From: Methylocystaceae bacterium
GTDB lineage: Bacteria > Pseudomonadota > Alphaproteobacteria > Rhodospirillales > Terasakiellaceae
Length of the DNA stretch: 64,000 nucleotides
Reading direction: 5' to 3'
Assembly (NCBI GenBank): GCA_013373205.1
Contig: JABXIG010000003.1
Span: forward strand, 620,001 to 684,000
Position 1 is the stretch's first letter. Every line of letters starts with the position of its first letter. Position numbers and translations under genes: made by a program. The notes under the pieces are model-generated. The model was not told the DNA's origin, made no database searches, and saw only the letters and a list, made by a program, of their open reading frames with translations. Below, in pieces: positions 1-64,000 of the stretch.

Positions 1-118
1 TCCCGACAACTTCCCAGTCATAGCCATCAATCGCACGTCGTGTCACAGCCCGGATGGCTGCGTTCAGTCCGGCACAGTCCCCGCCGCTTGTTAAAATTCC
101 GATGCGTTTTTTAGCCAT
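1..118 (-). CDS. 6-phosphofructokinase, N-terminal fragment (runs off the window)
   Basis: Only the first 39 codons are present; the gene continues leftward beyond base 1. The translated start contains [18 protein letters not shown], the glycine-rich phosphate-binding loop that opens the PFK fold, so the product should phosphorylate fructose 6-phosphate in glycolysis. The loop reads GGDC rather than the GGDA common in classical allosteric ATP-PFKs; GGDC is frequent in the mixed-substrate or PPi-dependent groups. The residues that decide ATP versus PPi use lie outside the window, so the donor cannot be called. The gene is divergent from the DUF465 gene at 208. Confidence 0.88.
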
Positions 119-132
119 GTCTCATCCTTTTT

Positions 133-161
133 TTGATAGGTCAATGCGCTGAATATGTTAT
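133..161 (+). promoter_or_regulatory. Possible promoter of the DUF465 gene
   Basis: TTGATA at 133-138 and TGTTAT at 156-161 are 17 bases apart, upstream of the ATG at 208. The -10 is poor; this is a weak call made by eye. Confidence 0.3.
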
Positions 162-207
162 TATCAACTCTACGGACTTATCATGACAATAACAAGTCGG
201 GAAAGAA

Positions 208-408
208 ATGCCTGAAACCCGTGATTTGCAGGTTAAACTTGCAACCCTTCAAACCGAGCACCGCGATCTGGATGACGTTATCAACCGCTTGGTGGAAGAA
301 CCACCCTATGATCAGCTTCAGCTGCAACGTTTGAAGAAGAGGAAACTTATCCTGAAAGATCAGATTGCCAAGCTCGAAGCGATTGTGGTGCCGGATATTA
401 TTGCTTAA
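208..408 (+). CDS. DUF465 (YdcH-type) small helical protein
   Basis: A 66-residue, highly charged all-helical protein with the DUF465 pattern: a first helix around LQTEHRDLDDVINRL, a turn with PP, and a second helix LQRLKKRKLILKDQIAKLE. Members are 60-80 residues and their function is not established. ATG 208 follows a purine-rich stretch (GGGAAAGAA). Its TAA stop shares bases with the stop of the convergent GGDEF gene (four-base overlap, TTAA at 405-408). Confidence 0.85.
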   Translation: MPETRDLQVKLATLQTEHRDLDDVINRLVEEPPYDQLQLQRLKKRKLILKDQIAKLEAIVVPDIIA

Positions 409-1163
409 GTTGCTTTTCGGTTTTTATCAGCCTGTTTCAAAATGTCATTGGTGTCTGCGCCAGCTAAAATCGGGCACAGGCCATAGGCGATTTTAACATC
501 AATGATTGTCCCGTCATGGATCATGGGGCCCTGTTCAATTATTTCTTTCAGACTGTCCATTTTTTTGCGGCTTTGTTCAAGGTCGCTTAACGCCATGACG
601 ATGCCAAAGCCGTCTCCTCCTAAGGTACCGACTTTATCAATCTCACGCAGATGATTTTTTAGGATATCGGCACAATCACGCAGCATGGCATCACTTGCCA
701 ACAGACCGTAAGAATTTTTAATTTCTGTATAGTTTGCGATTTGAAAATAAACAAAGCTGCTGGCCGTATTGCTTTGGGCAACGCGTGCGACCATGATGGC
801 GAGTTCACGTATCAAGGCATGACGGGTAAGCACATGCAAATCGATATGCTGGTCTACACTGCTGGATAGTTTGTTTTCCAGCGTGTGGGTCATGTTTAGT
901 TCTTCGCGCAGGTGGTCGATCTCTTCCATCAACGAGATAATGGCATCAATCACAGCAGGCGTCAGTTCAGCCTGTGGTATATTCAGAAAAGAAGTTACGT
1001 CATCGACATTTTCTTTTAAAGATCCATAGGATAGGTTGCCAAAGAAGCTATTGCTTCCCGGTTCCTGTTGGCCGTTCGATTGTTTTTTTCGTTTTTGGCC
1101 TTCTTGTTTACGCCCGATATAGGGTTTGATACCTTCGGGTGGTTCAATATCATCGATGGGCAT
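405..1163 (-). CDS. GGDEF-like domain protein with degenerate GGDGF signature
   Basis: The N-terminal ~100 residues are hydrophilic with a helical stretch; the C-terminal ~150 residues match a GGDEF (diguanylate cyclase) fold, with NSYGLLASDAMLRDCADIL followed by the signature loop as LGGDGF. The fourth signature residue, a metal/catalytic Glu in active cyclases, is Gly, so cyclase activity is doubtful and a c-di-GMP/GTP-binding or scaffold role is more likely. A GTG at 1181 could also start the frame; I prefer ATG 1163, which has GAGG five bases upstream. The gene is convergent with the DUF465 gene and divergent from purE. No membrane segment is visible. Confidence 0.75.
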   Translation of the reverse strand: MPIDDIEPPEGIKPYIGRKQEGQKRKKQSNGQQEPGSNSFFGNLSYGSLKENVDDVTSFLNIPQAELTPAVIDAIISLMEEIDHLREELNMTHTLENKLSSSVDQHIDLHVLTRHALIRELAIMVARVAQSNTASSFVYFQIANYTEIKNSYGLLASDAMLRDCADILKNHLREIDKVGTLGGDGFGIVMALSDLEQSRKKMDSLKEIIEQGPMIHDGTIIDVKIAYGLCPILAGADTNDILKQADKNRKAT

Positions 1164-1233
1164 GAGCGCCTCAAATGTCACTTCCTGTTATTTCACTACA
1201 ATAGCCTGAAAAGATTGATAAATGTTAAAAACC

Positions 1234-1261
1234 TTGCGTAAATGCAGTTCCTCCATATAAT
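1234..1261 (+). promoter_or_regulatory. Promoter of purEK
   Basis: TTGCGT (1234-1239), a 16-base spacer and a perfect TATAAT (1256-1261) stand about 40 bases before the purE ATG. Predicted transcription start is near 1268. No PurR-like palindrome or riboswitch fold was noticed in the short leader. Confidence 0.6.
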
Positions 1262-1299
1262 ACGCCCCTTTTTTAGTGTGAGCGAGACAGGGTAAAAAC

Positions 1300-1797
1300 A
1301 TGGATAGTGCAGCACCAAGCGTTGGAATTATTATGGGCAGCCAGTCTGATTGGCCGACCATGAAACTGGCCGCAGAAATGTTGGAAGAAATGGGTGTGTC
1401 TTATGAAAAACGCATCGTTTCTGCCCATCGCACACCTCAGCGTCTTTATGATTATGCCACCAATGCGAAGGCCCGTGGGCTTCAAGTGATTATCGCGGGT
1501 GCGGGTGGGGCAGCGCATTTGCCGGGGATGGCTGCAGCCATGACCCCGCTGCCTGTTTTGGGCGTTCCAGTGAAAAGTCGGGCGTTAAACGGGATCGATA
1601 GCCTTTATTCAATCGCACAAATGCCCGGCGGTGTTCCTGTCGGCACACTGGCGATTGGGGATGCGGGCGCGAAAAATGCGGGCATTCTGGCGGCCAGCAT
1701 CATTGCCTTGCACGATGAAACCGTGGCTGCCAAGCTGGATGCTTTCCGTGAAAAGCAGACGCAAAGCGTGGCGGAAATTCCTGTAGACGAAGCGTAA
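1300..1797 (+). CDS. purE: PurE, N5-carboxyaminoimidazole ribonucleotide mutase
   Basis: A 165-residue class I PurE that converts N5-CAIR to CAIR in de novo purine synthesis. Visible landmarks are GSQSDW (13-18), SAHRTP with the catalytic His43 (41-46), and the nucleotide-binding loop [11 protein letters not shown] (67-77). Length fits the family (about 160-170). purK begins 19 bases downstream, so the pair is one operon. The last ~15 residues are a nonconserved tail. Confidence 0.97.
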
Positions 1798-1816
1798 AAA
1801 GCAAAGATAGATCATC

Positions 1817-2917
1817 ATGGCTGAACTTAAAGCACTGCCCCCCGGCAGCACCATCGGTATTATCGGTAACGGTCAATTGGGTCGCATGACGGCATTGGCA
1901 GCGGCACGCCTTGGCTATATGTGTCACGTTTATGGACCGGAAGCAGATAGCCCGGCGGAACAGGTCGCCCTTAAAGCAACGGTGGCAGGCTATGATGACC
2001 ATGATGCGCTGGTGGCTTTTGCAAAATCCGTCGATGTGGTGACCTTTGAATTTGAAAACATCCCCCATGAAAGTGTGCAGCTGTTAAGCGATCATGTAGA
2101 GGTTCGCCCGGGTTGGAATTGTCTGCATATCTCGCAAGATCGATTGATTGAAAAAACATTCGTCAATGACTGCGGCATCCCGACGGCACCCTTTAAACAG
2201 GTCGATAGCTTTGAAGATTTAGAAAAAGCAGTTGCAGAACTAGGCCGCCCCAGCATCTTAAAAACCACCCGCATGGGCTATGACGGTAAAGGCCAAGCCC
2301 TGATCCGTCCGGAAACAGACCTTGCGACTGCTTATGAAAGTATGGCAGGTGCCCCAAGTGTGCTAGAAGGTTTTGTGGATTTTGAGCGTGAAATCTCGGT
2401 CATTGTCGCGCGTTCTGCTTGTGGGCAATGGACAGCGTTTGAACCTGCTGAAAATGTCCATGTAGATGGTATTCTCGATACATCAAGTGTCCCTGCCCAT
2501 ATTCCCGATGGTTTGATTGAAGAAGCGGTGCGAATTGCGGTAACACTGGCAGAAAAGATGGAAATCGTCGGTTTGCTGGCGGTTGAAATGTTCCATACCA
2601 AAGATGATCAGTTGGTCGTTAATGAAGTTGCCCCGCGTCCGCATAATTCCGGCCACTGGACGCAGGATGCCTGTTATTCAGATCAGTTTGAACAGTTTGT
2701 TCGGGCGGTCTGTGGTTTGCCGTTAGGTTCGGTTGCACGACGTAATGATCTGGTGATGAAAAACCTGATCGGGTTTGATGTGGAACAATGGCCTGACTAT
2801 TTGGCAGAACCAAACGCCAAGCTGCATCTTTATGGGAAAGCAAGCACGCGGCGTGGGCGCAAAATGGGCCATGTTAATCTGGTGTACCCCCTTGGGGAAC
2901 TGCCAACAAAAAAATAA
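1817..2917 (+). CDS. purK: PurK, N5-CAIR synthetase (ATP-grasp)
   Basis: A 366-residue ATP-grasp enzyme making N5-CAIR from AIR, bicarbonate and ATP, the step before PurE. The N-terminal Rossmann part has IIGNGQLGRM (15-24); the ATP-binding lid contains TTRMGYDGKGQ; the metal site is in VVNEVAPRPHNSGH, a PurK hallmark. It follows purE in the same operon and ends just before a strong hairpin terminator. Confidence 0.97.
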   Translation: MAELKALPPGSTIGIIGNGQLGRMTALAAARLGYMCHVYGPEADSPAEQVALKATVAGYDDHDALVAFAKSVDVVTFEFENIPHESVQLLSDHVEVRPGWNCLHISQDRLIEKTFVNDCGIPTAPFKQVDSFEDLEKAVAELGRPSILKTTRMGYDGKGQALIRPETDLATAYESMAGAPSVLEGFVDFEREISVIVARSACGQWTAFEPAENVHVDGILDTSSVPAHIPDGLIEEAVRIAVTLAEKMEIVGLLAVEMFHTKDDQLVVNEVAPRPHNSGHWTQDACYSDQFEQFVRAVCGLPLGSVARRNDLVMKNLIGFDVEQWPDYLAEPNAKLHLYGKASTRRGRKMGHVNLVYPLGELPTKK

Positions 2918-2922
2918 TCATG

Positions 2923-2964
2923 AAAAAACAGCGATGGATCTCATTTGATCATCGCTGTTTTTTT
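2923..2964. terminator. Bidirectional terminator between purK and the MFS gene
   Basis: An AACAGCGAT/ATCGCTGTT stem with an inner GATC pairing is flanked by A-run and T-run, so it can end purEK on the plus strand and the exporter gene (stop at 2982) on the minus strand. Confidence 0.85.
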
Positions 2965-2981
2965 AGACATATGTTTTTATG

Positions 2982-4202
2982 TTATTCGGTTTCGCTGTCA
3001 CGAGCCTGTTCGATCCAGTACATCAACATTAAGCCGATCATAGACAGAAGGGTGAATCCTGCGATCATTGGGACCAGTGTGTGGTTATAAAACTGTCCGA
3101 TCAAGGTTCCCAGGCTCATAGAGACAAAGGTTGTCCCTGCGCCAATGATGGAAGAGGCAATCCCGGCAATATGGCCCATCGGTTCCATTGCCATGGCGTT
3201 GGAGTTCCCAAACAACAGCCCCATAAAGAAGAAGATCATAATCATGACGACCATAAAGACAGGGAAGGGGGCATAACCATCATTAAAGACCAGCAAAGCG
3301 AGGAAGAGTCCAGAAATGGTCAATAGGCTTTTCAGCGAGAGTTTCATCATGAAACGCATGCCGTATTTCACAACAACCCGACCATTGACAATAGAGGATG
3401 CCCCAACTGATAAGGCAAGGATTGCAAAGTAAACCGGGAACATTTCATCAATTTGATAGATATCCAGATAAAGCAGTTTGGCAACGTTCAGGTAAGAGAC
3501 AAGACAGGCAAATGCCAATCCGCCAACCACCATATATCCGGCAGAAATGCGATTGCTTAAGGCTTCTTTCATGCCCAGTATAATCGGGGTGATATCCAGT
3601 CTGAGGCGATATTCTTTATGCAGGGTTTCCGGTTGGCGAAACGTTAACCATGTGCCCACGATGATGGTCATTATGGCATAACAATAAAAGATACTTTCCC
3701 AAGTGGAAAACATCAGTAATCCCGCACCAATCGTCGGGGCCAAGGCAGGGACCAGAATAAAGACGCTGATCACGAAAGACATGATGCGCGCCATTTCCCG
3801 ACCGGAATAACGATCCCGCACAAATGCGATTGTTAGGGTACGTGGCCCAGCAACGCCCAGACCTTGGACGAAACGTCCAAACAGCACCATTTCATAGCTG
3901 GTTGCAAAAGCTGAAATAAGGGAGCCAACGATAAAAATACCAAGCCCGATATAGGTTGCAGATTTACGTCCGATGCTGTCAGAAACTGGGCCATAGACTA
4001 ATTGCCCAATGCCAAGACCTAAAAATAAAACACCGACCAGTAATTGCAGTTCATTTTCATCAACCACATCAAAACTGGAGCCAACGGCATGGAAAGCAGG
4101 CAGGATCGCATCAATCGCCAAGGCGACCAAAGACATTAAAAAAGCCATCAGGGCAACAAATTCGCCCGTTGATTGACGTGGCGAGGCAGTAATATTGGAC
4201 AT
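2982..4202 (-). CDS. MFS multidrug exporter, Bcr/CflA type
   Basis: A 406-residue, very hydrophobic protein with about 12 membrane segments. The loop after TM2 reads GPVSDSIGRKSATYIG, the MFS motif A as found in the Bcr/CflA (DHA1) branch, followed by GRFVQGLGVAGPRTL. Proton-driven drug/metabolite efflux across the inner membrane is inferred from the family; the substrate cannot be read. It is monocistronic, starts at ATG 4202, and shares a bidirectional terminator with purK. Confidence 0.85.
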   Translation of the reverse strand: MSNITASPRQSTGEFVALMAFLMSLVALAIDAILPAFHAVGSSFDVVDENELQLLVGVLFLGLGIGQLVYGPVSDSIGRKSATYIGLGIFIVGSLISAFATSYEMVLFGRFVQGLGVAGPRTLTIAFVRDRYSGREMARIMSFVISVFILVPALAPTIGAGLLMFSTWESIFYCYAIMTIIVGTWLTFRQPETLHKEYRLRLDITPIILGMKEALSNRISAGYMVVGGLAFACLVSYLNVAKLLYLDIYQIDEMFPVYFAILALSVGASSIVNGRVVVKYGMRFMMKLSLKSLLTISGLFLALLVFNDGYAPFPVFMVVMIMIFFFMGLLFGNSNAMAMEPMGHIAGIASSIIGAGTTFVSMSLGTLIGQFYNHTLVPMIAGFTLLSMIGLMLMYWIEQARDSETE

Positions 4203-4301
4203 GTAAGGTACTTCACGAAAAGAAAATAAAATTATAACAGTTTAATACTGCTCTTTTGTATTTTTAACAGTGAAGTGGCTCACAATAGACGCCATAAAAC
4301 A

Positions 4302-4946
4302 CTATCGTTTCATCAAGCTGCTGGCGTTGCTGTGACCTGTGATTTTGCAGAAGAAGTCTTCGACTTTGCCAAAGATCTCTTTGCGTGTTTTCACTGCCTT
4401 GATGACATCAATCAGGCGACGTTTGTAAAAGTCGATTGTGTCTTCTGAATTTTCCGACTCGTCATTTAACCAGTACACCATGGTCGCACTATAGACCGCA
4501 GCGAGTGAAGCACGTTTGGTGTAATAGTTGAAATCAACCGATTCATCACCGCAACACCACCACATTTCATCCACAGCTTTCCAGACAACCTGCACACCGT
4601 GCGGTGCATTTTTAGGAACGGCATAATATGACATAGATTTACGAACTGCTTCTTTATAAGGGGCTTCGATATCCAGACGAATGCGCATGGCTTCTTCCAG
4701 GCGTTTACCTATACCAAGAGCGCTCATATCAATCTCGCTCACTCGATCCGACATTTGACGATTTATATAGTCTGCAAAATGGGCCAGTACATCACTGACA
4801 CCGTAAGGAAAAGCGCGCACGGCCATGGAAGGTTCAAACCCGGCTTCGACAGCGCCTTCTTCTATGGCTTTGTCTGTCCAGCCGTCAAACAGGACGTTGG
4901 GCAGGGTTGCGAGCAGAATGTCGTCTTTTACCTTGATGTCTTGCAT
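4302..4946 (-). CDS. COQ9 family ubiquinone biosynthesis protein
   Basis: A 214-residue helical protein matching the COQ9 family, known in alphaproteobacteria as the rpsU-divergently transcribed protein. Recognisable blocks are GWTDKAIEEGAVEAGF near the N-terminus and VWKAVDEMWWCCGDESVDFN, with the Trp-rich lipid-handling region and YTKRASLAAVYSAT. Known COQ9 proteins bind an isoprenoid lipid and present ubiquinone intermediates to COQ7. It follows def by 4 bases, so the two are co-transcribed, and the pair is divergent from rpsU exactly as the family name implies. Confidence 0.9.
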   Translation of the reverse strand: MQDIKVKDDILLATLPNVLFDGWTDKAIEEGAVEAGFEPSMAVRAFPYGVSDVLAHFADYINRQMSDRVSEIDMSALGIGKRLEEAMRIRLDIEAPYKEAVRKSMSYYAVPKNAPHGVQVVWKAVDEMWWCCGDESVDFNYYTKRASLAAVYSATMVYWLNDESENSEDTIDFYKRRLIDVIKAVKTRKEIFGKVEDFFCKITGHSNASSLMKR

Positions 4947-4950
4947 GGTG

Positions 4951-5469
4951 TTAGTCTTTCAAAGCTTTTTGCAGTTCTTCAACATAACCGAAGCTGGACA
5001 GGTCGTCCATACGTTGCGGGTAAAGAATACCATCCAGATGGTCACATTCATGTTGAACCACGCGGGCATGAAAGCCTGTGGCTTCGCGTTCAATCGGTTT
5101 TCCATCCAGATCAAGTCCGCTATATTTAATTGAGGTATAGCGACTGACTTTTCCTGCCATGCCGGGCAAGGAAAGACAGCCTTCAATGCCTTCGTTTTTA
5201 TCGTCGCCGACAGGTTCGATCACGGGGTTCATCAATACAGTCAGGGGAACTGCACCCTCTTCTGAACGTTCACTGGGGACGTGAAACATAACGATACGCA
5301 ACGGGATATGCACCTGCGGGGCAGCAAGGCCTGCGCCGTTGGCGTCTTCCATAGTTTCCACCATATCGTTGATCAGGCGTCTGATCTCGAGATCTTTCGG
5401 GTCTTCAACCAGTTTGGCGGGGGTGCGCAAGACCGGGTGTCCCATGCGGGCTATCTTTAAAATCGTCAT
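4951..5469 (-). CDS. def: Peptide deformylase
   Basis: Removes the formyl group from nascent N-terminal Met. From ATG 5469 the protein has 172 residues, with the three motifs in place: GAGLAAPQ (45-52), EGCLS with metal ligand Cys98 (96-100) and HECDH with ligands His140/His144 and catalytic Glu141. The frame is open for 16 more codons upstream to 5517, but family alignments start at MTILKIARMG, so 5469 is preferred. First gene of the def-coq9 operon, divergent from rpsU. Confidence 0.95.
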   Translation of the reverse strand: MTILKIARMGHPVLRTPAKLVEDPKDLEIRRLINDMVETMEDANGAGLAAPQVHIPLRIVMFHVPSERSEEGAVPLTVLMNPVIEPVGDDKNEGIEGCLSLPGMAGKVSRYTSIKYSGLDLDGKPIEREATGFHARVVQHECDHLDGILYPQRMDDLSSFGYVEELQKALKD

Positions 5470-5610
5470 AAAATGACATATAATGGCTTTTTTCGGCCAA
5501 TGCCATACTGAATCCACTTGAACATAAAAGATTCATATGCTATGTCCCGGCTTCCTTTTCGAACCTTTCGTGAAAAGGAATGGGCATATGGCCCAGTTTT
5601 GATTTTGTAT

Positions 5611-5617
5611 AAGGAGG
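5611..5617 (+). promoter_or_regulatory. Strong ribosome binding site fixing a non-AUG start of rpsU
   Basis: AAGGAGG, a full anti-SD match, lies 8 bases before an in-frame ATC (5626-5628). No ATG, GTG or TTG lies at proper spacing; the in-frame CTG at 5620 is only 2 bases away. The site therefore argues for initiation at AUC. Confidence 0.65.
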
Positions 5618-5625
5618 CCCTGACC

Positions 5626-5832
5626 ATCGTACAGGTAGTAGTTCGCGACAATAATGTCGACCAGGCACTGAAGGCACTGAAAAAGAAAATGCAGCGTGAA
5701 GGCGTATTCCGTGAAATGAAACTTCGCCGTCACTATGAAAAACCGTCTGAAAAGAAAGCACGCGAAGACGCTGAAGCTGTTCGTCGCGCACGCAAACTGG
5801 AACGCAAGCGTCTGGAACGTGAAGGCTTCTAA
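5626..5832 (+). CDS. rpsU: 30S ribosomal protein S21, apparent AUC start
   Basis: The conserved S21 core begins [19 protein letters not shown] and continues through [19 protein letters not shown] to a basic C-terminal helix. With ATC 5626 as start the protein has 68 residues, right for alphaproteobacterial S21. The nearest upstream ATG (5539) would add 29 residues with no resemblance to S21 and ignores the AAGGAGG at 5611. S21 acts at the 30S decoding platform during initiation. The gene is divergent from def-coq9. A weak CCCTC/GAGGG hairpin follows the stop. Confidence 0.9.
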
Positions 5833-5994
5833 ACAGCCTCCCTCGTTTATTTGAGGGAAATGTTTAAGATAGACTAAATTTATTTTTCTAAGGATGATCC
5901 GCCTGCCTGATGGATTATCCGGCTTTATACTACTTGAAAGGTGGTGATGTGGGCGTTTGTGGTTCGAGATTTCGAATCGCACCTCATATACCCG

Positions 5995-6040
5995 AAAAAA
6001 AGGGCGATGCGCTTTAACCGGCCGCATCGCCCTTTTTATT
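5995..6040. terminator. Bidirectional intrinsic terminator
   Basis: GGGCGATGCG/CGCATCGCCC stem of about ten pairs with A-run before and T-run after. It can end plus-strand transcription from rpsU and back up the minus-strand terminator at 6078. Confidence 0.85.
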
Positions 6041-6077
6041 TGTCAGTGTGTGGTCTTCACCGACCCATGACCGGATG

Positions 6078-6104
6078 AAAAAGGCCCCTGTGTTCACAGG
6101 GGCA
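6078..6104 (-). terminator. Terminator of the acyl-CoA synthetase gene
   Basis: GCCCCTGTG/CACAGGGGC hairpin starting nine bases after the minus-strand stop at 6113, followed on that strand by five T. Confidence 0.85.
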
Positions 6105-6112
6105 CGTTTTCT

Positions 6113-7750
6113 TTACATGTCTGCAGCTTCTTTGCGTAATTCATCGCGCAGGACGAATTTTTGGATTTTGCCTGTGGATGTCTTGGGGAGTTCACCGAAG
6201 ACCACGGTACGCGGACATTTGAAGTGCGCAAGGTTGTCACGGCAATGTTTGATGATATCTTCTGCGCTAATGTCGTCAGCACCGGGTTTTAGCTCGATAA
6301 AGGCTGCGGGTGTTTCACCCCATTTGTCATCAGGCTTGGCAACCACCGCGGCGGCGGCAACAAGTGGGTGACGATAAAGCGTATCTTCCACTTCGATGGA
6401 TGAAATATTTTCCCCACCGGAAATGATGATGTCTTTGGATCGGTCTTTCAACTGAATATAGCCATCAGGATGTTTGACGCCTAAATCACCGGAATGGAAC
6501 CAGCCGCCTTTAAAGGCTTCGTCCGTGGCTGTTGGGTTTTTCAGATAACCTTTCATGACAATGTTGCCGCGGAAGCAGACTTCGCCCATGGTTTCACCGT
6601 CCCATGGCATTTCTTCAGTGGTTTCGCTATCTGCGATCATGAGACCTTCTTCAAGGGTGTAACGTACGCCTTGACGGGATTTTTGATAGGCTTGTCGTTC
6701 AATCGGCAGCTCGTTCCATTCTTCTTTCCATGCACAGAAGACCGCGGGGCCATAAGTTTCGGTCAGGCCATAAGCGTGGGTCACATCGAAGCCTTCATCC
6801 TGAATGGCTTTCAAAACAGATGCAGGCGGTGGGGCCGCAGCTGTCATGATGTTACATTTATGGTCAAACGGTTTCTTTTCTTCTTCAGTTGCATTGATGA
6901 CGAAAGACAGAACGATGGGCGCACCGCAGAAGTTGGTGACTTTATGTTCTGCAATGGCGGCATAGATGTTTTTCGCATTCACACGACGCAGGCAGATATT
7001 GACACCTGCCTTGGCAGCCATTGTCCAGGCAAAGCACCAGCCGTTACAGTGGAACATGGGCAGGGTCCAGAGATAAACCGAATGCTGTTCCATGTTCCAG
7101 TCAAGTGCATTGCCAATGGCATTCAAGTAAGCGCCACGATGGTGGTAGACCACGCCTTTGGGGTTGCCTGTTGTCCCTGATGTGTAGTTCAGTGAAATTG
7201 CATCCCATTCATCGGTTGGGCCGGACCATTCGTAGTCCGCATCACCCTTGGCGATAAAGGCTTCGTAATCTTCTTGGCCGATCAGCTCACCACCTTCTGC
7301 CAGGGGGTCATCGATATCAATGACGATAGGTTTTCGTTCGAGGCGGGCAATAGCAGATTTTGTAATCTCTGAAAATTCACGATCCGTAAAGACGATCTTG
7401 GCTTCGCCATGTTGCAGGATAAAGGAAATGGCTTCTGCATCCAGTCGGATGTTCAGGGTGTTTAAGACAGCACCACACATAGGCACCCCAAAATGGGCTT
7501 CGTATGTTTCAGGTGTGTTGTTGCCCATCACGGCAACCGTATCGCCTTTTTTAATTCCGGCCTTAACAAGCGCGGACGCCAACCGCACGGAACGTTCATA
7601 GGTTTCTTTCCAGGTGTATGTCTTGTCACCATGGATCACGGACGGGCGGTCCGGATAGACCATGGCGGTCCGTTTAATAAAGGACAATGGAGAAAGAGGC
7701 TCGTAGTTGGCTTCTGTTTTATCCAAATGGATGTCGTAAATATTTTCCAT
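6113..7750 (-). CDS. AMP-binding acyl-CoA synthetase (medium-chain or DmdB-like)
   Basis: A 545-residue ANL-superfamily ligase that activates a carboxylic acid as acyl-AMP then acyl-CoA. The P-loop YTSGTTGNPKG is at 189-199, the A8 hinge region is WFHSGDLGVKHPDGYIQLKDR, and the catalytic lysine is Lys528 in PKTSTGKIQK. Overall layout (LPMFHCNGWCF, FCGAPIVLS) resembles medium-chain fatty acyl-CoA ligases and methylmercaptopropionate-CoA ligase (DmdB); the substrate cannot be decided from sequence alone. It is divergent from prpE across a 302-base gap that carries an 11-bp inverted repeat. Confidence 0.88.
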   Translation of the reverse strand: MENIYDIHLDKTEANYEPLSPLSFIKRTAMVYPDRPSVIHGDKTYTWKETYERSVRLASALVKAGIKKGDTVAVMGNNTPETYEAHFGVPMCGAVLNTLNIRLDAEAISFILQHGEAKIVFTDREFSEITKSAIARLERKPIVIDIDDPLAEGGELIGQEDYEAFIAKGDADYEWSGPTDEWDAISLNYTSGTTGNPKGVVYHHRGAYLNAIGNALDWNMEQHSVYLWTLPMFHCNGWCFAWTMAAKAGVNICLRRVNAKNIYAAIAEHKVTNFCGAPIVLSFVINATEEEKKPFDHKCNIMTAAAPPPASVLKAIQDEGFDVTHAYGLTETYGPAVFCAWKEEWNELPIERQAYQKSRQGVRYTLEEGLMIADSETTEEMPWDGETMGEVCFRGNIVMKGYLKNPTATDEAFKGGWFHSGDLGVKHPDGYIQLKDRSKDIIISGGENISSIEVEDTLYRHPLVAAAAVVAKPDDKWGETPAAFIELKPGADDISAEDIIKHCRDNLAHFKCPRTVVFGELPKTSTGKIQKFVLRDELRKEAADM

Positions 7751-8052
7751 GGTTTCCTAATCCCGTGATGTATTTTCTTTGCCTTGCACAAATTGATAAC
7801 AGTATCTCATGTGTGCGGAAATACTTAAAAATGCGTATTTTGGTAAAAACATAAAAGATCTGAACCAAAATACGTAAGATTACTGCGTAAATTCATCTGA
7901 GTGTGAGTTTAACAAACATTAAATCGGTAAAACAATACCTAATTAACACTTTATTTTTTTACATTTTTCAGGCATGCTGCGACCTATAGTTTGAAGGATA
8001 GGGAGTTTCTTCAAACGCATTTTTATAAAATCGCTTGGAATTAGGGGACGTT
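7751..8052. other. Divergent control region between the acyl-CoA synthetase gene and prpE
   Basis: AT-rich, with no ORF. The only clear element is the inverted repeat at 7834-7874. No convincing -35/-10 pair was found on either strand, which may mean activator-dependent promoters. Confidence 0.5.
7834..7874. repeat. Perfect 11-bp inverted repeat, candidate operator
   Basis: CGTATTTTGGT (7834-7844) and ACCAAAATACG (7864-7874) are exact reverse complements, 19 bases apart and 30 bp centre to centre (about three helical turns). This suits a dimeric or tetrameric regulator shared by the two divergent CoA-ligase genes. No regulator gene lies next to it. Confidence 0.55.
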
Positions 8053-9957
8053 ATGACCAATCGGTACGAAGAAGCTTATAAAGAATCAATGGAAAACCCT
8101 GAAGGGTTTTGGGCAAAAGCAGCTGAAGAAATTAAATGGGATAAAAAGTGGGACAAGGTTTTGGACGACTCCAACGCCCCGCTTTATCGCTGGTTTACGG
8201 GTGCAGAATGTAACACCTGTTACAACGCGGTTGACCGTCAGGTTGATGAAGGTCGTGGCGATCAGGATGCTATTATTTATGATAGCCCCATCACAGGCCG
8301 GAAAAGCAAAACCACCTTTGCTGAACTGAAAGATCAAGTTTCCCGTCTGGCAGGGGTTTTGAAAGACCGTGGCGTGGGTAAAGGCGACCGTGTTGTTATT
8401 TATATGCCAATGATTCCGGAAGCCGCCGTTGCCATGTTGGCGGTTGCGCGTTTGGGGGCGATCCATTCTGTTGTGTTTGGGGGATTTGCTTCTAACGAAT
8501 TGGCCGTCCGTATTAACGATGCCAAGCCAAAGGTCATTATCTCTGCGTCATGCGGGATCGAACCGGGCCGTGTAATTGCCTATAAGCCACTTCTGGACGG
8601 TGCAATTGAACTGTCTGAACACAAACCCGATGCGACCATCATCGTTGCGCGTGAAGAAGCCGAAGCCGAACTGAAACCGGGCTATGACTTCGACTATGCG
8701 ACAGAAGTTGCCAAGGCAACTCCGGCGGATTGTGTTTCAGTTGCAGCAACGGATCCACTTTATATTCTCTATACCTCAGGCACTACAGGTCAGCCGAAAG
8801 GTGTTGTCCGTGATAATGGCGGTCACATGGTCGCTTTGAAATACACCATGAAAGCGCTTTATAACGTGGAACCGGGTGATGTTTATTGGGCGGCTTCAGA
8901 TGTGGGGTGGGTTGTTGGTCACTCCTACATCGTATATGGCCCGCTGTTGAACGGCTGTACCACTGTTATGTTTGAAGGTAAGCCTGTCGGTACACCGGAT
9001 GCCGGTGTTTTCTGGCGTATGATTGAAGAATATAACATTCGTGTTCTCTTCACCGCACCGACAGCATTTCGTGCGATCAAACGTGACGACCCCAATGCAG
9101 AACATTTGGCAAAATACGACACGTCTTGCCTGAAAGCTTTGTATCTGGCGGGCGAACGTACGGACCCTGATACTTTGAACTGGGCACAGGAAATTCTGAA
9201 AAAGCCGGTTGTGGATCATTGGTGGCAAACAGAAACAGGTTGGGCAATCTGTGCAAACCCGTTGGGCCTGCATGAATACCCCGTTAAGCCGGGTTCCCCC
9301 ACCAAGCCGATGCCGGGTTGGGATGTGCAGGTTCTGGACGATGCAGGTCATCCGGTTGGTCCAAACACAATTGGTGCCATCGTCTGTAAATTACCGTTGC
9401 CCCCCGGGACACTGCCGACATTGTGGGAAAAAGACGATCTTTATAAGTCTAAATACCTCGAAGAATTCCCGGGTTTTTATGCAACAGCGGATGCCGGGAT
9501 CATTGATGATGATGGGTATGTCTCCATCATGGCGCGAACGGACGATATCATCAACGTGGCGGGCCACCGTCTGTCCACAGGTGGGATGGAAGAAGTTCTT
9601 TCAGCGCATCCGGATGTGGCAGAATGTGCAGTTATTGGGGCGGATGACAAGCTTAAGGGGCAAAATCCGGTTGGTTTCCTTGTCCTGAAAGCAGGGGTGA
9701 CTAAATCCAATAACGAAATCATTACTGAAGTTGTGAAAATGGTCCGTGAAAAAATCGGTGCTGTTGCGGCCTTCAAAAAATGTGTCATCGTGGAACGTCT
9801 ACCAAAGACTCGTTCTGGGAAAATCCTGCGTGGAACCATGCAGTCAATTGCGGACTGTAAGGAATATAAAGCACCAGCCACCATCGATGATCCGACGATC
9901 CTGCCGGAAATTGATGAAGCCCTGCAAACGATTGGATATTCCACAGCCCGTGAGTAA
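8053..9957 (+). CDS. prpE: Propionyl-CoA synthetase PrpE
   Basis: A 634-residue acetyl/propionyl-CoA synthetase-type enzyme (cytosolic, ATP and CoA dependent). Key sites are the P-loop YTSGTTGQPKGV (from residue 240), SDVGWVVGHSYIVYGPLL in the acyl pocket, WWQTETGW, and catalytic Lys590 in PKTRSGKILRGT. WWQTETGWAIC with LPLPPGTLPTLW is characteristic of PrpE rather than Acs. ATG 8053 follows AGGGGA; a TTG at 8035 is less likely. No methylcitrate or propionyl-CoA carboxylase genes lie nearby. A terminator follows directly. Confidence 0.92.
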   Translation: MTNRYEEAYKESMENPEGFWAKAAEEIKWDKKWDKVLDDSNAPLYRWFTGAECNTCYNAVDRQVDEGRGDQDAIIYDSPITGRKSKTTFAELKDQVSRLAGVLKDRGVGKGDRVVIYMPMIPEAAVAMLAVARLGAIHSVVFGGFASNELAVRINDAKPKVIISASCGIEPGRVIAYKPLLDGAIELSEHKPDATIIVAREEAEAELKPGYDFDYATEVAKATPADCVSVAATDPLYILYTSGTTGQPKGVVRDNGGHMVALKYTMKALYNVEPGDVYWAASDVGWVVGHSYIVYGPLLNGCTTVMFEGKPVGTPDAGVFWRMIEEYNIRVLFTAPTAFRAIKRDDPNAEHLAKYDTSCLKALYLAGERTDPDTLNWAQEILKKPVVDHWWQTETGWAICANPLGLHEYPVKPGSPTKPMPGWDVQVLDDAGHPVGPNTIGAIVCKLPLPPGTLPTLWEKDDLYKSKYLEEFPGFYATADAGIIDDDGYVSIMARTDDIINVAGHRLSTGGMEEVLSAHPDVAECAVIGADDKLKGQNPVGFLVLKAGVTKSNNEIITEVVKMVREKIGAVAAFKKCVIVERLPKTRSGKILRGTMQSIADCKEYKAPATIDDPTILPEIDEALQTIGYSTARE

Positions 9958-9975
9958 TGTCTTTTTCATGTCATT

Positions 9976-10012
9976 AAAAAAGCGGTCTCCTGGTAGGGGG
10001 CCGCTTTTTTTT
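9976..10012 (+). terminator. Terminator of prpE
   Basis: AAAAAAGCGG...CCGCTTTTTT hairpin with an internal TCTCC/GGGGG pairing, ending in eight T. The flanking A-run also lets it serve the minus-strand gene ending at 10031. Confidence 0.88.
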
Positions 10013-10030
10013 ATGTAGGTTAGTAAGCTT

Positions 10031-10573
10031 TTATTCCGCCAAGACTTTTTCTAAAGCCGCTTTGGCTTTAGGGGCCGTCCATTCTGTAATGCCGATGACA
10101 CCACCTTGCAAAGTACCGTCCGGCGCAATGATGAAGGAAACAGGCAGGGAGCTGATTTCCATTACCTTTAGAAGTTTCTGCTTGGGATCAAGGTAAGATA
10201 CAACGTCGGTTAGTCCACGTTTCTGTAGGAACCCATCTGGAGTTTCACGCCCTTGGCGTCCAGTTGCGATGACGAGAACGACAAAATTTTTATCTTTGAA
10301 ATCGCGCGCGAGCTCATTCAGGTCCGGCATTTCTTTGACGCAGGGCGGACACCATGTGGCCCACAGGTTTAAGAGCACAGTTTTGCCTTTGAAATCGGCC
10401 AGTGTCACTGTTTCCCCTTTGACATTTTCAAACGTTACATCCGGTGCCATAGGTTTGTTGGACAGGTTACGATAGCTGCGAATACTGTCTTTCAGACTGT
10501 TGAAATCTTTTGCCTGTGCATCAAAGGTAATCAGTAGAGATAATGATAAAACGGCAAGGGTAAGGAAGCGCAT
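10031..10573 (-). CDS. Exported TlpA/ResA-like thiol-disulfide oxidoreductase
   Basis: A 180-residue protein with an N-terminal signal sequence (hydrophobic 4-16, likely cleavage after AQA at 21) and a thioredoxin-like AhpC/TSA domain. The redox motif is WCPPC (74-78) inside NLWATWCPPCVKEMPDL; the cis-proline loop is SSLPVSF. Such proteins reduce periplasmic disulfides, often for cytochrome c or oxidase assembly. No ccm or cox genes are adjacent, so the client is unknown. It stands alone between prpE and the cyclase gene. Confidence 0.88.
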   Translation of the reverse strand: MRFLTLAVLSLSLLITFDAQAKDFNSLKDSIRSYRNLSNKPMAPDVTFENVKGETVTLADFKGKTVLLNLWATWCPPCVKEMPDLNELARDFKDKNFVVLVIATGRQGRETPDGFLQKRGLTDVVSYLDPKQKLLKVMEISSLPVSFIIAPDGTLQGGVIGITEWTAPKAKAALEKVLAE

Positions 10574-10666
10574 GATGAAGACCTCAAAGTGAACTTTGAC
10601 GACACCCTAATGAAGAAAAAAGACAAGAATGGGGCAATCATGCCCGGGATGTCAGGCTAGACAGGC

Positions 10667-12949
10667 TTATTTCGAGGTCATGACCCAAACGCCATCCCAT
10701 TCATTCGGGTCAACGTTTTCTTTCAGGTGATGGCAGCGTTCAATATAGATTTCCGAAGCTTTGTCTTTTGGGTTTAATTCCAGCACTTTATTGAATTTTG
10801 TGATGGCATCATCCCAAGTGCCTTTGCTGTAACATTCAATCCCGCTTCTAAAGAAATCAAGGGCTTCGACCATGTTGGGGAAGGTTTCTTCGGTATGGTA
10901 ATCCAATAATTCATAAATGGCGACCGGTTCGGTTTTGCCTTTTACGATCACATGGTCCATGGCTCGATAACGATAGGTGCCTTTTAATGCCTTGAATGTG
11001 AATTCAGAAATAAGGATATGAGCACCATATTGTTTTGTTCCACTTTCCAGACGGGCAGCCAAGTTCACGCCATCGCCAATGACCGTATAATCCATCCGTT
11101 TTGGCGAACCGATATTACCGGAAACCACACTGTCCGTATTCAGTCCGATCCCGATATCGATTTCCATAAGTCCACGTGCTTTGCGGTCTGCGTTAAAGTC
11201 GCGCAGTTTATTCATCATATCGATTGCACAACGTACGGCGCGGTCCGGGTCATCATCATGGGGGAAGGGTGTGCCGAAAATGGCCATCATCGCATCACCG
11301 ATGAATTTATCCAGCATACCTTCTTCTTCGTTCAAACAATCCACCATGATGGTGAAATATTCATTCAGCAGGCTCACAATCCCTTGCGCGCCGAGTTCTT
11401 CAGACAGGGTTGTAAAGCTGCGTACGTCAGAGAAAAGAACGGTTGCTATACTGCTTTGACCACCCAGAATTTCTTCGCCGCCGCCCATCAGTTTATCGGC
11501 CAAACCGGGGTCCATGTAGCGTGACATGGTAGATTTCATCCGTTTTTCAGAACTGATGTCTTCCATCATGATCATAGTACCGATGGCCTTACTGTCTTTA
11601 TCCATCAGCGGCAATGTGGTGATGTTGACTGATGTTTCATCACGGTTTTCACCGATGGTCAGCACGGCATCTAAAAAGATGTCAGCTTCATTTTCTTCAC
11701 GAACCGTGCGAAGCCGTTCCACGACAAATTCATTTTCTTCGGTAAAGAAATCGCTGTCTTTCTGCCCGATGATTTCGTCGGCTTTGACTTGTAAAATACG
11801 AAGACCTGCGGCGTTACAAGTGACAATGGTGCCTTCTTCATCAAAGGTGACCACTGCGTTACTCATACTTTCCAGCATGCTTTCGTTATAGTTTTTCATC
11901 TGTTGTACATCGGCAAAGAGCTGGGCATTTTCCAGTCCGATGGCGATTTGCGAGGTAAAGGCGGTCAGGCGTTGTTCATCTTCATCATTGAAGGGACCGC
12001 CTTTTTTGTTCAGCACTTGGGTCACCCCGATGACCTTGCCATCTTTGTTTAACACCGGGCAACACAGGATGGAGCGGGTGAAATAACCCGTCTGTTTGTC
12101 AAAGGCCGGGTTAAAGCGTAGGTCCGCATATGCATAGGGAATGTTGATCGTCTTGCCAGATGTGTAAACCGCCCCCGCAATCCCTAAATGGTTGGGCAGG
12201 CGGATGTTGGTTGCGCCCAGACCTTGACCAATCTGGGTATAAAGCTCGTTGGTTTTTTCATCATTCAAGAACAGGGTAGAGCGATCAGCCTGCAACATCT
12301 TGGTGATGGCGGTCATAATCATTTGTAACAGCGGGCCAAGATTGATCTCAGACGACACATCGGATACGACGTTTAGGAATTCAGCTTCTTGTTGGCGCAG
12401 TTTTTCCATGCGTTCAATAAAGAGCGTCCCTTGCAAGGCAATAGAGGCTTGCGTGGTGATGGCCTGCATGATGGCCAGGTCTTCCTGAGTGAATTCTTTA
12501 CCGTCTTGTTTGTTAAGTGTTTGGGCAACACCTAAAATATCACCTTTGACCGTGCGCACAGGGGCACAAAGGATGTTGCGTGTTTTATAGCCAGTGGCAT
12601 GGTCAACACTGTGGTTAAAGCGTTTGTCTGCATAGGCATCTTCAATAATTTCGCCCGTACCAGTCTGATAAACAGCCCCGGCAATACCTGAGTTATTGAG
12701 GATACGGATTTCGCGTTTCACGTCCCCCAAGGCAATGCGTGAATAAAGTTCGTTGGTCGCGCTGTCGTTTAGAAAGAGAGTGCCCCGATCAGATTTCGTT
12801 GCCTTGGTCACGGCCTCCATAATGATGCGCAGCTGTTCGTCCAGACTGTCGGCTTTGGCAACGTCATGGGAAACTTGCAAAACAAGTTCGGCCGTATTGG
12901 CTGAAACAGTATAATTAGTCACATCTGCACTGGAATTACTTTCCGGCAT
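10667..12949 (-). CDS. Class III adenylate cyclase with GAF-GAF-PAS sensors and TPR tail
   Basis: A 760-residue cytosolic protein. Domains by eye: GAF1 about 35-175, GAF2 190-345, PAS 355-470, cyclase homology domain 500-685, and a short TPR-like tail 693-745. The catalytic set looks complete: metal-binding Asp508 (LFSDVRSF) and Asp552 (KFIGDAMMA), adenine-selecting Lys548 and Asp620 (MDYTVIGDGVN), transition-state Asn629 and Arg633 (VNLAARLE). An active cAMP-forming enzyme is therefore predicted. The two GAF domains are clearly paralogous (GIAGAVY twice). Its start overlaps the end of the upstream coiled-coil gene by 14 bases, so translation is probably coupled. Confidence 0.9.
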   Translation of the reverse strand: MPESNSSADVTNYTVSANTAELVLQVSHDVAKADSLDEQLRIIMEAVTKATKSDRGTLFLNDSATNELYSRIALGDVKREIRILNNSGIAGAVYQTGTGEIIEDAYADKRFNHSVDHATGYKTRNILCAPVRTVKGDILGVAQTLNKQDGKEFTQEDLAIMQAITTQASIALQGTLFIERMEKLRQQEAEFLNVVSDVSSEINLGPLLQMIMTAITKMLQADRSTLFLNDEKTNELYTQIGQGLGATNIRLPNHLGIAGAVYTSGKTINIPYAYADLRFNPAFDKQTGYFTRSILCCPVLNKDGKVIGVTQVLNKKGGPFNDEDEQRLTAFTSQIAIGLENAQLFADVQQMKNYNESMLESMSNAVVTFDEEGTIVTCNAAGLRILQVKADEIIGQKDSDFFTEENEFVVERLRTVREENEADIFLDAVLTIGENRDETSVNITTLPLMDKDSKAIGTMIMMEDISSEKRMKSTMSRYMDPGLADKLMGGGEEILGGQSSIATVLFSDVRSFTTLSEELGAQGIVSLLNEYFTIMVDCLNEEEGMLDKFIGDAMMAIFGTPFPHDDDPDRAVRCAIDMMNKLRDFNADRKARGLMEIDIGIGLNTDSVVSGNIGSPKRMDYTVIGDGVNLAARLESGTKQYGAHILISEFTFKALKGTYRYRAMDHVIVKGKTEPVAIYELLDYHTEETFPNMVEALDFFRSGIECYSKGTWDDAITKFNKVLELNPKDKASEIYIERCHHLKENVDPNEWDGVWVMTSK

Positions 12950-13589
12950 CTTTTGCCTCCAAGGCTTCCCTCAATTTAGAGATTGTATCACGTAATTGCT
13001 GATTTTCATCACGAAAGCTGCGTTCTAATTCCTGACGTTCATCTTCATAGCGATGTTTCATCAACTCCATCTCGTCACGCAAGGATCCGATGGTGCGCTG
13101 CAGTTGTAAAGACTCCCCATGGCCGTCAGCTTTTGTACGTTGAATGCTGTCTTCTTTTTCTGTGCGCATATTTTCCAGCTCGTCACGAAGGGCTTGCGCA
13201 GTCTTGATGAGAGTATCAGATTCCTGTCGTCCCGAAGCCAGGGTGCGTTGCACTTCATCATCTTTTTCCTGACGCATTTTTTCCAGCTCGTCACGTAAAG
13301 CTTGGGCCGTGTTGGTGAGCTGAACAATCTCGCCGTGGGCATCGGCACGGGCTTTTTGCACCTCATCATCCATTTGACGGCGCATGTTTTCCAGTTCATC
13401 ACGTAAAGCCTGGGCCGTATTTTGTAGTTGGAGCAAGTCTTGATGGGATGCGGCCACAGCCTTTTGCACGGCCTCTGTCTTGCTGGCGGTCTGGGCATCT
13501 AGCTCGTCGCGCAGGGCAGAGATCGTGTTTTTAAGGTGACGGATATCCGTCTGGGCTTTGTATAGCTCGGTTTCTTCTTCGGTGGTCAT
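12936..13589 (-). CDS. Coiled-coil protein of exact 36-residue repeats
   Basis: A 217-residue, highly charged helical protein with no recognised family. Five 36-residue units follow one another without gap (22-57, 58-93, 94-129, 130-165, 166-201) plus a partial sixth (202-217). Each opens with TAQALRDELE or a close variant (TISALRDEL, TIGSLRDEM) and continues with a DDEVQ-like stretch. No signal peptide, membrane segment or cysteine is present. It is the first gene of a two-gene unit with the adenylate cyclase (14-base overlap), suggesting a partner or scaffold for that enzyme; this is inference from position only. Confidence 0.75.
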   Translation of the reverse strand: MTTEEETELYKAQTDIRHLKNTISALRDELDAQTASKTEAVQKAVAASHQDLLQLQNTAQALRDELENMRRQMDDEVQKARADAHGEIVQLTNTAQALRDELEKMRQEKDDEVQRTLASGRQESDTLIKTAQALRDELENMRTEKEDSIQRTKADGHGESLQLQRTIGSLRDEMELMKHRYEDERQELERSFRDENQQLRDTISKLREALEAKDAGK

Positions 13590-13685
13590 CTTTTATGTGT
13601 ATCGCAAATCTAACAAACACAGTGCACGCTATTATAGCGATAATGACCTTAGAGTCTTTATAAATAGTTGAGCTCGTTTACATTT

Positions 13686-14372
13686 TTATTCAACAACAAA
13701 AACACCTTCCAGGTCGAGGAAAGACCCATCGGTATTTTCCGGTGTGATTAGGGCAAAGCCATCCAGAATCATGACGGCATTTAAGGCTGCATCGCGTTCC
13801 ACCCCATCGCGCAGCCGTTCGGCAAGGAAACTGTTCACGATGGATAAGGTGGCATAGGCCTCGTTCAAATCATCAAAGGAAGGTGGATGGTTGATCCCTT
13901 GATCGTGGTTCTTTTTATATTGCATCAAAAGATAGGCAGAAAGGGATCGAAAGACTGTTTCCTGTTCAGTTGCAAAGGGAAGGTGGAAACGGGCAAGCGG
14001 GCGTAAAAATTTCGAATGAGGACAGCCTGATGTTGCACATGTCAGTCCAAGTAATGAGGCGATGCCGGTTTGAAACGTGGCTTTGGTGACTACCGTTCGG
14101 GTCGGGGTTTCTACCTCAACCACGGTTTTTTCGTATGAAAATTTTGATTTAAAAGCAGGTAAAAACTGTGCAACCCCAAGGGCAGCCGGACACCATTCCA
14201 CTTCTTCTCCTAAAGGACAGTTGGTGCATTTGTTATTACATAAGCGAGCCCATTCAGGCTTATCCCCGTTTTCATCGATTTGAAGTTGGTAGGTGTCATC
14301 ATCGAAGTTAAGATCAATTTGAACTTTTTCTTCTTTTGGGGCGAAGAACCGATAGCTGATCGTCTGAGTCAT
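13686..14372 (-). CDS. Uncharacterised cysteine-motif protein
   Basis: A 228-residue soluble protein I cannot assign to a named function. Two Cys clusters look like metal sites: Cys45-x3-Cys49-x2-Cys52-x8-Cys61 (LCNNKCTNCPL then EWCPAAL), and Cys112/Cys117 followed by His119 (TCATSGCPHSKF). The C-terminal 90 residues are helical with acidic ends. A zinc or iron-sulfur role is possible. It lies between the coiled-coil/cyclase pair and the pseudo-phosphorelay gene, all on the minus strand but about 100 bases apart. Confidence 0.65.
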   Translation of the reverse strand: MTQTISYRFFAPKEEKVQIDLNFDDDTYQLQIDENGDKPEWARLCNNKCTNCPLGEEVEWCPAALGVAQFLPAFKSKFSYEKTVVEVETPTRTVVTKATFQTGIASLLGLTCATSGCPHSKFLRPLARFHLPFATEQETVFRSLSAYLLMQYKKNHDQGINHPPSFDDLNEAYATLSIVNSFLAERLRDGVERDAALNAVMILDGFALITPENTDGSFLDLEGVFVVE

Positions 14373-14472
14373 ATCTCCAAGCGCCTTTTCTCAGTTTCTC
14401 AAGGGTTTACTGATGAAATTAGAACTATGAAGATATAAGAACGATCTGTCGTCATTCAAACGAGGGAGGGGA

Positions 14473-15264
14473 TTAAATCAAAAATAATTTGCTCAGGGCA
14501 TCTGCCAGATCGTCACCAAATGAAGCGCTTTTATGGATGATTGGTACGCGCGTGTTGAGAAGTTGTAGATAGGGATCATCGCTTGGCAGACTGGTGATCA
14601 GGGCCGTTGGGATGTTACGTGTTGCCGGCATTTCCGCAAGGCCCGAAGCCAGATCAATACCTGAAAGCTCAGGCATCATGGCCGATATAATCACAAGGTC
14701 CGGTTTGGTGCGAATAATCAGGGGCAGGGCATCCAGCGTTGAGGTGCAGGTGGAAATCCGATAACCGCATTCCTGCATTTCACGTTCGACAAAGTGGGTC
14801 GCGGCACCATGGTGCATAACCAGCAGAACTTCAATATTGCGCACTTCCAAAACCGTGTCATCCAGACGGATCTTGGCAGGAAGACCACGTACCAGTTTTG
14901 AAATATCAATTTCTTCATCGTCATTTTTTTCAGAAACATCGACCATTGTATCAACAAAGGTCTGGATATCATCTAAGGTCCGTGGTGGATAGAATTTGAC
15001 GTTTGCCAGATAATCTTCGGCACGCAGTGCAACGGTTGCAAGGGCTGGAATCTCATAGTTATGAGCCTGACCCTTGATGGATAAAGTGGTTCGTTGAACC
15101 GCAGAGACTAGTTCAGTCAGTTCTGAACGTCCATGACGCACTTCATCAATAAGAAAGGTCAGGGTAGAGAGGGATTCTTTGACCTCGTCGATAAATTCCC
15201 TACGCAATTGATCAACGATTTGGCCTACGCCTTTTGCATAAAGACCATCTGCAGAAGATTGCAT
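14473..15264 (-). CDS. Pseudo-HPt / pseudo-receiver signalling protein
   Basis: A 263-residue protein from ATG 15264, chosen because AAAGGGG sits six bases upstream; ATGs at 15270 and 15285 are also in frame. Residues 15-110 resemble a histidine phosphotransfer helical bundle, with RTTLSIKGQA (58-67) where active proteins have H in R-x-x-H-S-x-K-G; Leu61 replaces the His. Residues 143-263 fold like a CheY receiver, but the acidic pair is His151-His152 and the phospho-acceptor Asp is Ser194 (IISAMMPELSG), while Lys245 is kept. Both modules should be unable to carry phosphate, pointing to a protein-protein interaction role. Confidence 0.7.
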   Translation of the reverse strand: MQSSADGLYAKGVGQIVDQLRREFIDEVKESLSTLTFLIDEVRHGRSELTELVSAVQRTTLSIKGQAHNYEIPALATVALRAEDYLANVKFYPPRTLDDIQTFVDTMVDVSEKNDDEEIDISKLVRGLPAKIRLDDTVLEVRNIEVLLVMHHGAATHFVEREMQECGYRISTCTSTLDALPLIIRTKPDLVIISAMMPELSGIDLASGLAEMPATRNIPTALITSLPSDDPYLQLLNTRVPIIHKSASFGDDLADALSKLFLI

Positions 15265-15472
15265 TTCCATCCCCTTTAAAATCATATTTAATTCTTAAAG
15301 TTAGTGTGCCTGATGTTCCAGTATAGAACAACCATCCATTTGGAGGGGTGAAAGGTTCAAATGGGTAGCATCATTGATCGTTTTCTAAAAACGTACGCTT
15401 CTGTGATTATCCGTGAAAGCGGTTTTTAGAGGCCCCCTAGACAAATCAAAATTCGCTTCTATATCTAACCTT

Positions 15473-16789
15473 ATGATAAACCAGCAAGAAAATGGCCGGG
15501 TAATTGTGACATATGGGCGCAGTCTTATTGCGTTGATCATTGCCCAATCACTGGGGACACGGGGAATTGATGTCATCGGGTGTGATGATGTCAATCTTAC
15601 GGTGCTGTCTTTTTCTAAATATGTAAGCAAAAATTGCCTTTATCGGTCTTGGCAGGACGATGAAGAAGGTTTTATTGAAGACCTGATTGAAATTGCCAGA
15701 GAAAACAAGCCAGACAATGATGCCCCTTATTTGTTAATCCCATCTTTTCGTGAAGCAAAAATACTTGCGCGCTACAAAGATCGTTTCGACGGTTTGATCA
15801 CGGTTGCATGCCCTGATTTTTCAAGCATCGATCAGGTCGATCATAAAGACCGTTTTGCACAAACAGTTGAAAAGTATGATGTCGAAAGCCCAAAAACCTG
15901 GTTGGTCGAAAACATGGAAGACCTTGATCAGGTCATTGATGAAGTGAAATTCCCTGTTTTTATCAAGCCGCCGAATGAAGTGGGGGGCCGTGGAATTTCG
16001 AAGGTGGAAAATAGGGACGAGCTCTCATCCGGTCTTGAAGTTTTGTTTAAGGATTATGCTGATCAGAAAATATTGATCCAGACTTTATCCAAAGGGGTCG
16101 ATTACTGCTTTTGCGGTTTGTTTGACCATGGGCGTTTGGTCGCCAGTATGGTCTATCACAACGTACGTAAATTCCCGGCGGAAACAGGGCAGGGTGTTGT
16201 GCGCGAAACAGTGGATGATAGCCGCTTTAATGAATTGGCTGAACAATTGATGAAGCCCCTTAAATGGCATGGTGTTGCCGGGATTGATTTTATGTGGGAT
16301 GAAGAAAACATCCCACAGATGATCGAAGTGAATGCCCGTTTCTGGGCAGGGCTGGATCATTCAGTCAAATCCAATGTGGATTTTCCCTATCTTCTTTATC
16401 GCATGTTTGTTGATGGTGAGGTGGAAGCCGATGATGATGTTTCAATTGGCCAGAAGACGAGCCTGCCGGGCCTTGCCACATTGGCACGGGTTGAAACGTT
16501 ATTTAAAGATAAGTTCCATTTTGACCGATTGGAAGAACAATGGCCCGAGATTAAGAAATATGTCGGTGAACGCGATTTGGGGAAAGCAAAATCCGTCTTT
16601 ATGGATGCGCTGAAAGATACAATCTCTTTCTCTGAAGCGATTGAAACTTATAAAGCCATCACACGTGAAGCCGAAGAAGTTGAAGAGATCAGTTACGCAG
16701 ATGATGATCCGCTCGTCGGGCTTGGGGTCTTATTTATTTTAGGGTCTCTGTTCAAACACGGGAAATTACCACCAGAACTGACACACTAA
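15473..16789 (+). CDS. ATP-grasp ligase of unknown substrate
   Basis: A 438-residue ATP-grasp enzyme from ATG 15473; the frame also opens at GTG 15413, but neither start has a clear RBS. An N-terminal Rossmann-like domain (9-115) leads to the ATP-grasp core, with Lys165 in PVFIKPPNEVGGRGIS, the GGRG loop at 171-174 and Mg ligands Glu285/Asn287 in MIEVNARFW. The core therefore looks active and should ligate a carboxylate via acyl phosphate. The C-terminal ~110 residues are acidic and end with a hydrophobic patch. A C26 amidohydrolase gene follows by six bases, so the two act together. Substrate unknown; carbamoyl-phosphate-synthase-like is the closest broad class. Confidence 0.82.
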   Translation: MINQQENGRVIVTYGRSLIALIIAQSLGTRGIDVIGCDDVNLTVLSFSKYVSKNCLYRSWQDDEEGFIEDLIEIARENKPDNDAPYLLIPSFREAKILARYKDRFDGLITVACPDFSSIDQVDHKDRFAQTVEKYDVESPKTWLVENMEDLDQVIDEVKFPVFIKPPNEVGGRGISKVENRDELSSGLEVLFKDYADQKILIQTLSKGVDYCFCGLFDHGRLVASMVYHNVRKFPAETGQGVVRETVDDSRFNELAEQLMKPLKWHGVAGIDFMWDEENIPQMIEVNARFWAGLDHSVKSNVDFPYLLYRMFVDGEVEADDDVSIGQKTSLPGLATLARVETLFKDKFHFDRLEEQWPEIKKYVGERDLGKAKSVFMDALKDTISFSEAIETYKAITREAEEVEEISYADDDPLVGLGVLFILGSLFKHGKLPPELTH

Positions 16790-16795
16790 GGAATA

Positions 16796-17479
16796 ATGCA
16801 AAACAAAAAACCAAAAATCGGATATACAACACGCACACGCTTGATCCAGCCTTTGCATTGGCTTGTGTCCCTTGGCATTCGTTTGGGTGGGGGGGTACCT
16901 GTGCGCCTGCATGCTCAATCACCCAAATATGAACAGGATCTGGATGGATTGGTGATCGCCGGGGGAACAGACCTTTATCCTGGACTTTTTGATCATGACC
17001 CGAAATCTGGATATGACTATGACCATGCCCGCGACAAATTAGAGCTCAATTGGCTTGAAAAAAGTGAAAAGAAGGATATCCCGACTTTAGGGGTTTGTCG
17101 GGGGGCTCAATTGTTGAATGTACAACGTGGTGGTACATTGCATATGGATGTTGAAAAATCATATGAAAATGCAAGCTACCCCAACCGCTTTTTAGCACAA
17201 GTTTTCTTTCGTAAATTCATCAATGTCGAAGAGAGTAGCCTGTTGAAAAAAATCTTGCGATCATCTCGCTTGAAAGTGAATTCCATGCATAAACAGGCCA
17301 TTGATGAATTGGGCGATGGTCTCGTTGTTTCTGCCAGAGAAGACAACCAGGTTGTGCAAGCGGTGGAAGACCCAACGCGTAAATTTTGTATGGGGGTGCA
17401 ATTCCATCCGGAAGCCCTGTTACATCAGGAAGTTTTCAGGAACATTTTTAAGCAGTTGGTGCAGTGTTCAAAACCATAG
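16796..17479 (+). CDS. Class I glutamine amidotransferase-like hydrolase (peptidase C26, PuuD-like)
   Basis: A 227-residue enzyme with the nucleophile elbow GVCRGAQLLNV (Cys101) and the His204/Glu206 pair in VQFHPEAL, the full triad of the gamma-glutamyl hydrolase branch. GLVIAGGTDLYP near residue 51 is typical of PuuD-type gamma-glutamyl-GABA hydrolases. The protein should cleave a gamma-glutamyl amide or deliver ammonia from one. It directly follows the ATP-grasp gene (six-base gap), so either it supplies ammonia to that ligase or it hydrolyses its product. It is short next to the usual ~250 residues but no motif is missing. Confidence 0.82.
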   Translation: MQNKKPKIGYTTRTRLIQPLHWLVSLGIRLGGGVPVRLHAQSPKYEQDLDGLVIAGGTDLYPGLFDHDPKSGYDYDHARDKLELNWLEKSEKKDIPTLGVCRGAQLLNVQRGGTLHMDVEKSYENASYPNRFLAQVFFRKFINVEESSLLKKILRSSRLKVNSMHKQAIDELGDGLVVSAREDNQVVQAVEDPTRKFCMGVQFHPEALLHQEVFRNIFKQLVQCSKP

Positions 17480-17589
17480 CTTTGAAGATGAGAAAGCGCC
17501 TTAAACAAAGATATTATAATTATCTAATTCATTAAATTGAATTTCCCTTATGTTTCATTAGAATTCTCTGTATATATTCATTGTGGAGA

Positions 17590-18366
17590 ATGAAAAAGGG
17601 CGTAAGCGGTTTTATGATGTCAGGTTTTTTGAAGTGCAGTTTTGTACTGTCGCTATTGGTATATGCTGTTGTGCCTGCCAAGGCGGCAGGAGATTTAAAC
17701 CGCCTGATACTTGCTGTAGAAGATAGCTGGCCACCTTTTTCAAAGCGTGATGGTAGCGGGCTTTCCAATCAAATTGTTCAGGAAGCCTATGAGACACAGA
17801 ATATAAAAGTCGATTTTGTTGTAGCGCCTTATGCGCGTCAATTGGTCGCAACAGAAAAAGGGGCTTATGTCGGTGCCTTTAACGTGACCAAAGAACCCTC
17901 AACACAAGAGAAGTTTCATTTTTGTGAAGAAAGGCTTTTCAAGGCCACCACTTCTTATTATGTCAATGAAGACGCACCACTCAAGGCGCGTACCTATGAA
18001 GAATTAAATTCAGGTGAAAAAATTGGGGTTATCATTGGATATGAATATGGCCCCTTTATTATAGCGAACAACAAGGTGAAGAAATTCCGGGTTTCTAAAC
18101 AATCCAACCTGATCAAAATGTTACTCAAAAAACGTTTGGATGCTGTCCTTATGTTTGACGCGATTGCCCAATATACCCTGCCACAGATTCAAAATAGCCA
18201 TAAGATTAAACGCGCTTTTGAAGGTCAGCATAGTGATATTTACGTGGCCTTTAGTAAGAAACATGATGATGCAGGCTATTTCTGCAAATAATTGGACGAG
18301 GGGCTTAGAGCCATGAGAAAAAAAGGCCGGATCCGCGACATTCTAGGTGATCTGGCTATTCCTTAA
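17590..18366 (+). pseudogene. Periplasmic solute-binding protein (SBP family 3) broken by an in-frame stop
   Basis: The open part encodes about 233 residues: signal peptide with cleavage near AKA-AG, then an SBP_bac_3-like fold (LILAVEDSWPPFS, GLSNQIVQEAYE, KIGVIIGYEYGPF, RLDAVLMFD). A TAA at 18289-18291 follows YFCK. The same frame then continues for 24 sense codons (LDEGLRAMRKKG, then RIRDILGDLAIP) to TAA 18364, which is just how such proteins normally finish. The gene thus appears interrupted by one nonsense codon, or is read through. ATG 17590 is used although GTGGAG is very close; ATG 17614 is an alternative. No permease genes are adjacent. Confidence 0.75.
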
Positions 18367-18647
18367 ATCTTCTATGTTTTAGGGGCAGAGATTTTAGCTT
18401 TGTTGTAATTGACGTATAGATAAAATACCCCAATGTGCATATCGCCTTGTTAGATTTGGGTTTGACGCTCTAGCCTTACTTATTGTTTTGTTTGAGCTTT
18501 TGTTATTGATGATTATGATTATTCAGCAAGAATGCCTTGGCGTGTGTAAGAAATTTCACGGTTTCGATAAACTTGGAAATGAATGCTGAGTGACACGAAA
18601 AACAGAAAAAGGACCTAGCCGATAAGGGCTAAGTCCTTTGAAAATTC
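18367..18647. other. Intergenic region without gene
   Basis: No ORF with coding character is visible. Apart from the tRNA-Thr terminator at its right end I see no repeat or promoter of note. Confidence 0.5.
18605..18640 (-). terminator. Terminator of tRNA-Thr
   Basis: AAAGGACxxAGCC/GGCTxxGTCCTTT hairpin directly downstream of the tRNA on the minus strand, followed there by a T-rich tract. Confidence 0.8.
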
Positions 18648-18723
18648 TGGTGCCTCCACACGGACTCGAACCGCGGACCTACTGATTACAAATCAGTTGC
18701 TCTACCAACTGAGCTATAGAGGC
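18648..18723 (-). tRNA. tRNA-Thr (anticodon TGT)
   Basis: On the minus strand the sequence folds as a standard cloverleaf: acceptor GCCTCTA/TGGAGGC (one G-T pair), D-arm GCTCAGTTGGTAGAGC, anticodon stem ACTGA/TCAGT with loop TTTGTAA (anticodon TGT), and T-arm with GGTTCGAGTCC. The 3' CCA is encoded. Length 76. Confidence 0.96.
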
Positions 18724-18879
18724 ATATGTGGTGCTCTCTGTGGAAAGCGGGCGGAACTTACCTCAGGTTTTGGGGTTAGGCAAGTGGTTTTTCATAAAAA
18801 AGTCATTATCGGGATGAAATATGCCTATCCCTTTGTTTTAAATATATTAAATTAAGGGGCGCAAAAGCCGTTTTCCACT

Positions 18880-19734
18880 CTATTCTATGCGTTGTCTTGC
18901 AATTTCATAAAGGGCGACGGCTGTCGCGTTGGAAAGGTTGAGACTCTCGACTGCCTGACTGATGGGAATGCGGGCAAGGAAGTCGCATTTTTCTTTCGTT
19001 AGCCGGCGAAGGCCGGCCCCTTCATTGCCCATGACAAGAACGGTTTTTCCCTTTAGATCGATTTTGGAGATCAGTTGATCGGCATAGCCATCCAGCCCGA
19101 CACTCCAAAACCCGTTTTCTTTTAAATCTTCCAGGGCGCGTGACAGGTTTGTTACACGGATAAAGGCGATCCGTTCAAGGGCGCCACAGGCGGCCTTGGC
19201 CATGGCGCCTGTGACTTCGGGGGCATTTTTATCGGGAATGAGGACAGCGCAGGCCCCAAACCCGGCAGCAGAACGCAAGACCGCCCCGATATTTTGCGGG
19301 TCTGTTGCTTGGTCCAATGCGACGATAAGCGTATTTTCGGCACTGTCTTTTATAACGTCATCTAGATTTTCACGCGCAAGCGGGTCTGCCTGAAGGGCAA
19401 TGCCCTGATGGACGGCACCTTGAAGCATGTCTTCGATATCGCGCCGGTCCAGCACTTCTGCTTGCGGGCGCTTTCGATCTGTCGCATGGAGTGCGGCCTT
19501 GAGTTCATTGCCATGGGACTTAAGGAAGTCTTGTGTCACCAGTAGACGGTGGCAGTTGCGTTTCGGGTTTTCAAGTGCAGCAATAACGGCATGGCGACCA
19601 AAAAGCCATGGCGGCCCCTTGGGCTTTTCTGAAAAAGCTTTGGGGGAAGGGGGGGCGATTCCGTCAGTGTTTTTTCGAGGGCCGGAATTTTGTCGGTTCT
19701 GACGGGTATTGCGTCGTTTGTTTTGCTTGCTCAT
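18880..19734 (-). CDS. rlmB: TrmH/SpoU family 23S rRNA 2'-O-methyltransferase RlmB
   Basis: A 284-residue SPOUT enzyme. A basic, disordered N-terminus (1-45) precedes the SpoU substrate-binding domain (WLFGRHAVIAALENP), then the knotted catalytic domain with motif 1 ALDQATDPQNIGAVLRSA, motif 2 LVMGNEGAGLRR and motif 3 IPISQAVESLNLSNATA. These fit RlmB, which 2'-O-methylates G2251 of 23S rRNA; a tRNA-modifying paralogue cannot be fully excluded. It is divergent from the tRNA-Tyr/tRNA-Gly unit, a common alphaproteobacterial arrangement. Confidence 0.9.
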   Translation of the reverse strand: MSKQNKRRNTRQNRQNSGPRKNTDGIAPPSPKAFSEKPKGPPWLFGRHAVIAALENPKRNCHRLLVTQDFLKSHGNELKAALHATDRKRPQAEVLDRRDIEDMLQGAVHQGIALQADPLARENLDDVIKDSAENTLIVALDQATDPQNIGAVLRSAAGFGACAVLIPDKNAPEVTGAMAKAACGALERIAFIRVTNLSRALEDLKENGFWSVGLDGYADQLISKIDLKGKTVLVMGNEGAGLRRLTKEKCDFLARIPISQAVESLNLSNATAVALYEIARQRIE

Positions 19735-19832
19735 AGGGCTTAACTTATCATTGGGACTTACACAAATCCATACGCAAGCTGTGACGGATAGGGAAACATT
19801 TTATTTTTTTTCGTGAAAAAAAAGTTTTGACG

Positions 19833-19861
19833 TTGACAGGGCAGTGATTTTTCCATATTCC
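19833..19861 (+). promoter_or_regulatory. Promoter of tRNA-Tyr/tRNA-Gly
   Basis: Perfect TTGACA (19833-19838), 17-base spacer and TATTCC (19856-19861), ending 37 bases before the mature tRNA-Tyr 5' end. Confidence 0.55.
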
Positions 19862-19898
19862 CTCCACCCACGCGTCATGTTGTGACGACCTCTTTTGT

Positions 19899-19983
19899 GG
19901 AGGGATGCCTGAGCGGCTAAAAGGGGCGGACTGTAAATCCGCTGGCTACGCCTACGTTGGTTCGAATCCAACTCCCTCCACCA
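19899..19983 (+). tRNA. tRNA-Tyr (anticodon GTA)
   Basis: Type II tRNA with a long variable arm (length 85 with encoded CCA). Acceptor GGAGGGA/TCCCTCC, anticodon stem-loop GCGGA-CTGTAAA-TCCGC with anticodon GTA, and T-arm GTTGGTTCGAATCCAAC. Confidence 0.96.
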
Positions 19984-20048
19984 CGAAGAAACAGATCAAC
20001 ATGAAGCCTATATTACAAGTGACCGCTTTGGGGAAGTTTGTGTATAGG

Positions 20049-20122
20049 GCGGGTGTAGCTCAATGGTAGAGCAGCAGCCTTCCAAGCTGAATACGAGGGT
20101 TCGATTCCCTTCACCCGCTCCA
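20049..20122 (+). tRNA. tRNA-Gly (anticodon TCC)
   Basis: Length 74 with encoded CCA. Acceptor GCGGGTG/CACCCGC, D-arm GCTCAATGGTAGAGC, anticodon loop CTTCCAA (anticodon TCC), T-arm GAGGGTTCGATTCCCTT. It follows tRNA-Tyr by 65 bases and is probably in the same transcript. Confidence 0.96.
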
Positions 20123-20174
20123 ATTTCTTTTTTGCAATTTTTCTGTTTGTAATTGACTTAAGTCTCATAGGCGA

Positions 20175-20207
20175 AGGCTTCCATTCCATTGGGTGGGGGC
20201 TTTTTTA
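20175..20207 (+). terminator. Terminator after tRNA-Gly
   Basis: GCTTCCAT/GTGGGGGC stem (eight pairs including three G-T) followed by six T. Confidence 0.65.
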
Positions 20208-20314
20208 TTGCCTGTTGTGTGTCTGCACACCAAAACAGTTATGGCAGACAAGGGTTCTTTTTAAAGTGGAAAAGAAAGAGCGGAAAAAAGTTCGCTAAAA
20301 CTAAACTTTAACAC

Positions 20315-20343
20315 TTGCAAGCTGGCAAAGGGCGCTATATAAC
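20315..20343 (+). promoter_or_regulatory. Promoter of tRNA-Trp-secE-nusG
   Basis: TTGCAA (20315-20320), 17-base spacer, TATAAC (20338-20343). The predicted start near 20350 leaves about 70 bases before mature tRNA-Trp. The remaining bases between tRNA-Gly and tRNA-Trp hold no gene; many relatives carry a second tuf copy here. Confidence 0.65.
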
Positions 20344-20420
20344 GAGGCCGCTTTCACATTCTGAGATGAATTTGAATGCGCCCGAGTAGTCTCTAAGATA
20401 CGGATGTAGAGGCTAGCTGT

Positions 20421-20496
20421 AGGAGTGTAGCTCAGTTGGTAGAGCACCGGTCTCCAAAACCGGGTGCCGGGGGTTCGAGTCCCTCCACTCCTGCCA
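20421..20496 (+). tRNA. tRNA-Trp (anticodon CCA)
   Basis: Length 76 with encoded CCA. Acceptor AGGAGTG/CACTCCT, anticodon stem CCGGT/ACCGG with loop CTCCAAA (anticodon CCA), T-arm GGGGGTTCGAGTCCCTC. Directly upstream of secE, the conserved placement. Confidence 0.96.
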
Positions 20497-20546
20497 TTTA
20501 TTTGACGTATCCGTCACCGTTTTGAACTTAAGGATTGGTAAAAATC

Positions 20547-20735
20547 ATGGCGAAGACATCACCGGGGAAATTTGCCCAAGAAGTCCGTCAGGAAGCAAAG
20601 AAGATCACATGGCCGACACGTAAGGAGACTATGGTTTCCACGGGTATGGTTTTTGTTATGGTTTTCTTGGCTGCGATTTTCTTTTTCCTCGTAGACCAAA
20701 TCTTGTCTACAGCGGTAAAAGCAATCTTTAGCTAA
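20547..20735 (+). CDS. secE: Preprotein translocase subunit SecE
   Basis: A 62-residue, single-membrane-segment protein: an amphipathic N-terminal helix with EVRQEAKKITWPTRKET, then one hydrophobic segment (about 34-55). It is the short single-TM SecE form that clamps SecY in the inner membrane. ATG 20547 follows AAGGA; a TTG at 20535 is in frame but would add four residues. It lies between tRNA-Trp and nusG as expected. Confidence 0.95.
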   Translation: MAKTSPGKFAQEVRQEAKKITWPTRKETMVSTGMVFVMVFLAAIFFFLVDQILSTAVKAIFS

Positions 20736-20747
20736 AGGTAGAGATCC

Positions 20748-21281
20748 ATGGCACAAGCACGTTGGTACGTTATCCACGCTTATTCCGGCTTTGAAAATAA
20801 AGTTGCACAAACTATTCGCGAACAAGCGGATAAAAAAGGTTTGGGTGACCTGTTTGAAGAAGTTCTGGTTCCGACTGAAGAAGTCGTTGAAATGCGTCGT
20901 GGAAGCAAAGTCACCGCCAACCGCAAATTCTTCCCGGGTTATGTTCTGGCGAAAATGCAGTTGACTGATGAAACGTGGAACATGGTGAAAAACACAGCCA
21001 AGGTTACTGACTTCCTTGGTGCGCAGGGTAAGCCTGCGCCGATCACGGAAGAAGAGGCCCAGCGTATTCTGCATCAGGTGCAGGAAGGTGTTGAACGCCC
21101 GCGCAACAGCGTTTCTTTCGAAATTGGCGAAGAAATCCGCGTTGTCGATGGTCCGTTTGCTTCATTCAATGGTCTGGTCGAAGAAGTTGATGAAGAAAAA
21201 GCCCGCCTCAAAGTTTCCGTTTCTATCTTTGGGCGTTCAACGCCGGTGGAACTAGAATACAATCAGGTGGAAAAAGCTTAA
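20748..21281 (+). CDS. nusG: Transcription termination/antitermination factor NusG
   Basis: A 177-residue protein with NGN domain (WYVIHAYSGFENKV near the start, FPGYVLAKMQL at about 64) and a C-terminal KOW domain (EIRVVDGPFASFNGLVEEVD). It binds RNA polymerase, increases processivity, and links it to Rho and to ribosomal S10. It follows secE by 12 bases, with a terminator-like hairpin behind it. Confidence 0.97.
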   Translation: MAQARWYVIHAYSGFENKVAQTIREQADKKGLGDLFEEVLVPTEEVVEMRRGSKVTANRKFFPGYVLAKMQLTDETWNMVKNTAKVTDFLGAQGKPAPITEEEAQRILHQVQEGVERPRNSVSFEIGEEIRVVDGPFASFNGLVEEVDEEKARLKVSVSIFGRSTPVELEYNQVEKA

Positions 21282-21303
21282 GAGTTTTTATGACAATAAA
21301 GAC

Positions 21304-21332
21304 TCGACAAGAATTCGCAGCGTCTGTATAAG
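21304..21332 (+). promoter_or_regulatory. Promoter of the L11 (rplKA) operon
   Basis: TCGACA (21304-21309), exactly 17 bases, TATAAG (21327-21332): five of six matches at both boxes. The -10 box lies in the loop of the hairpin at 21316-21340. Confidence 0.7.
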
Positions 21333-21344
21333 GCGCTGCGTTTT
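21316..21344 (+). terminator. Terminator-like hairpin after nusG overlapping the rplK promoter
   Basis: CGCAGCG (21316-21322) pairs with CGCTGCG (21334-21340) and is followed by TTTTG. The T-run is short, so termination may be partial. Confidence 0.55.
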
Positions 21345-21474
21345 GCTTCTTGCAAGAGAAGTGAAAGCCCTTCTCAAGGGCCGTCGCTTAGGCGACGTAA
21401 AATAAAATAACTGCGTGGGAGGTATAGCCAAGCCCGACCACGCGAACCTTAAACACTATAAACTGAGGTTTATC
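21340..21474 (+). promoter_or_regulatory. Untranslated leader of rplK
   Basis: About 135 bases with inverted repeats, notably GCGTGG/CCACGC (about 21413-21461) and GAAGTGAAAGCCCTTC-type pairing near 21358. L11 operon leaders are often the site of L1 feedback; no confident L1-site consensus was recognised. Confidence 0.4.
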
Positions 21475-21903
21475 ATGGCTAAAAAAGTTGCAGGCTACAT
21501 TAAGCTGCAAATCGCTGCTGGCCAAGCAAACCCGTCCCCACCCGTGGGTCCGGCTTTGGGTCAAGCAGGCTTGAACATTATGGAATTCTGTAAGGCGTTT
21601 AACGCTGCGACACAAAAAATGGAACCGGGTACACCGATTCCCGTTGTGATCACGGCTTATGCTGACCGTACATTCACTTTCGAAACAAAACTGCCGCCAG
21701 CTTCTTACTTCATTAAGAAGAAAATCGGCCTGAAAAAAGGTTCCGGTACAACTGGTCAGGGCTTTGTTGGCAAAATCACCAAAGCACAACTGGCAGAGAT
21801 TGCAGAAGAAAAAATCAAAGATATGAACGCCAATACAATTGAAGCGGCTGTGAATTCTTTGGCTGGTTCTGCACGTTCTATGGGCGTCGAGGTAGTGGAT
21901 TAA
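21475..21903 (+). CDS. rplK: 50S ribosomal protein L11
   Basis: 142 residues, typical length. N-terminal domain with [20 protein letters not shown], and C-terminal rRNA-binding domain with [16 protein letters not shown]. It forms the GTPase-associated centre with L10/L12 and 23S helix 43/44. ATG 21475 gives [10 protein letters not shown]; an upstream ATG at 21415 would add 20 nonconserved residues. rplA follows four bases later. Confidence 0.97.
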
Positions 21904-21907
21904 GATC

Positions 21908-22603
21908 ATGGCAAAAGTTGGTAAACGTCTTACTGCAGCCCGCGAAGGTTGGGACAAACTGGCTACATTTGATGTAGCTGCTGCTTCCAAAATCGTTAAA
22001 GAGGGTGCAAAAGCTAAATTCGATGAAACTATCGAAATCGCTGTAAACCTGGGTGTTGATCCTCGTCATGCTGACCAAATGGTCCGTGGCGTTGTTGCTC
22101 TGCCGCACGGCACAGGCAAAACTATGCGCGTTGCTGTTTTTGCACGTGATGCAAAAGCTGAAGAAGCAAAAGAAGCTGGTGCTGATCTGGTTGGTGCTGA
22201 AGACCTGATGGAAAAAATCCAAGGCGGCGAAATGAACTTCGACCGTGTGATTGCAACGCCTGACATGATGGCTGTTGTTGGTCGCTTGGGTAAGGTCCTT
22301 GGTCCACGTGGCCTGATGCCGAACCCGAAACTGGGTACAGTTACACCAAACGTGAAAGAAGCTGTTTCTAACGCCAAAGCTGGTGAAGTTCAGTTCCGCG
22401 TTGAAAAAGCTGGTATCGTTCACGCTGGTATCGGTAAAGCTTCATTCTCTGAAGAGCAAATCGCTGAAAACGTTTCTGCGTTTATTGCCGCGATTAACAA
22501 AGCCAAGCCGTCTGGCGCTAAAGGCACTTATTTGAAGGCTGCTACAGTTTCTTCAACAATGGGTGTTGGCGTTAAGCTTGACATTGCTTCTTTGGTCGGC
22601 TAA
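21908..22603 (+). CDS. rplA: 50S ribosomal protein L1
   Basis: 231 residues, usual length. Contains [25 protein letters not shown] and the signature [10 protein letters not shown]. It forms the L1 stalk at the E site and in many bacteria represses its own mRNA. Second gene of the L11 operon. Confidence 0.97.
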
Positions 22604-22915
22604 AAGCCCGCCTCAGAGATTAAAGAGATTCTCCGGCTTCTTGTTTATCAAGGGGCCGGAGTTGATCGAAAGGTGAAAGACCTTTCGTGACTGTCCAAGA
22701 CTGAAGGTGCGAACTTTGGTTCGTTTAAACAAACGGCCTTCATAGACAGAAGTAAAGAATTAGATGCACGCGGCTTGACGCGGGCCTCTCTGGAACTGAC
22801 CTTCTGTGACAATTTGAGACAGTGGAAACCGGGCAGGAAAATGTTTTCCTGTTCAATGTCCATCGGATGTTTGGCCCTTATGGGCTGGATGTCTTAAATG
22901 AGTATCGGAGACGAC
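22604..22915 (+). promoter_or_regulatory. L10 leader RNA region (rplJL autoregulation)
   Basis: A 312-base gene-free leader between rplA and rplJ. Clear stems are CTCCGGC/GCCGGAG (about 22631-22659) and CGAAAGGT/ACCTTTCG (22669-22690). A longer pairing places TGAAGG near 22703 against CCTTCA near 22738. Position and structure fit the L10 leader family, bound by the L10-L12 complex to limit rplJL translation. The kink-turn itself was not verified by folding. Confidence 0.65.
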
Positions 22916-23428
22916 ATGAACCGTACCGAGAAAGAAGAACTTGTAGCAGAAATGCGCGATGTCTTCGCTAACAGCTCTACAGTTGTTGTGGCTCACTACA
23001 GTGGGCTGACAGTGACTGAAATGGAAGAGCTGCGTGGCAAGATGCGTGAGTCTGGTGCAGGCTTCAAGGTAACGAAAAACCGTCTTACTAAACTCGCTCT
23101 TGCTGACAGCAAGTTCGAAGGCTTGGGTGAAATGCTCAGCGGTCCGACTGCCATTGCGTATTCGGAAGATGCTGTTGCAGCTGCCAAAGCTTCTGTGGAA
23201 TTTGCCAAGAAAAACGACAAGCTCGTTATCCTTGGTGGTGCCATGGACGAAACTGCGCTTGACGTCGCTGGTGTAAAAGCTCTGGCTTCTATGCCGTCAC
23301 TCGACGAATTGCGTGGCAAGATTGTGGGCGTGCTGCAAGCACCTGCACAAAAACTTGCTGCTGTTACACAAGCACCGGCTGGCCAGTTGGCTCGCGTATT
23401 CGGTGCTTACGGCAAAAGCGAAGCTTAA
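22916..23428 (+). CDS. rplJ: 50S ribosomal protein L10
   Basis: 170 residues from ATG 22916, which has GGAGA upstream; ATG 22898 is also in frame but poorly placed. Visible are [19 protein letters not shown] and [12 protein letters not shown] of the rRNA-binding domain, and an Ala-rich C-terminal helix that carries L12 dimers. Confidence 0.96.
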
Positions 23429-23484
23429 GACCGTTTTTAAATTTTTATTTCTACAGAAGACTAAAGTTCTAGGAGTTATGAACT

Positions 23485-23859
23485 ATGGCTGATCTAGCTA
23501 AATTGGTAGACGAACTTTCTACATTGACTGTTATGGAAGCTGCTGAGCTTTCTACTATGCTCGAAGAAAAATGGGGCGTTTCTGCTGCTGCACCTGTTGC
23601 TGTTGCTGCTGGTCCTGCTGCTGCAGGTGGCGAAGCTGCTGAAGAGAAAACTGACTTTGACGTTATCCTGGCTGGTGCTGGCGATAAGAAAATCAACGTC
23701 ATTAAAGAAGTTCGTGCGATCACAGGTCTTGGCCTGAAAGAAGCGAAAGAACTGGTTGAAGGTGCTCCTAAGCCGGTTAAAGAAGGCGCTTCTAAAGAAG
23801 AAGCTGAAGAAATCAAGAAGAAACTTGAAGAAGCTGGTGCTTCTGTTGAACTCAAGTAA
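23485..23859 (+). CDS. rplL: 50S ribosomal protein L7/L12
   Basis: 124 residues: N-terminal dimerisation helix ([19 protein letters not shown]), Ala-rich hinge (about 36-52) and C-terminal factor-binding domain with [21 protein letters not shown]. It recruits EF-Tu and EF-G. A terminator follows, separating rplJL from rpoBC here. Confidence 0.97.
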
Positions 23860-23894
23860 TTCTTTGAAGCTTTCGAGCTTTTTAGATTTCAAAG

Positions 23895-23927
23895 AAACGG
23901 TCCTCATAAGAGGGCCGTTTTTTTTTG
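23895..23927 (+). terminator. Terminator of rplJL
   Basis: AAACGGTCCTC/GAGGGCCGTTT stem with ATAA loop and a run of nine T. The stem is the same as that of the terminator at 24238. Confidence 0.88.
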
Positions 23928-24045
23928 TTATGGTGCACCTGCACAAAAAATCTAGAATTTTTCCAAACAACGCCTTGCACCCCTGAGGCCTATGATCTAA
24001 AAAGAGAACGCTTTTTAATTCACAGTTACTTCTAAGGGGAAGACA

Positions 24046-24219
24046 ATGAAAGCTGACGATCACAGAAAAGTGGCTCAATGGCACCTGAAACAAGCTGAAC
24101 TGCACGAAGCTTCTGGCGATTACGCCTGCGGTTGCCCGGCCAACGAAGAAAACACTCGCATTATCGAGATCGTTGAATCCGGAAAAATCGAAGAAGAAAA
24201 CGAATGTTCTTTGGCTTAA
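24046..24219 (+). CDS. Small cysteine-containing protein, 57 aa, unknown
   Basis: ATG 24046 has AAGGGGA nine bases upstream and the frame closes at TAA 24217, just before a strong terminator. The product is acidic and helical; its middle reads EASGDYACGCPANEENTRII and it ends EENECSLA, giving three Cys, two as Cys-Gly-Cys (28-30). Codon use resembles the neighbouring highly expressed genes. I do not recognise the family; metal binding or redox sensing is possible but unproven. It sits between rplL and the antisense methyltransferase. Confidence 0.65.
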   Translation: MKADDHRKVAQWHLKQAELHEASGDYACGCPANEENTRIIEIVESGKIEEENECSLA

Positions 24220-24237
24220 GTCGATAAATTTTCGCTT

Positions 24238-24274
24238 TTAAAAAACGGTCCTCACAGCGAGGGCCGTTTTTTTA
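24238..24274. terminator. Bidirectional terminator of the 57-aa ORF and the methyltransferase gene
   Basis: AAAAACGGTCCTC/GAGGGCCGTTTTT stem with ACAGC loop, flanked by A and T runs, eight bases from the minus-strand stop at 24282. Stem identical to that at 23895. Confidence 0.88.
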
Positions 24275-24281
24275 TTATACT

Positions 24282-25145
24282 TTAGTCTATTTTGATTAGT
24301 TCAAACATGCGGACATATGGAATTTTTTCACCAATTTTTGTAAAGAATTTTTTGGTAAAGGGGAATTGTTTTAGAATAAATAAAATAATCCGACTTCTTT
24401 GAAGGTCATGCAAAAATTCGTAGTTCTCTTGTCTTTTTAAAACTAGGTTATGCTTATTTGCCATACGTATGATTTCTTTGGATGTACGGCGGTATCCGGA
24501 TTGGAATTTGTGAACAAATCGTTTGCGCCCAATAAGTCTAAGAATAAGGTAAATCATGTAAGTTTCGTATTTAAGGAGTACATCATGAAGTAAATATGTT
24601 AATAAATTGTCTGTGGCACCTGATGAGTCTAGTAAGAGTGTGCTATTTTTCTTTAATCCGGTTTTAACCTGAGAAAAAAAAGTATCTAATTCTTCATCGT
24701 CAAAAGTATAGATAAGGCTTAGGCATATAATGCTATCATATTCTTTTTTAAACTGATCAGTAAGAATGTTGAATCTAATGTATTCAAGGTCTGGAAACAA
24801 TGCTTTTGATTGTTTTGCCGCATTTGGAATGTTTAGATCAGAACATGTTATTTGATGGCCTTCGTCTATGAGTTTCAATTCTGTTATGGCTCGACCAGAT
24901 GCAATAGAAAAAATATTGTTTTGGTTATTTATTCGTTTTGAAATGAAAGTATGCCAAGAAATATATCTACCGTTGTAATAATATTTAAAAAATGAATTTT
25001 TATCATTGTAATGTTCTGTTGAATGGTAGCCGCCCATGATTTGTTCATGATATTCAAAAGACGATTCTTGAGTGTCGTTTGAGTTGTTTTGCTTTGAATC
25101 GCAAATATAATATTTATACCATTTTCTCATCTTGTTAGCTTTCAT
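24282..25145 (-). CDS. AT-rich class I SAM-dependent methyltransferase, antisense within the rpl-rpo cluster
   Basis: A 287-residue protein with a Rossmann methyltransferase core: NIFSIASGRAITELKLIDEG supplies a modified motif I, then ITCSDLNIPNAAKQ (motif II region with acidic residue) and DSIICLSLIYTFDDEELDTFF (motif IV/post-IV). The N-terminal 40 residues and the C-terminal ~100 (Phe/Lys/Arg-rich) are variable. Its base composition is far richer in A/T than anything nearby, Asn, Lys, Ile and Tyr are abundant, and it opposes rpoB. All this suggests lateral acquisition. Substrate unknown; surface polysaccharide or small-molecule methylation are possibilities. Confidence 0.72.
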   Translation of the reverse strand: MKANKMRKWYKYYICDSKQNNSNDTQESSFEYHEQIMGGYHSTEHYNDKNSFFKYYYNGRYISWHTFISKRINNQNNIFSIASGRAITELKLIDEGHQITCSDLNIPNAAKQSKALFPDLEYIRFNILTDQFKKEYDSIICLSLIYTFDDEELDTFFSQVKTGLKKNSTLLLDSSGATDNLLTYLLHDVLLKYETYMIYLILRLIGRKRFVHKFQSGYRRTSKEIIRMANKHNLVLKRQENYEFLHDLQRSRIILFILKQFPFTKKFFTKIGEKIPYVRMFELIKID

Positions 25146-25340
25146 TCATTTTTACGCTGAGTTTTTGTGTAAAATTAATTATATTTTATTTCTTATCAAA
25201 GTCTAGCTTGGCTTTCGTTTTGATATAAGTTTTGTATTAATGGAATTTAATTGAAACTGATAACATAAGTTAGACGTTATGGGGGCGTATTTAGAATAAT
25301 CTCTAATTTTGCAAGTTTGATTAATAGTATAAATTTGGGC

Positions 25341-25369
25341 TTTACCTTTAAATCAGATTGCCCTATAAA
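25341..25369 (+). promoter_or_regulatory. Promoter of rpoBC
   Basis: TTTACC (25341-25346), 17 bases, TATAAA (25364-25369). Lying between the antisense methyltransferase and rpoB, it would free rpoBC from the rplJL promoter. Confidence 0.6.
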
Positions 25370-25380
25370 ATCACCAATCG

Positions 25381-25417
25381 CTGGGCTGGATTGAATCGAT
25401 GATTTAATCCAGCCCGG
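25381..25417 (+). promoter_or_regulatory. Leader hairpin of rpoB mRNA
   Basis: GGGCTGGATT (25383-25392) pairs perfectly with AATCCAGCCC (25406-25415), extended by CT/GG pairs below and an inner AATC/GATT pairing in the loop. It begins about five bases after the predicted transcript start. No T-run follows, so it is not a terminator. Confidence 0.6.
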
Positions 25418-25610
25418 CTGTCTTTGTCTGTATTATGTGGAAAAAGACACCCTCCGTCCTTGACCCGGATAGGCCGTAGCCAGGCCGATAAAGTCAGGGA
25501 TTTTTTGGAGTTACCCATATCATATGGGTTGTTTGAATGGACATTTCATCAAGGTTCGGCGACCGGTGGTGGAGTGAAAGTTCAGTCACTTTATATCCTT
25601 GAGGACACTA

Positions 25611-34002
<8,392 letters not shown>

Positions 34003-34021
34003 GCTTAACGACGTTTACGTC

Positions 34022-34068
34022 AAAGAAAAAGCCGGGTAGGGCAGTTGCTCTATCCGGCTTTTTCTTTT
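34022..34068 (+). terminator. Terminator of rpoBC
   Basis: AAAAAGCCGG...CCGGCTTTTT hairpin of about 16 pairs with an AGTT loop, followed by TTTCTTTT. Confidence 0.92.
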
Positions 34069-34095
34069 GTTCTGAGGGCAGGGGAAGATTGTTAT

Positions 34096-34236
34096 TTATT
34101 CGGCTTTCTTTTCGATCCATTCCCCGGCTTTTTGCACATCTTTACCAACGCCTTCCATCGTGCTGCAGGCCGATGTTAACCCGAGCAAAGCCATGGCGAA
34201 AAACAAAGCAAATATATTTTTTGCGGTCACTTTCAT
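34096..34236 (-). CDS. Entericidin-like small lipoprotein
   Basis: 46 residues: basic start, hydrophobic signal segment, lipobox-like LTSAC with Cys24, then TMEGVGKDVQKAGEWIEKKA, the entericidin EcnA/B pattern. Predicted to be lipidated and membrane-anchored. ATG 34236 has GAGG (minus strand) nearby; the frame is open further upstream, but the signal peptide fixes this start. Entericidins are linked to envelope stress or toxin-antidote lysis, though alphaproteobacterial members are little studied. Monocistronic. Confidence 0.8.
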   Translation of the reverse strand: MKVTAKNIFALFFAMALLGLTSACSTMEGVGKDVQKAGEWIEKKAE

Positions 34237-34395
34237 TAGGTGTCCTCGTTTTATAAATGTTCTCAGTCTATAAAATGTAACCCAAATGACTGTAAAATCA
34301 AATGGCTGAGATTTATTGCGCTGCAAAACAGCCTTGCAAGCTTTTTTAAGCTCTCTATACTTTTCTAATTATTTTCTTTGTCATTAGAAAACGAA

Positions 34396-35466
34396 ATGAT
34401 TGTTGAATATGACCCTATGCTTGTCTCTTTATCCATACTGATTGCGATCAGTGCGGCCTATACGTGTTTTCATTTGGTTGACCGTCTGAGCGTTGCCCAT
34501 AGCCTGACATGGAAATTAACATTGGTTGCGGCTTCTTTTTCAATTGGCGGGGGGATTTGGGCAACGCATTTTGTCGGTATGCTGGCCTTTCAATTGCCAA
34601 TTAATGTTGCTTACGATTTTCAGGAAACACTTTTATCAGCCCTGATTGCCATTGCCTTTACGGCTTTTGCGCTTTATCTGGTGACATTTAGAATCCCAAC
34701 GTTGGCAAAGACTTTCTATTCAGCTGTCCTGATGGGGTGCGGGATTTGGATGATGCATTATATCGGAATGAATGCAATTATTGCCCAATGCATCGTTCAA
34801 TATGATCACTTATGGGCCTTTATTGCCTTGTTGATTGGCATTGCGGCCTCATTCCTTGCGCTTCATTTGGCATTGAGCGTTAAATCACGTTGGGAACAAT
34901 TGCCTGCAGCTGTGGCGATGGGCTTGGGTATTGCGAGTTTGCATTATACGGGCATGTATTCGACCGCTTTTATCGCAACTGAGGCTGTTCCCCTTAATGT
35001 CACATCAAGTATAAATGCGTCCGTAATGGCAGTGGTGATTACCTTGGCGGCGTTTGGCATATTTGGATCTACTTTTTTGTTGGCAACCCCAAGCCCGCGC
35101 GCGCCACAAGATGCAACAGAAAAGGCACAGGAACGAATAAAATTAAAGGTAAGAGCAGCTAGTCGCACCCTCTATCTTGAAGCAGAGGATATTCGGTTTA
35201 TTAAAGCGAATGGTCGTTATAGTGATGTGACGACAGAAAAAGCGACCTATCTGTGCGATTTATCTATATCAACATTGGATGATATGCTGACTCCTTATGA
35301 TTTTTTACGTGTGCATCGCAGCTATCTGGTCAATCTGGCCGAGATCGTTTCTTTTAGTCCCAATAAGGACCGAGGGGTGATTACGATGAATAGTGTCCTT
35401 GGCGGTCAGGACATCCCAATCAGTCGTGCTAAGTTAGAAACAGTTAAAAACCGCCTGTCTCTATAG
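34396..35466 (+). CDS. MHYT-domain membrane sensor fused to LytTR DNA-binding domain
   Basis: A 356-residue one-component regulator. The first ~235 residues form about seven membrane segments carrying three MHYT-type repeats: THFVGM (57-62), MHYIGM (120-125) and LHYTGM (182-187), whose His/Met residues are thought to bind a metal (copper) and sense a diatomic gas. A linker leads to a LytTR domain (248-356) with YLEAEDIRFIKANGRYSDV and FLRVHRSYLVNL. The same architecture occurs in CoxC/CoxH of CO-oxidising bacteria. ATG 34396 is chosen over TTG 34378. cowN lies 116 bases downstream, with a candidate operator in the gap. Confidence 0.88.
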   Translation: MIVEYDPMLVSLSILIAISAAYTCFHLVDRLSVAHSLTWKLTLVAASFSIGGGIWATHFVGMLAFQLPINVAYDFQETLLSALIAIAFTAFALYLVTFRIPTLAKTFYSAVLMGCGIWMMHYIGMNAIIAQCIVQYDHLWAFIALLIGIAASFLALHLALSVKSRWEQLPAAVAMGLGIASLHYTGMYSTAFIATEAVPLNVTSSINASVMAVVITLAAFGIFGSTFLLATPSPRAPQDATEKAQERIKLKVRAASRTLYLEAEDIRFIKANGRYSDVTTEKATYLCDLSISTLDDMLTPYDFLRVHRSYLVNLAEIVSFSPNKDRGVITMNSVLGGQDIPISRAKLETVKNRLSL

Positions 35467-35478
35467 ATTTTGAATGAT

Positions 35479-35509
35479 TGACACTGGTGATGCATGAATG
35501 ACATTGGTG
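35479..35509 (+). promoter_or_regulatory. Direct repeat upstream of cowN, candidate LytTR operator
   Basis: TGACACTGGTG (35479-35489) and TGACATTGGTG (35499-35509) differ at one base and start 20 bp apart, i.e. same face of the helix after two turns. LytTR proteins typically bind such tandem direct repeats. A TATAAA at 35545-35550 could be the cowN -10; the matching -35 position is poor, as expected for an activated promoter. Confidence 0.55.
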
Positions 35510-35582
35510 CCAAAACACTTAAAACCATAAAAAAATAATGGAAATATAAAGTTGAATTAATCAAGGCTGAAAGGTGAGAAAA

Positions 35583-35882
35583 ATGGTTGAAAGTTGTTCT
35601 GTTGTAGATCGATATGTCAGTTTCGAAGGCATCGAATGTGATAAAAATGCTGAAATTCTGATGGAGTATGTTGAACGCCTGGCAACGGGTCCAGCGAAAG
35701 AGAACAAATATTGGCAATTTTTCATGACCAAGATTGAAAAAAGCCGTGCTGGTGATACCGGGGTGGGCGATGCCTTGTTCCTTGTTCATGCCAATATCAA
35801 TGTAATCCGTGAGCTTTTTGAAGAATATGAAGACGACGTGGCATTAGAGTTGCTTGAAAAAGTCGAAATGGAATGTTGTTAA
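35583..35882 (+). CDS. cowN: CowN, N2-fixation sustaining protein
   Basis: A 99-residue protein with the CowN pattern: DRYVSFEGIECDKNAEIL near the start, KYWQFFMTKIEK in the middle, ALFLVHANINVIRELFE, and the terminal ECC. CowN is known to let nitrogenase work in the presence of carbon monoxide. ATG 35583 is preceded by GAAAGGTGAG. No nif genes lie in this window, so nitrogenase must be elsewhere if present. The adjacent MHYT-LytTR gene is a strong candidate regulator; the following DUF1640 gene may be co-transcribed. Confidence 0.88.
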   Translation: MVESCSVVDRYVSFEGIECDKNAEILMEYVERLATGPAKENKYWQFFMTKIEKSRAGDTGVGDALFLVHANINVIRELFEEYEDDVALELLEKVEMECC

Positions 35883-35949
35883 AGCAAAAAAATCTTCAAA
35901 GCCTTTCATAGTCGTTGGGACTATATTATATTGTGAAGGAACATTGAGG

Positions 35950-36210
35950 ATGACGGCTTTGATTTTTGATACGCATGTATTTGTAAAAAGGTTGGTCAGT
36001 GCAGGAATGCCGGAAGCACAAGCTGAAGTGCTGGCCGAAGAACAGACCCGTTTAATAGATGAACAACTGGCGACAAAGCAGGATTTGAAGCAGTTAGAAC
36101 TTACAATGCGGACGGAATTAAAACAGATCGAACAGTCGATTACCATCCGTACAGGGGCTATGATTTTAGCCCTTGGTGGCTTTCTCGCAGGAATTAAGTT
36201 TTTTGCCTGA
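35950..36210 (+). CDS. DUF1640-like coiled-coil protein with C-terminal membrane segment
   Basis: 86 residues from ATG 35950 (GAGG three bases upstream): FDTHVFVKRLVSAGMPEAQAE, then a coiled coil (EEQTRLIDEQLATKQDLKQLE) and a final hydrophobic helix (AMILALGGFLAGIKFF). This is the compact bacterial DUF1640/CCDC90-like layout; function unknown. It starts 67 bases after cowN with no terminator between. The str operon promoter lies immediately downstream. Confidence 0.75.
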   Translation: MTALIFDTHVFVKRLVSAGMPEAQAEVLAEEQTRLIDEQLATKQDLKQLELTMRTELKQIEQSITIRTGAMILALGGFLAGIKFFA

Positions 36211-36220
36211 TCAGTTTGTC

Positions 36221-36248
36221 TTGACAAAATCTGAAATATCCATAGTAT
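36221..36248 (+). promoter_or_regulatory. Promoter of the str operon
   Basis: Perfect TTGACA (36221-36226), 16 bases, TAGTAT (36243-36248). A leader of about 180 bases precedes rpsL and contains an AACGTTATA/TATAACGTT inverted repeat (about 36323 and 36401). Confidence 0.65.
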
Positions 36249-36437
36249 GCGCGCCCTATTGAGTAGTGGATTCTGCCCTCTTTATTTTAATAAATTTTGC
36301 AGATTTCACATTGTTGTAACAGGAACGTTATAGCATCCGCGAAATTCTACTGACGCTAAGGTTCATTCCGGAACGTTGGGTTTTTATGTTTTAAGCGCGT
36401 TATAACGTTGCGAGTGTGTCAAGGAACATACTGCATT

Positions 36438-36809
36438 ATGCCTACTATTAACCAACTGATCCGCAAGCCGCGTAAGCCGAAACCAGTTCGTAACATGGTT
36501 CCCGCTATGGAAGCTTGCCCGCAAAAGCGTGGTGTTTGTACCCGCGTTTATACAACGACACCGAAGAAACCGAACTCAGCTTTGCGTAAAGTTGCTCGTG
36601 TTCGTTTGACCAACGGTTTCGAAGTAACATCTTACATCCCTGGTGAAGGCCATAACTTGCAAGAGCACTCTGTCGTGATGATCCGCGGCGGCCGTGTAAA
36701 AGATTTGCCTGGTGTTCGTTACCACATCATCCGTGGTGTTCTCGATACACAAGGTCTGCAAGATCGTCGTCAACGTCGTTCGCACTACGGTGCGAAGCGT
36801 CCGAAATAA
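36438..36809 (+). CDS. rpsL: 30S ribosomal protein S12
   Basis: 123 residues; accuracy-centre protein of the 30S subunit. Conserved [18 protein letters not shown] and [13 protein letters not shown] are intact, with wild-type lysines at the two streptomycin-resistance positions. ATG 36438 begins [12 protein letters not shown]. First gene of the str operon. Confidence 0.98.
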
Positions 36810-36818
36810 GGGGATTAG

Positions 36819-37292
<474 letters not shown>

Positions 37293-37307
37293 GATCGGAT
37301 ATCCTAA

Positions 37308-39395
37308 ATGGCTGATAAATATCCTTTGGAGAAGTATCGTAATATCGGCATCATGGCACACATTGATGCAGGTAAAACGACAACTACCGAACGTATTCTT
37401 TACTACACTGGTAAATCTTATAAGATTGGTGAAGTACACGACGGTAATGCGACCATGGACTGGATGGAGCAAGAGCAAGAGCGTGGTATTACTATTACCT
37501 CTGCTGCGACAACCACCTTTTGGCGCGATCACCGTGTAAACATCATTGATACACCGGGTCACGTTGACTTCACAATTGAAGTTGAACGTTCCTTGCGTGT
37601 ACTTGATGGTGCTGTTTGTGTATTTGACTCCGTTGCTGGTGTTGAACCTCAATCTGAAACTGTATGGCGTCAAGCTGACAAATACCACGTACCGCGTATG
37701 TGTTTTGTCAACAAGATGGACCGTATGGGTGCTGACTTCTACCGTTGTGTAGACATGATTGTTGATCGTCTTGGCGCTGTGCCGCTGGTTACTCAGTTGC
37801 CGATCGGCTCTGAAGCTGACTATGCGGGTCACGTTGACCTGATCAAAATGCAAGCTGTTGTCTGGAATGGTGAAGAACTCGGTGCGCACTTCGAATACAC
37901 CGATATCCCTGCTGATCTGGCTGACAAAGCTGCTGAATATCGTGAAAAGCTTGTTGAGACTGCTGTTGAGCAAGACGACGACGCGATGGAAGCATACCTT
38001 GAAGGTACTGAACCAGATGAAGCGACTTTGATTGCTTGTATCCGTAAAGGGACTATCGGTCTGGCGTTTGTTCCTGTTCTTTGTGGTACTGCCTTTAAAA
38101 ACAAAGGTGTTCAACCACTTCTTGACGCTGTAATTGACTATATGCCGGCACCGACCGACATTGCGCCGATTAAAGGTGTTGATGCCAAAGACGAAGAAAA
38201 AGAGATCACGCGTCCTAACTCTGAAGACGCACCGTTCTCTGCTCTCGCCTTTAAAATCATGAACGACCCGTTCGTAGGTTCTTTGACATTTGCCCGTATT
38301 TATTCCGGTACTTTGGAAGCCGGTTCTTACGTGACAAACACAGTTAAAGGCAAAAAAGAACGTATCGGCCGTATGTTGTTGATGCATTCTGCCGAACGTG
38401 AAGAAATCAAAGAAGCATCTGCTGGTGACATCGTTGCTTTGGTTGGTTTGAAAGACACAACAACCGGTGACACGCTTTGTGCCAACGATAGCCAAGTTAT
38501 CTTGGAACGTATGGAATTCCCAGAGCCGGTTATCGAAGTTGCTGTTGAGCCGAAAACCAAAGCCGACCAAGAGAAAATGGGCGTTGCCCTGGCTCGCTTG
38601 GCAGCAGAGGATCCGTCATTCCGCGTCACGACCGATCACGAAACTGGTCAGACTGTAATCGCCGGTATGGGCGAATTGCATCTGGACATTCTCGTTGACC
38701 GTATGAAGCGTGAATTCAAAGTTGAAGCAAACGTAGGTGCACCGCAAGTGGCCTACCGTGAAGCCTTCGGCAAAGAAGTCGAAATCGACTATACCCACAA
38801 GAAACAATCTGGTGGTTCTGGTCAGTACGCTCGCGTACAAATTCGCTTTACGCCGATGGATAGCAATGCTGAAACCAACTTTGAATTTAAGAGCTCCATC
38901 GTTGGTGGTAACGTACCAAAAGAATATGTCCCGGGTGTTGAAAAAGGCCTGAACACTTCTATGGAAACTGGCTCTATCGCTGGCTTCCCGGTTGTGGGTC
39001 TACAAGCCGAGCTGTTTGATGGTGCATACCACGACGTTGACTCTTCTGTTCTTGCCTTCGAAATTGCAGCCCGCGCTGCTTTCCGCGAAGGTATGAAACA
39101 ATCTTCCCCGAAACTGCTTGAGCCGATGATGAAGGTTGAAGTTGTGACGCCGGAAGAATACATGGGTGACATTATTGGTGACTTGAACTCACGCCGTGGT
39201 CAAGTTTCCTCTATGGACCAACGTGGTATTGCACGTGTTGTAAACGCCGACGTTCCGCTGGCCAACATGTTTGGTTATGTGAACAACCTGCGCTCCCTGT
39301 CACAAGGTCGTGCACAGTTCACAATGCAGTTCGATCACTACTCTGAAGTGCCGAACAACGTCGCTCAAGAAATCAAAGAAAAGTTAGCTGGTTAA
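37308..39395 (+). CDS. fusA: Elongation factor G
   Basis: 695 residues. The GTPase P-loop is [20 protein letters not shown]3 is DTPGHVDF, G4 NKMD. Domains II-V follow with normal length. It drives tRNA-mRNA translocation. It sits between rpsG and tuf as in the classical str operon. Confidence 0.98.
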
Positions 39396-39434
39396 CCCAG
39401 ATAACACTGTATATTAAATTGGAGTTACTTAGTA

Positions 39435-40619
39435 ATGTCTAAAGAAAAATTTGACCGTTCCAAACCGCACTGTAACATCGGTACTGTCGGTCACGTTGAC
39501 CATGGTAAAACAACCCTGACTGCTGCGATCACTAAAGTTCTTGCTGAGACTGGTGGTGGTGAAGCTGTTGATTTTGCAAACATCGATAAAGCCCCTGAAG
39601 AACGTGAGCGCGGTATCACAATTTCTACAGCACACGTAGAATATGAAACTGAAGCACGTCACTACGCACACGTAGACTGCCCAGGCCACGCTGACTATGT
39701 TAAAAACATGATCACTGGTGCGGCTCAAATGGACGGTGGTATCCTGGTTGTAAACGCAGCGGATGGCCCCATGCCACAAACTCGTGAGCACATCCTGTTG
39801 GCTCGCCAAGTAGGTGTTCCGGCTCTGGTTGTTTTCTTGAACAAAGTTGACCAAGTTGACGACGAAGAACTTCTGGAACTGGTTGAAATGGAAATCACTG
39901 AACTTCTCGAAAGCTATGGCTTCGAAGATGTTCCGATCATTGCTGGTTCTGCTTTGGCTGCACTTGAAGGTCGTGACGACAACATCGGTAAAGAAAAAAT
40001 TCTTGAGCTGATGAAAGCTGTTGACGAACACATCCCGCAGCCTGAAGTTGACACAGACAAGCCGTTCCTGATGCCGATCGAGGACGTGTTCTCTATCTCC
40101 GGTCGTGGTACTGTTGTAACTGGTCGTATCGAAACTGGTATCACTGTTGTTGGTGCTGAGGTTGAAGTTGTTGGTCTTCGCGACACACAAAAAACCACAG
40201 TTACTGGTATCGAAATGTTCCGCAAACTTCTTGATGAAGCGAAAGCTGGTGACAACGCTGGTGTTCTGCTGCGTGGTCTGAAGCGTGATGACGTTGAGCG
40301 TGGTCAAGTTTTGGCTGCACCTGGTTCTATCACTCCTCACAAGAAATTCACTTGCGAAGTGTACATTCTGACTAAAGAAGAAGGTGGCCGTCACACACCT
40401 TTCTTTGCGAACTACCGTCCGCAGTTCTACTTCCGTACAACTGACGTAACTGGTTCCATCACTTTGCCTGAAGGCACTGAAATGGTAATGCCAGGCGATA
40501 ACGTCAAATTGACTGTTGAACTGCTGGGTGCGATTGCGATGGACGAAGGTCTGCGTTTCGCGATCCGTGAAGGTGGTCGTACAGTTGGTTCTGGTGTGGT
40601 TGCATCCATCGAAGACTAA
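39435..40619 (+). CDS. tuf: Elongation factor Tu
   Basis: 394 residues: P-loop [11 protein letters not shown]3 [13 protein letters not shown]4 NKVD, and the C-terminal beta barrels with the kirromycin/tRNA face. Only tuf copy in the window. A GAAA-tetraloop terminator follows at 40669. Confidence 0.98.
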
Positions 40620-40628
40620 GACACATTG

Positions 40629-40657
40629 TGTCATCCTGGACTTGATCCGGGATCTGG
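40629..40657. repeat. REP-like palindrome 1
   Basis: ATCCTGGA/TCCGGGAT stem with CTTGA loop, within TGTCATCCTGGACTTGATCC and its continuation. It matches the kind of dispersed extragenic palindrome common in alphaproteobacterial genomes; copy number cannot be seen from one window. Confidence 0.5.
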
Positions 40658-40668
40658 TTAAGAAAAAG

Positions 40669-40697
40669 CCTCCATCCGAAAGGGTGGGGGTTTTTTT
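40669..40697 (+). terminator. Terminator of the str operon
   Basis: CCTCCATCC/GGGTGGGGG nine-pair stem closed by a GAAA tetraloop and followed by seven T. Confidence 0.85.
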
Positions 40698-40714
40698 GTT
40701 TTTCTGTGAAAGAA

Positions 40715-40768
40715 GGAATCTCTTTGGAGTACGATTTAATGTTATAGAGATTCCTGCTTTCGCAGGAA
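40715..40768. repeat. REP-like palindrome 2 with nested inverted repeats
   Basis: GGAATCTCT (40715-40723) pairs with AGAGATTCC (40746-40754), and TTCCTGC/GCAGGAA (40752-40768) forms a second tight hairpin sharing bases, so two folds exclude each other. The second half is of the CCTGCTTTCGCAGG type often seen as dispersed repeats. Confidence 0.5.
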
Positions 40769-40876
40769 AACAGAATGCTGTTGTTCTAGAATGGGGGAGG
40801 CTGTTAAGGTGCACTATCTTCGTAACCGCAGAATTATGCGGATCACAGCCTGCTTAAAAAAAGAGTCATTTTTCCC

Positions 40877-40905
40877 TTGCATCGCTAGGTCTGTTTCCGT
40901 ATAAA
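40877..40905 (+). promoter_or_regulatory. Promoter of the S10 operon
   Basis: TTGCAT (40877-40882), 17 bases, TATAAA (40900-40905). The ~115-base leader that follows has a CCCCATTTAAGGGG hairpin and could be an r-protein (L4-type) control site; this is inference. Confidence 0.65.
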
Positions 40906-41025
40906 CCCGTCATTCGCTCTTTCACCCCATTTAAGGGGATGAGTACTTCGGCGTTCCATATTCCCCTTAAAAGGATAGGAAATTGTCGAGGTTTTTTTGT
41001 TGTCTGGTTTAGGTAATTAACTCCT

Positions 41026-41334
41026 ATGGAACACCAAAATATTCGCATTCGTCTGAAGGCATTCGATCACCGCGTACTGGATCAGTCCGCTAAAGAGATC
41101 GTAAACACTGCTAAACGGACTGGTGCACAGGTAAAGGGTCCTATCCCTCTACCTACTCGTATTGAGCGTTTCACAATTCTGCGTTCTCCTCACGTAAACA
41201 AGAAATCACGTGAGCAGTTCGAAACTCGTACCCACAAACGTCTTTTGGACATTGTGGATCCGACACCGCAGACTGTGGATGCGCTTATGAAGCTGGACCT
41301 CGCGTCCGGCGTTGATGTTGAAATTAAGCTTTAA
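41026..41334 (+). CDS. rpsJ: 30S ribosomal protein S10
   Basis: 102 residues, [21 protein letters not shown] at the start and [16 protein letters not shown] later. 30S head protein and NusE in transcription antitermination. First gene of the S10 operon. Confidence 0.98.
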
Positions 41335-41347
41335 AGGATTAGGGCAG

Positions 41348-42079
41348 ATGCGATCTGGTCTCATCGCGCAAAAACTGGGTATGACCCGTCTTTTTGCTGA
41401 AAACGGAAACCACGTTCCCGTGACAGTTTTGAAAGTCGATACTCAGGTGGTAGCGCAGCGTACCGAAGACAAGGATGGCTACACAGCAGTGCAGCTCGGA
41501 TTTGGTAGCGCCAAGGTCAAGAACGTGAGCAAGCCCATGCGCGGGCACTTCGCCGCTAACAAGGTGGAGCCAAAAGCCAAGCTGGCTGAATTCCGCGTGG
41601 AGCCTGAAGGACTTATTGAAGTGGGTGCAGAGCTTTCTGCGGATCACTTCCTGGTTGGTCAATTCGTCGATGTGACGGGTACATCAATCGGTAAAGGTTT
41701 TGCAGGGGCTATGAAGCGCCACAACTTTGGTGGTCTTCGTGCTTCTCACGGTGTATCAATCTCACACCGTTCACATGGTTCCACCGGTCAATGTCAGGAC
41801 CCCGGCCGCGTCTTCAAAGGTAAGAAGATGGCAGGTCATATGGGTGCTGCGCGTGTGACTGTTCAGAACCTCGAAATCGTCGCCACTGATGGCGAGCGTG
41901 GACTTATCATGGTTAAGGGCGGATTGCCCGGTGCCAAGAATGGTTACGTTTTGGTAAAAGATGCTGTTAAGCGTCCTGCGCCAGAAGGTCTTCCGTTCCC
42001 GGCTGCTGTGAAAGCTGCGTCTGTTGCTGAAGCTGCTGAAGAAGCACCTGCTGAAGCACCAGAGACGACTGAGGAATAA
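41348..42079 (+). CDS. rplC: 50S ribosomal protein L3
   Basis: 243 residues from ATG 41348 ([16 protein letters not shown]). Contains [20 protein letters not shown], including the Gln methylated by PrmB in relatives. The last ~25 residues are an Ala/Glu tail typical of alphaproteobacteria. It begins assembly of the 50S subunit near the peptidyl-transferase centre. Confidence 0.97.
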
Positions 42080-42084
42080 GTGGC

Positions 42085-42705
42085 ATGAAGTGCGACGTAA
42101 TTAGTCTTGAAAATAAGAAAGTCGGCGATATCGAGCTGGACGATGCCATCTTTGGTGTCGAGCCGCGCGCTGACATTCTTCACCGTGTGGTAAACTGGCA
42201 ATTGGCACGCCGCCAATCCGGTACACACAAAGTTAAAACACGTGGTGAACTCGCCATCGTTAAAACAAAACCGTTCAAGCAAAAGGGTACCGGTAACGCT
42301 CGTCAGGGCTTTAAAGGTGTTACTCAGATGCGCGGCGGTGCGACTGTACATGGTCCGGTTGTTCGTTCTTACGCACACAATCTGAACAAAAAAGTTCGCA
42401 AACTCGGTCTGAAATGTGCGCTGTCTGCAAAAGTAGCTGACGGTGCGTTGATCGTTGTTGACGATGCGAAATTCGATACCCCGAAAACCAAAGACGCAGC
42501 TGTTAAGCTTAAAGCATTGGGCTGGACTTCTGCATTGGTAATTGACGGTACGGATGTTGACGCCAACTTCCAGAACGCCATCGCCAATATTCCTGGTGTT
42601 GATGCTCTGCCAAGTCAAGGTGCCAACGTTTACGACATCCTTCGCGCTGACAAATTGGTTCTGACCAAAGGTGCAGTCGAAAAATTGGTGGAGCGCTTGT
42701 CATGA
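42085..42705 (+). CDS. rplD: 50S ribosomal protein L4
   Basis: 206 residues, with the exit-tunnel loop [21 protein letters not shown]. In many bacteria L4 also represses the S10 operon through its leader. Its stop overlaps the rplW start (ATGA). Confidence 0.97.
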
Positions 42706-43025
42706 CAAAATATCTAGCAAGCAAAGTAACCGTTTCTAAAGAACGTGAGTTTGAATTGCTGCGTTCTCCGGTTATCACCGAGAAAGCGACATTGCTGTCA
42801 GAGCACAACCAAGTAACTTTCCGCGTACCAATGGATGCCAATAAGGTTGAAGTTCGTAAAGCTGTTGAAAGCGTATTTGGTGTCAAGGTAACTGCGGTTA
42901 ATACCATTATCACTAAAGGTAAAACCAAACGTTTCCGTGGCCGCGTTGGTCGTCGTGCCGATGTCAAAAAAGCAATCGTTACACTCGCCGAAGGTGAGTC
43001 TATCGATGTGACGACGGGGGTATAA
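42702..43025 (+). CDS. rplW: 50S ribosomal protein L23
   Basis: 107 residues, with [19 protein letters not shown] and [14 protein letters not shown]. Sits at the tunnel exit where trigger factor and SRP dock. Four-base overlap with rplD. Confidence 0.97.
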
Positions 43026-43028
43026 TCC

Positions 43029-43859
43029 ATGGCTTTGAAAAAATTCAAACCGACGACTCCAGGCCAACGTAACTTGGTTCTGGTTGATCGTTCCGATCTT
43101 TACAAAGGCAAACCTGTCAAAGCTTTGACAGAAGGTCTGCGTAAGACCGGCGGTCGTAACAACACAGGTCGTATTACATCCCGCCGTATTGGTGGGGGTC
43201 ATAAGCGTCGTTATCGCTTCATCGACTTCAAACGTAATGCGAAATTTGATGTTCCAGCGACTGTTGAGCGTCTCGAGTACGATCCGAACCGTACAGCCTT
43301 TATCGCTCTTATTCGCTACGAAGACGGGGAACTGTCTTACATCTTAGCTCCGCAACGCCTGCAAGTTGGCGACACTGTTGTGTCTGGTCAGCGCGTGGAC
43401 GTAAAACCGGGTAACGCGATGCCTATCGCAAACATTCCGGTTGGTACCATCATTCACAACGTCGAAATGAAGCCTGGTAAAGGTGGTCAAATCGCACGTT
43501 CTGCTGGTACCTACGTTCAACTCGTTGGTAAAGACCAAGGGTACGCTCAGCTTCGTCTCGGTTCAGGTGAAGTCCGCCTGGTCCGTGGTGAGTGCATGGC
43601 AACCATCGGCGCTGTATCTAACCCGGATCAACAAAACGTCAAGCTTGGTAAAGCTGGTCGTAATCGTTGGTTGGGCAAACGCCCATCTGTCCGTGGTGTC
43701 GCAATGAACCCTGTTGATCACCCACATGGTGGTGGTGAGGGTCGTACTTCCGGGGGTCGTCATCCTGTGACGCCTTGGGGTAAGCCGACTAAAGGTAAGC
43801 GCACTCGTAGCAACAAGAAGACGGACGCGCTGATTATGCGCAGCCGTCATAAGAAATAG
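43029..43859 (+). CDS. rplB: 50S ribosomal protein L2
   Basis: 276 residues. [18 protein letters not shown] near the start and [20 protein letters not shown], the conserved loop close to the peptidyl-transferase centre, near the end. Normal length. Confidence 0.98.
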
Positions 43860-43870
43860 GAGGCCGGCTC

Positions 43871-44149
43871 GTGGCTCGTTCCGTATGGAAAGGACCGTTT
43901 GTTGACGGCTACCTTCTCACTAAAGCAGAGAAGGCACGTGAGTCCGGTCGCAATGATGTCATTAAGACATGGTCGCGTCGTTCCACTATTCTGCCGCAAT
44001 TCGTAGGCCTCACATTTGGCGTCTACAACGGTAATAAATTCATCCCGGTATTGGTGACTGAAGATATGATTGGACACAAGTTTGGTGAGTTTTCACCAAC
44101 TCGTACCTATTATGGTCATGCTGCCGACAAAAAAGCCAAGAGGAAGTAA
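43871..44149 (+). CDS. rpsS: 30S ribosomal protein S19, GTG start
   Basis: 92 residues from GTG 43871 (AGGAGG ends a few bases before). [15 protein letters not shown] and [14 protein letters not shown] are conserved. 30S head protein contacting S13. Confidence 0.97.
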
Positions 44150-44152
44150 GTT

Positions 44153-44533
44153 ATGGGTAAGAAAAAGGCAGATCGTCGCCTTGCCGATAACGAGGCAATG
44201 GCTCGCGCCAAAATGATCCGTATCAGCCCGCAAAAGCTGAACCTGGTCGCCGCCTCCATCCGTGGCAAAAGCGCTTCTGCAGCGGTTGCTGAGTTGGCAT
44301 TTTCCAAGCGTCGCGTCGCTAAAGACGTGAAAGCGATTTTGGAATCTGCTATCGCCAATGCAGAAAACAATCACCAGCTTGACGTTGACAACCTGTTTGT
44401 CGCTGAAGCTTCTGTAGGTCGCGCTATGGTTATGAAACGCTGGCGTCCACGTGCTCGTGGTCGTGTTGGCAAGATCATGAAACCATGGAGCAACATGCGC
44501 ATCATTCTTCGTGAACGTGAGGAGACAGCATAA
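44153..44533 (+). CDS. rplV: 50S ribosomal protein L22
   Basis: 126 residues: [19 protein letters not shown], then the tunnel-lining hairpin and [18 protein letters not shown]. The C-terminus overlaps the rpsC start by one base (TAATG). Confidence 0.97.
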
Positions 44534-45213
44534 TGGGTCAGAAGGTAAACCCGATTGGGCTTCGCCTCGGGATCAACCGTACTTGGGAATCCCGTTGGTA
44601 CGCTGATAAAGGCGATTATGCTTCCAAGCTGCACCAAGATTTGGAATTGCGTGAGTTCATCAAAAAAGAACTCGCACAAGCCGGTGTTGCAAAAGTTGTC
44701 ATCGAACGTCCTGCAAAGCGTGCTCGTATTACCATCCACACGGCTCGTCCGGGTGTGATCATTGGTAAAAAAGGTGCCGACATTGAGAAACTTCGTCTGA
44801 AGCTTTCTGAAATGACTGGCAATGACGTTCGTTTGAACATCGTTGAGATCCGCAAGCCGGAACTGGACGCACAACTCGTAGCTGACGGCATTGCCCAACA
44901 GCTTGAGCGTCGTGTTTCATTCCGTCGTGCGATGAAGCGTTCTGTTCAATCCGCCATGCGCCTTGGCGCACTCGGTATTCGTATCAACTGCTCCGGCCGT
45001 TTGGGTGGTGCTGAGATCGCGCGTACCGAATGGTATCGTGAAGGCCGTGTTCCGCTGCACACACTTCGTGCAAACGTTGATTACGGGACTTCTACAGGTC
45101 ACACCACTTACGGTGCGTGTGGCGTGAAAGTCTGGATCTTCAAAGGCGAGATCATGGAACACGATCCAATGGCTGTTGAAAACCTTGCCGCTGATGCGCA
45201 AGCCGCACGCTAA
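44533..45213 (+). CDS. rpsC: 30S ribosomal protein S3
   Basis: 226 residues: [22 protein letters not shown] domain with [17 protein letters not shown], then the C-terminal mRNA-entry domain ending [11 protein letters not shown]. Translationally coupled to rplV. Confidence 0.98.
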
Positions 45214-45226
45214 GGAGTAGGTTATC

Positions 45227-45646
45227 ATGTTATTGCCAAAACGTACTAAGTTCCGCAAAATGCATAAAGGCCGTATCAAGGGCAATGCAAAAGGTGGTTC
45301 TTCTTTGAACTTTGGAGCTTACGGCTTAAAAGCTTTGACTCCTGAGCGCGTAACGTCTCGTCAAATCGAAGCGGCTCGTCGTGCGATGACTCGTCACATG
45401 AAACGTGCCGGTCGCGTATGGATCCGTATCTTCCCTGATGTTCCTGTTTCTAAGAAACCTGCCGAAGTCCGTATGGGTAAAGGTAAAGGTTCTGTAGAAT
45501 TCTGGGCCTGTAAGGTGAAGCCGGGTCGTATCATGTTCGAAATCGACGGTGTTCCGCAAGATGTTGCACGTCGCGCCATGGAATTGGCCGCTGCAAAATT
45601 GCCGGTTCGCACTCGCTTCGTAACCCGTCTGGGTGAAGGAGAATAA
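45227..45646 (+). CDS. rplP: 50S ribosomal protein L16
   Basis: 139 residues: [18 protein letters not shown] and [19 protein letters not shown]. Binds near the A-site tRNA and the 5S rRNA region. Preceded by AAGGAG. Confidence 0.97.
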
Positions 45647-45649
45647 GAT

Positions 45650-45835
45650 ATGAACGCTGCAGAAATCCGTTCCAAAAGCTCTGATGAGCTGAAGGATGAG
45701 TTGCTGAAATTGCGTAAGGAAGCGTTTAACCTTCGCTTCCAGCAAGCCAGTGGCCAGTTGGAAAACACAGCTCGTGTCCGTCAGGTACGTCGCGATATCG
45801 CACGTATCAAGACGGTCATCAGTGAAAAAGCCTAA
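45650..45835 (+). CDS. rpmC: 50S ribosomal protein L29
   Basis: 61 residues, two helices with [20 protein letters not shown], the conserved L29 segment. Tunnel-exit protein beside L23. Confidence 0.96.
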
Positions 45836-45847
45836 GGAGCACATAAA

Positions 45848-46084
45848 ATGCCTAAGCGTATACTCCAAGGCGTTGTTGTTAGCGACAAACAAGAAAAGAC
45901 CGTTGTGGTGAAGGTAGAGCGCCGCACTAAGCACCCGCTCTACAAAAAATTCATCAAGCGTTCTAAAAAGTATGCCGCGCACGACGAGAATAATCAGTTC
46001 AAAGTTGGTGACTTGGTGAAAATCCAGGAAACTAAACCGATTTCCAAGAATAAATCTTGGGAAGTACTGACTGAGGAAGCCTAA
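45848..46084 (+). CDS. rpsQ: 30S ribosomal protein S17
   Basis: 78 residues: [20 protein letters not shown] and [19 protein letters not shown], then [11 protein letters not shown]. Last gene of the S10 unit; a 182-base gap follows. Confidence 0.97.
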
Positions 46085-46266
46085 CTTCAGGCTTTCAGAC
46101 TGAGTGACTGAGAGAAAATTCTTGATATGTCTTGACTGGGGGCTCCTAAACCTTTAGGTATCCCCACCTCGACAACAAGTATGACACTTGAATGTCTTAA
46201 ATGGGGAAGCATAATTTATTATGCTTCCTCGCTTTCGTGACCAGAATCTAGATAAAGGAATATTCT
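46085..46266 (+). promoter_or_regulatory. S10/spc operon boundary with two hairpins
   Basis: The gap between rpsQ and rplN is where the S10 and spc operons divide in E. coli. It contains TTGACT at 46132, a GGGG-CCTAA/TTAGG-CCCC hairpin (46139-46165), and a perfect ten-pair GGAAGCATAA/TTATGCTTCC hairpin with TTTA loop (46205-46228). Neither has a T-run, so they look like leader or processing structures. A -10 for the TTGACT is unclear. Confidence 0.5.
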
Positions 46267-46635
46267 ATGATTCAGATGCAAACCAACCTGGAAGTGGCAG
46301 ATAACTCTGGCGCACGCCGGGTGCAGTGCATCAAGGTTCTCGGTGGTTCTAAACGCCGGTGGGCTTCTGTAGGCGACGTTATCGTTGTCTCCGTTAAAGA
46401 AGCTATCCCGCGCGGTCGTGTGAAAAAAGGTGACGTGCATCGCGCAGTTATCGTTCGCACTTCCAAGGACATCCGTCGCCCTGATGGCTCTGTAATTCGT
46501 TTCGATAAGAACGCTGCTGTTTTGATTAACAAAAACGGCGAGCCTATCGGCACACGTATCTTCGGCCCGGTTACACGCGAACTTCGCGGTCGTAACTACA
46601 TGAAGATTGTCTCCTTAGCACCGGAGGTTCTCTAA
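46267..46635 (+). CDS. rplN: 50S ribosomal protein L14
   Basis: 122 residues: [20 protein letters not shown] and [20 protein letters not shown]. Intersubunit-face protein. First gene of the spc unit. Confidence 0.98.
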
Positions 46636-46636
46636 C

Positions 46637-46954
46637 ATGGCAGCCAAGATTAAAAAGGGCGATAGCGTAATCGTTCTGACCGGTAAGGATAAAGGGAAGA
46701 CGGGTGAAGTCCTCAGCGTTAAACCTGCTGAAGCCAAAGCTGTTGTTCAAGGCATCAATATGGTGAAACGCCATACGAAGCCGACCCAGTTCCAAGCCGG
46801 CGGTATCGTCGAAAAAGAAGCCGCAATTGCGATCTCTAACATCGCTATTGTTGATCCGAAAGAAGGCAAAGCGACTCGCGTTGGCTTCAAAACTCTCGAA
46901 GACGGCAAGAAAGTACGCATTGCGAAACTTTCTGGCGAAGTCATCGACAGCTAA
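46637..46954 (+). CDS. rplX: 50S ribosomal protein L24
   Basis: 105 residues with the KOW motif [20 protein letters not shown] and VKRHTKPTQ. Assembly initiator of the 50S. ATG is one base after the rplN stop. Confidence 0.97.
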
Positions 46955-46967
46955 GGGATAGGATCAA

Positions 46968-47507
46968 ATGGCTCGTCTTAAAGAAGTATATAACTCTACC
47001 ATCCGTCCTGCGATGAAAGATGAATTCAACTACGCGAATGAAATGGAAATTCCGAAGTTGGAAAAGATCGTCATCAATATGGGTGTTGGTGAAGCTGCGG
47101 CCGATAAGAAAAAGATCGATGCAGCGGTTGCTGAACTGGAAGCGATTTCAGGTCAGAAAGCAGTTAAAACCAAAGCGAAAAAATCTATCGCGGGCTTCAA
47201 GCTTCGTGAAGAACAGGTTGTTGGATGTAAAGTTACGCTGCGTCGTAACCAAATGTTCGAATTCCTGGATCGCCTGGTTAACATTGCATTGCCGCGCGTT
47301 CGTGATTTTCGCGGTCTGAACGGCAAATCTTTTGATGGTCGTGGCAACTACGCCATGGGTATCAAAGAACAAATCGTATTCCCGGAGATCGACTACGACC
47401 AAGTAGACGCCATCCGTGGTATGGACATCGTAATCTGCACAACGGCGAAAACAGACGAAGAAGCAAAATCTTTGCTTGCTAAGTTTGAACTGCCGTTCGC
47501 GAAGTAA
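46968..47507 (+). CDS. rplE: 50S ribosomal protein L5
   Basis: 179 residues: [38 protein letters not shown] and [17 protein letters not shown]. Binds 5S rRNA and the P-site tRNA. Confidence 0.98.
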
Positions 47508-47528
47508 TCGATAGGAGAATATTTAGTT

Positions 47529-47834
47529 ATGGCTAAAGTAAGTGCTGTCGAAAAGAACAAGCGTCGCGAACGTACAGTTGCTAAGTACGCAAACAAGCGC
47601 GCAGAATTGAAAGCAATCATCAAGAACCGTGAATTGTCAGGCGAAGAACGCATGGCTGCTCAGTTCAAGTTGAACGCTATGCCGCGCGATGCGTCAAAAA
47701 GCCGCATTCGCATGCGTTGTGAAGTCACTGGTCGCCCCCGTGGTAACTACCGCAAGTTCAAGATGTGCCGGATTAAATTCCGCGACTTGGCTTCCATCGG
47801 TAGCCTGCCCGGCGTCGTCAAGTCGAGCTGGTAA
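47529..47834 (+). CDS. rpsN: 30S ribosomal protein S14 (zinc-free type)
   Basis: 101 residues, the longer C-minus form without zinc-ribbon cysteines. The C-terminal [20 protein letters not shown] and [14 protein letters not shown] are conserved. Confidence 0.97.
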
Positions 47835-47846
47835 GGAGATACGATA

Positions 47847-48245
47847 ATGTCTATGTCAGATCCCTTAGGGGATATGCTGACCCGTATCCGTAACGGTCAA
47901 CAAGCAAACAAAAGCGCTGTAAACGCGCCGGCGTCCAAGCTTCGTGCGAACGTTCTGGAAGTATTAAAACGGGAAGGTTACATTCGTGGTTTCGAAAAAG
48001 TTACTGGTGATACAGGCTTTGACGAATTGCGTATTGAGCTGAAATACTTTGATGGCAAACCTGTCATCTCTAAAATCAAGCGTGTGTCTACACCGGGTCG
48101 CCGTGTGTATTCTGGCGTGAATGATTTGCCGAAGGTCTTTAACGGCCTGGGTATTTCTATTTTGACCACACCTCGCGGTGTTATGTCTGATGCAGAAGCT
48201 CGTGAAGCCAATGTTGGCGGCGAAATCCTCTGCACGGTATTCTAA
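47847..48245 (+). CDS. rpsH: 30S ribosomal protein S8
   Basis: 132 residues: [19 protein letters not shown] and [19 protein letters not shown]. Central-domain 16S binder and spc-operon repressor in enterobacteria. Starts MSM; either Met is possible. Confidence 0.97.
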
Positions 48246-48260
48246 GGAAGGGAGCATACT

Positions 48261-48794
48261 ATGTCACGTATTGGTAAGCACCCTGTGGAAGTACCTTCAG
48301 GCGTTACTGTTACCGTTAATGGTCAAGAAGTAGTTGCCAAAGGCAAACTTGGCGAGATGTCTTTCACTGTAATGGAAGAAGTTGCTGTCTCTATGGACGA
48401 TGGCAAAGTCACTGTTGCACCGAAAAATGATTCTCGTCGTGCACGTCAAATGTGGGCAACAGCCCGCACACGTATCAACAATCTGGTCATTGGTGTGAAC
48501 GAAGGTTTCTCCAAAGAGTTGGAAATCCAAGGCGTCGGTTATCGTGCCGCTGTTAAGGGTTCTAATCTGGAGCTTCAACTGGGTTTCTCCCATGACGTAA
48601 TCGTGCCGATTCCGTCTGACCTGAAGATTGCTTGTCCTTCCCAAACAGAGATCACAATCTCTGGTGCGGATAAACAGAAAGTGGGTCAAATCGCTTCTGA
48701 GATCCGTGGGTATCGTCCGCCGGAACCTTATAAAGGTAAAGGTGTTCGTTATAAGGGTGAGTACATCCTTCGTAAGGAAGGGAAGAAGAAGTAA
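48261..48794 (+). CDS. rplF: 50S ribosomal protein L6
   Basis: 177 residues: [20 protein letters not shown] and the C-terminal [18 protein letters not shown]. Located near the sarcin-ricin loop. Its stop overlaps the rplR start (TAATG). Confidence 0.98.
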
Positions 48795-49156
48795 TGTTAA
48801 GTCCAAAACAACTTCAGGAACGTCGCGCCAGTCGCGTTCGTTACCAAATCCGCAAGCGCGCTACTGGTCGTCCGCGTTTGTCGGTTTTCCGTTCCAGCAA
48901 GCACATCTATGCGCAAATCATTGATGACGCTAATGGCGTTACTCTGGTTGCCGCTTCTTCCATCGAGAAAGATCTCAAAGGAAGCTTGAAAACTGGTGCT
49001 GACACAGACGCTGCTACTAAAGTTGGTGCTTTGGTTGCAGAACGTGCTGTGAAAGCTGGTATCAAGGATGTCGTCTTCGATCGTGGTGGCTACCGCTATC
49101 ATGGGCGTGTGAAAGCTTTGGCTGACGCAGCTCGTGAAGCTGGTCTGTCGTTCTAA
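48794..49156 (+). CDS. rplR: 50S ribosomal protein L18
   Basis: 120 residues: [34 protein letters not shown], and [19 protein letters not shown]. 5S rRNA binder. Coupled to rplF by a one-base overlap. Confidence 0.97.
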
Positions 49157-49171
49157 CAGGAAGAATGAGAT

Positions 49172-49762
49172 ATGGCACGTAATCCTAAAGAAAATCCTCG
49201 CGGTAAAGGCCGTGGCAAAGAGAAGGCTCAGGAAGCTGATTCTGACCTGATCGATAAGCTCGTCGGTATTAACCGTGTCGCCAAGGTGGTCAAAGGTGGC
49301 CGTCGCTTCTCGTTTGCTGCTATGGTCGTTGTTGGTGACGGTCGTGGCCGTGTCGGTTTCGGCACAGGTAAAGCACGTGAAGTTCCGGAAGCTATCCGTA
49401 AGGCTACTGAACAAGCTAAACGTAACATGATCCGCGTTCCGCTTCGCGAAGGTCGTACACTTCACCACGATGTGAAGGGTCACTTCGGTGCAGGTAAAGT
49501 TATCCTGCGTGCGGCGCCGTCTGGTACTGGTATCATTGCCGGTGGTCCGATGCGCGCAGTATTCGAAACAATGGGCGTACAAGACGTTGTTGCGAAGTCA
49601 CAGGGCACTCAAAACCCGCAAAACATGATTAAAGCTACTTTCGATGCGTTGGCGAATTCGTTCTCGCCGCGTTCCATCGCTTCCAAGCGTGGTAAGAAAG
49701 TTGGTGAAATCGTGGCACGTCGGGACTCAGGTGCGGCTGCACAAGCTGCTGCAAAGGAGTAA
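49172..49762 (+). CDS. rpsE: 30S ribosomal protein S5
   Basis: 196 residues: [20 protein letters not shown] and [20 protein letters not shown], then the C-terminal [16 protein letters not shown]. Fidelity and mRNA helicase site with S3/S4. Confidence 0.98.
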
Positions 49763-49768
49763 TGAGAG

Positions 49769-49954
49769 ATGGCTACGAAGAAAACCGTTAAAGTGCAACA
49801 GATCGGAAGCCCGATCGGTCGCAAGAATGATCAACGCGCGACGTTGATTGGCTTGGGTTTGAACAAGTTGAACCGTGTTTCAGAATTGGAAGATACTCCT
49901 TCCGTTCGCGGCATGATCAACAAAGTTCAACATCTCGTACAAATCGTTGAGTAA
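49769..49954 (+). CDS. rpmD: 50S ribosomal protein L30
   Basis: 61 residues: [20 protein letters not shown] and [21 protein letters not shown] small TGTGGA/TCCACA hairpin with a T-rich tail (49957-49990) follows, possibly modulating rplO. Confidence 0.97.
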
Positions 49955-50017
49955 GGTGTGGATTTTCCACATCTTTCTCTCTTTTGTTTGTTCGAGAAAC
50001 TTTAAAGGATTTGAAAC

Positions 50018-50479
50018 ATGAAACTCAATGAGCTTCGTGACAATGATGGCGCTAGAAAAACTCGCATGCGCGTGGGCCGTGGTATGGCTTCAGGCAAAGG
50101 CAAGACTTCTGGTCGCGGTCAAAAAGGTCAAAAAGCCCGTAACACTGTTGCGGTTGGCTTTGAAGGCGGTCAAATGCCTTTGTATCGTCGCTTGCCGAAA
50201 CGTGGCTTCACTAACAACTTCCGTCAGGAATTTACAGTTGTTAACGTTGGCCGCATTCAAAAAGCGATCGATGCTGGTAAAATCAAAGCTGGTGACACAC
50301 TGAATGTTGAAGCGCTCAAGGCTGCTGGTCTTGTGAAAAACGTCAAAGACGGCGTTCGTCTTCTTAACAAAGGTGAAATCACTGCTAAAGTTACGGTTGA
50401 AGTCAATAGTGCTTCTCCTGCTGCTGTTGCGGCTGTCGAAAAGGCAGGCGGTTCAGTAACAGTTGACGCTGCTGAATAA
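50018..50479 (+). CDS. rplO: 50S ribosomal protein L15
   Basis: 153 residues: the Gly-rich, basic N-terminus [20 protein letters not shown] and [17 protein letters not shown]. Late 50S assembly protein. secY follows after 42 bases. Confidence 0.97.
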
Positions 50480-50521
50480 ACCACACTTCGATTTCGGACC
50501 AAGTAAGTCCAGGGGACCGTT

Positions 50522-51865
50522 ATGGCATCTGCCGCAGAACAATTAGCTTCTAACATGAACTTCGGTGCTATCGCGAAAGCGGAAGAACTGAAAAAACGTA
50601 TTTGGTTTACGTTAGGGGCATTGATCGTCTATCGCATTGGCGCTTACATTCCTATTCCGGGTATCGACCCTGTCATTCTGCGAGACTTGTTCTCGCAGAA
50701 TGCAGGTGGCATCCTTGGAATGTTTGATATGTTTGCCGGTGGCGCATTGGGTCGTATGACCATTTTTGCGTTGAACATCATGCCGTATATCTCGGCTTCT
50801 ATCATTTTGCAGCTGGGGACGGCGATTTCGCCTTCACTGGAAGCCATGAAGAAAGAAGGTGAGCAAGGGCGTAAGAAGATTACGCAATATACCCGTTATC
50901 TAACGGTACTCATTGCATCTTTACAGGCTTACGGGATTGCCGTCGGTCTGGAAGGTATGTCTTCCAGTGCAGGGTCTGCTGTTATTGATCCGGGATATTT
51001 CTTCCGGGCTGCTACAGTAATTACGCTGGTCGGTGGTACCATCTTCTTGATGTGGTTGGGCGAACAAATCACGGCGCGTGGTATCGGTAACGGGATTTCC
51101 CTTATCATCTTTGCAGGGATTGTGGCAAACTTGCCTTCAGCTCTTGCCGGGACGTTGGAACTTGGACGTACAGGGGCACTGTCCGTTCTGTTCATCATCG
51201 GCCTGTTGGTGATGAGTGTTGCTGTTATCATGTTCATCGTTTACGTCGAACGTGCGCAGCGCAAAGTGGTAATCCAATATCCGAAACGTCAGCGTGGAAA
51301 TAAGGTATTTGGGGGCGAGTCTTCCCATATGCCTCTAAAAATCAACACGTCCGGTGTTATTCCGCCGATCTTTGCGAGCTCCTTGTTGCTGTTGCCGACA
51401 ACTGTGATCTCAATGACCGCAGGGCAAGGGCCTGAGTGGCTGCAAACGGTTGCTGCATGGTTGGGGCGTGGTCAGCCCGGGTACATTACCTTGTACTTGG
51501 CTTTGATCATCTTCTTCGCATTTTTCTATACGTCGGTTGTTTTCAACCCACAGGAAACTGCAGAAAACCTGCGCAAAAACGGTGGATATGTACCAGGCAT
51601 CCGTCCAGGTAAAAATACAGCCGAATATCTGGATAAGATTACGACGCGTTTGACAGTCATTGGGGCAGCTTATCTGTCTGCTGTCTGTCTTTTGCCGGAA
51701 TTGCTGATCGCAAAATGGCAAGTGCCGTTTTACTTCGGTGGAACAAGCTTGCTGATCGTGGTAACAGTAACAATGGATACGGTTGGTCAAGTGCATTCGC
51801 ATCTTCTGGCCCACCAGTATGAAGGTCTGATTAAAAAGTCCAAACTTAGGGGAAAAAGAGGATGA
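50522..51865 (+). CDS. secY: Preprotein translocase subunit SecY
   Basis: 447 residues with ten membrane segments. GAYIPIPGIDP opens the first periplasmic part and the plug region is in the GGILGMFDMFAGGALGRM stretch; PYISASIILQL and EQITARGIGNGISLIIFAGI are conserved. Forms the inner-membrane channel with SecE. Its end overlaps adk (ATGA). Confidence 0.98.
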   Translation: MASAAEQLASNMNFGAIAKAEELKKRIWFTLGALIVYRIGAYIPIPGIDPVILRDLFSQNAGGILGMFDMFAGGALGRMTIFALNIMPYISASIILQLGTAISPSLEAMKKEGEQGRKKITQYTRYLTVLIASLQAYGIAVGLEGMSSSAGSAVIDPGYFFRAATVITLVGGTIFLMWLGEQITARGIGNGISLIIFAGIVANLPSALAGTLELGRTGALSVLFIIGLLVMSVAVIMFIVYVERAQRKVVIQYPKRQRGNKVFGGESSHMPLKINTSGVIPPIFASSLLLLPTTVISMTAGQGPEWLQTVAAWLGRGQPGYITLYLALIIFFAFFYTSVVFNPQETAENLRKNGGYVPGIRPGKNTAEYLDKITTRLTVIGAAYLSAVCLLPELLIAKWQVPFYFGGTSLLIVVTVTMDTVGQVHSHLLAHQYEGLIKKSKLRGKRG

Positions 51866-52506
51866 AACTAATCTTGTTAGGGGCACCGGGTGCCGGTAAA
51901 GGGACCCAAGCCAAACGTCTTGAAGAAGCATATGGTATCGTTCAACTGTCAACAGGTGACATGCTGCGTGCAGAAGTTGCCAGTGGCAGCGAGATCGGGC
52001 AAGAGCTGAAATCTGTTATGGAAGCAGGAAATCTCGTCACCGACGATTTGATCATTTCCATGATTTCCAGCCGTGTCGAACAAGACGACTGCAAGAAAGG
52101 TTATATTCTGGACGGTTTCCCACGTACAACAGCTCAAGCTGAGGCTCTCGATAAAATGCTCGAGGACAAAGGTCAAAAGCTTGACGAAGTCATCGAAATG
52201 GTTGTCGATGAAGAAGCGCTTGTTGAACGTATCACTGGTCGTTATACCTGTGCCAATTGTGGGCAGGGGTATCATGACAAATTCCAGCAACCTGAAAAAG
52301 AAGGTAGCTGTGATAAGTGCGATTCAACTGAATTTACACGTCGCGCCGATGATAATGAAGAAACCGTTCGCTCCCGTTTGGTCTCTTATCGGGAACAAAC
52401 AGCTCCGATTGCTGAACATTACAAAGCAAAAGGAATGTTAAAGACTGTCGATGGCATGGCTGACATTGATGAAGTCACAAGCCAACTCAAGGCGATCTTG
52501 GGTTAA
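51862..52506 (+). CDS. adk: Adenylate kinase
   Basis: 214 residues: P-loop GAPGAGKGTQAKRL, DGFPRTTAQAEAL, and a long LID carrying a zinc-type Cys set (CANCGQGYHDKF...CDKC). Interconverts ATP, ADP and AMP. Four-base overlap with secY; this secY-adk pairing is usual. Confidence 0.97.
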   Translation: MKLILLGAPGAGKGTQAKRLEEAYGIVQLSTGDMLRAEVASGSEIGQELKSVMEAGNLVTDDLIISMISSRVEQDDCKKGYILDGFPRTTAQAEALDKMLEDKGQKLDEVIEMVVDEEALVERITGRYTCANCGQGYHDKFQQPEKEGSCDKCDSTEFTRRADDNEETVRSRLVSYREQTAPIAEHYKAKGMLKTVDGMADIDEVTSQLKAILG

Positions 52507-52527
52507 TTTTTTAATTGAACTAAAGGG

Positions 52528-52555
52528 TTGACAGAAGCTTAATGCTTTCTATAAT
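52528..52555 (+). promoter_or_regulatory. Consensus promoter of the alpha operon
   Basis: A perfect TTGACA (52528-52533), 16-base spacer and perfect TATAAT (52550-52555), the best sigma70 match in the window. Start predicted near 52562. Confidence 0.85.
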
Positions 52556-52572
52556 CCCGCCCCTTGGTTCAG

Positions 52573-52597
52573 GGTAAGACTTTTACTTACCTTTTTT
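52573..52597 (+). terminator. Attenuator-like terminator in the rpsM leader
   Basis: GGTAAG (52573-52578) pairs with CTTACC (52586-52591), immediately followed by six T. It lies about 11 bases after the predicted start of the alpha transcript and 12 before the rpsM SD, so it may regulate as well as end read-through from adk. Confidence 0.65.
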
Positions 52598-52621
52598 ATT
52601 TTTGGTGTGAGGAGAACCGCT

Positions 52622-52990
52622 TTGGCGCGTATTGCAGGTGTGAACATCCCGACTCAGAAACGAGTTGTGATTGCACTTACATATATTCACGGAATTGGCC
52701 CGGCGAAAGCTCGCGAAATCTGCGAGAAAGTAGGCATTCCGTCTGAGAAGCGTGTAAACGAACTGTCTGACGACGATGTTGTTAAAGTTCGTGAAACGAT
52801 CGATGCAGACTACACGGTTGAAGGTGACCTTCGTCGTGAAGTTGCGATGAACATTAAACGACTGCTGGACTTGAAAAGTTACCGCGGCTTACGTCACCGG
52901 AAAGGTCTTCCGGTTCGTGGTCAACGTACCAAGTGTAACGCTCGTACCCGCAAAGGACCTGCGCGTCCGATTGCTGGTAAGAAGAAATAA
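52622..52990 (+). CDS. rpsM: 30S ribosomal protein S13, TTG start
   Basis: 122 residues. The conserved start [18 protein letters not shown] is preceded by TTG 52622, with GAGGAG seven bases upstream; a GTG at 52607 would place the SD inside the gene. [14 protein letters not shown] and [20 protein letters not shown] are intact. Head protein contacting P-site tRNA. Confidence 0.96.
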
Positions 52991-53011
52991 TTCAGCTAGG
53001 ATAGTTTAATT

Positions 53012-53404
53012 ATGGCAAAAGCTACAACACAACGTACTAAAAAACGTGAGCGTAAAAATATCGTATCTGGTATTGCACACGTTAATGCTACGTTTAATAA
53101 CACGATCATCACCATTGCCGATGCACAAGGTAATGCAATTTCTTGGTCTTCTGCAGGTGCGCAAGGTTTTAAGGGCTCTCGTAAGTCTACACCTTATGCT
53201 GCACAGATAGCTGCTGAAGATGCTGGCAAAAAGGCGATGGATCATGGCATGAAAACTCTTGAAGTTCTGGTTAAGGGTCCGGGTTCCGGGCGTGAATCAG
53301 CTTTGCGTGCTTTGAATGCAGTAGGTTTCACTATCACTTCTATCAAAGATGTGACGCCTATCCCGCACAACGGTTGCCGTCCGCGCAAACGTCGTCGCGT
53401 CTAA
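53012..53404 (+). CDS. rpsK: 30S ribosomal protein S11
   Basis: 130 residues: [37 protein letters not shown] and the C-terminal [14 protein letters not shown]. Platform protein. No rpsD follows; in alphaproteobacteria S4 is encoded elsewhere. Confidence 0.98.
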
Positions 53405-53437
53405 TCTGCCTGTCCGACAGGTTCTTCTTATGCCAAT

Positions 53438-53466
53438 AACCGGTACCGTTTGGGGTATCGGTTTTT
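53438..53466 (+). terminator. Attenuator-like hairpin between rpsK and rpoA
   Basis: AACCGGTACC (53438-53447) pairs with GGTATCGGTT (53454-53463, one G-T), ending in TTTTT. A smaller CCTGTCCGACAGG palindrome sits at 53409-53421. It lies 60 bases before rpoA and could lower rpoA relative to S11. Confidence 0.6.
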
Positions 53467-53527
53467 GGCTTAGGTGGCCTGTCTTTCGGATTCGCTGTTT
53501 TTTTTATACTTGTGTGAGGTCAGGGTT

Positions 53528-54544
53528 GTGATTCAAAAGAATTGGCAAGAACTCATCAAACCGTCCAAGCTTGAAGTGAAGTCCGGTGAAGATGATGGGC
53601 GTACAGCCGTCATCGTTGCTGAACCGCTCGAGCGTGGTTTCGGTCTGACTCTTGGTAACGCCATCCGTCGTGTGTTGCTGTCGTCGCTGCAAGGTGCAGC
53701 AGTAACCGCTATCCAAATTGATGGTGTTTTGCACGAGTTTTCGTCTGTCCCGGGTGTCCGAGAAGACGTAACTGATATCGTTCTTAACGTTAAGAACATC
53801 GCGCTTCGTTGTGAAAGCGAAGGCGCAAAGAAAATGCATCTTGAAGCAACTGGCCCCGGTGCTGTGACAGCAGGCATGATTGAATGCCCTGGTGACATGG
53901 AAGTTATGGATCCCGATCTGGTGATCTGTCACTTGGACGCCGATGCCAAGCTGAACATTGAATTTACTGTTGATACTGGTAAAGGCTATGTCCCGGCTGT
54001 TCAAAACCGTCCGGACGACAGCCCGATCGGTTTGATCCCTGTTGATGCGATCTTCTCTCCGGTGAAGAAAGTATCTTACAAAGTGGATAACACCCGTGTT
54101 GGCCGTGTAACCGACTATGACAAACTGTCTTTGACAGTGACCACTGACGGTTCCGTTACTCCGGAAGATGCTGTTGCTCTGGCAGGTCGTATCCTGCAAG
54201 ATCAACTGCAACTCTTCATCAACTTCGATGAGCCGGAAGTGGCCTTGCCGGAGAAGAAAGAAGACGATCTTCCGTTCAACAAAAATCTGTTGCGCAAAGT
54301 GGACGAACTGGAACTGTCTGTTCGTTCTGCTAACTGTCTCAAGAACGACAACATTATCTACATCGGTGATCTGGTTCAGAAAACCGAAGCAGAAATGTTG
54401 CGTACACCGAACTTCGGTCGTAAGTCCCTGAACGAGATCAAAGAAGTGCTCTCTGGTATGGAACTTTCACTGGGTATGGATGTAGACGGCTGGCCGCCGG
54501 AAAATATCGAAGATTTGGCAAAACGTCTCGAAGATCCGTTCTGA
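53528..54544 (+). CDS. rpoA: RNA polymerase alpha subunit, GTG start
   Basis: 338 residues from GTG 53528 ([19 protein letters not shown]). N-terminal assembly domain with [20 protein letters not shown], linker about 235-255, and C-terminal UP-element domain with [20 protein letters not shown] and [16 protein letters not shown]. The frame is open upstream to 53474 but without family resemblance. Confidence 0.97.
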
Positions 54545-54694
54545 TCAACGAGGCCTTCGCCTGAGACTACTGGATCATAGGGATCCATCCTTTTCGTGTC
54601 CTGCCCTTCCTTATGGATTAAAGGAAGGGCGCGGCGAAAAGTTTTACGTATCGCTTTCGCTACTGGCGGAACGAGACAAATAGGAGATACCGTC

Positions 54695-55135
54695 ATGCGT
54701 CACCGTTTATCTGGTCGCAAACTTAACCGTACTAAATCACACCGCCGCGCTTTGTTTGCGAACTTGGCGGTTGCTCTGCTCACACACGAGCAAATCAAAA
54801 CCACTTTGCCGAAAGCTAAAGATCTGCGCAGCATTGCGGACAAAATGATTTCTTTGGGTAAACGCGGTGATTTGCACGCACGTCGTCAGGCTTTGGCTGA
54901 ATTGCGCGACGAAGCTGCTGTAAAGAAACTGTTCGACGTTCTGGGCCCGCGCTATGCGGATCGTCCGGGCGGCTATACACGTGTTCTAAAAGCTGGTTTC
55001 CGTACAGGCGATGCTGCTCCGATGGCTTTCATCGAGTTGGTTGACCGCGACGTCGATGCCAAAGGTGCAGAAGACAAAGCCCGCGTAGAAGCCGAACGCG
55101 AAGCTGAAGATGCGATGGAAGATGTTGCTGTATAA
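54695..55135 (+). CDS. rplQ: 50S ribosomal protein L17
   Basis: 146 residues from ATG 54695 (AGGAGA upstream): [20 protein letters not shown], then [20 protein letters not shown], with an acidic 25-residue tail. Last gene of the alpha operon; terminator follows. The 150-base gap after rpoA holds no gene. Confidence 0.97.
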
Positions 55136-55155
55136 GTAACTCTTTACACCACATT

Positions 55156-55196
55156 AAAAGGCGGTTTCCTTGGATTAGGGAAGCCGCCTTTTTTGT
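55156..55196. terminator. Terminator of the alpha operon, shared with the LysE gene
   Basis: AAAAGGCGG-TTTCC/GGGAA-GCCGCCTTTT hairpin with six T. The A-run on the left makes it usable for the minus-strand gene ending at 55199. Confidence 0.9.
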
Positions 55197-55198
55197 GT

Positions 55199-55801
55199 TT
55201 AAACAAACTGAGAATAAAGCAAGCCCCAGACGGTTGCGAATAAAAGTAGGGAGAGTAATTTATAAATCATCCCTTCTTGGCTTAAGCTGCGTGTTTGCTT
55301 TTTAATTAGAACCCCCATATAGGCCCAAAGCAACATACAAGGCACGGCGATCATGAAAAAAATGACGCTCAAAGTAATCGCGTTGGTGAGCTGTTCAAAA
55401 TCAGGCATAAAAAATAGGCTCGATACACTCAGGGCCATCATCCAAGTCTTAGGATTAATGAGCTGCAATGCACAGCCTTGCGTCCAGCCGGGCATGGTTT
55501 CCAATGACTGAACATCTGTTTTTTCAAGCCGAAATAGCTGCAAGGCCATCCAGCTCAGCCATAATGCCCCGGCGATCGTCATGCCATCGCGAATAAAAGG
55601 GGAATGACCAAGAATTTTAGCCACCCCAAAAAATGTCAGAAACAGGATCAAAGACGCTGTTAAGCCTGCCCCGATGATGAAGGGCAGGGAATGTCGTAAG
55701 CCCACCCTCATACCCGTTGAAAAAGAAATAATGTTGGTCGGGCCGGGGGTAATACAGGCCAGAATGGCGAAAAATGTAAAACTGAAAAGATATGAAATCA
55801 T
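55199..55801 (-). CDS. LysE/RhtB family amino acid exporter
   Basis: 200 residues with six membrane segments. The family opening CITPGPTNIISFSTGMRVGLR is present, as are GCALQLINPKTWMMAL and a C-terminal hydrophobic helix. It exports an amino acid or derivative across the inner membrane; substrate not readable. The AraC-type gene 46 bases upstream is a likely regulator. Confidence 0.88.
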   Translation of the reverse strand: MISYLFSFTFFAILACITPGPTNIISFSTGMRVGLRHSLPFIIGAGLTASLILFLTFFGVAKILGHSPFIRDGMTIAGALWLSWMALQLFRLEKTDVQSLETMPGWTQGCALQLINPKTWMMALSVSSLFFMPDFEQLTNAITLSVIFFMIAVPCMLLWAYMGVLIKKQTRSLSQEGMIYKLLSLLLFATVWGLLYSQFV

Positions 55802-55847
55802 CTGGGGTCACCGTTCTCTTGTGGAGACCCTTATTATTTAAATCTTT

Positions 55848-56696
55848 TTAGCCTTTGTCTGGAATGGGTGTGCAGCATTTTTGATAGGCTGCCGGTGTTA
55901 AACGATAGGCCCGCTTGAACCATCGCCCAAGGTGGCTTTGGTCACTGAAACAAAGCTGATGTGCCACATCACTGGCACGCATGCCTTTTGCTAAAAAAGT
56001 ACGGGCACGCGCCAGTCTGAGTTGGATCAAATAAACATGAGGCGAGATGTGAAAGGCGTTTTTGAAGGCCCGATTGATTTGAAAACGATCATAGCCAAAT
56101 TCTCGTGCCACATCCTGCAGGAGAATATCTTCTTCCATATGGTCATGCAGGTAATCGCGAATACGATAGGCGAGGTTGTGGCCATTTTCGCCCTGTTTCT
56201 TTTGACGCCAATTTATATGTTGGGTCAGCGCATGGACCATATGATCAAAGCAGCCTTCCTGCACAATCTTCGGGTCCTCAAGGTGTTTGGCTAAAAAGGC
56301 TGAAGAAGTAGCGGCAGCCAATCGTTGGTCGGCGCATAGGGTGTTGTTAAAGCTCAGTTCAAATTGGTCTGGCATCTGTTCATAAAGGGTGCCGATTTGG
56401 TCACGTAACCAACCTTGCGGGATATAGAGGGTGCGATAGGTAAACCCACCTTCGCACGGGGCACGGCCATTATGGACTTCGCCCGGTTCTGAAAGGAAAC
56501 AGCCGCCTTCTAAAGAATTATGTGTTTTATGGCGGCAATCAAACTGCTGAACACCGCTTTCGGTCAGGCCGATCACATAGGTTTCATGCCAATGGGAATC
56601 ATAGGCGTGGCCTTCAAAATGAGCGTGCAAGGTCTCAATCCCCGTTGCCGAGTCATGTTTGAGATTGAGCCAGTTTTGTGAATTATCGCTTTTCAT
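55848..56696 (-). CDS. AraC family transcriptional regulator
   Basis: 282 residues: N-terminal cupin-like sensing domain (HWHETYVIGLTESG, EGGCFLSEPGEVHNG) and a C-terminal double helix-turn-helix (about 180-275) with LQDVAREFGYDRFQINRAFK and ASDVAHQLCFSDQSHLGRWF. The AraC-sensor plus LysE exporter pair recurs in proteobacteria and suggests ligand-induced export. Cytosolic. Confidence 0.88.
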   Translation of the reverse strand: MKSDNSQNWLNLKHDSATGIETLHAHFEGHAYDSHWHETYVIGLTESGVQQFDCRHKTHNSLEGGCFLSEPGEVHNGRAPCEGGFTYRTLYIPQGWLRDQIGTLYEQMPDQFELSFNNTLCADQRLAAATSSAFLAKHLEDPKIVQEGCFDHMVHALTQHINWRQKKQGENGHNLAYRIRDYLHDHMEEDILLQDVAREFGYDRFQINRAFKNAFHISPHVYLIQLRLARARTFLAKGMRASDVAHQLCFSDQSHLGRWFKRAYRLTPAAYQKCCTPIPDKG

Positions 56697-56810
56697 TCTG
56701 ACAGGAAATCATATCTAGCAAAAAAGTCTAGAAGATTTGTGCAGTCTTTAGAATGGATTAAAAAAGTGCGCCATGGAATTCTTCCCTCTATCATTTTAAC
56801 GGAGAATATA

Positions 56811-57182
56811 ATGTTTGCTGAAAAAACAAACCTCTTGGCAGAAGCTGTAAAATTGACCGAGACCTGGTCCCCGCGCGTGCTGGGGGAAGTGAATGATCAA
56901 TATATCAAAGTGGCGAAATTAAACGGGCAATTTGTTTGGCATAGTCACGAAGAAGAAGATGAGCTGTTTTATATTTTGAAAGGCAGTCTGAAAATTGAAT
57001 ATCGTGATCGCACGATTCATTTGAACGAGGGCGATATGCATGTCATTCCCAAAGGCGTGGAACATAACCCCAAGGCCGATGTAGACTGTTTAATCGCCCT
57101 CATTGAAACGAAAACCACGACCCACACTGGCAATGTGGAAACCGAACGATCTAAATCGGTTGAAGAACAGTTGGGAAGCTGA
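56811..57182 (+). CDS. Small cupin-domain protein
   Basis: 123 residues from ATG 56811 (GGAGAATATA upstream). One cupin barrel with FVWHSHEEEDELFYILKG (metal ligands His, His, Glu) and GDMHVIPKGVEHNP (His). A metal-binding site is likely; the reaction is unknown (mannose-6-phosphate isomerase-like folds are closest). Divergent from the AraC regulator. Confidence 0.82.
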   Translation: MFAEKTNLLAEAVKLTETWSPRVLGEVNDQYIKVAKLNGQFVWHSHEEEDELFYILKGSLKIEYRDRTIHLNEGDMHVIPKGVEHNPKADVDCLIALIETKTTTHTGNVETERSKSVEEQLGS

Positions 57183-57306
57183 CAAATACGTGCCGTTCAA
57201 CTGTTATACCAAAATCGGGTATTATTGGACGGCACTGTTTCCAAATGATAAGAACAGACCTATATTACGCTGAACACGTTGTTCTTTATTGGAGAATTCT
57301 GGTCCC

Positions 57307-58722
57307 ATGTTCTTGAGAGCCTGCCTTGTCGCCCTTTTGCTTGCTAGCCCTGTACGTGGCGAGATTAAATCCGTGCCTAACAGTCAGGCCGAAGTTCAGC
57401 TGTCTTATGCCCCCTTGGTGAAGGCCGCGGCCCCGGCGGTGGTGAATATTTATACTTCCAAAACAGTGCGCACGCGCTCGATCTCACCTTTATTTAACGA
57501 TCCATTTTTTCGCCGTTTCTTTGGCGATGCTTTCAAAAACGTCCCACAAGGCGGGCAGAAAAAGAAAGTACAAAATTCGTTAGGGTCTGGCGTAATTGTG
57601 GATGCCACCGGTGTGATCGTGACGAACTATCACGTAATCGAAGGGGCAGATGACATCAAGGTCGTGTTGAATGACCGCCGTGAATTTGAAGCCAAGATTT
57701 TAGGTTCGGATGAACGTACAGATTTGGCCATTTTGCAAGTCAAGACGGATGGTGTCATGTTACCGACTCTAAACCTTGGGGATTCAGATAACCTTGAAGT
57801 CGGTGATATCGTGCTGGCAATTGGTAACCCGTTTGGGGTAGGGCAAACCGTGACCAGTGGCATTGTCTCTGCCCTTGCGAGAACGCATGTGGGTATCACG
57901 GATTATAGTTTCTTTATCCAGACCGATGCGGCGATTAACCCGGGGAATTCCGGTGGGGCGTTGGTGGATATGCATGGCAATCTAATCGGGGTGAATTCGG
58001 CCATTTATTCAAAAGGCGGTGGGTCTAATGGTATTGGTTTTGCCATTCCAGCCAATATGGTGCGCTCAGTTCTTTCCGGTGTTAGTAAAACAGGTAAGGT
58101 GGTTCGCCCTTGGTTAGGCGCGAGTGGGCAAACCGTAACACAGGATATCGCCTCCAGCCTGCGTTTATCGCGCCCTACAGGTGTTTTGATTGATAAAATC
58201 TATCCGGATGGTCCAGCAGACCAGGCGGGCATAAAGCGCGGTGATGTTGTTTTGAAAATGGATGGTTACGAGATTAATGACCCGGAAGCATTGCGTTTTC
58301 GCCTTGCGACACTCAGTCTTGGAGATCAAACCATCTTTGATATCTTACGTCGCGGAAAGGCACGCCAGATCACGTTTACAGCTGTTCCCCCTGTTGATAA
58401 ACCCGCAGCGGATGAAACAGCGCTTAGTGGTCATCACCCGTTTGACGGGGCTGTGGTTGTAAATATGTCACCGGCTTTAAATGATGAAAAAGGCTGGGAT
58501 ACTATGGCTCAAGGGGTTGCAATTGATAAAATTCGTCGCGGCAGTACGGCCCATCGTTTACGTTTTCGCCCTGCCGACCAGATTACTGGGGTCAATGGCA
58601 TCGAGGTAAAGGCTGTGCGCGATCTGGTGCGTATTCTTCATGAAAGAGAAGGTTATCAAGGTGACTGGCGCATCGGCATTATTCGCAATGGCAAGCGTCA
58701 GGAATTGAGATTTAGAGGATGA
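57307..58722 (+). CDS. DegP/Do-type periplasmic serine protease
   Basis: 471 residues: signal peptide (cleavage near VRG-EI), trypsin-like domain with His109 (TNYHVIEG), Asp139 (RTDLAIL) and Ser215 (NPGNSGGAL), then two PDZ domains (about 265-355 and 375-465). The LA loop contains FNDPFFRRFFGD. Degrades or chaperones misfolded envelope proteins. The stop overlaps the rarA start by four bases (ATGA), an unusual coupling of envelope quality control to a DNA-repair ATPase. Confidence 0.92.
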   Translation: MFLRACLVALLLASPVRGEIKSVPNSQAEVQLSYAPLVKAAAPAVVNIYTSKTVRTRSISPLFNDPFFRRFFGDAFKNVPQGGQKKKVQNSLGSGVIVDATGVIVTNYHVIEGADDIKVVLNDRREFEAKILGSDERTDLAILQVKTDGVMLPTLNLGDSDNLEVGDIVLAIGNPFGVGQTVTSGIVSALARTHVGITDYSFFIQTDAAINPGNSGGALVDMHGNLIGVNSAIYSKGGGSNGIGFAIPANMVRSVLSGVSKTGKVVRPWLGASGQTVTQDIASSLRLSRPTGVLIDKIYPDGPADQAGIKRGDVVLKMDGYEINDPEALRFRLATLSLGDQTIFDILRRGKARQITFTAVPPVDKPAADETALSGHHPFDGAVVVNMSPALNDEKGWDTMAQGVAIDKIRRGSTAHRLRFRPADQITGVNGIEVKAVRDLVRILHEREGYQGDWRIGIIRNGKRQELRFRG

Positions 58723-60008
58723 GTTCACTTTTCGAAGATCAAGCGCCCCGACCTTTGGCGGATAGCCTGCGTCCACAATCACTGGAAGATGTCATCGGTC
58801 AGGATCATCTTTTAGCAGAAGATGGTCCAATAGGGCGTATGGTGCGTTCTGGTGGGCGTTTGACTTCCATGATCCTCTGGGGGCCGCCCGGATGTGGTAA
58901 AACGACTGTAGCGCGTTTATTGGCAGATAAAACGGATCTATACTTCGAACCCTTGTCTGCGATCTTTTCTGGCGTCGCGGATTTGAAGAAGGTGTTCAAG
59001 GATGCCAAGTCGCGGCGTGAGGCCGGGCAGGGAACCTTGTTGTTTATTGATGAAATTCATAGATTTAACCGCGCCCAGCAAGATGGTTTTTTGCCGTTTG
59101 TAGAAGATGGAACGGTCGTGCTTGTCGGGGCGACCACAGAAAACCCGTCATTTGAATTGAACGCGGCGTTGATGTCGCGCTGTCGGGTGATGGTGTTGAA
59201 CCGGTTATCTGACGAGGCATTGGAAGGTTTGCTCGGGCGTGCTGAATCTGAAAAGAAACGCGCGCTTCCGGTGAATGATGAAGCGCGATCTGCTTTGCGT
59301 GCCATGGCGGATGGGGATGGACGTTATTTGCTGAATATGGTGGAAGCCGTCTATGAAATCCCGGATGGTGACATACTGGACAGTCAGACGTTAACCCAAG
59401 TCGTTCAAAAACGCATGCCGATTTATGATAAATCACAAGAGGGGCATTACAACCTGATTTCGGCCTTTCAGAAATCATTGCGCGGCAGTGATGCGGATGC
59501 GGCGCTTTATTGGTTTGCCCGTATGCTGGATGGGGGGGAAGACCCGAAATATATCGCACGACGTCTGTTGATTACGTCGGTTGAAGATGTGGGCACGGCT
59601 GACCCCAACGCTATGACACAAGCTTTGCAGGCTTGGGAAAGTTATGAACGTCTTGGCAGTCCGCAAGGGGAATATGCCTTGGCACAGGCGGTTGTTTACG
59701 TGGCAACTGCGCCTAAATCCAATGCTTCTTACGTGTCCTATAAGGCCGCGCGCGATGTGGCGAAACGCACCGGCTCCCTCATGCCGCCCAAACATATTTT
59801 GAACGCCCCCACCAAGATGATGAAAGACATCGGGTATGGGGAAGGCTATCAGTATGATCATGATGCCGAGGGGGGATTTTCCGGTCAGGACTTCTTCCCC
59901 GAAGAATTGGGCCGCATGGAATTTTATCAGCCCAAAGACAAAGGGTTTGAACGTGAATTGGCAAAACGTCAGGCCTATTGGGCGAAACTGCGCAAAGAAA
60001 AAGGCTAA
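58719..60008 (+). CDS. rarA: Replication-associated recombination protein A (RarA/MgsA)
   Basis: 429-residue AAA+ ATPase of the RarA/WRNIP1 family. Walker A GPPGCGKTT (55-63), Walker B LLFIDEIHRFN (Asp111, Glu112), sensor 1 GATTENPSFELN, and the C-terminal tetramerisation region with SAFQKSLRGSDADAALYW. Acts at stalled replication forks. Overlaps the protease gene by four bases upstream and shares stop-codon bases with the channel gene downstream. Confidence 0.95.
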   Translation: MSSLFEDQAPRPLADSLRPQSLEDVIGQDHLLAEDGPIGRMVRSGGRLTSMILWGPPGCGKTTVARLLADKTDLYFEPLSAIFSGVADLKKVFKDAKSRREAGQGTLLFIDEIHRFNRAQQDGFLPFVEDGTVVLVGATTENPSFELNAALMSRCRVMVLNRLSDEALEGLLGRAESEKKRALPVNDEARSALRAMADGDGRYLLNMVEAVYEIPDGDILDSQTLTQVVQKRMPIYDKSQEGHYNLISAFQKSLRGSDADAALYWFARMLDGGEDPKYIARRLLITSVEDVGTADPNAMTQALQAWESYERLGSPQGEYALAQAVVYVATAPKSNASYVSYKAARDVAKRTGSLMPPKHILNAPTKMMKDIGYGEGYQYDHDAEGGFSGQDFFPEELGRMEFYQPKDKGFERELAKRQAYWAKLRKEKG

Positions 60009-60811
60009 GCTTTATTTTCTTTGATCAGTTCTTTCAATTCACGTACTTCGTCGCGCAAGCTGACGATTTCATGGCGTAAGGCTTCACGCTCGCCATGGGC
60101 TTCGGCTTCGACTTCTTTGGCTTCGGCTGAATGTTGGCTCTGCATGGCATCGACCACGACCCCGATGATCAGGTTCACAACGGCAAAGGTGGTGATCATG
60201 ATGAAGGGGACGAAAATCCAATAGGCATTTTCATGCACTTCCATCACCGGGCGTACAATGCCCATGGACCAGCTTTCCAACGTCATGATCTGGAACAGGG
60301 TATACATGGATGCCCCTATATCGCCAAACCATTGGCTGAAGGTATGTTGGAAGAAATTGGTGGTCAGTACGGCGAACACATAAAAGATCAGCGTGATCAG
60401 CCCGATGATGGAAAACATCCCCGGAATGGCCGTAATCAGCGCCTGAATAACCACGCGCATTTGCGGTACGGTGGACAGCAGACGCAAGACCCGCAAGATA
60501 CGGAAAGACCGCAAAACCGCCAGCGGACCAGAAGCCGGGATCAGGGCGATGCCGACCACAAGCGTGTCGAAAATATTCCAGCCATCCTTGAAGAACCCAA
60601 ATCCCCGGCCATAGAGCTTGAGCAGGATTTCCACCACATAAATGGTCAGGGCGATTTTATCAAAAATGATCAACGGCCCACCATAAGTCGCCATCAAATC
60701 CGCACTGGTTTCCATCCCCAAAGTGATGGCATTGAGGATAATCACAGTGGTGATAAAATTCTGTGCTCTGCGCCCTTCAATCAGGTCGCGCACTTTGTGG
60801 CGAAATGTCAT
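60005..60811 (-). CDS. Voltage-gated sodium channel, NaChBac/NavAb family
   Basis: 268 residues, six membrane segments. S4 carries four arginines at three-residue spacing (Arg101, 104, 107, 110 in RSFRILRVLRLL). The pore helix and selectivity filter read FQIMTLESWSMGIVRP (TLESWS at 177-182), nearly the NavAb sequence, so Na+ selectivity is predicted. S6 is about 200-222, followed by a C-terminal coiled coil (225-268) that tetramerises the channel. Convergent with rarA. Roles in motility or pH homeostasis are known in relatives; not testable here. Confidence 0.93.
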   Translation of the reverse strand: MTFRHKVRDLIEGRRAQNFITTVIILNAITLGMETSADLMATYGGPLIIFDKIALTIYVVEILLKLYGRGFGFFKDGWNIFDTLVVGIALIPASGPLAVLRSFRILRVLRLLSTVPQMRVVIQALITAIPGMFSIIGLITLIFYVFAVLTTNFFQHTFSQWFGDIGASMYTLFQIMTLESWSMGIVRPVMEVHENAYWIFVPFIMITTFAVVNLIIGVVVDAMQSQHSAEAKEVEAEAHGEREALRHEIVSLRDEVRELKELIKENKA

Positions 60812-60963
60812 CGAAACCGTGCCTTTATGTGGGATGAACTCTTGGCAAGAAAAGTAATCTCATGCGCAAATTAAATCAATCACCAATGGATAGATTTCTT
60901 TATGGTCAGGCCCCTTCCTTTTTGATAGAACAGCGATAGAATTTCACAGTTGGTTATAGGTTT

Positions 60964-61359
60964 ATGTCCATTACAACATTTGCATATGTGGCCCTTGGCG
61001 GCGCGATTGGGGCGATGGGGCGCTTTGCGGTTGTCTCTCTGGTCGGGCATTGGATGCATGGGGCAGGGGGGAACTTTCCGCTTGGCACCATGGTTGTGAA
61101 TGTGTTGGGGTCATTTATTTTAGGGGCCTTGGTGGAACTTTCTGCCCTTGCTTGGTCGCCCAGCCCGGAAATCCGCGCCATGTTGGTGGTCGGGATGCTC
61201 GGGGCCTTTACCACTTTTTCTACCTTTTCTTTGGATGTTGTCAGTCTTGGCAGTCGCGGCGAATGGGGACAGATGGCGCTTTATATGGGGTTATCTGTTG
61301 CATTGTCGATCATTGCACTCTATATGGGCATGCAAAGCGTTAAAGCGCTTCTTTCATAA
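60964..61359 (+). CDS. crcB: CrcB/Fluc fluoride ion channel
   Basis: 131 residues, four membrane segments. GGAIGAMGRFAVVSL, FPLGTMVVNVLGSFILG and GAFTTFSTFS (the phenylalanine-lined pore) are the family marks. Exports fluoride as a dual-topology dimer. No fluoride-riboswitch consensus was found in the upstream gap. Followed 24 bases later by the pseudouridine synthase gene, a frequent pairing. Confidence 0.95.
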   Translation: MSITTFAYVALGGAIGAMGRFAVVSLVGHWMHGAGGNFPLGTMVVNVLGSFILGALVELSALAWSPSPEIRAMLVVGMLGAFTTFSTFSLDVVSLGSRGEWGQMALYMGLSVALSIIALYMGMQSVKALLS

Positions 61360-61383
61360 TCAAAACCTAAGGATTGCCCTGCC

Positions 61384-62412
61384 ATGTCTGGTGTGAAGCA
61401 AATCACCGTCGCCAAAGACGACGACGATATCCGTTTGGACCGTTGGTTCAAGCGCCATTATCCCGAATTGTCCTATGGGCGTTTGGAAAAGCTGTTGCGC
61501 AAAGGACAAATCCGTCTGGATGGCAAACGGGCAAAATCCAAGGATCGCATTTCTGCCGGGCAAGTGGTCCGCGTCCCCCCCTTTGGCGATGATGGCGGCG
61601 TGCGTCCGGTTCAGAAAAAAGAAGAAATGCTTTTAACTGAGCGCGAAATTGACGAGGTTCGTTCCTGGGTGCTTTATCGCGATGAAGATGTGATCGTCAT
61701 CAATAAACCTGCAGGCCTGCCGACACAAGGCGGCACCGGGGTTAAACGTCATCTGGATGGCTTGCTCCATGCCTTGAAGTTCGAAAAGACCGATAAACCC
61801 AAGCTGTGCCACCGTCTGGATAAAGATACCTCCGGCGTGTTACTGCTGGCTCGGAGCGCCAATGTGGCGGCCAAGATGACCAAGGCGTTTAAGACCAAGG
61901 ATGCACGCAAGCTTTATTGGGCCTTAACCGTTAAAGTCCCTGCTCCGAAAGAAGGCAAGGTCTTTCAACCTATCGCCAAATACCATAGCCACCACGGCGA
62001 ACGGATGGTGATTGATGCGGATGAAGGACAGGATGCGCGTTCGCTCTATCGCACCATCGAAAGCACAGGCAATGTGGCTGCCTGGGTGGCGTTGGAACCG
62101 CGCACCGGGCGCACACATCAACTGAGGGTGCATTGTGCGTACCTTAAGACCCCGATCCAAGGCGATGGCAAATATGGCGGACAAGACGCTTATTTGACCG
62201 GAGATGGGGTTTCCAAGAAAATGCACCTCCATGCCCGTCGTTTGCAAATCCCGTCCCCCGATGGTATTGGCGTGATCGATGTCACCGCCCCCATGCCGGA
62301 TCATATGAAAAAATCTTGGGATTTCTTCGGTTTTGATGAAAAGCAGGAAGATGCGGATGAGCTATTTGATCTGAGCCAAAAAGTGACAGCAACCTATAAA
62401 CGTCACGACTAA
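61384..62412 (+). CDS. rluC: RluC/RluD-type 23S rRNA pseudouridine synthase
   Basis: 342 residues: N-terminal S4 RNA-binding domain (RLDRWFKRHYPELSYGRLE, to about 70), then the RluA-type catalytic domain with HRLDKDTSG (143-151, catalytic Asp146) and RTGRTHQLRVHCAYL. RluC is favoured over RluD by the S4-plus-short-linker layout but specificity is not proven. It shares stop-codon bases with the next, convergent gene. Confidence 0.85.
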   Translation: MSGVKQITVAKDDDDIRLDRWFKRHYPELSYGRLEKLLRKGQIRLDGKRAKSKDRISAGQVVRVPPFGDDGGVRPVQKKEEMLLTEREIDEVRSWVLYRDEDVIVINKPAGLPTQGGTGVKRHLDGLLHALKFEKTDKPKLCHRLDKDTSGVLLLARSANVAAKMTKAFKTKDARKLYWALTVKVPAPKEGKVFQPIAKYHSHHGERMVIDADEGQDARSLYRTIESTGNVAAWVALEPRTGRTHQLRVHCAYLKTPIQGDGKYGGQDAYLTGDGVSKKMHLHARRLQIPSPDGIGVIDVTAPMPDHMKKSWDFFGFDEKQEDADELFDLSQKVTATYKRHD

Positions 62413-63014
62413 GCGTAAATATCAAGACGGTTCTGACTTAAGAGCGTATCGGCATAAGGGATGGTCCCCGCAGTGGTATAGCTAGAACGCAGTTTTTCTT
62501 CCAGCAGGTCAGAGACACTGGTGGAATTTGTACGACTGTCGTCATCTGTGCGGGTTTCATCTTGTGAGGCATCATAGGTCTGAACGGAAACCTGCCCCCC
62601 ATCCGCGTAAGTCGTTGTTGTGGTCACCCAGCCCCGTTGGGAAACAGTTGTTTCTACATTGGTGACTTCGGTACTGACGACGGTGGTGGTTTGCTCGCTG
62701 GTGCCGGAAGAGGCGCTATTGCCGGTTTGTAGTTCCTGATCCAGTTCATTTAAGGCGGTTGTCAGACGGTCTGCGTCTTCTTGCGTGATCCGTCCATTTT
62801 CCACATCTGTTGCGATTTGATCATCAATAGCCTGACGGATAACCGTCGGGTCAGCCAAAGCCGGATTGGTGGAATAATTGTTCTGACGAACATTGGAAAC
62901 GGCTGTGGTGACGCTTCGGGTTTGATTTGCATTTAGGTCAGCACGATCCAGCCCCGCGAGTCGTGCAGGTTGCTGTGTGTTAAAAAGTGATGTTCCGATG
63001 GCATCAATAGCCAT
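62409..63014 (-). CDS. Uncharacterised Ser/Thr-rich protein
   Basis: 201 residues, no recognised family. The first third has many Asn/Thr/Ala; 60-95 is a helical part with NGRITQEDADRLTTALNEL; 98-170 is low-complexity Ser/Thr/Val/Glu (TTTVVSTEVTNVETTVSQR); the end is SQNRLDIYA. There are no cysteines, no membrane segment and no classical signal peptide, a composition reminiscent of flagellar or secreted structural proteins. Own promoter at 63147. Convergent with rluC. Confidence 0.7.
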   Translation of the reverse strand: MAIDAIGTSLFNTQQPARLAGLDRADLNANQTRSVTTAVSNVRQNNYSTNPALADPTVIRQAIDDQIATDVENGRITQEDADRLTTALNELDQELQTGNSASSGTSEQTTTVVSTEVTNVETTVSQRGWVTTTTTYADGGQVSVQTYDASQDETRTDDDSRTNSTSVSDLLEEKLRSSYTTAGTIPYADTLLSQNRLDIYA

Positions 63015-63146
63015 AACTAAACCCTACTCACCATAGACTTAAAGCGCAAACCCAGAAGGCTTACGTTAGAAACCGGATCCCATGGTCAAGATTCTTCTTG
63101 GCGTTTAAAAGGGGAAAGTTGTCTTCATTCTCAGACAACAGATAAT

Positions 63147-63174
63147 ATTATAAGGCTTTTTGTTGAAAAGTCTA
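63147..63174 (-). promoter_or_regulatory. Promoter of the Ser/Thr-rich protein gene
   Basis: On the minus strand TAGACT, 16 bases, perfect TATAAT; the ATG at 63014 lies about 130 bases downstream. Confidence 0.55.
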
Positions 63175-63233
63175 TGTGTCCCTTAAGGGGAGAAAGGGGA
63201 CCTGACTTTTTGTTCTGATTGTGGCTTTGTGCT

Positions 63234-63509
63234 TTAAACAGTCTTTTCCTGTGCAAAACCGGTTTTAACTTTTTCGTCGGTATCACTGACTTCAACCAGA
63301 TCAACGCGTGCAGCAGTTGGTCCGTCCCAACATTTCTTTATCAGTTGATCGACAGCAGTCTCATCACCTTGAACAACTGCTTCAACACTACCATCCAGTC
63401 GATTGCGCACCCAGCCTGCAAGGCCAAGGGAAAGGGCTGTTTCGCGGGTCCAGGCACGATACCAGACGCCTTGGACGCGTCCTGTAATTTTTAAGTGAAC
63501 TGTTTTCAT
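63234..63509 (-). CDS. acyP: Acylphosphatase
   Basis: 91 residues: KITGRVQGVWYRAWT with catalytic Arg18, and GWVRNRLDGSVEAVVQG with catalytic Asn36. Hydrolyses acyl phosphates such as carbamoyl phosphate. The frame is open upstream to 63620, but ATG 63509 matches the family start and lies beyond the hemerythrin terminator. Confidence 0.93.
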   Translation of the reverse strand: MKTVHLKITGRVQGVWYRAWTRETALSLGLAGWVRNRLDGSVEAVVQGDETAVDQLIKKCWDGPTAARVDLVEVSDTDEKVKTGFAQEKTV

Positions 63510-63511
63510 CA

Positions 63512-63550
63512 ATAAAAGGGGCCGAAGGTTGTTAACACATCCTTCGACCC
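63512..63550 (-). terminator. Terminator of the bacteriohemerythrin gene
   Basis: GGTCGAAGG/CCTTCGGCC-type stem with an inner TGT/ACA pairing, followed on the minus strand by TTTTATT. It separates hemerythrin from acyP. Confidence 0.7.
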
Positions 63551-63558
63551 TATCATAC

Positions 63559-63984
63559 TCAGGCCGCGTTTTGCCCTTGATTTTGCATAAACTGGGCAAA
63601 TTTCTTATCGGTGCTGCCAATATGCTTTTGCCACAGGCTGGCCAAAAGGCCGATTAATTCAACAGAGGCATATTCGCCAGGTGAATTGATATAGTCTTCA
63701 TACGATTTATCAACGCGTTGAACAAACATCGCATGTTCCTCCTTATGGGCTTCCAGGTCGGGGTAATTGACCTTGGCCATAAAGACTTCTTCATCGTTAA
63801 AGTGCTGGATTGTATAATCTTTTAACTCTTTATACATGCCTGCAACCACGTTGGATTCTGAATTATTTTTGATCTCATTATAAAGCGCGTTAATGCGTTT
63901 TAGCATTTGTTTGTGGTCGTTATCTACACTTTCATTCCCACAAGACAAATCATCAGACCAGCTAAAGAGGGTTTGCTCATCCAC
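63559..63984 (-). CDS. Bacteriohemerythrin
   Basis: 141 residues, a four-helix di-iron O2-binding protein. All seven ligands can be placed: His24 (DNDHKQM), His61 and Glu65 (QHFNDEEVF), His80 and His84 (AHKEEH), His121 and Asp126 (KHIGSTD). Soluble; stores or delivers oxygen, or senses it. It is followed by acyP beyond a terminator. Such proteins are frequent in microaerophilic, motile alphaproteobacteria. Confidence 0.93.
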   Translation of the reverse strand: MDEQTLFSWSDDLSCGNESVDNDHKQMLKRINALYNEIKNNSESNVVAGMYKELKDYTIQHFNDEEVFMAKVNYPDLEAHKEEHAMFVQRVDKSYEDYINSPGEYASVELIGLLASLWQKHIGSTDKKFAQFMQNQGQNAA

Positions 63985-64000
63985 ATCTTCTAACTGTACC

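Follow-up and report, generated by a model that had tools for sequence, protein, structure and literature searches.

The window, that is the whole stretch of 64,000 nucleotides that was analysed, contains a CoxC-clade membrane regulator directly in front of cowN, and this gene pair is probably a one-component switch through which nitrogenase is protected in response to CO. Nitrogenase is tightly inhibited by CO, and the CO regulators so far associated with cowN are CooA and RcoM. The parts are known; the pairing, of a CoxC-type sensor with the cowN slot, is new. The features of the locus, in window coordinates, are as follows.

34023-34066, + strand: terminator-like hairpin after rpoC, separating the upstream operon from the gene pair
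34334-34361, + strand: weak sigma-70-like site before the regulator
34396-35466, + strand: MHYT-LytTR membrane regulator of the CoxC clade (356 aa; Pfam domains, tree and model)
34396-35085, + strand: seven-helix MHYT sensor, residues 1-230 (Pfam and predicted structure)
35164-35457, + strand: LytTR DNA-binding domain, residues 257-354 (Pfam and Foldseek)
35469-35501, - strand: site in the gap that best fits the RcoM/CoxC operator model (two units of 13 bp with 20-bp spacing)
35471-35489, + strand: direct repeat unit 1, period 20 bp, candidate operator (16/19 matches to unit 2)
35491-35509, + strand: direct repeat unit 2, period 20 bp
35583-35882, + strand: cowN, nitrogenase protection versus CO (99 aa; Pfam and NCBIfam)

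The sequence-only reading had described the regulator as a membrane sensor with three MHYT motifs fused to a LytTR domain, and this architecture is borne out. Specifically, Pfam assigns both MHYT (PF03707, E 1.7e-40) and LytTR (PF04397, E 7.4e-20) above the curated cut-offs, a whole-genome search places three MHYT repeats above cut-off in the protein, and the AlphaFold2 model (mean pLDDT 86.8, pTM 0.63, from a 13-row alignment) shows seven long helices, a low-confidence linker at residues 234-246 and then a beta-rich domain. This last domain resembles solved LytTR domains, the best being 3d6w with a Foldseek E of 3.4e-6, and a sequence search against solved structures returned for the regulator a single weak LytTR match (E 0.0046). 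No PAS match was obtained in the regulator at 0.001, meaning that the N-terminal PAS sensor of the RcoM type is absent. The open reading frame is intact and retains residues 307, 308 and 344 of the LytTR core.

The three motifs read THFVGM (residues 57-62), MHYIGM (120-125) and LHYTGM (182-187), so the count of three holds as regards the His, which is present in each, and does not hold as regards the Met start, which is found in the second motif only. When compared with 57 aligned MHYT-LytTR relatives (a count that excludes three proteins added last, including L221), His58, His121 and His183 are kept throughout, residue 57 is Thr where all 57 relatives have Met, and residue 182 is Leu where 34 relatives have Met and 23 have Val. 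The conserved Met/His set of CoxC-subfamily MHYT motifs is accordingly incomplete, with the His kept and Met57 lost, and because Met57 is replaced by Thr the metal site of the regulator may differ. As judged from this alignment, the Met57 to Thr replacement would be the strongest warning against a CO/copper reading and also the best lead for an altered affinity or gas choice. In the LytTR domain the regulator has Arg at position 274, which we take, by AgrA, to be a DNA-contacting residue. His occupies this position in 54 of the 57 MHYT-LytTR relatives (the other three have Arg) and in 30 of 31 RcoM-like proteins, and L051 has Arg as the regulator does.

That the regulator lies directly upstream of a CowN gene is likewise upheld. 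The product of cowN matches Pfam CowN at E 7e-33, above the curated cut-off, and the NCBIfam equivalog NF033689 at 106.9 bits relative to a cut-off of 48; the gene is full length and follows the regulator on the same (+) strand after a gap of 116 bp (35467-35582). No difference from known CowN proteins was noted, and a sequence search gave no convincing match of CowN among solved structures. The known role of CowN is described as protection from CO (PMC8047169), and keeping nitrogenase active under CO is its predicted role here. Both genes stand between rpoC (29770-34002) and rpsL (ATG near 36438), as named from their translations, and no terminator-like site is listed in the gap between the regulator and cowN. 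The sigma-70-like site before the regulator is regarded as weak because the region has three such sites relative to 6.1 in shuffles. Also in this interval are a gene for an entericidin-like small lipoprotein between rpoC and the regulator (34096-34236, - strand), a similar one being visible by eye beside cowN in the sister species G258, and a gene for an 86-aa protein between cowN and rpsL (35950-36210, + strand), which has a weak CCDC90-like match below cut-off and was not seen at the G258 site.

The gene content of the source genome (4.09 Mb in 69 contigs, listed as 100% complete) is of particular relevance to the signal. It codes for one LytTR protein, and MHYT matches occur in it three times, all within the regulator. 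At 0.001 there was no match in this genome to the aerobic CO dehydrogenase large subunit (coxL-type) or to the catalytic subunit of the anaerobic enzyme (cooS-type). The remark that neither CooA nor RcoM adjoins the pair can be extended to the genome as a whole, where no CooA-like or RcoM-like match was found, the sole LytTR protein being the MHYT-LytTR regulator; the CooA query was the Crp/Fnr protein adjoining cowN in Rhodobacter sp. CZR27, which we infer to be CooA and which gave no match at 1e-8. A nif cluster is present, with nifH, D, K, E, N, B and the end of nifA passing cut-off (nifD and nifK were identified in L112). Two genomes of the genus, the source genome and G258, have both cowN and an above-cut-off nifH, and G254-G257 have neither. 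In the host order, cowN was found in 49 of 317 genomes, and the expected co-occurrence with nif is observed: nifH is above cut-off in 41 of the 49, and the other eight have partial or weak nifH matches, some in broken assemblies.

We placed the regulator among other MHYT proteins with an MHYT-domain tree of 69 of 98 rows, composed of 17 named rows (including the regulator), 12 random MHYT-LytTR rows and 40 others. The regulator falls inside the MHYT-LytTR clade with support of 100/99, together with 28 other MHYT-LytTR rows and apart from the 40 other MHYT proteins, none of which carries LytTR. Its sister at 100/98 is L064, which stands before coxM-S-L, and CoxC of Afipia carboxidovorans OM5 (L199) belongs to the same clade, with 31.7% identity to the regulator over a full-length alignment. 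A tree of the LytTR domain was dropped as a guide to origin because the regulator's domain sits on a long branch; there it joins L051 with a long-branch warning.

The sequence-only reading had named MHYT-LytTR proteins as neighbours of CO dehydrogenase genes, and this association is confirmed by the genomes. Among the matches listed, coxM stands directly beside 54 of 59 other MHYT-LytTR genes, a set that includes some near-copies, and cowN beside none of them. In the order and class samples the count is 13 of 15 other full MHYT-LytTR open reading frames (11/12 and 2/3). In the genome-contig scan, in which 80 of 592 confirmed stretches are listed and give 44 full open reading frames, it is 41 of the 44 among the matches listed, again with cowN beside none. 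The first set of class matches consists of 10 rows with frames of 380-412 aa, all 10 being MHYT-LytTR by coxM, and the added set of five rows (399-432 aa) contains three MHYT-LytTR proteins (two by coxM) and two without LytTR; for class rows with longer frames LytTR was examined in those of the MHYT tree, and the fragment L111 at a contig end was left out of the MHYT-LytTR count. For one MHYT-LytTR gene without an adjoining coxM, L065, a strong coxL is located at a distance of 13 kb on the same contig, and around L221 neither cox nor cowN is present within 16 kb.

CoxC is described as an MHYT-LytTR repressor whose sensing of CO by means of copper was demonstrated in 2024: it represses PcoxB, CO relieves this repression, copper is needed and O2 acts against CO, and its operator consists of three direct repeats TTNNNGCN with two-turn spacing that overlap the -35 box (PMC11347149). 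The regulator shares with OM5 CoxC the MHYT-LytTR architecture, the MHYT clade and the position directly before an effector gene. The effector is different, however, being coxMSL there and cowN here, and the regulator further departs from OM5 CoxC in the lack of a CO dehydrogenase match in its genome, in the Met57 to Thr replacement and in an operator that is diverged or inverted. The CoxC-subfamily architecture, MHYT fused to a C-terminal LytTR, is present, and strict CoxC orthology, which takes standing with cox genes as its mark, does not apply in a genome with no coxL-family match. A present role as a cox regulator was rejected for the same reason.

We also compared the neighbourhoods of cowN. 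Of the 49 cowN genomes of the order, 31 have a PAS-LytTR (RcoM-like) gene as a neighbour of cowN, and the coordinates place 30 of these genes upstream on the cowN strand and one convergent. All 31 proteins form a single PAS-LytTR family in the alignment, in which one His of the sensor part is invariant; since Pfam PAS passes cut-off in only one of three scanned, the name RcoM-like rests on alignment, size and published cases. Such cases include rcoM adjoining cowN in Rhodospirillum rubrum and cooA adjoining it in Rubrivivax gelatinosus (PMC4257681), as well as cooA adjoining cowN in Gluconacetobacter diazotrophicus (PMC8047169). In 17 of the 49 loci the stretches fetched show no LytTR neighbour of cowN; in L015 and L029 the stretch covers under 700 bases before cowN, and in L012 and L062 it stops shortly after the gene. 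An MHYT-LytTR gene is found at cowN in one of the 49 genomes, the source genome itself, and this count, along with the 0 of 59 MHYT-LytTR loci that adjoin cowN among the matches listed, contradicts the expectation that the adjacency would be conserved in relatives. In a class sample of 385 genomes, cowN is above cut-off in five, of which three are new (G366, G427 and G660); there was no match to the regulator near cowN in these three, and two of them have, by eye, RcoM-like neighbours. The plasmids contain one cowN record, which adjoins a Crp/Fnr gene and has no MHYT gene annotated in the surrounding 6.5 kb, and viral contigs gave no match to the regulator's peptide patterns. A full-text literature search of limited coverage found no paper treating CowN together with MHYT.

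The sister species G258 is informative in this regard. Its cowN likewise stands between rpoC and rpsL, with a product alike in 88 of 99 residues, and this genome (90% complete) gave no match to the regulator at 0.001, its only LytTR-like match being below cut-off and elsewhere. This indicates that the regulator-cowN pairing is not conserved in the genus (two species). At the position of the MHYT-LytTR gene, G258 has a PAS protein and an MCP-type receptor (L063:554-2238), possibly another gas-sensing pair. The gene order of these loci conserves a LytTR-regulator slot at cowN, rather than the regulator gene itself, and a regulator assigned to the CoxC clade occupies the slot that is filled in many relatives by a PAS-LytTR (RcoM-like) regulator. 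The two types are alike in their LytTR output, in their position before cowN and in a two-unit gap pattern with a period of 20-21 bp, and they differ in the sensor, which is a PAS domain in the RcoM-like regulators and a seven-helix membrane MHYT domain in the window. The PAS sensor of RcoM is a soluble haem protein. Pairs of cooA and cowN resemble the window pair in that a CO regulator gene adjoins cowN, although CooA is of the CRP/FNR type.

We then considered whether the gaps behind these regulators share an operator. Of 31 RcoM-like gaps, 30 were used for training (the convergent L014 was excluded), and they yield a two-unit model with CCGTTCGTGCAGC twice, 19-21 bp apart. Training was not blind because the model was seeded with a 13-base word picked by eye. 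It scores at least 15 in 28 of the 30 RcoM-cowN gaps, with L047 and L048 below 3. Application of this model to coxC-coxM gaps is an independent test, as it was untrained on cox, and it reaches at least 14 bits in 43 of 52 such gaps, which include near-copies (for example L107 and L114, with identical sites). None of 51 regions upstream of coxC and none of 1120 windows within coxC genes reach this threshold, and among 52 reverse complements one does; all of these operator counts exclude three MHYT-LytTR loci added last, including L221. For OM5, a score of 24.4 is obtained upstream of coxB, at what may be the mapped operator, and the coxC-coxM gap scores 19.6. The shared operator is located directly behind the regulator gene in both RcoM-cowN loci (L005-L056) and coxC-coxM loci (L064 and L101-L171), with a period of about 20 bp. 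Thus, a single operator plan appears to be common to PAS-LytTR and MHYT-LytTR regulators, given that a model derived from RcoM-cowN gaps scores coxC-coxM gaps.

The gap in the window contains a direct repeat with 16 of 19 matches at a period of 20, a level reached in 6 of 2000 shuffles (k 19) and in 35 of 2000 when any period of 8-45 is allowed; at other word lengths the shuffles reaching the observed repeat number 179 (k 11), 427 (k 12) and 92 (k 14) of 3000. With up to three mismatches, the pattern has a single occurrence in the genome, which is this gap. On the + strand, the strand used by relatives, the gap scores 4.28 bits with the operator model, a value reached at 62 of 63967 positions of that strand, and 0.23 with a joint model trained on the RcoM-cowN and coxC-coxM sets. 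On the - strand it scores 12.3 bits, and 10.94 with the joint model, the latter being reached at 6 of 127934 positions on both strands, gap site included. The minus-strand core of the site matches the L051 operator in 13 of 14 bases; 13 matches were reached in 0 of 150 shuffles versus all 71 operators and in 15 of 3000 versus L051 alone. No operator match was found upstream of cowN in G258 (-6.3 and -11.1 bits) or upstream of the regulator gene (-10.2 and -12.6 bits), and no GG-N10-GC sigma-54 core was seen in the gap by eye. There is moderate support for this gap as a candidate LytTR operator, which could act on either strand and with either sign.

In the proposed CO switch, the MHYT domain would hold a metal in the membrane, copper by analogy with CoxC, and would bind CO. 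CO binding would then alter how firmly LytTR holds a two-unit operator between the regulator gene and cowN, and CowN would be produced in the presence of CO, when the Mo-nitrogenase has to be shielded. As to the sign, de-repression of the CoxC kind is a guess, with activation as in RcoM the alternative; CO binding, the copper, LytTR binding to the gap and the sign of control are all predicted. A role of the regulator as CO sensor for cowN is well supported, though not confirmed, by its CoxC homology, by the RcoM-like genes in the same slot and by the lack of CooA-like, RcoM-like and CO dehydrogenase matches in the source genome; the sequence-only reading, which proposed this role, is partly sustained on these grounds and fails on conserved adjacency. 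The points against the switch are a pairing seen in one genome, G258 cowN without the regulator, a modest operator match and Thr57.

Other readings of the pair give these same observations a different weight. It is unlikely that the regulator controls cowN with O2, NO or copper status as its main signal, which would tie cowN to N2-fixation conditions and not to CO. Congruent with such a signal are Thr57 in motif 1, which is seen in none of the 57 other aligned MHYT-LytTR proteins, the source genome in which no CO-oxidising genes were found, and descriptions of MHYT domains linked to NO in other proteins and of CoxC as thought to meet both CO and O2 (PMC11347149). The MHYT domain nevertheless belongs to the CoxC clade, whose tested member is described as freed from DNA by CO and not by O2/CO2 (PMC11347149), and the role known for CowN concerns CO (PMC8047169). 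Quite improbable in our estimate is an arrangement of chance neighbours, with cowN being NifA-responsive or constitutive and the regulator either controlling other genes or being the remnant of a lost cox cluster. An intact frame with three MHYT His and the LytTR core, a position at the RcoM-like slot of relatives, a repeat pattern whose single occurrence in the genome is in this gap, and no sigma-54 core seen there by eye all argue against chance, even though G258 has cowN at the same locus without the regulator, 17 of 49 cowN loci have no LytTR neighbour, the regulator's LytTR domain is on a long branch and no coxL-type match is left in the genome.

With regard to how the CO switch could have arisen, we lean slightly toward a sensor exchange, in which the CoxC line supplied a copper-type CO sensor in the membrane that replaced, or substitutes for, the haem sensor RcoM at cowN, with the LytTR output and the 20-bp two-unit plan kept. 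If the MHYT sensor does act at cowN, the job of the CoxC family would be widened from CO burning to N2-fixation defence. If the exchange is also true, this would be the first MHYT regulator targeting nitrogenase protection rather than CO oxidation, and Thr57 would be a natural gas-site variant. With two genes and no cox matches in its genome, the pair would be a compact system for studying the MHYT gas site, and the operator pattern common to RcoM-cowN and CoxC-cox gaps would make targets of CO-sensing LytTR proteins predictable.

Finally, three MHYT-LytTR genes in other genomes (L116, L155 and L221) have neither cox nor cowN neighbours in the stretches fetched. The MHYT-LytTR gene of Breoghania corrubedonensis (L142:7953-10173), whose fetched stretch contains no cox genes, adjoins a haem-binding-uptake (ChaN-like) gene on the opposite strand.
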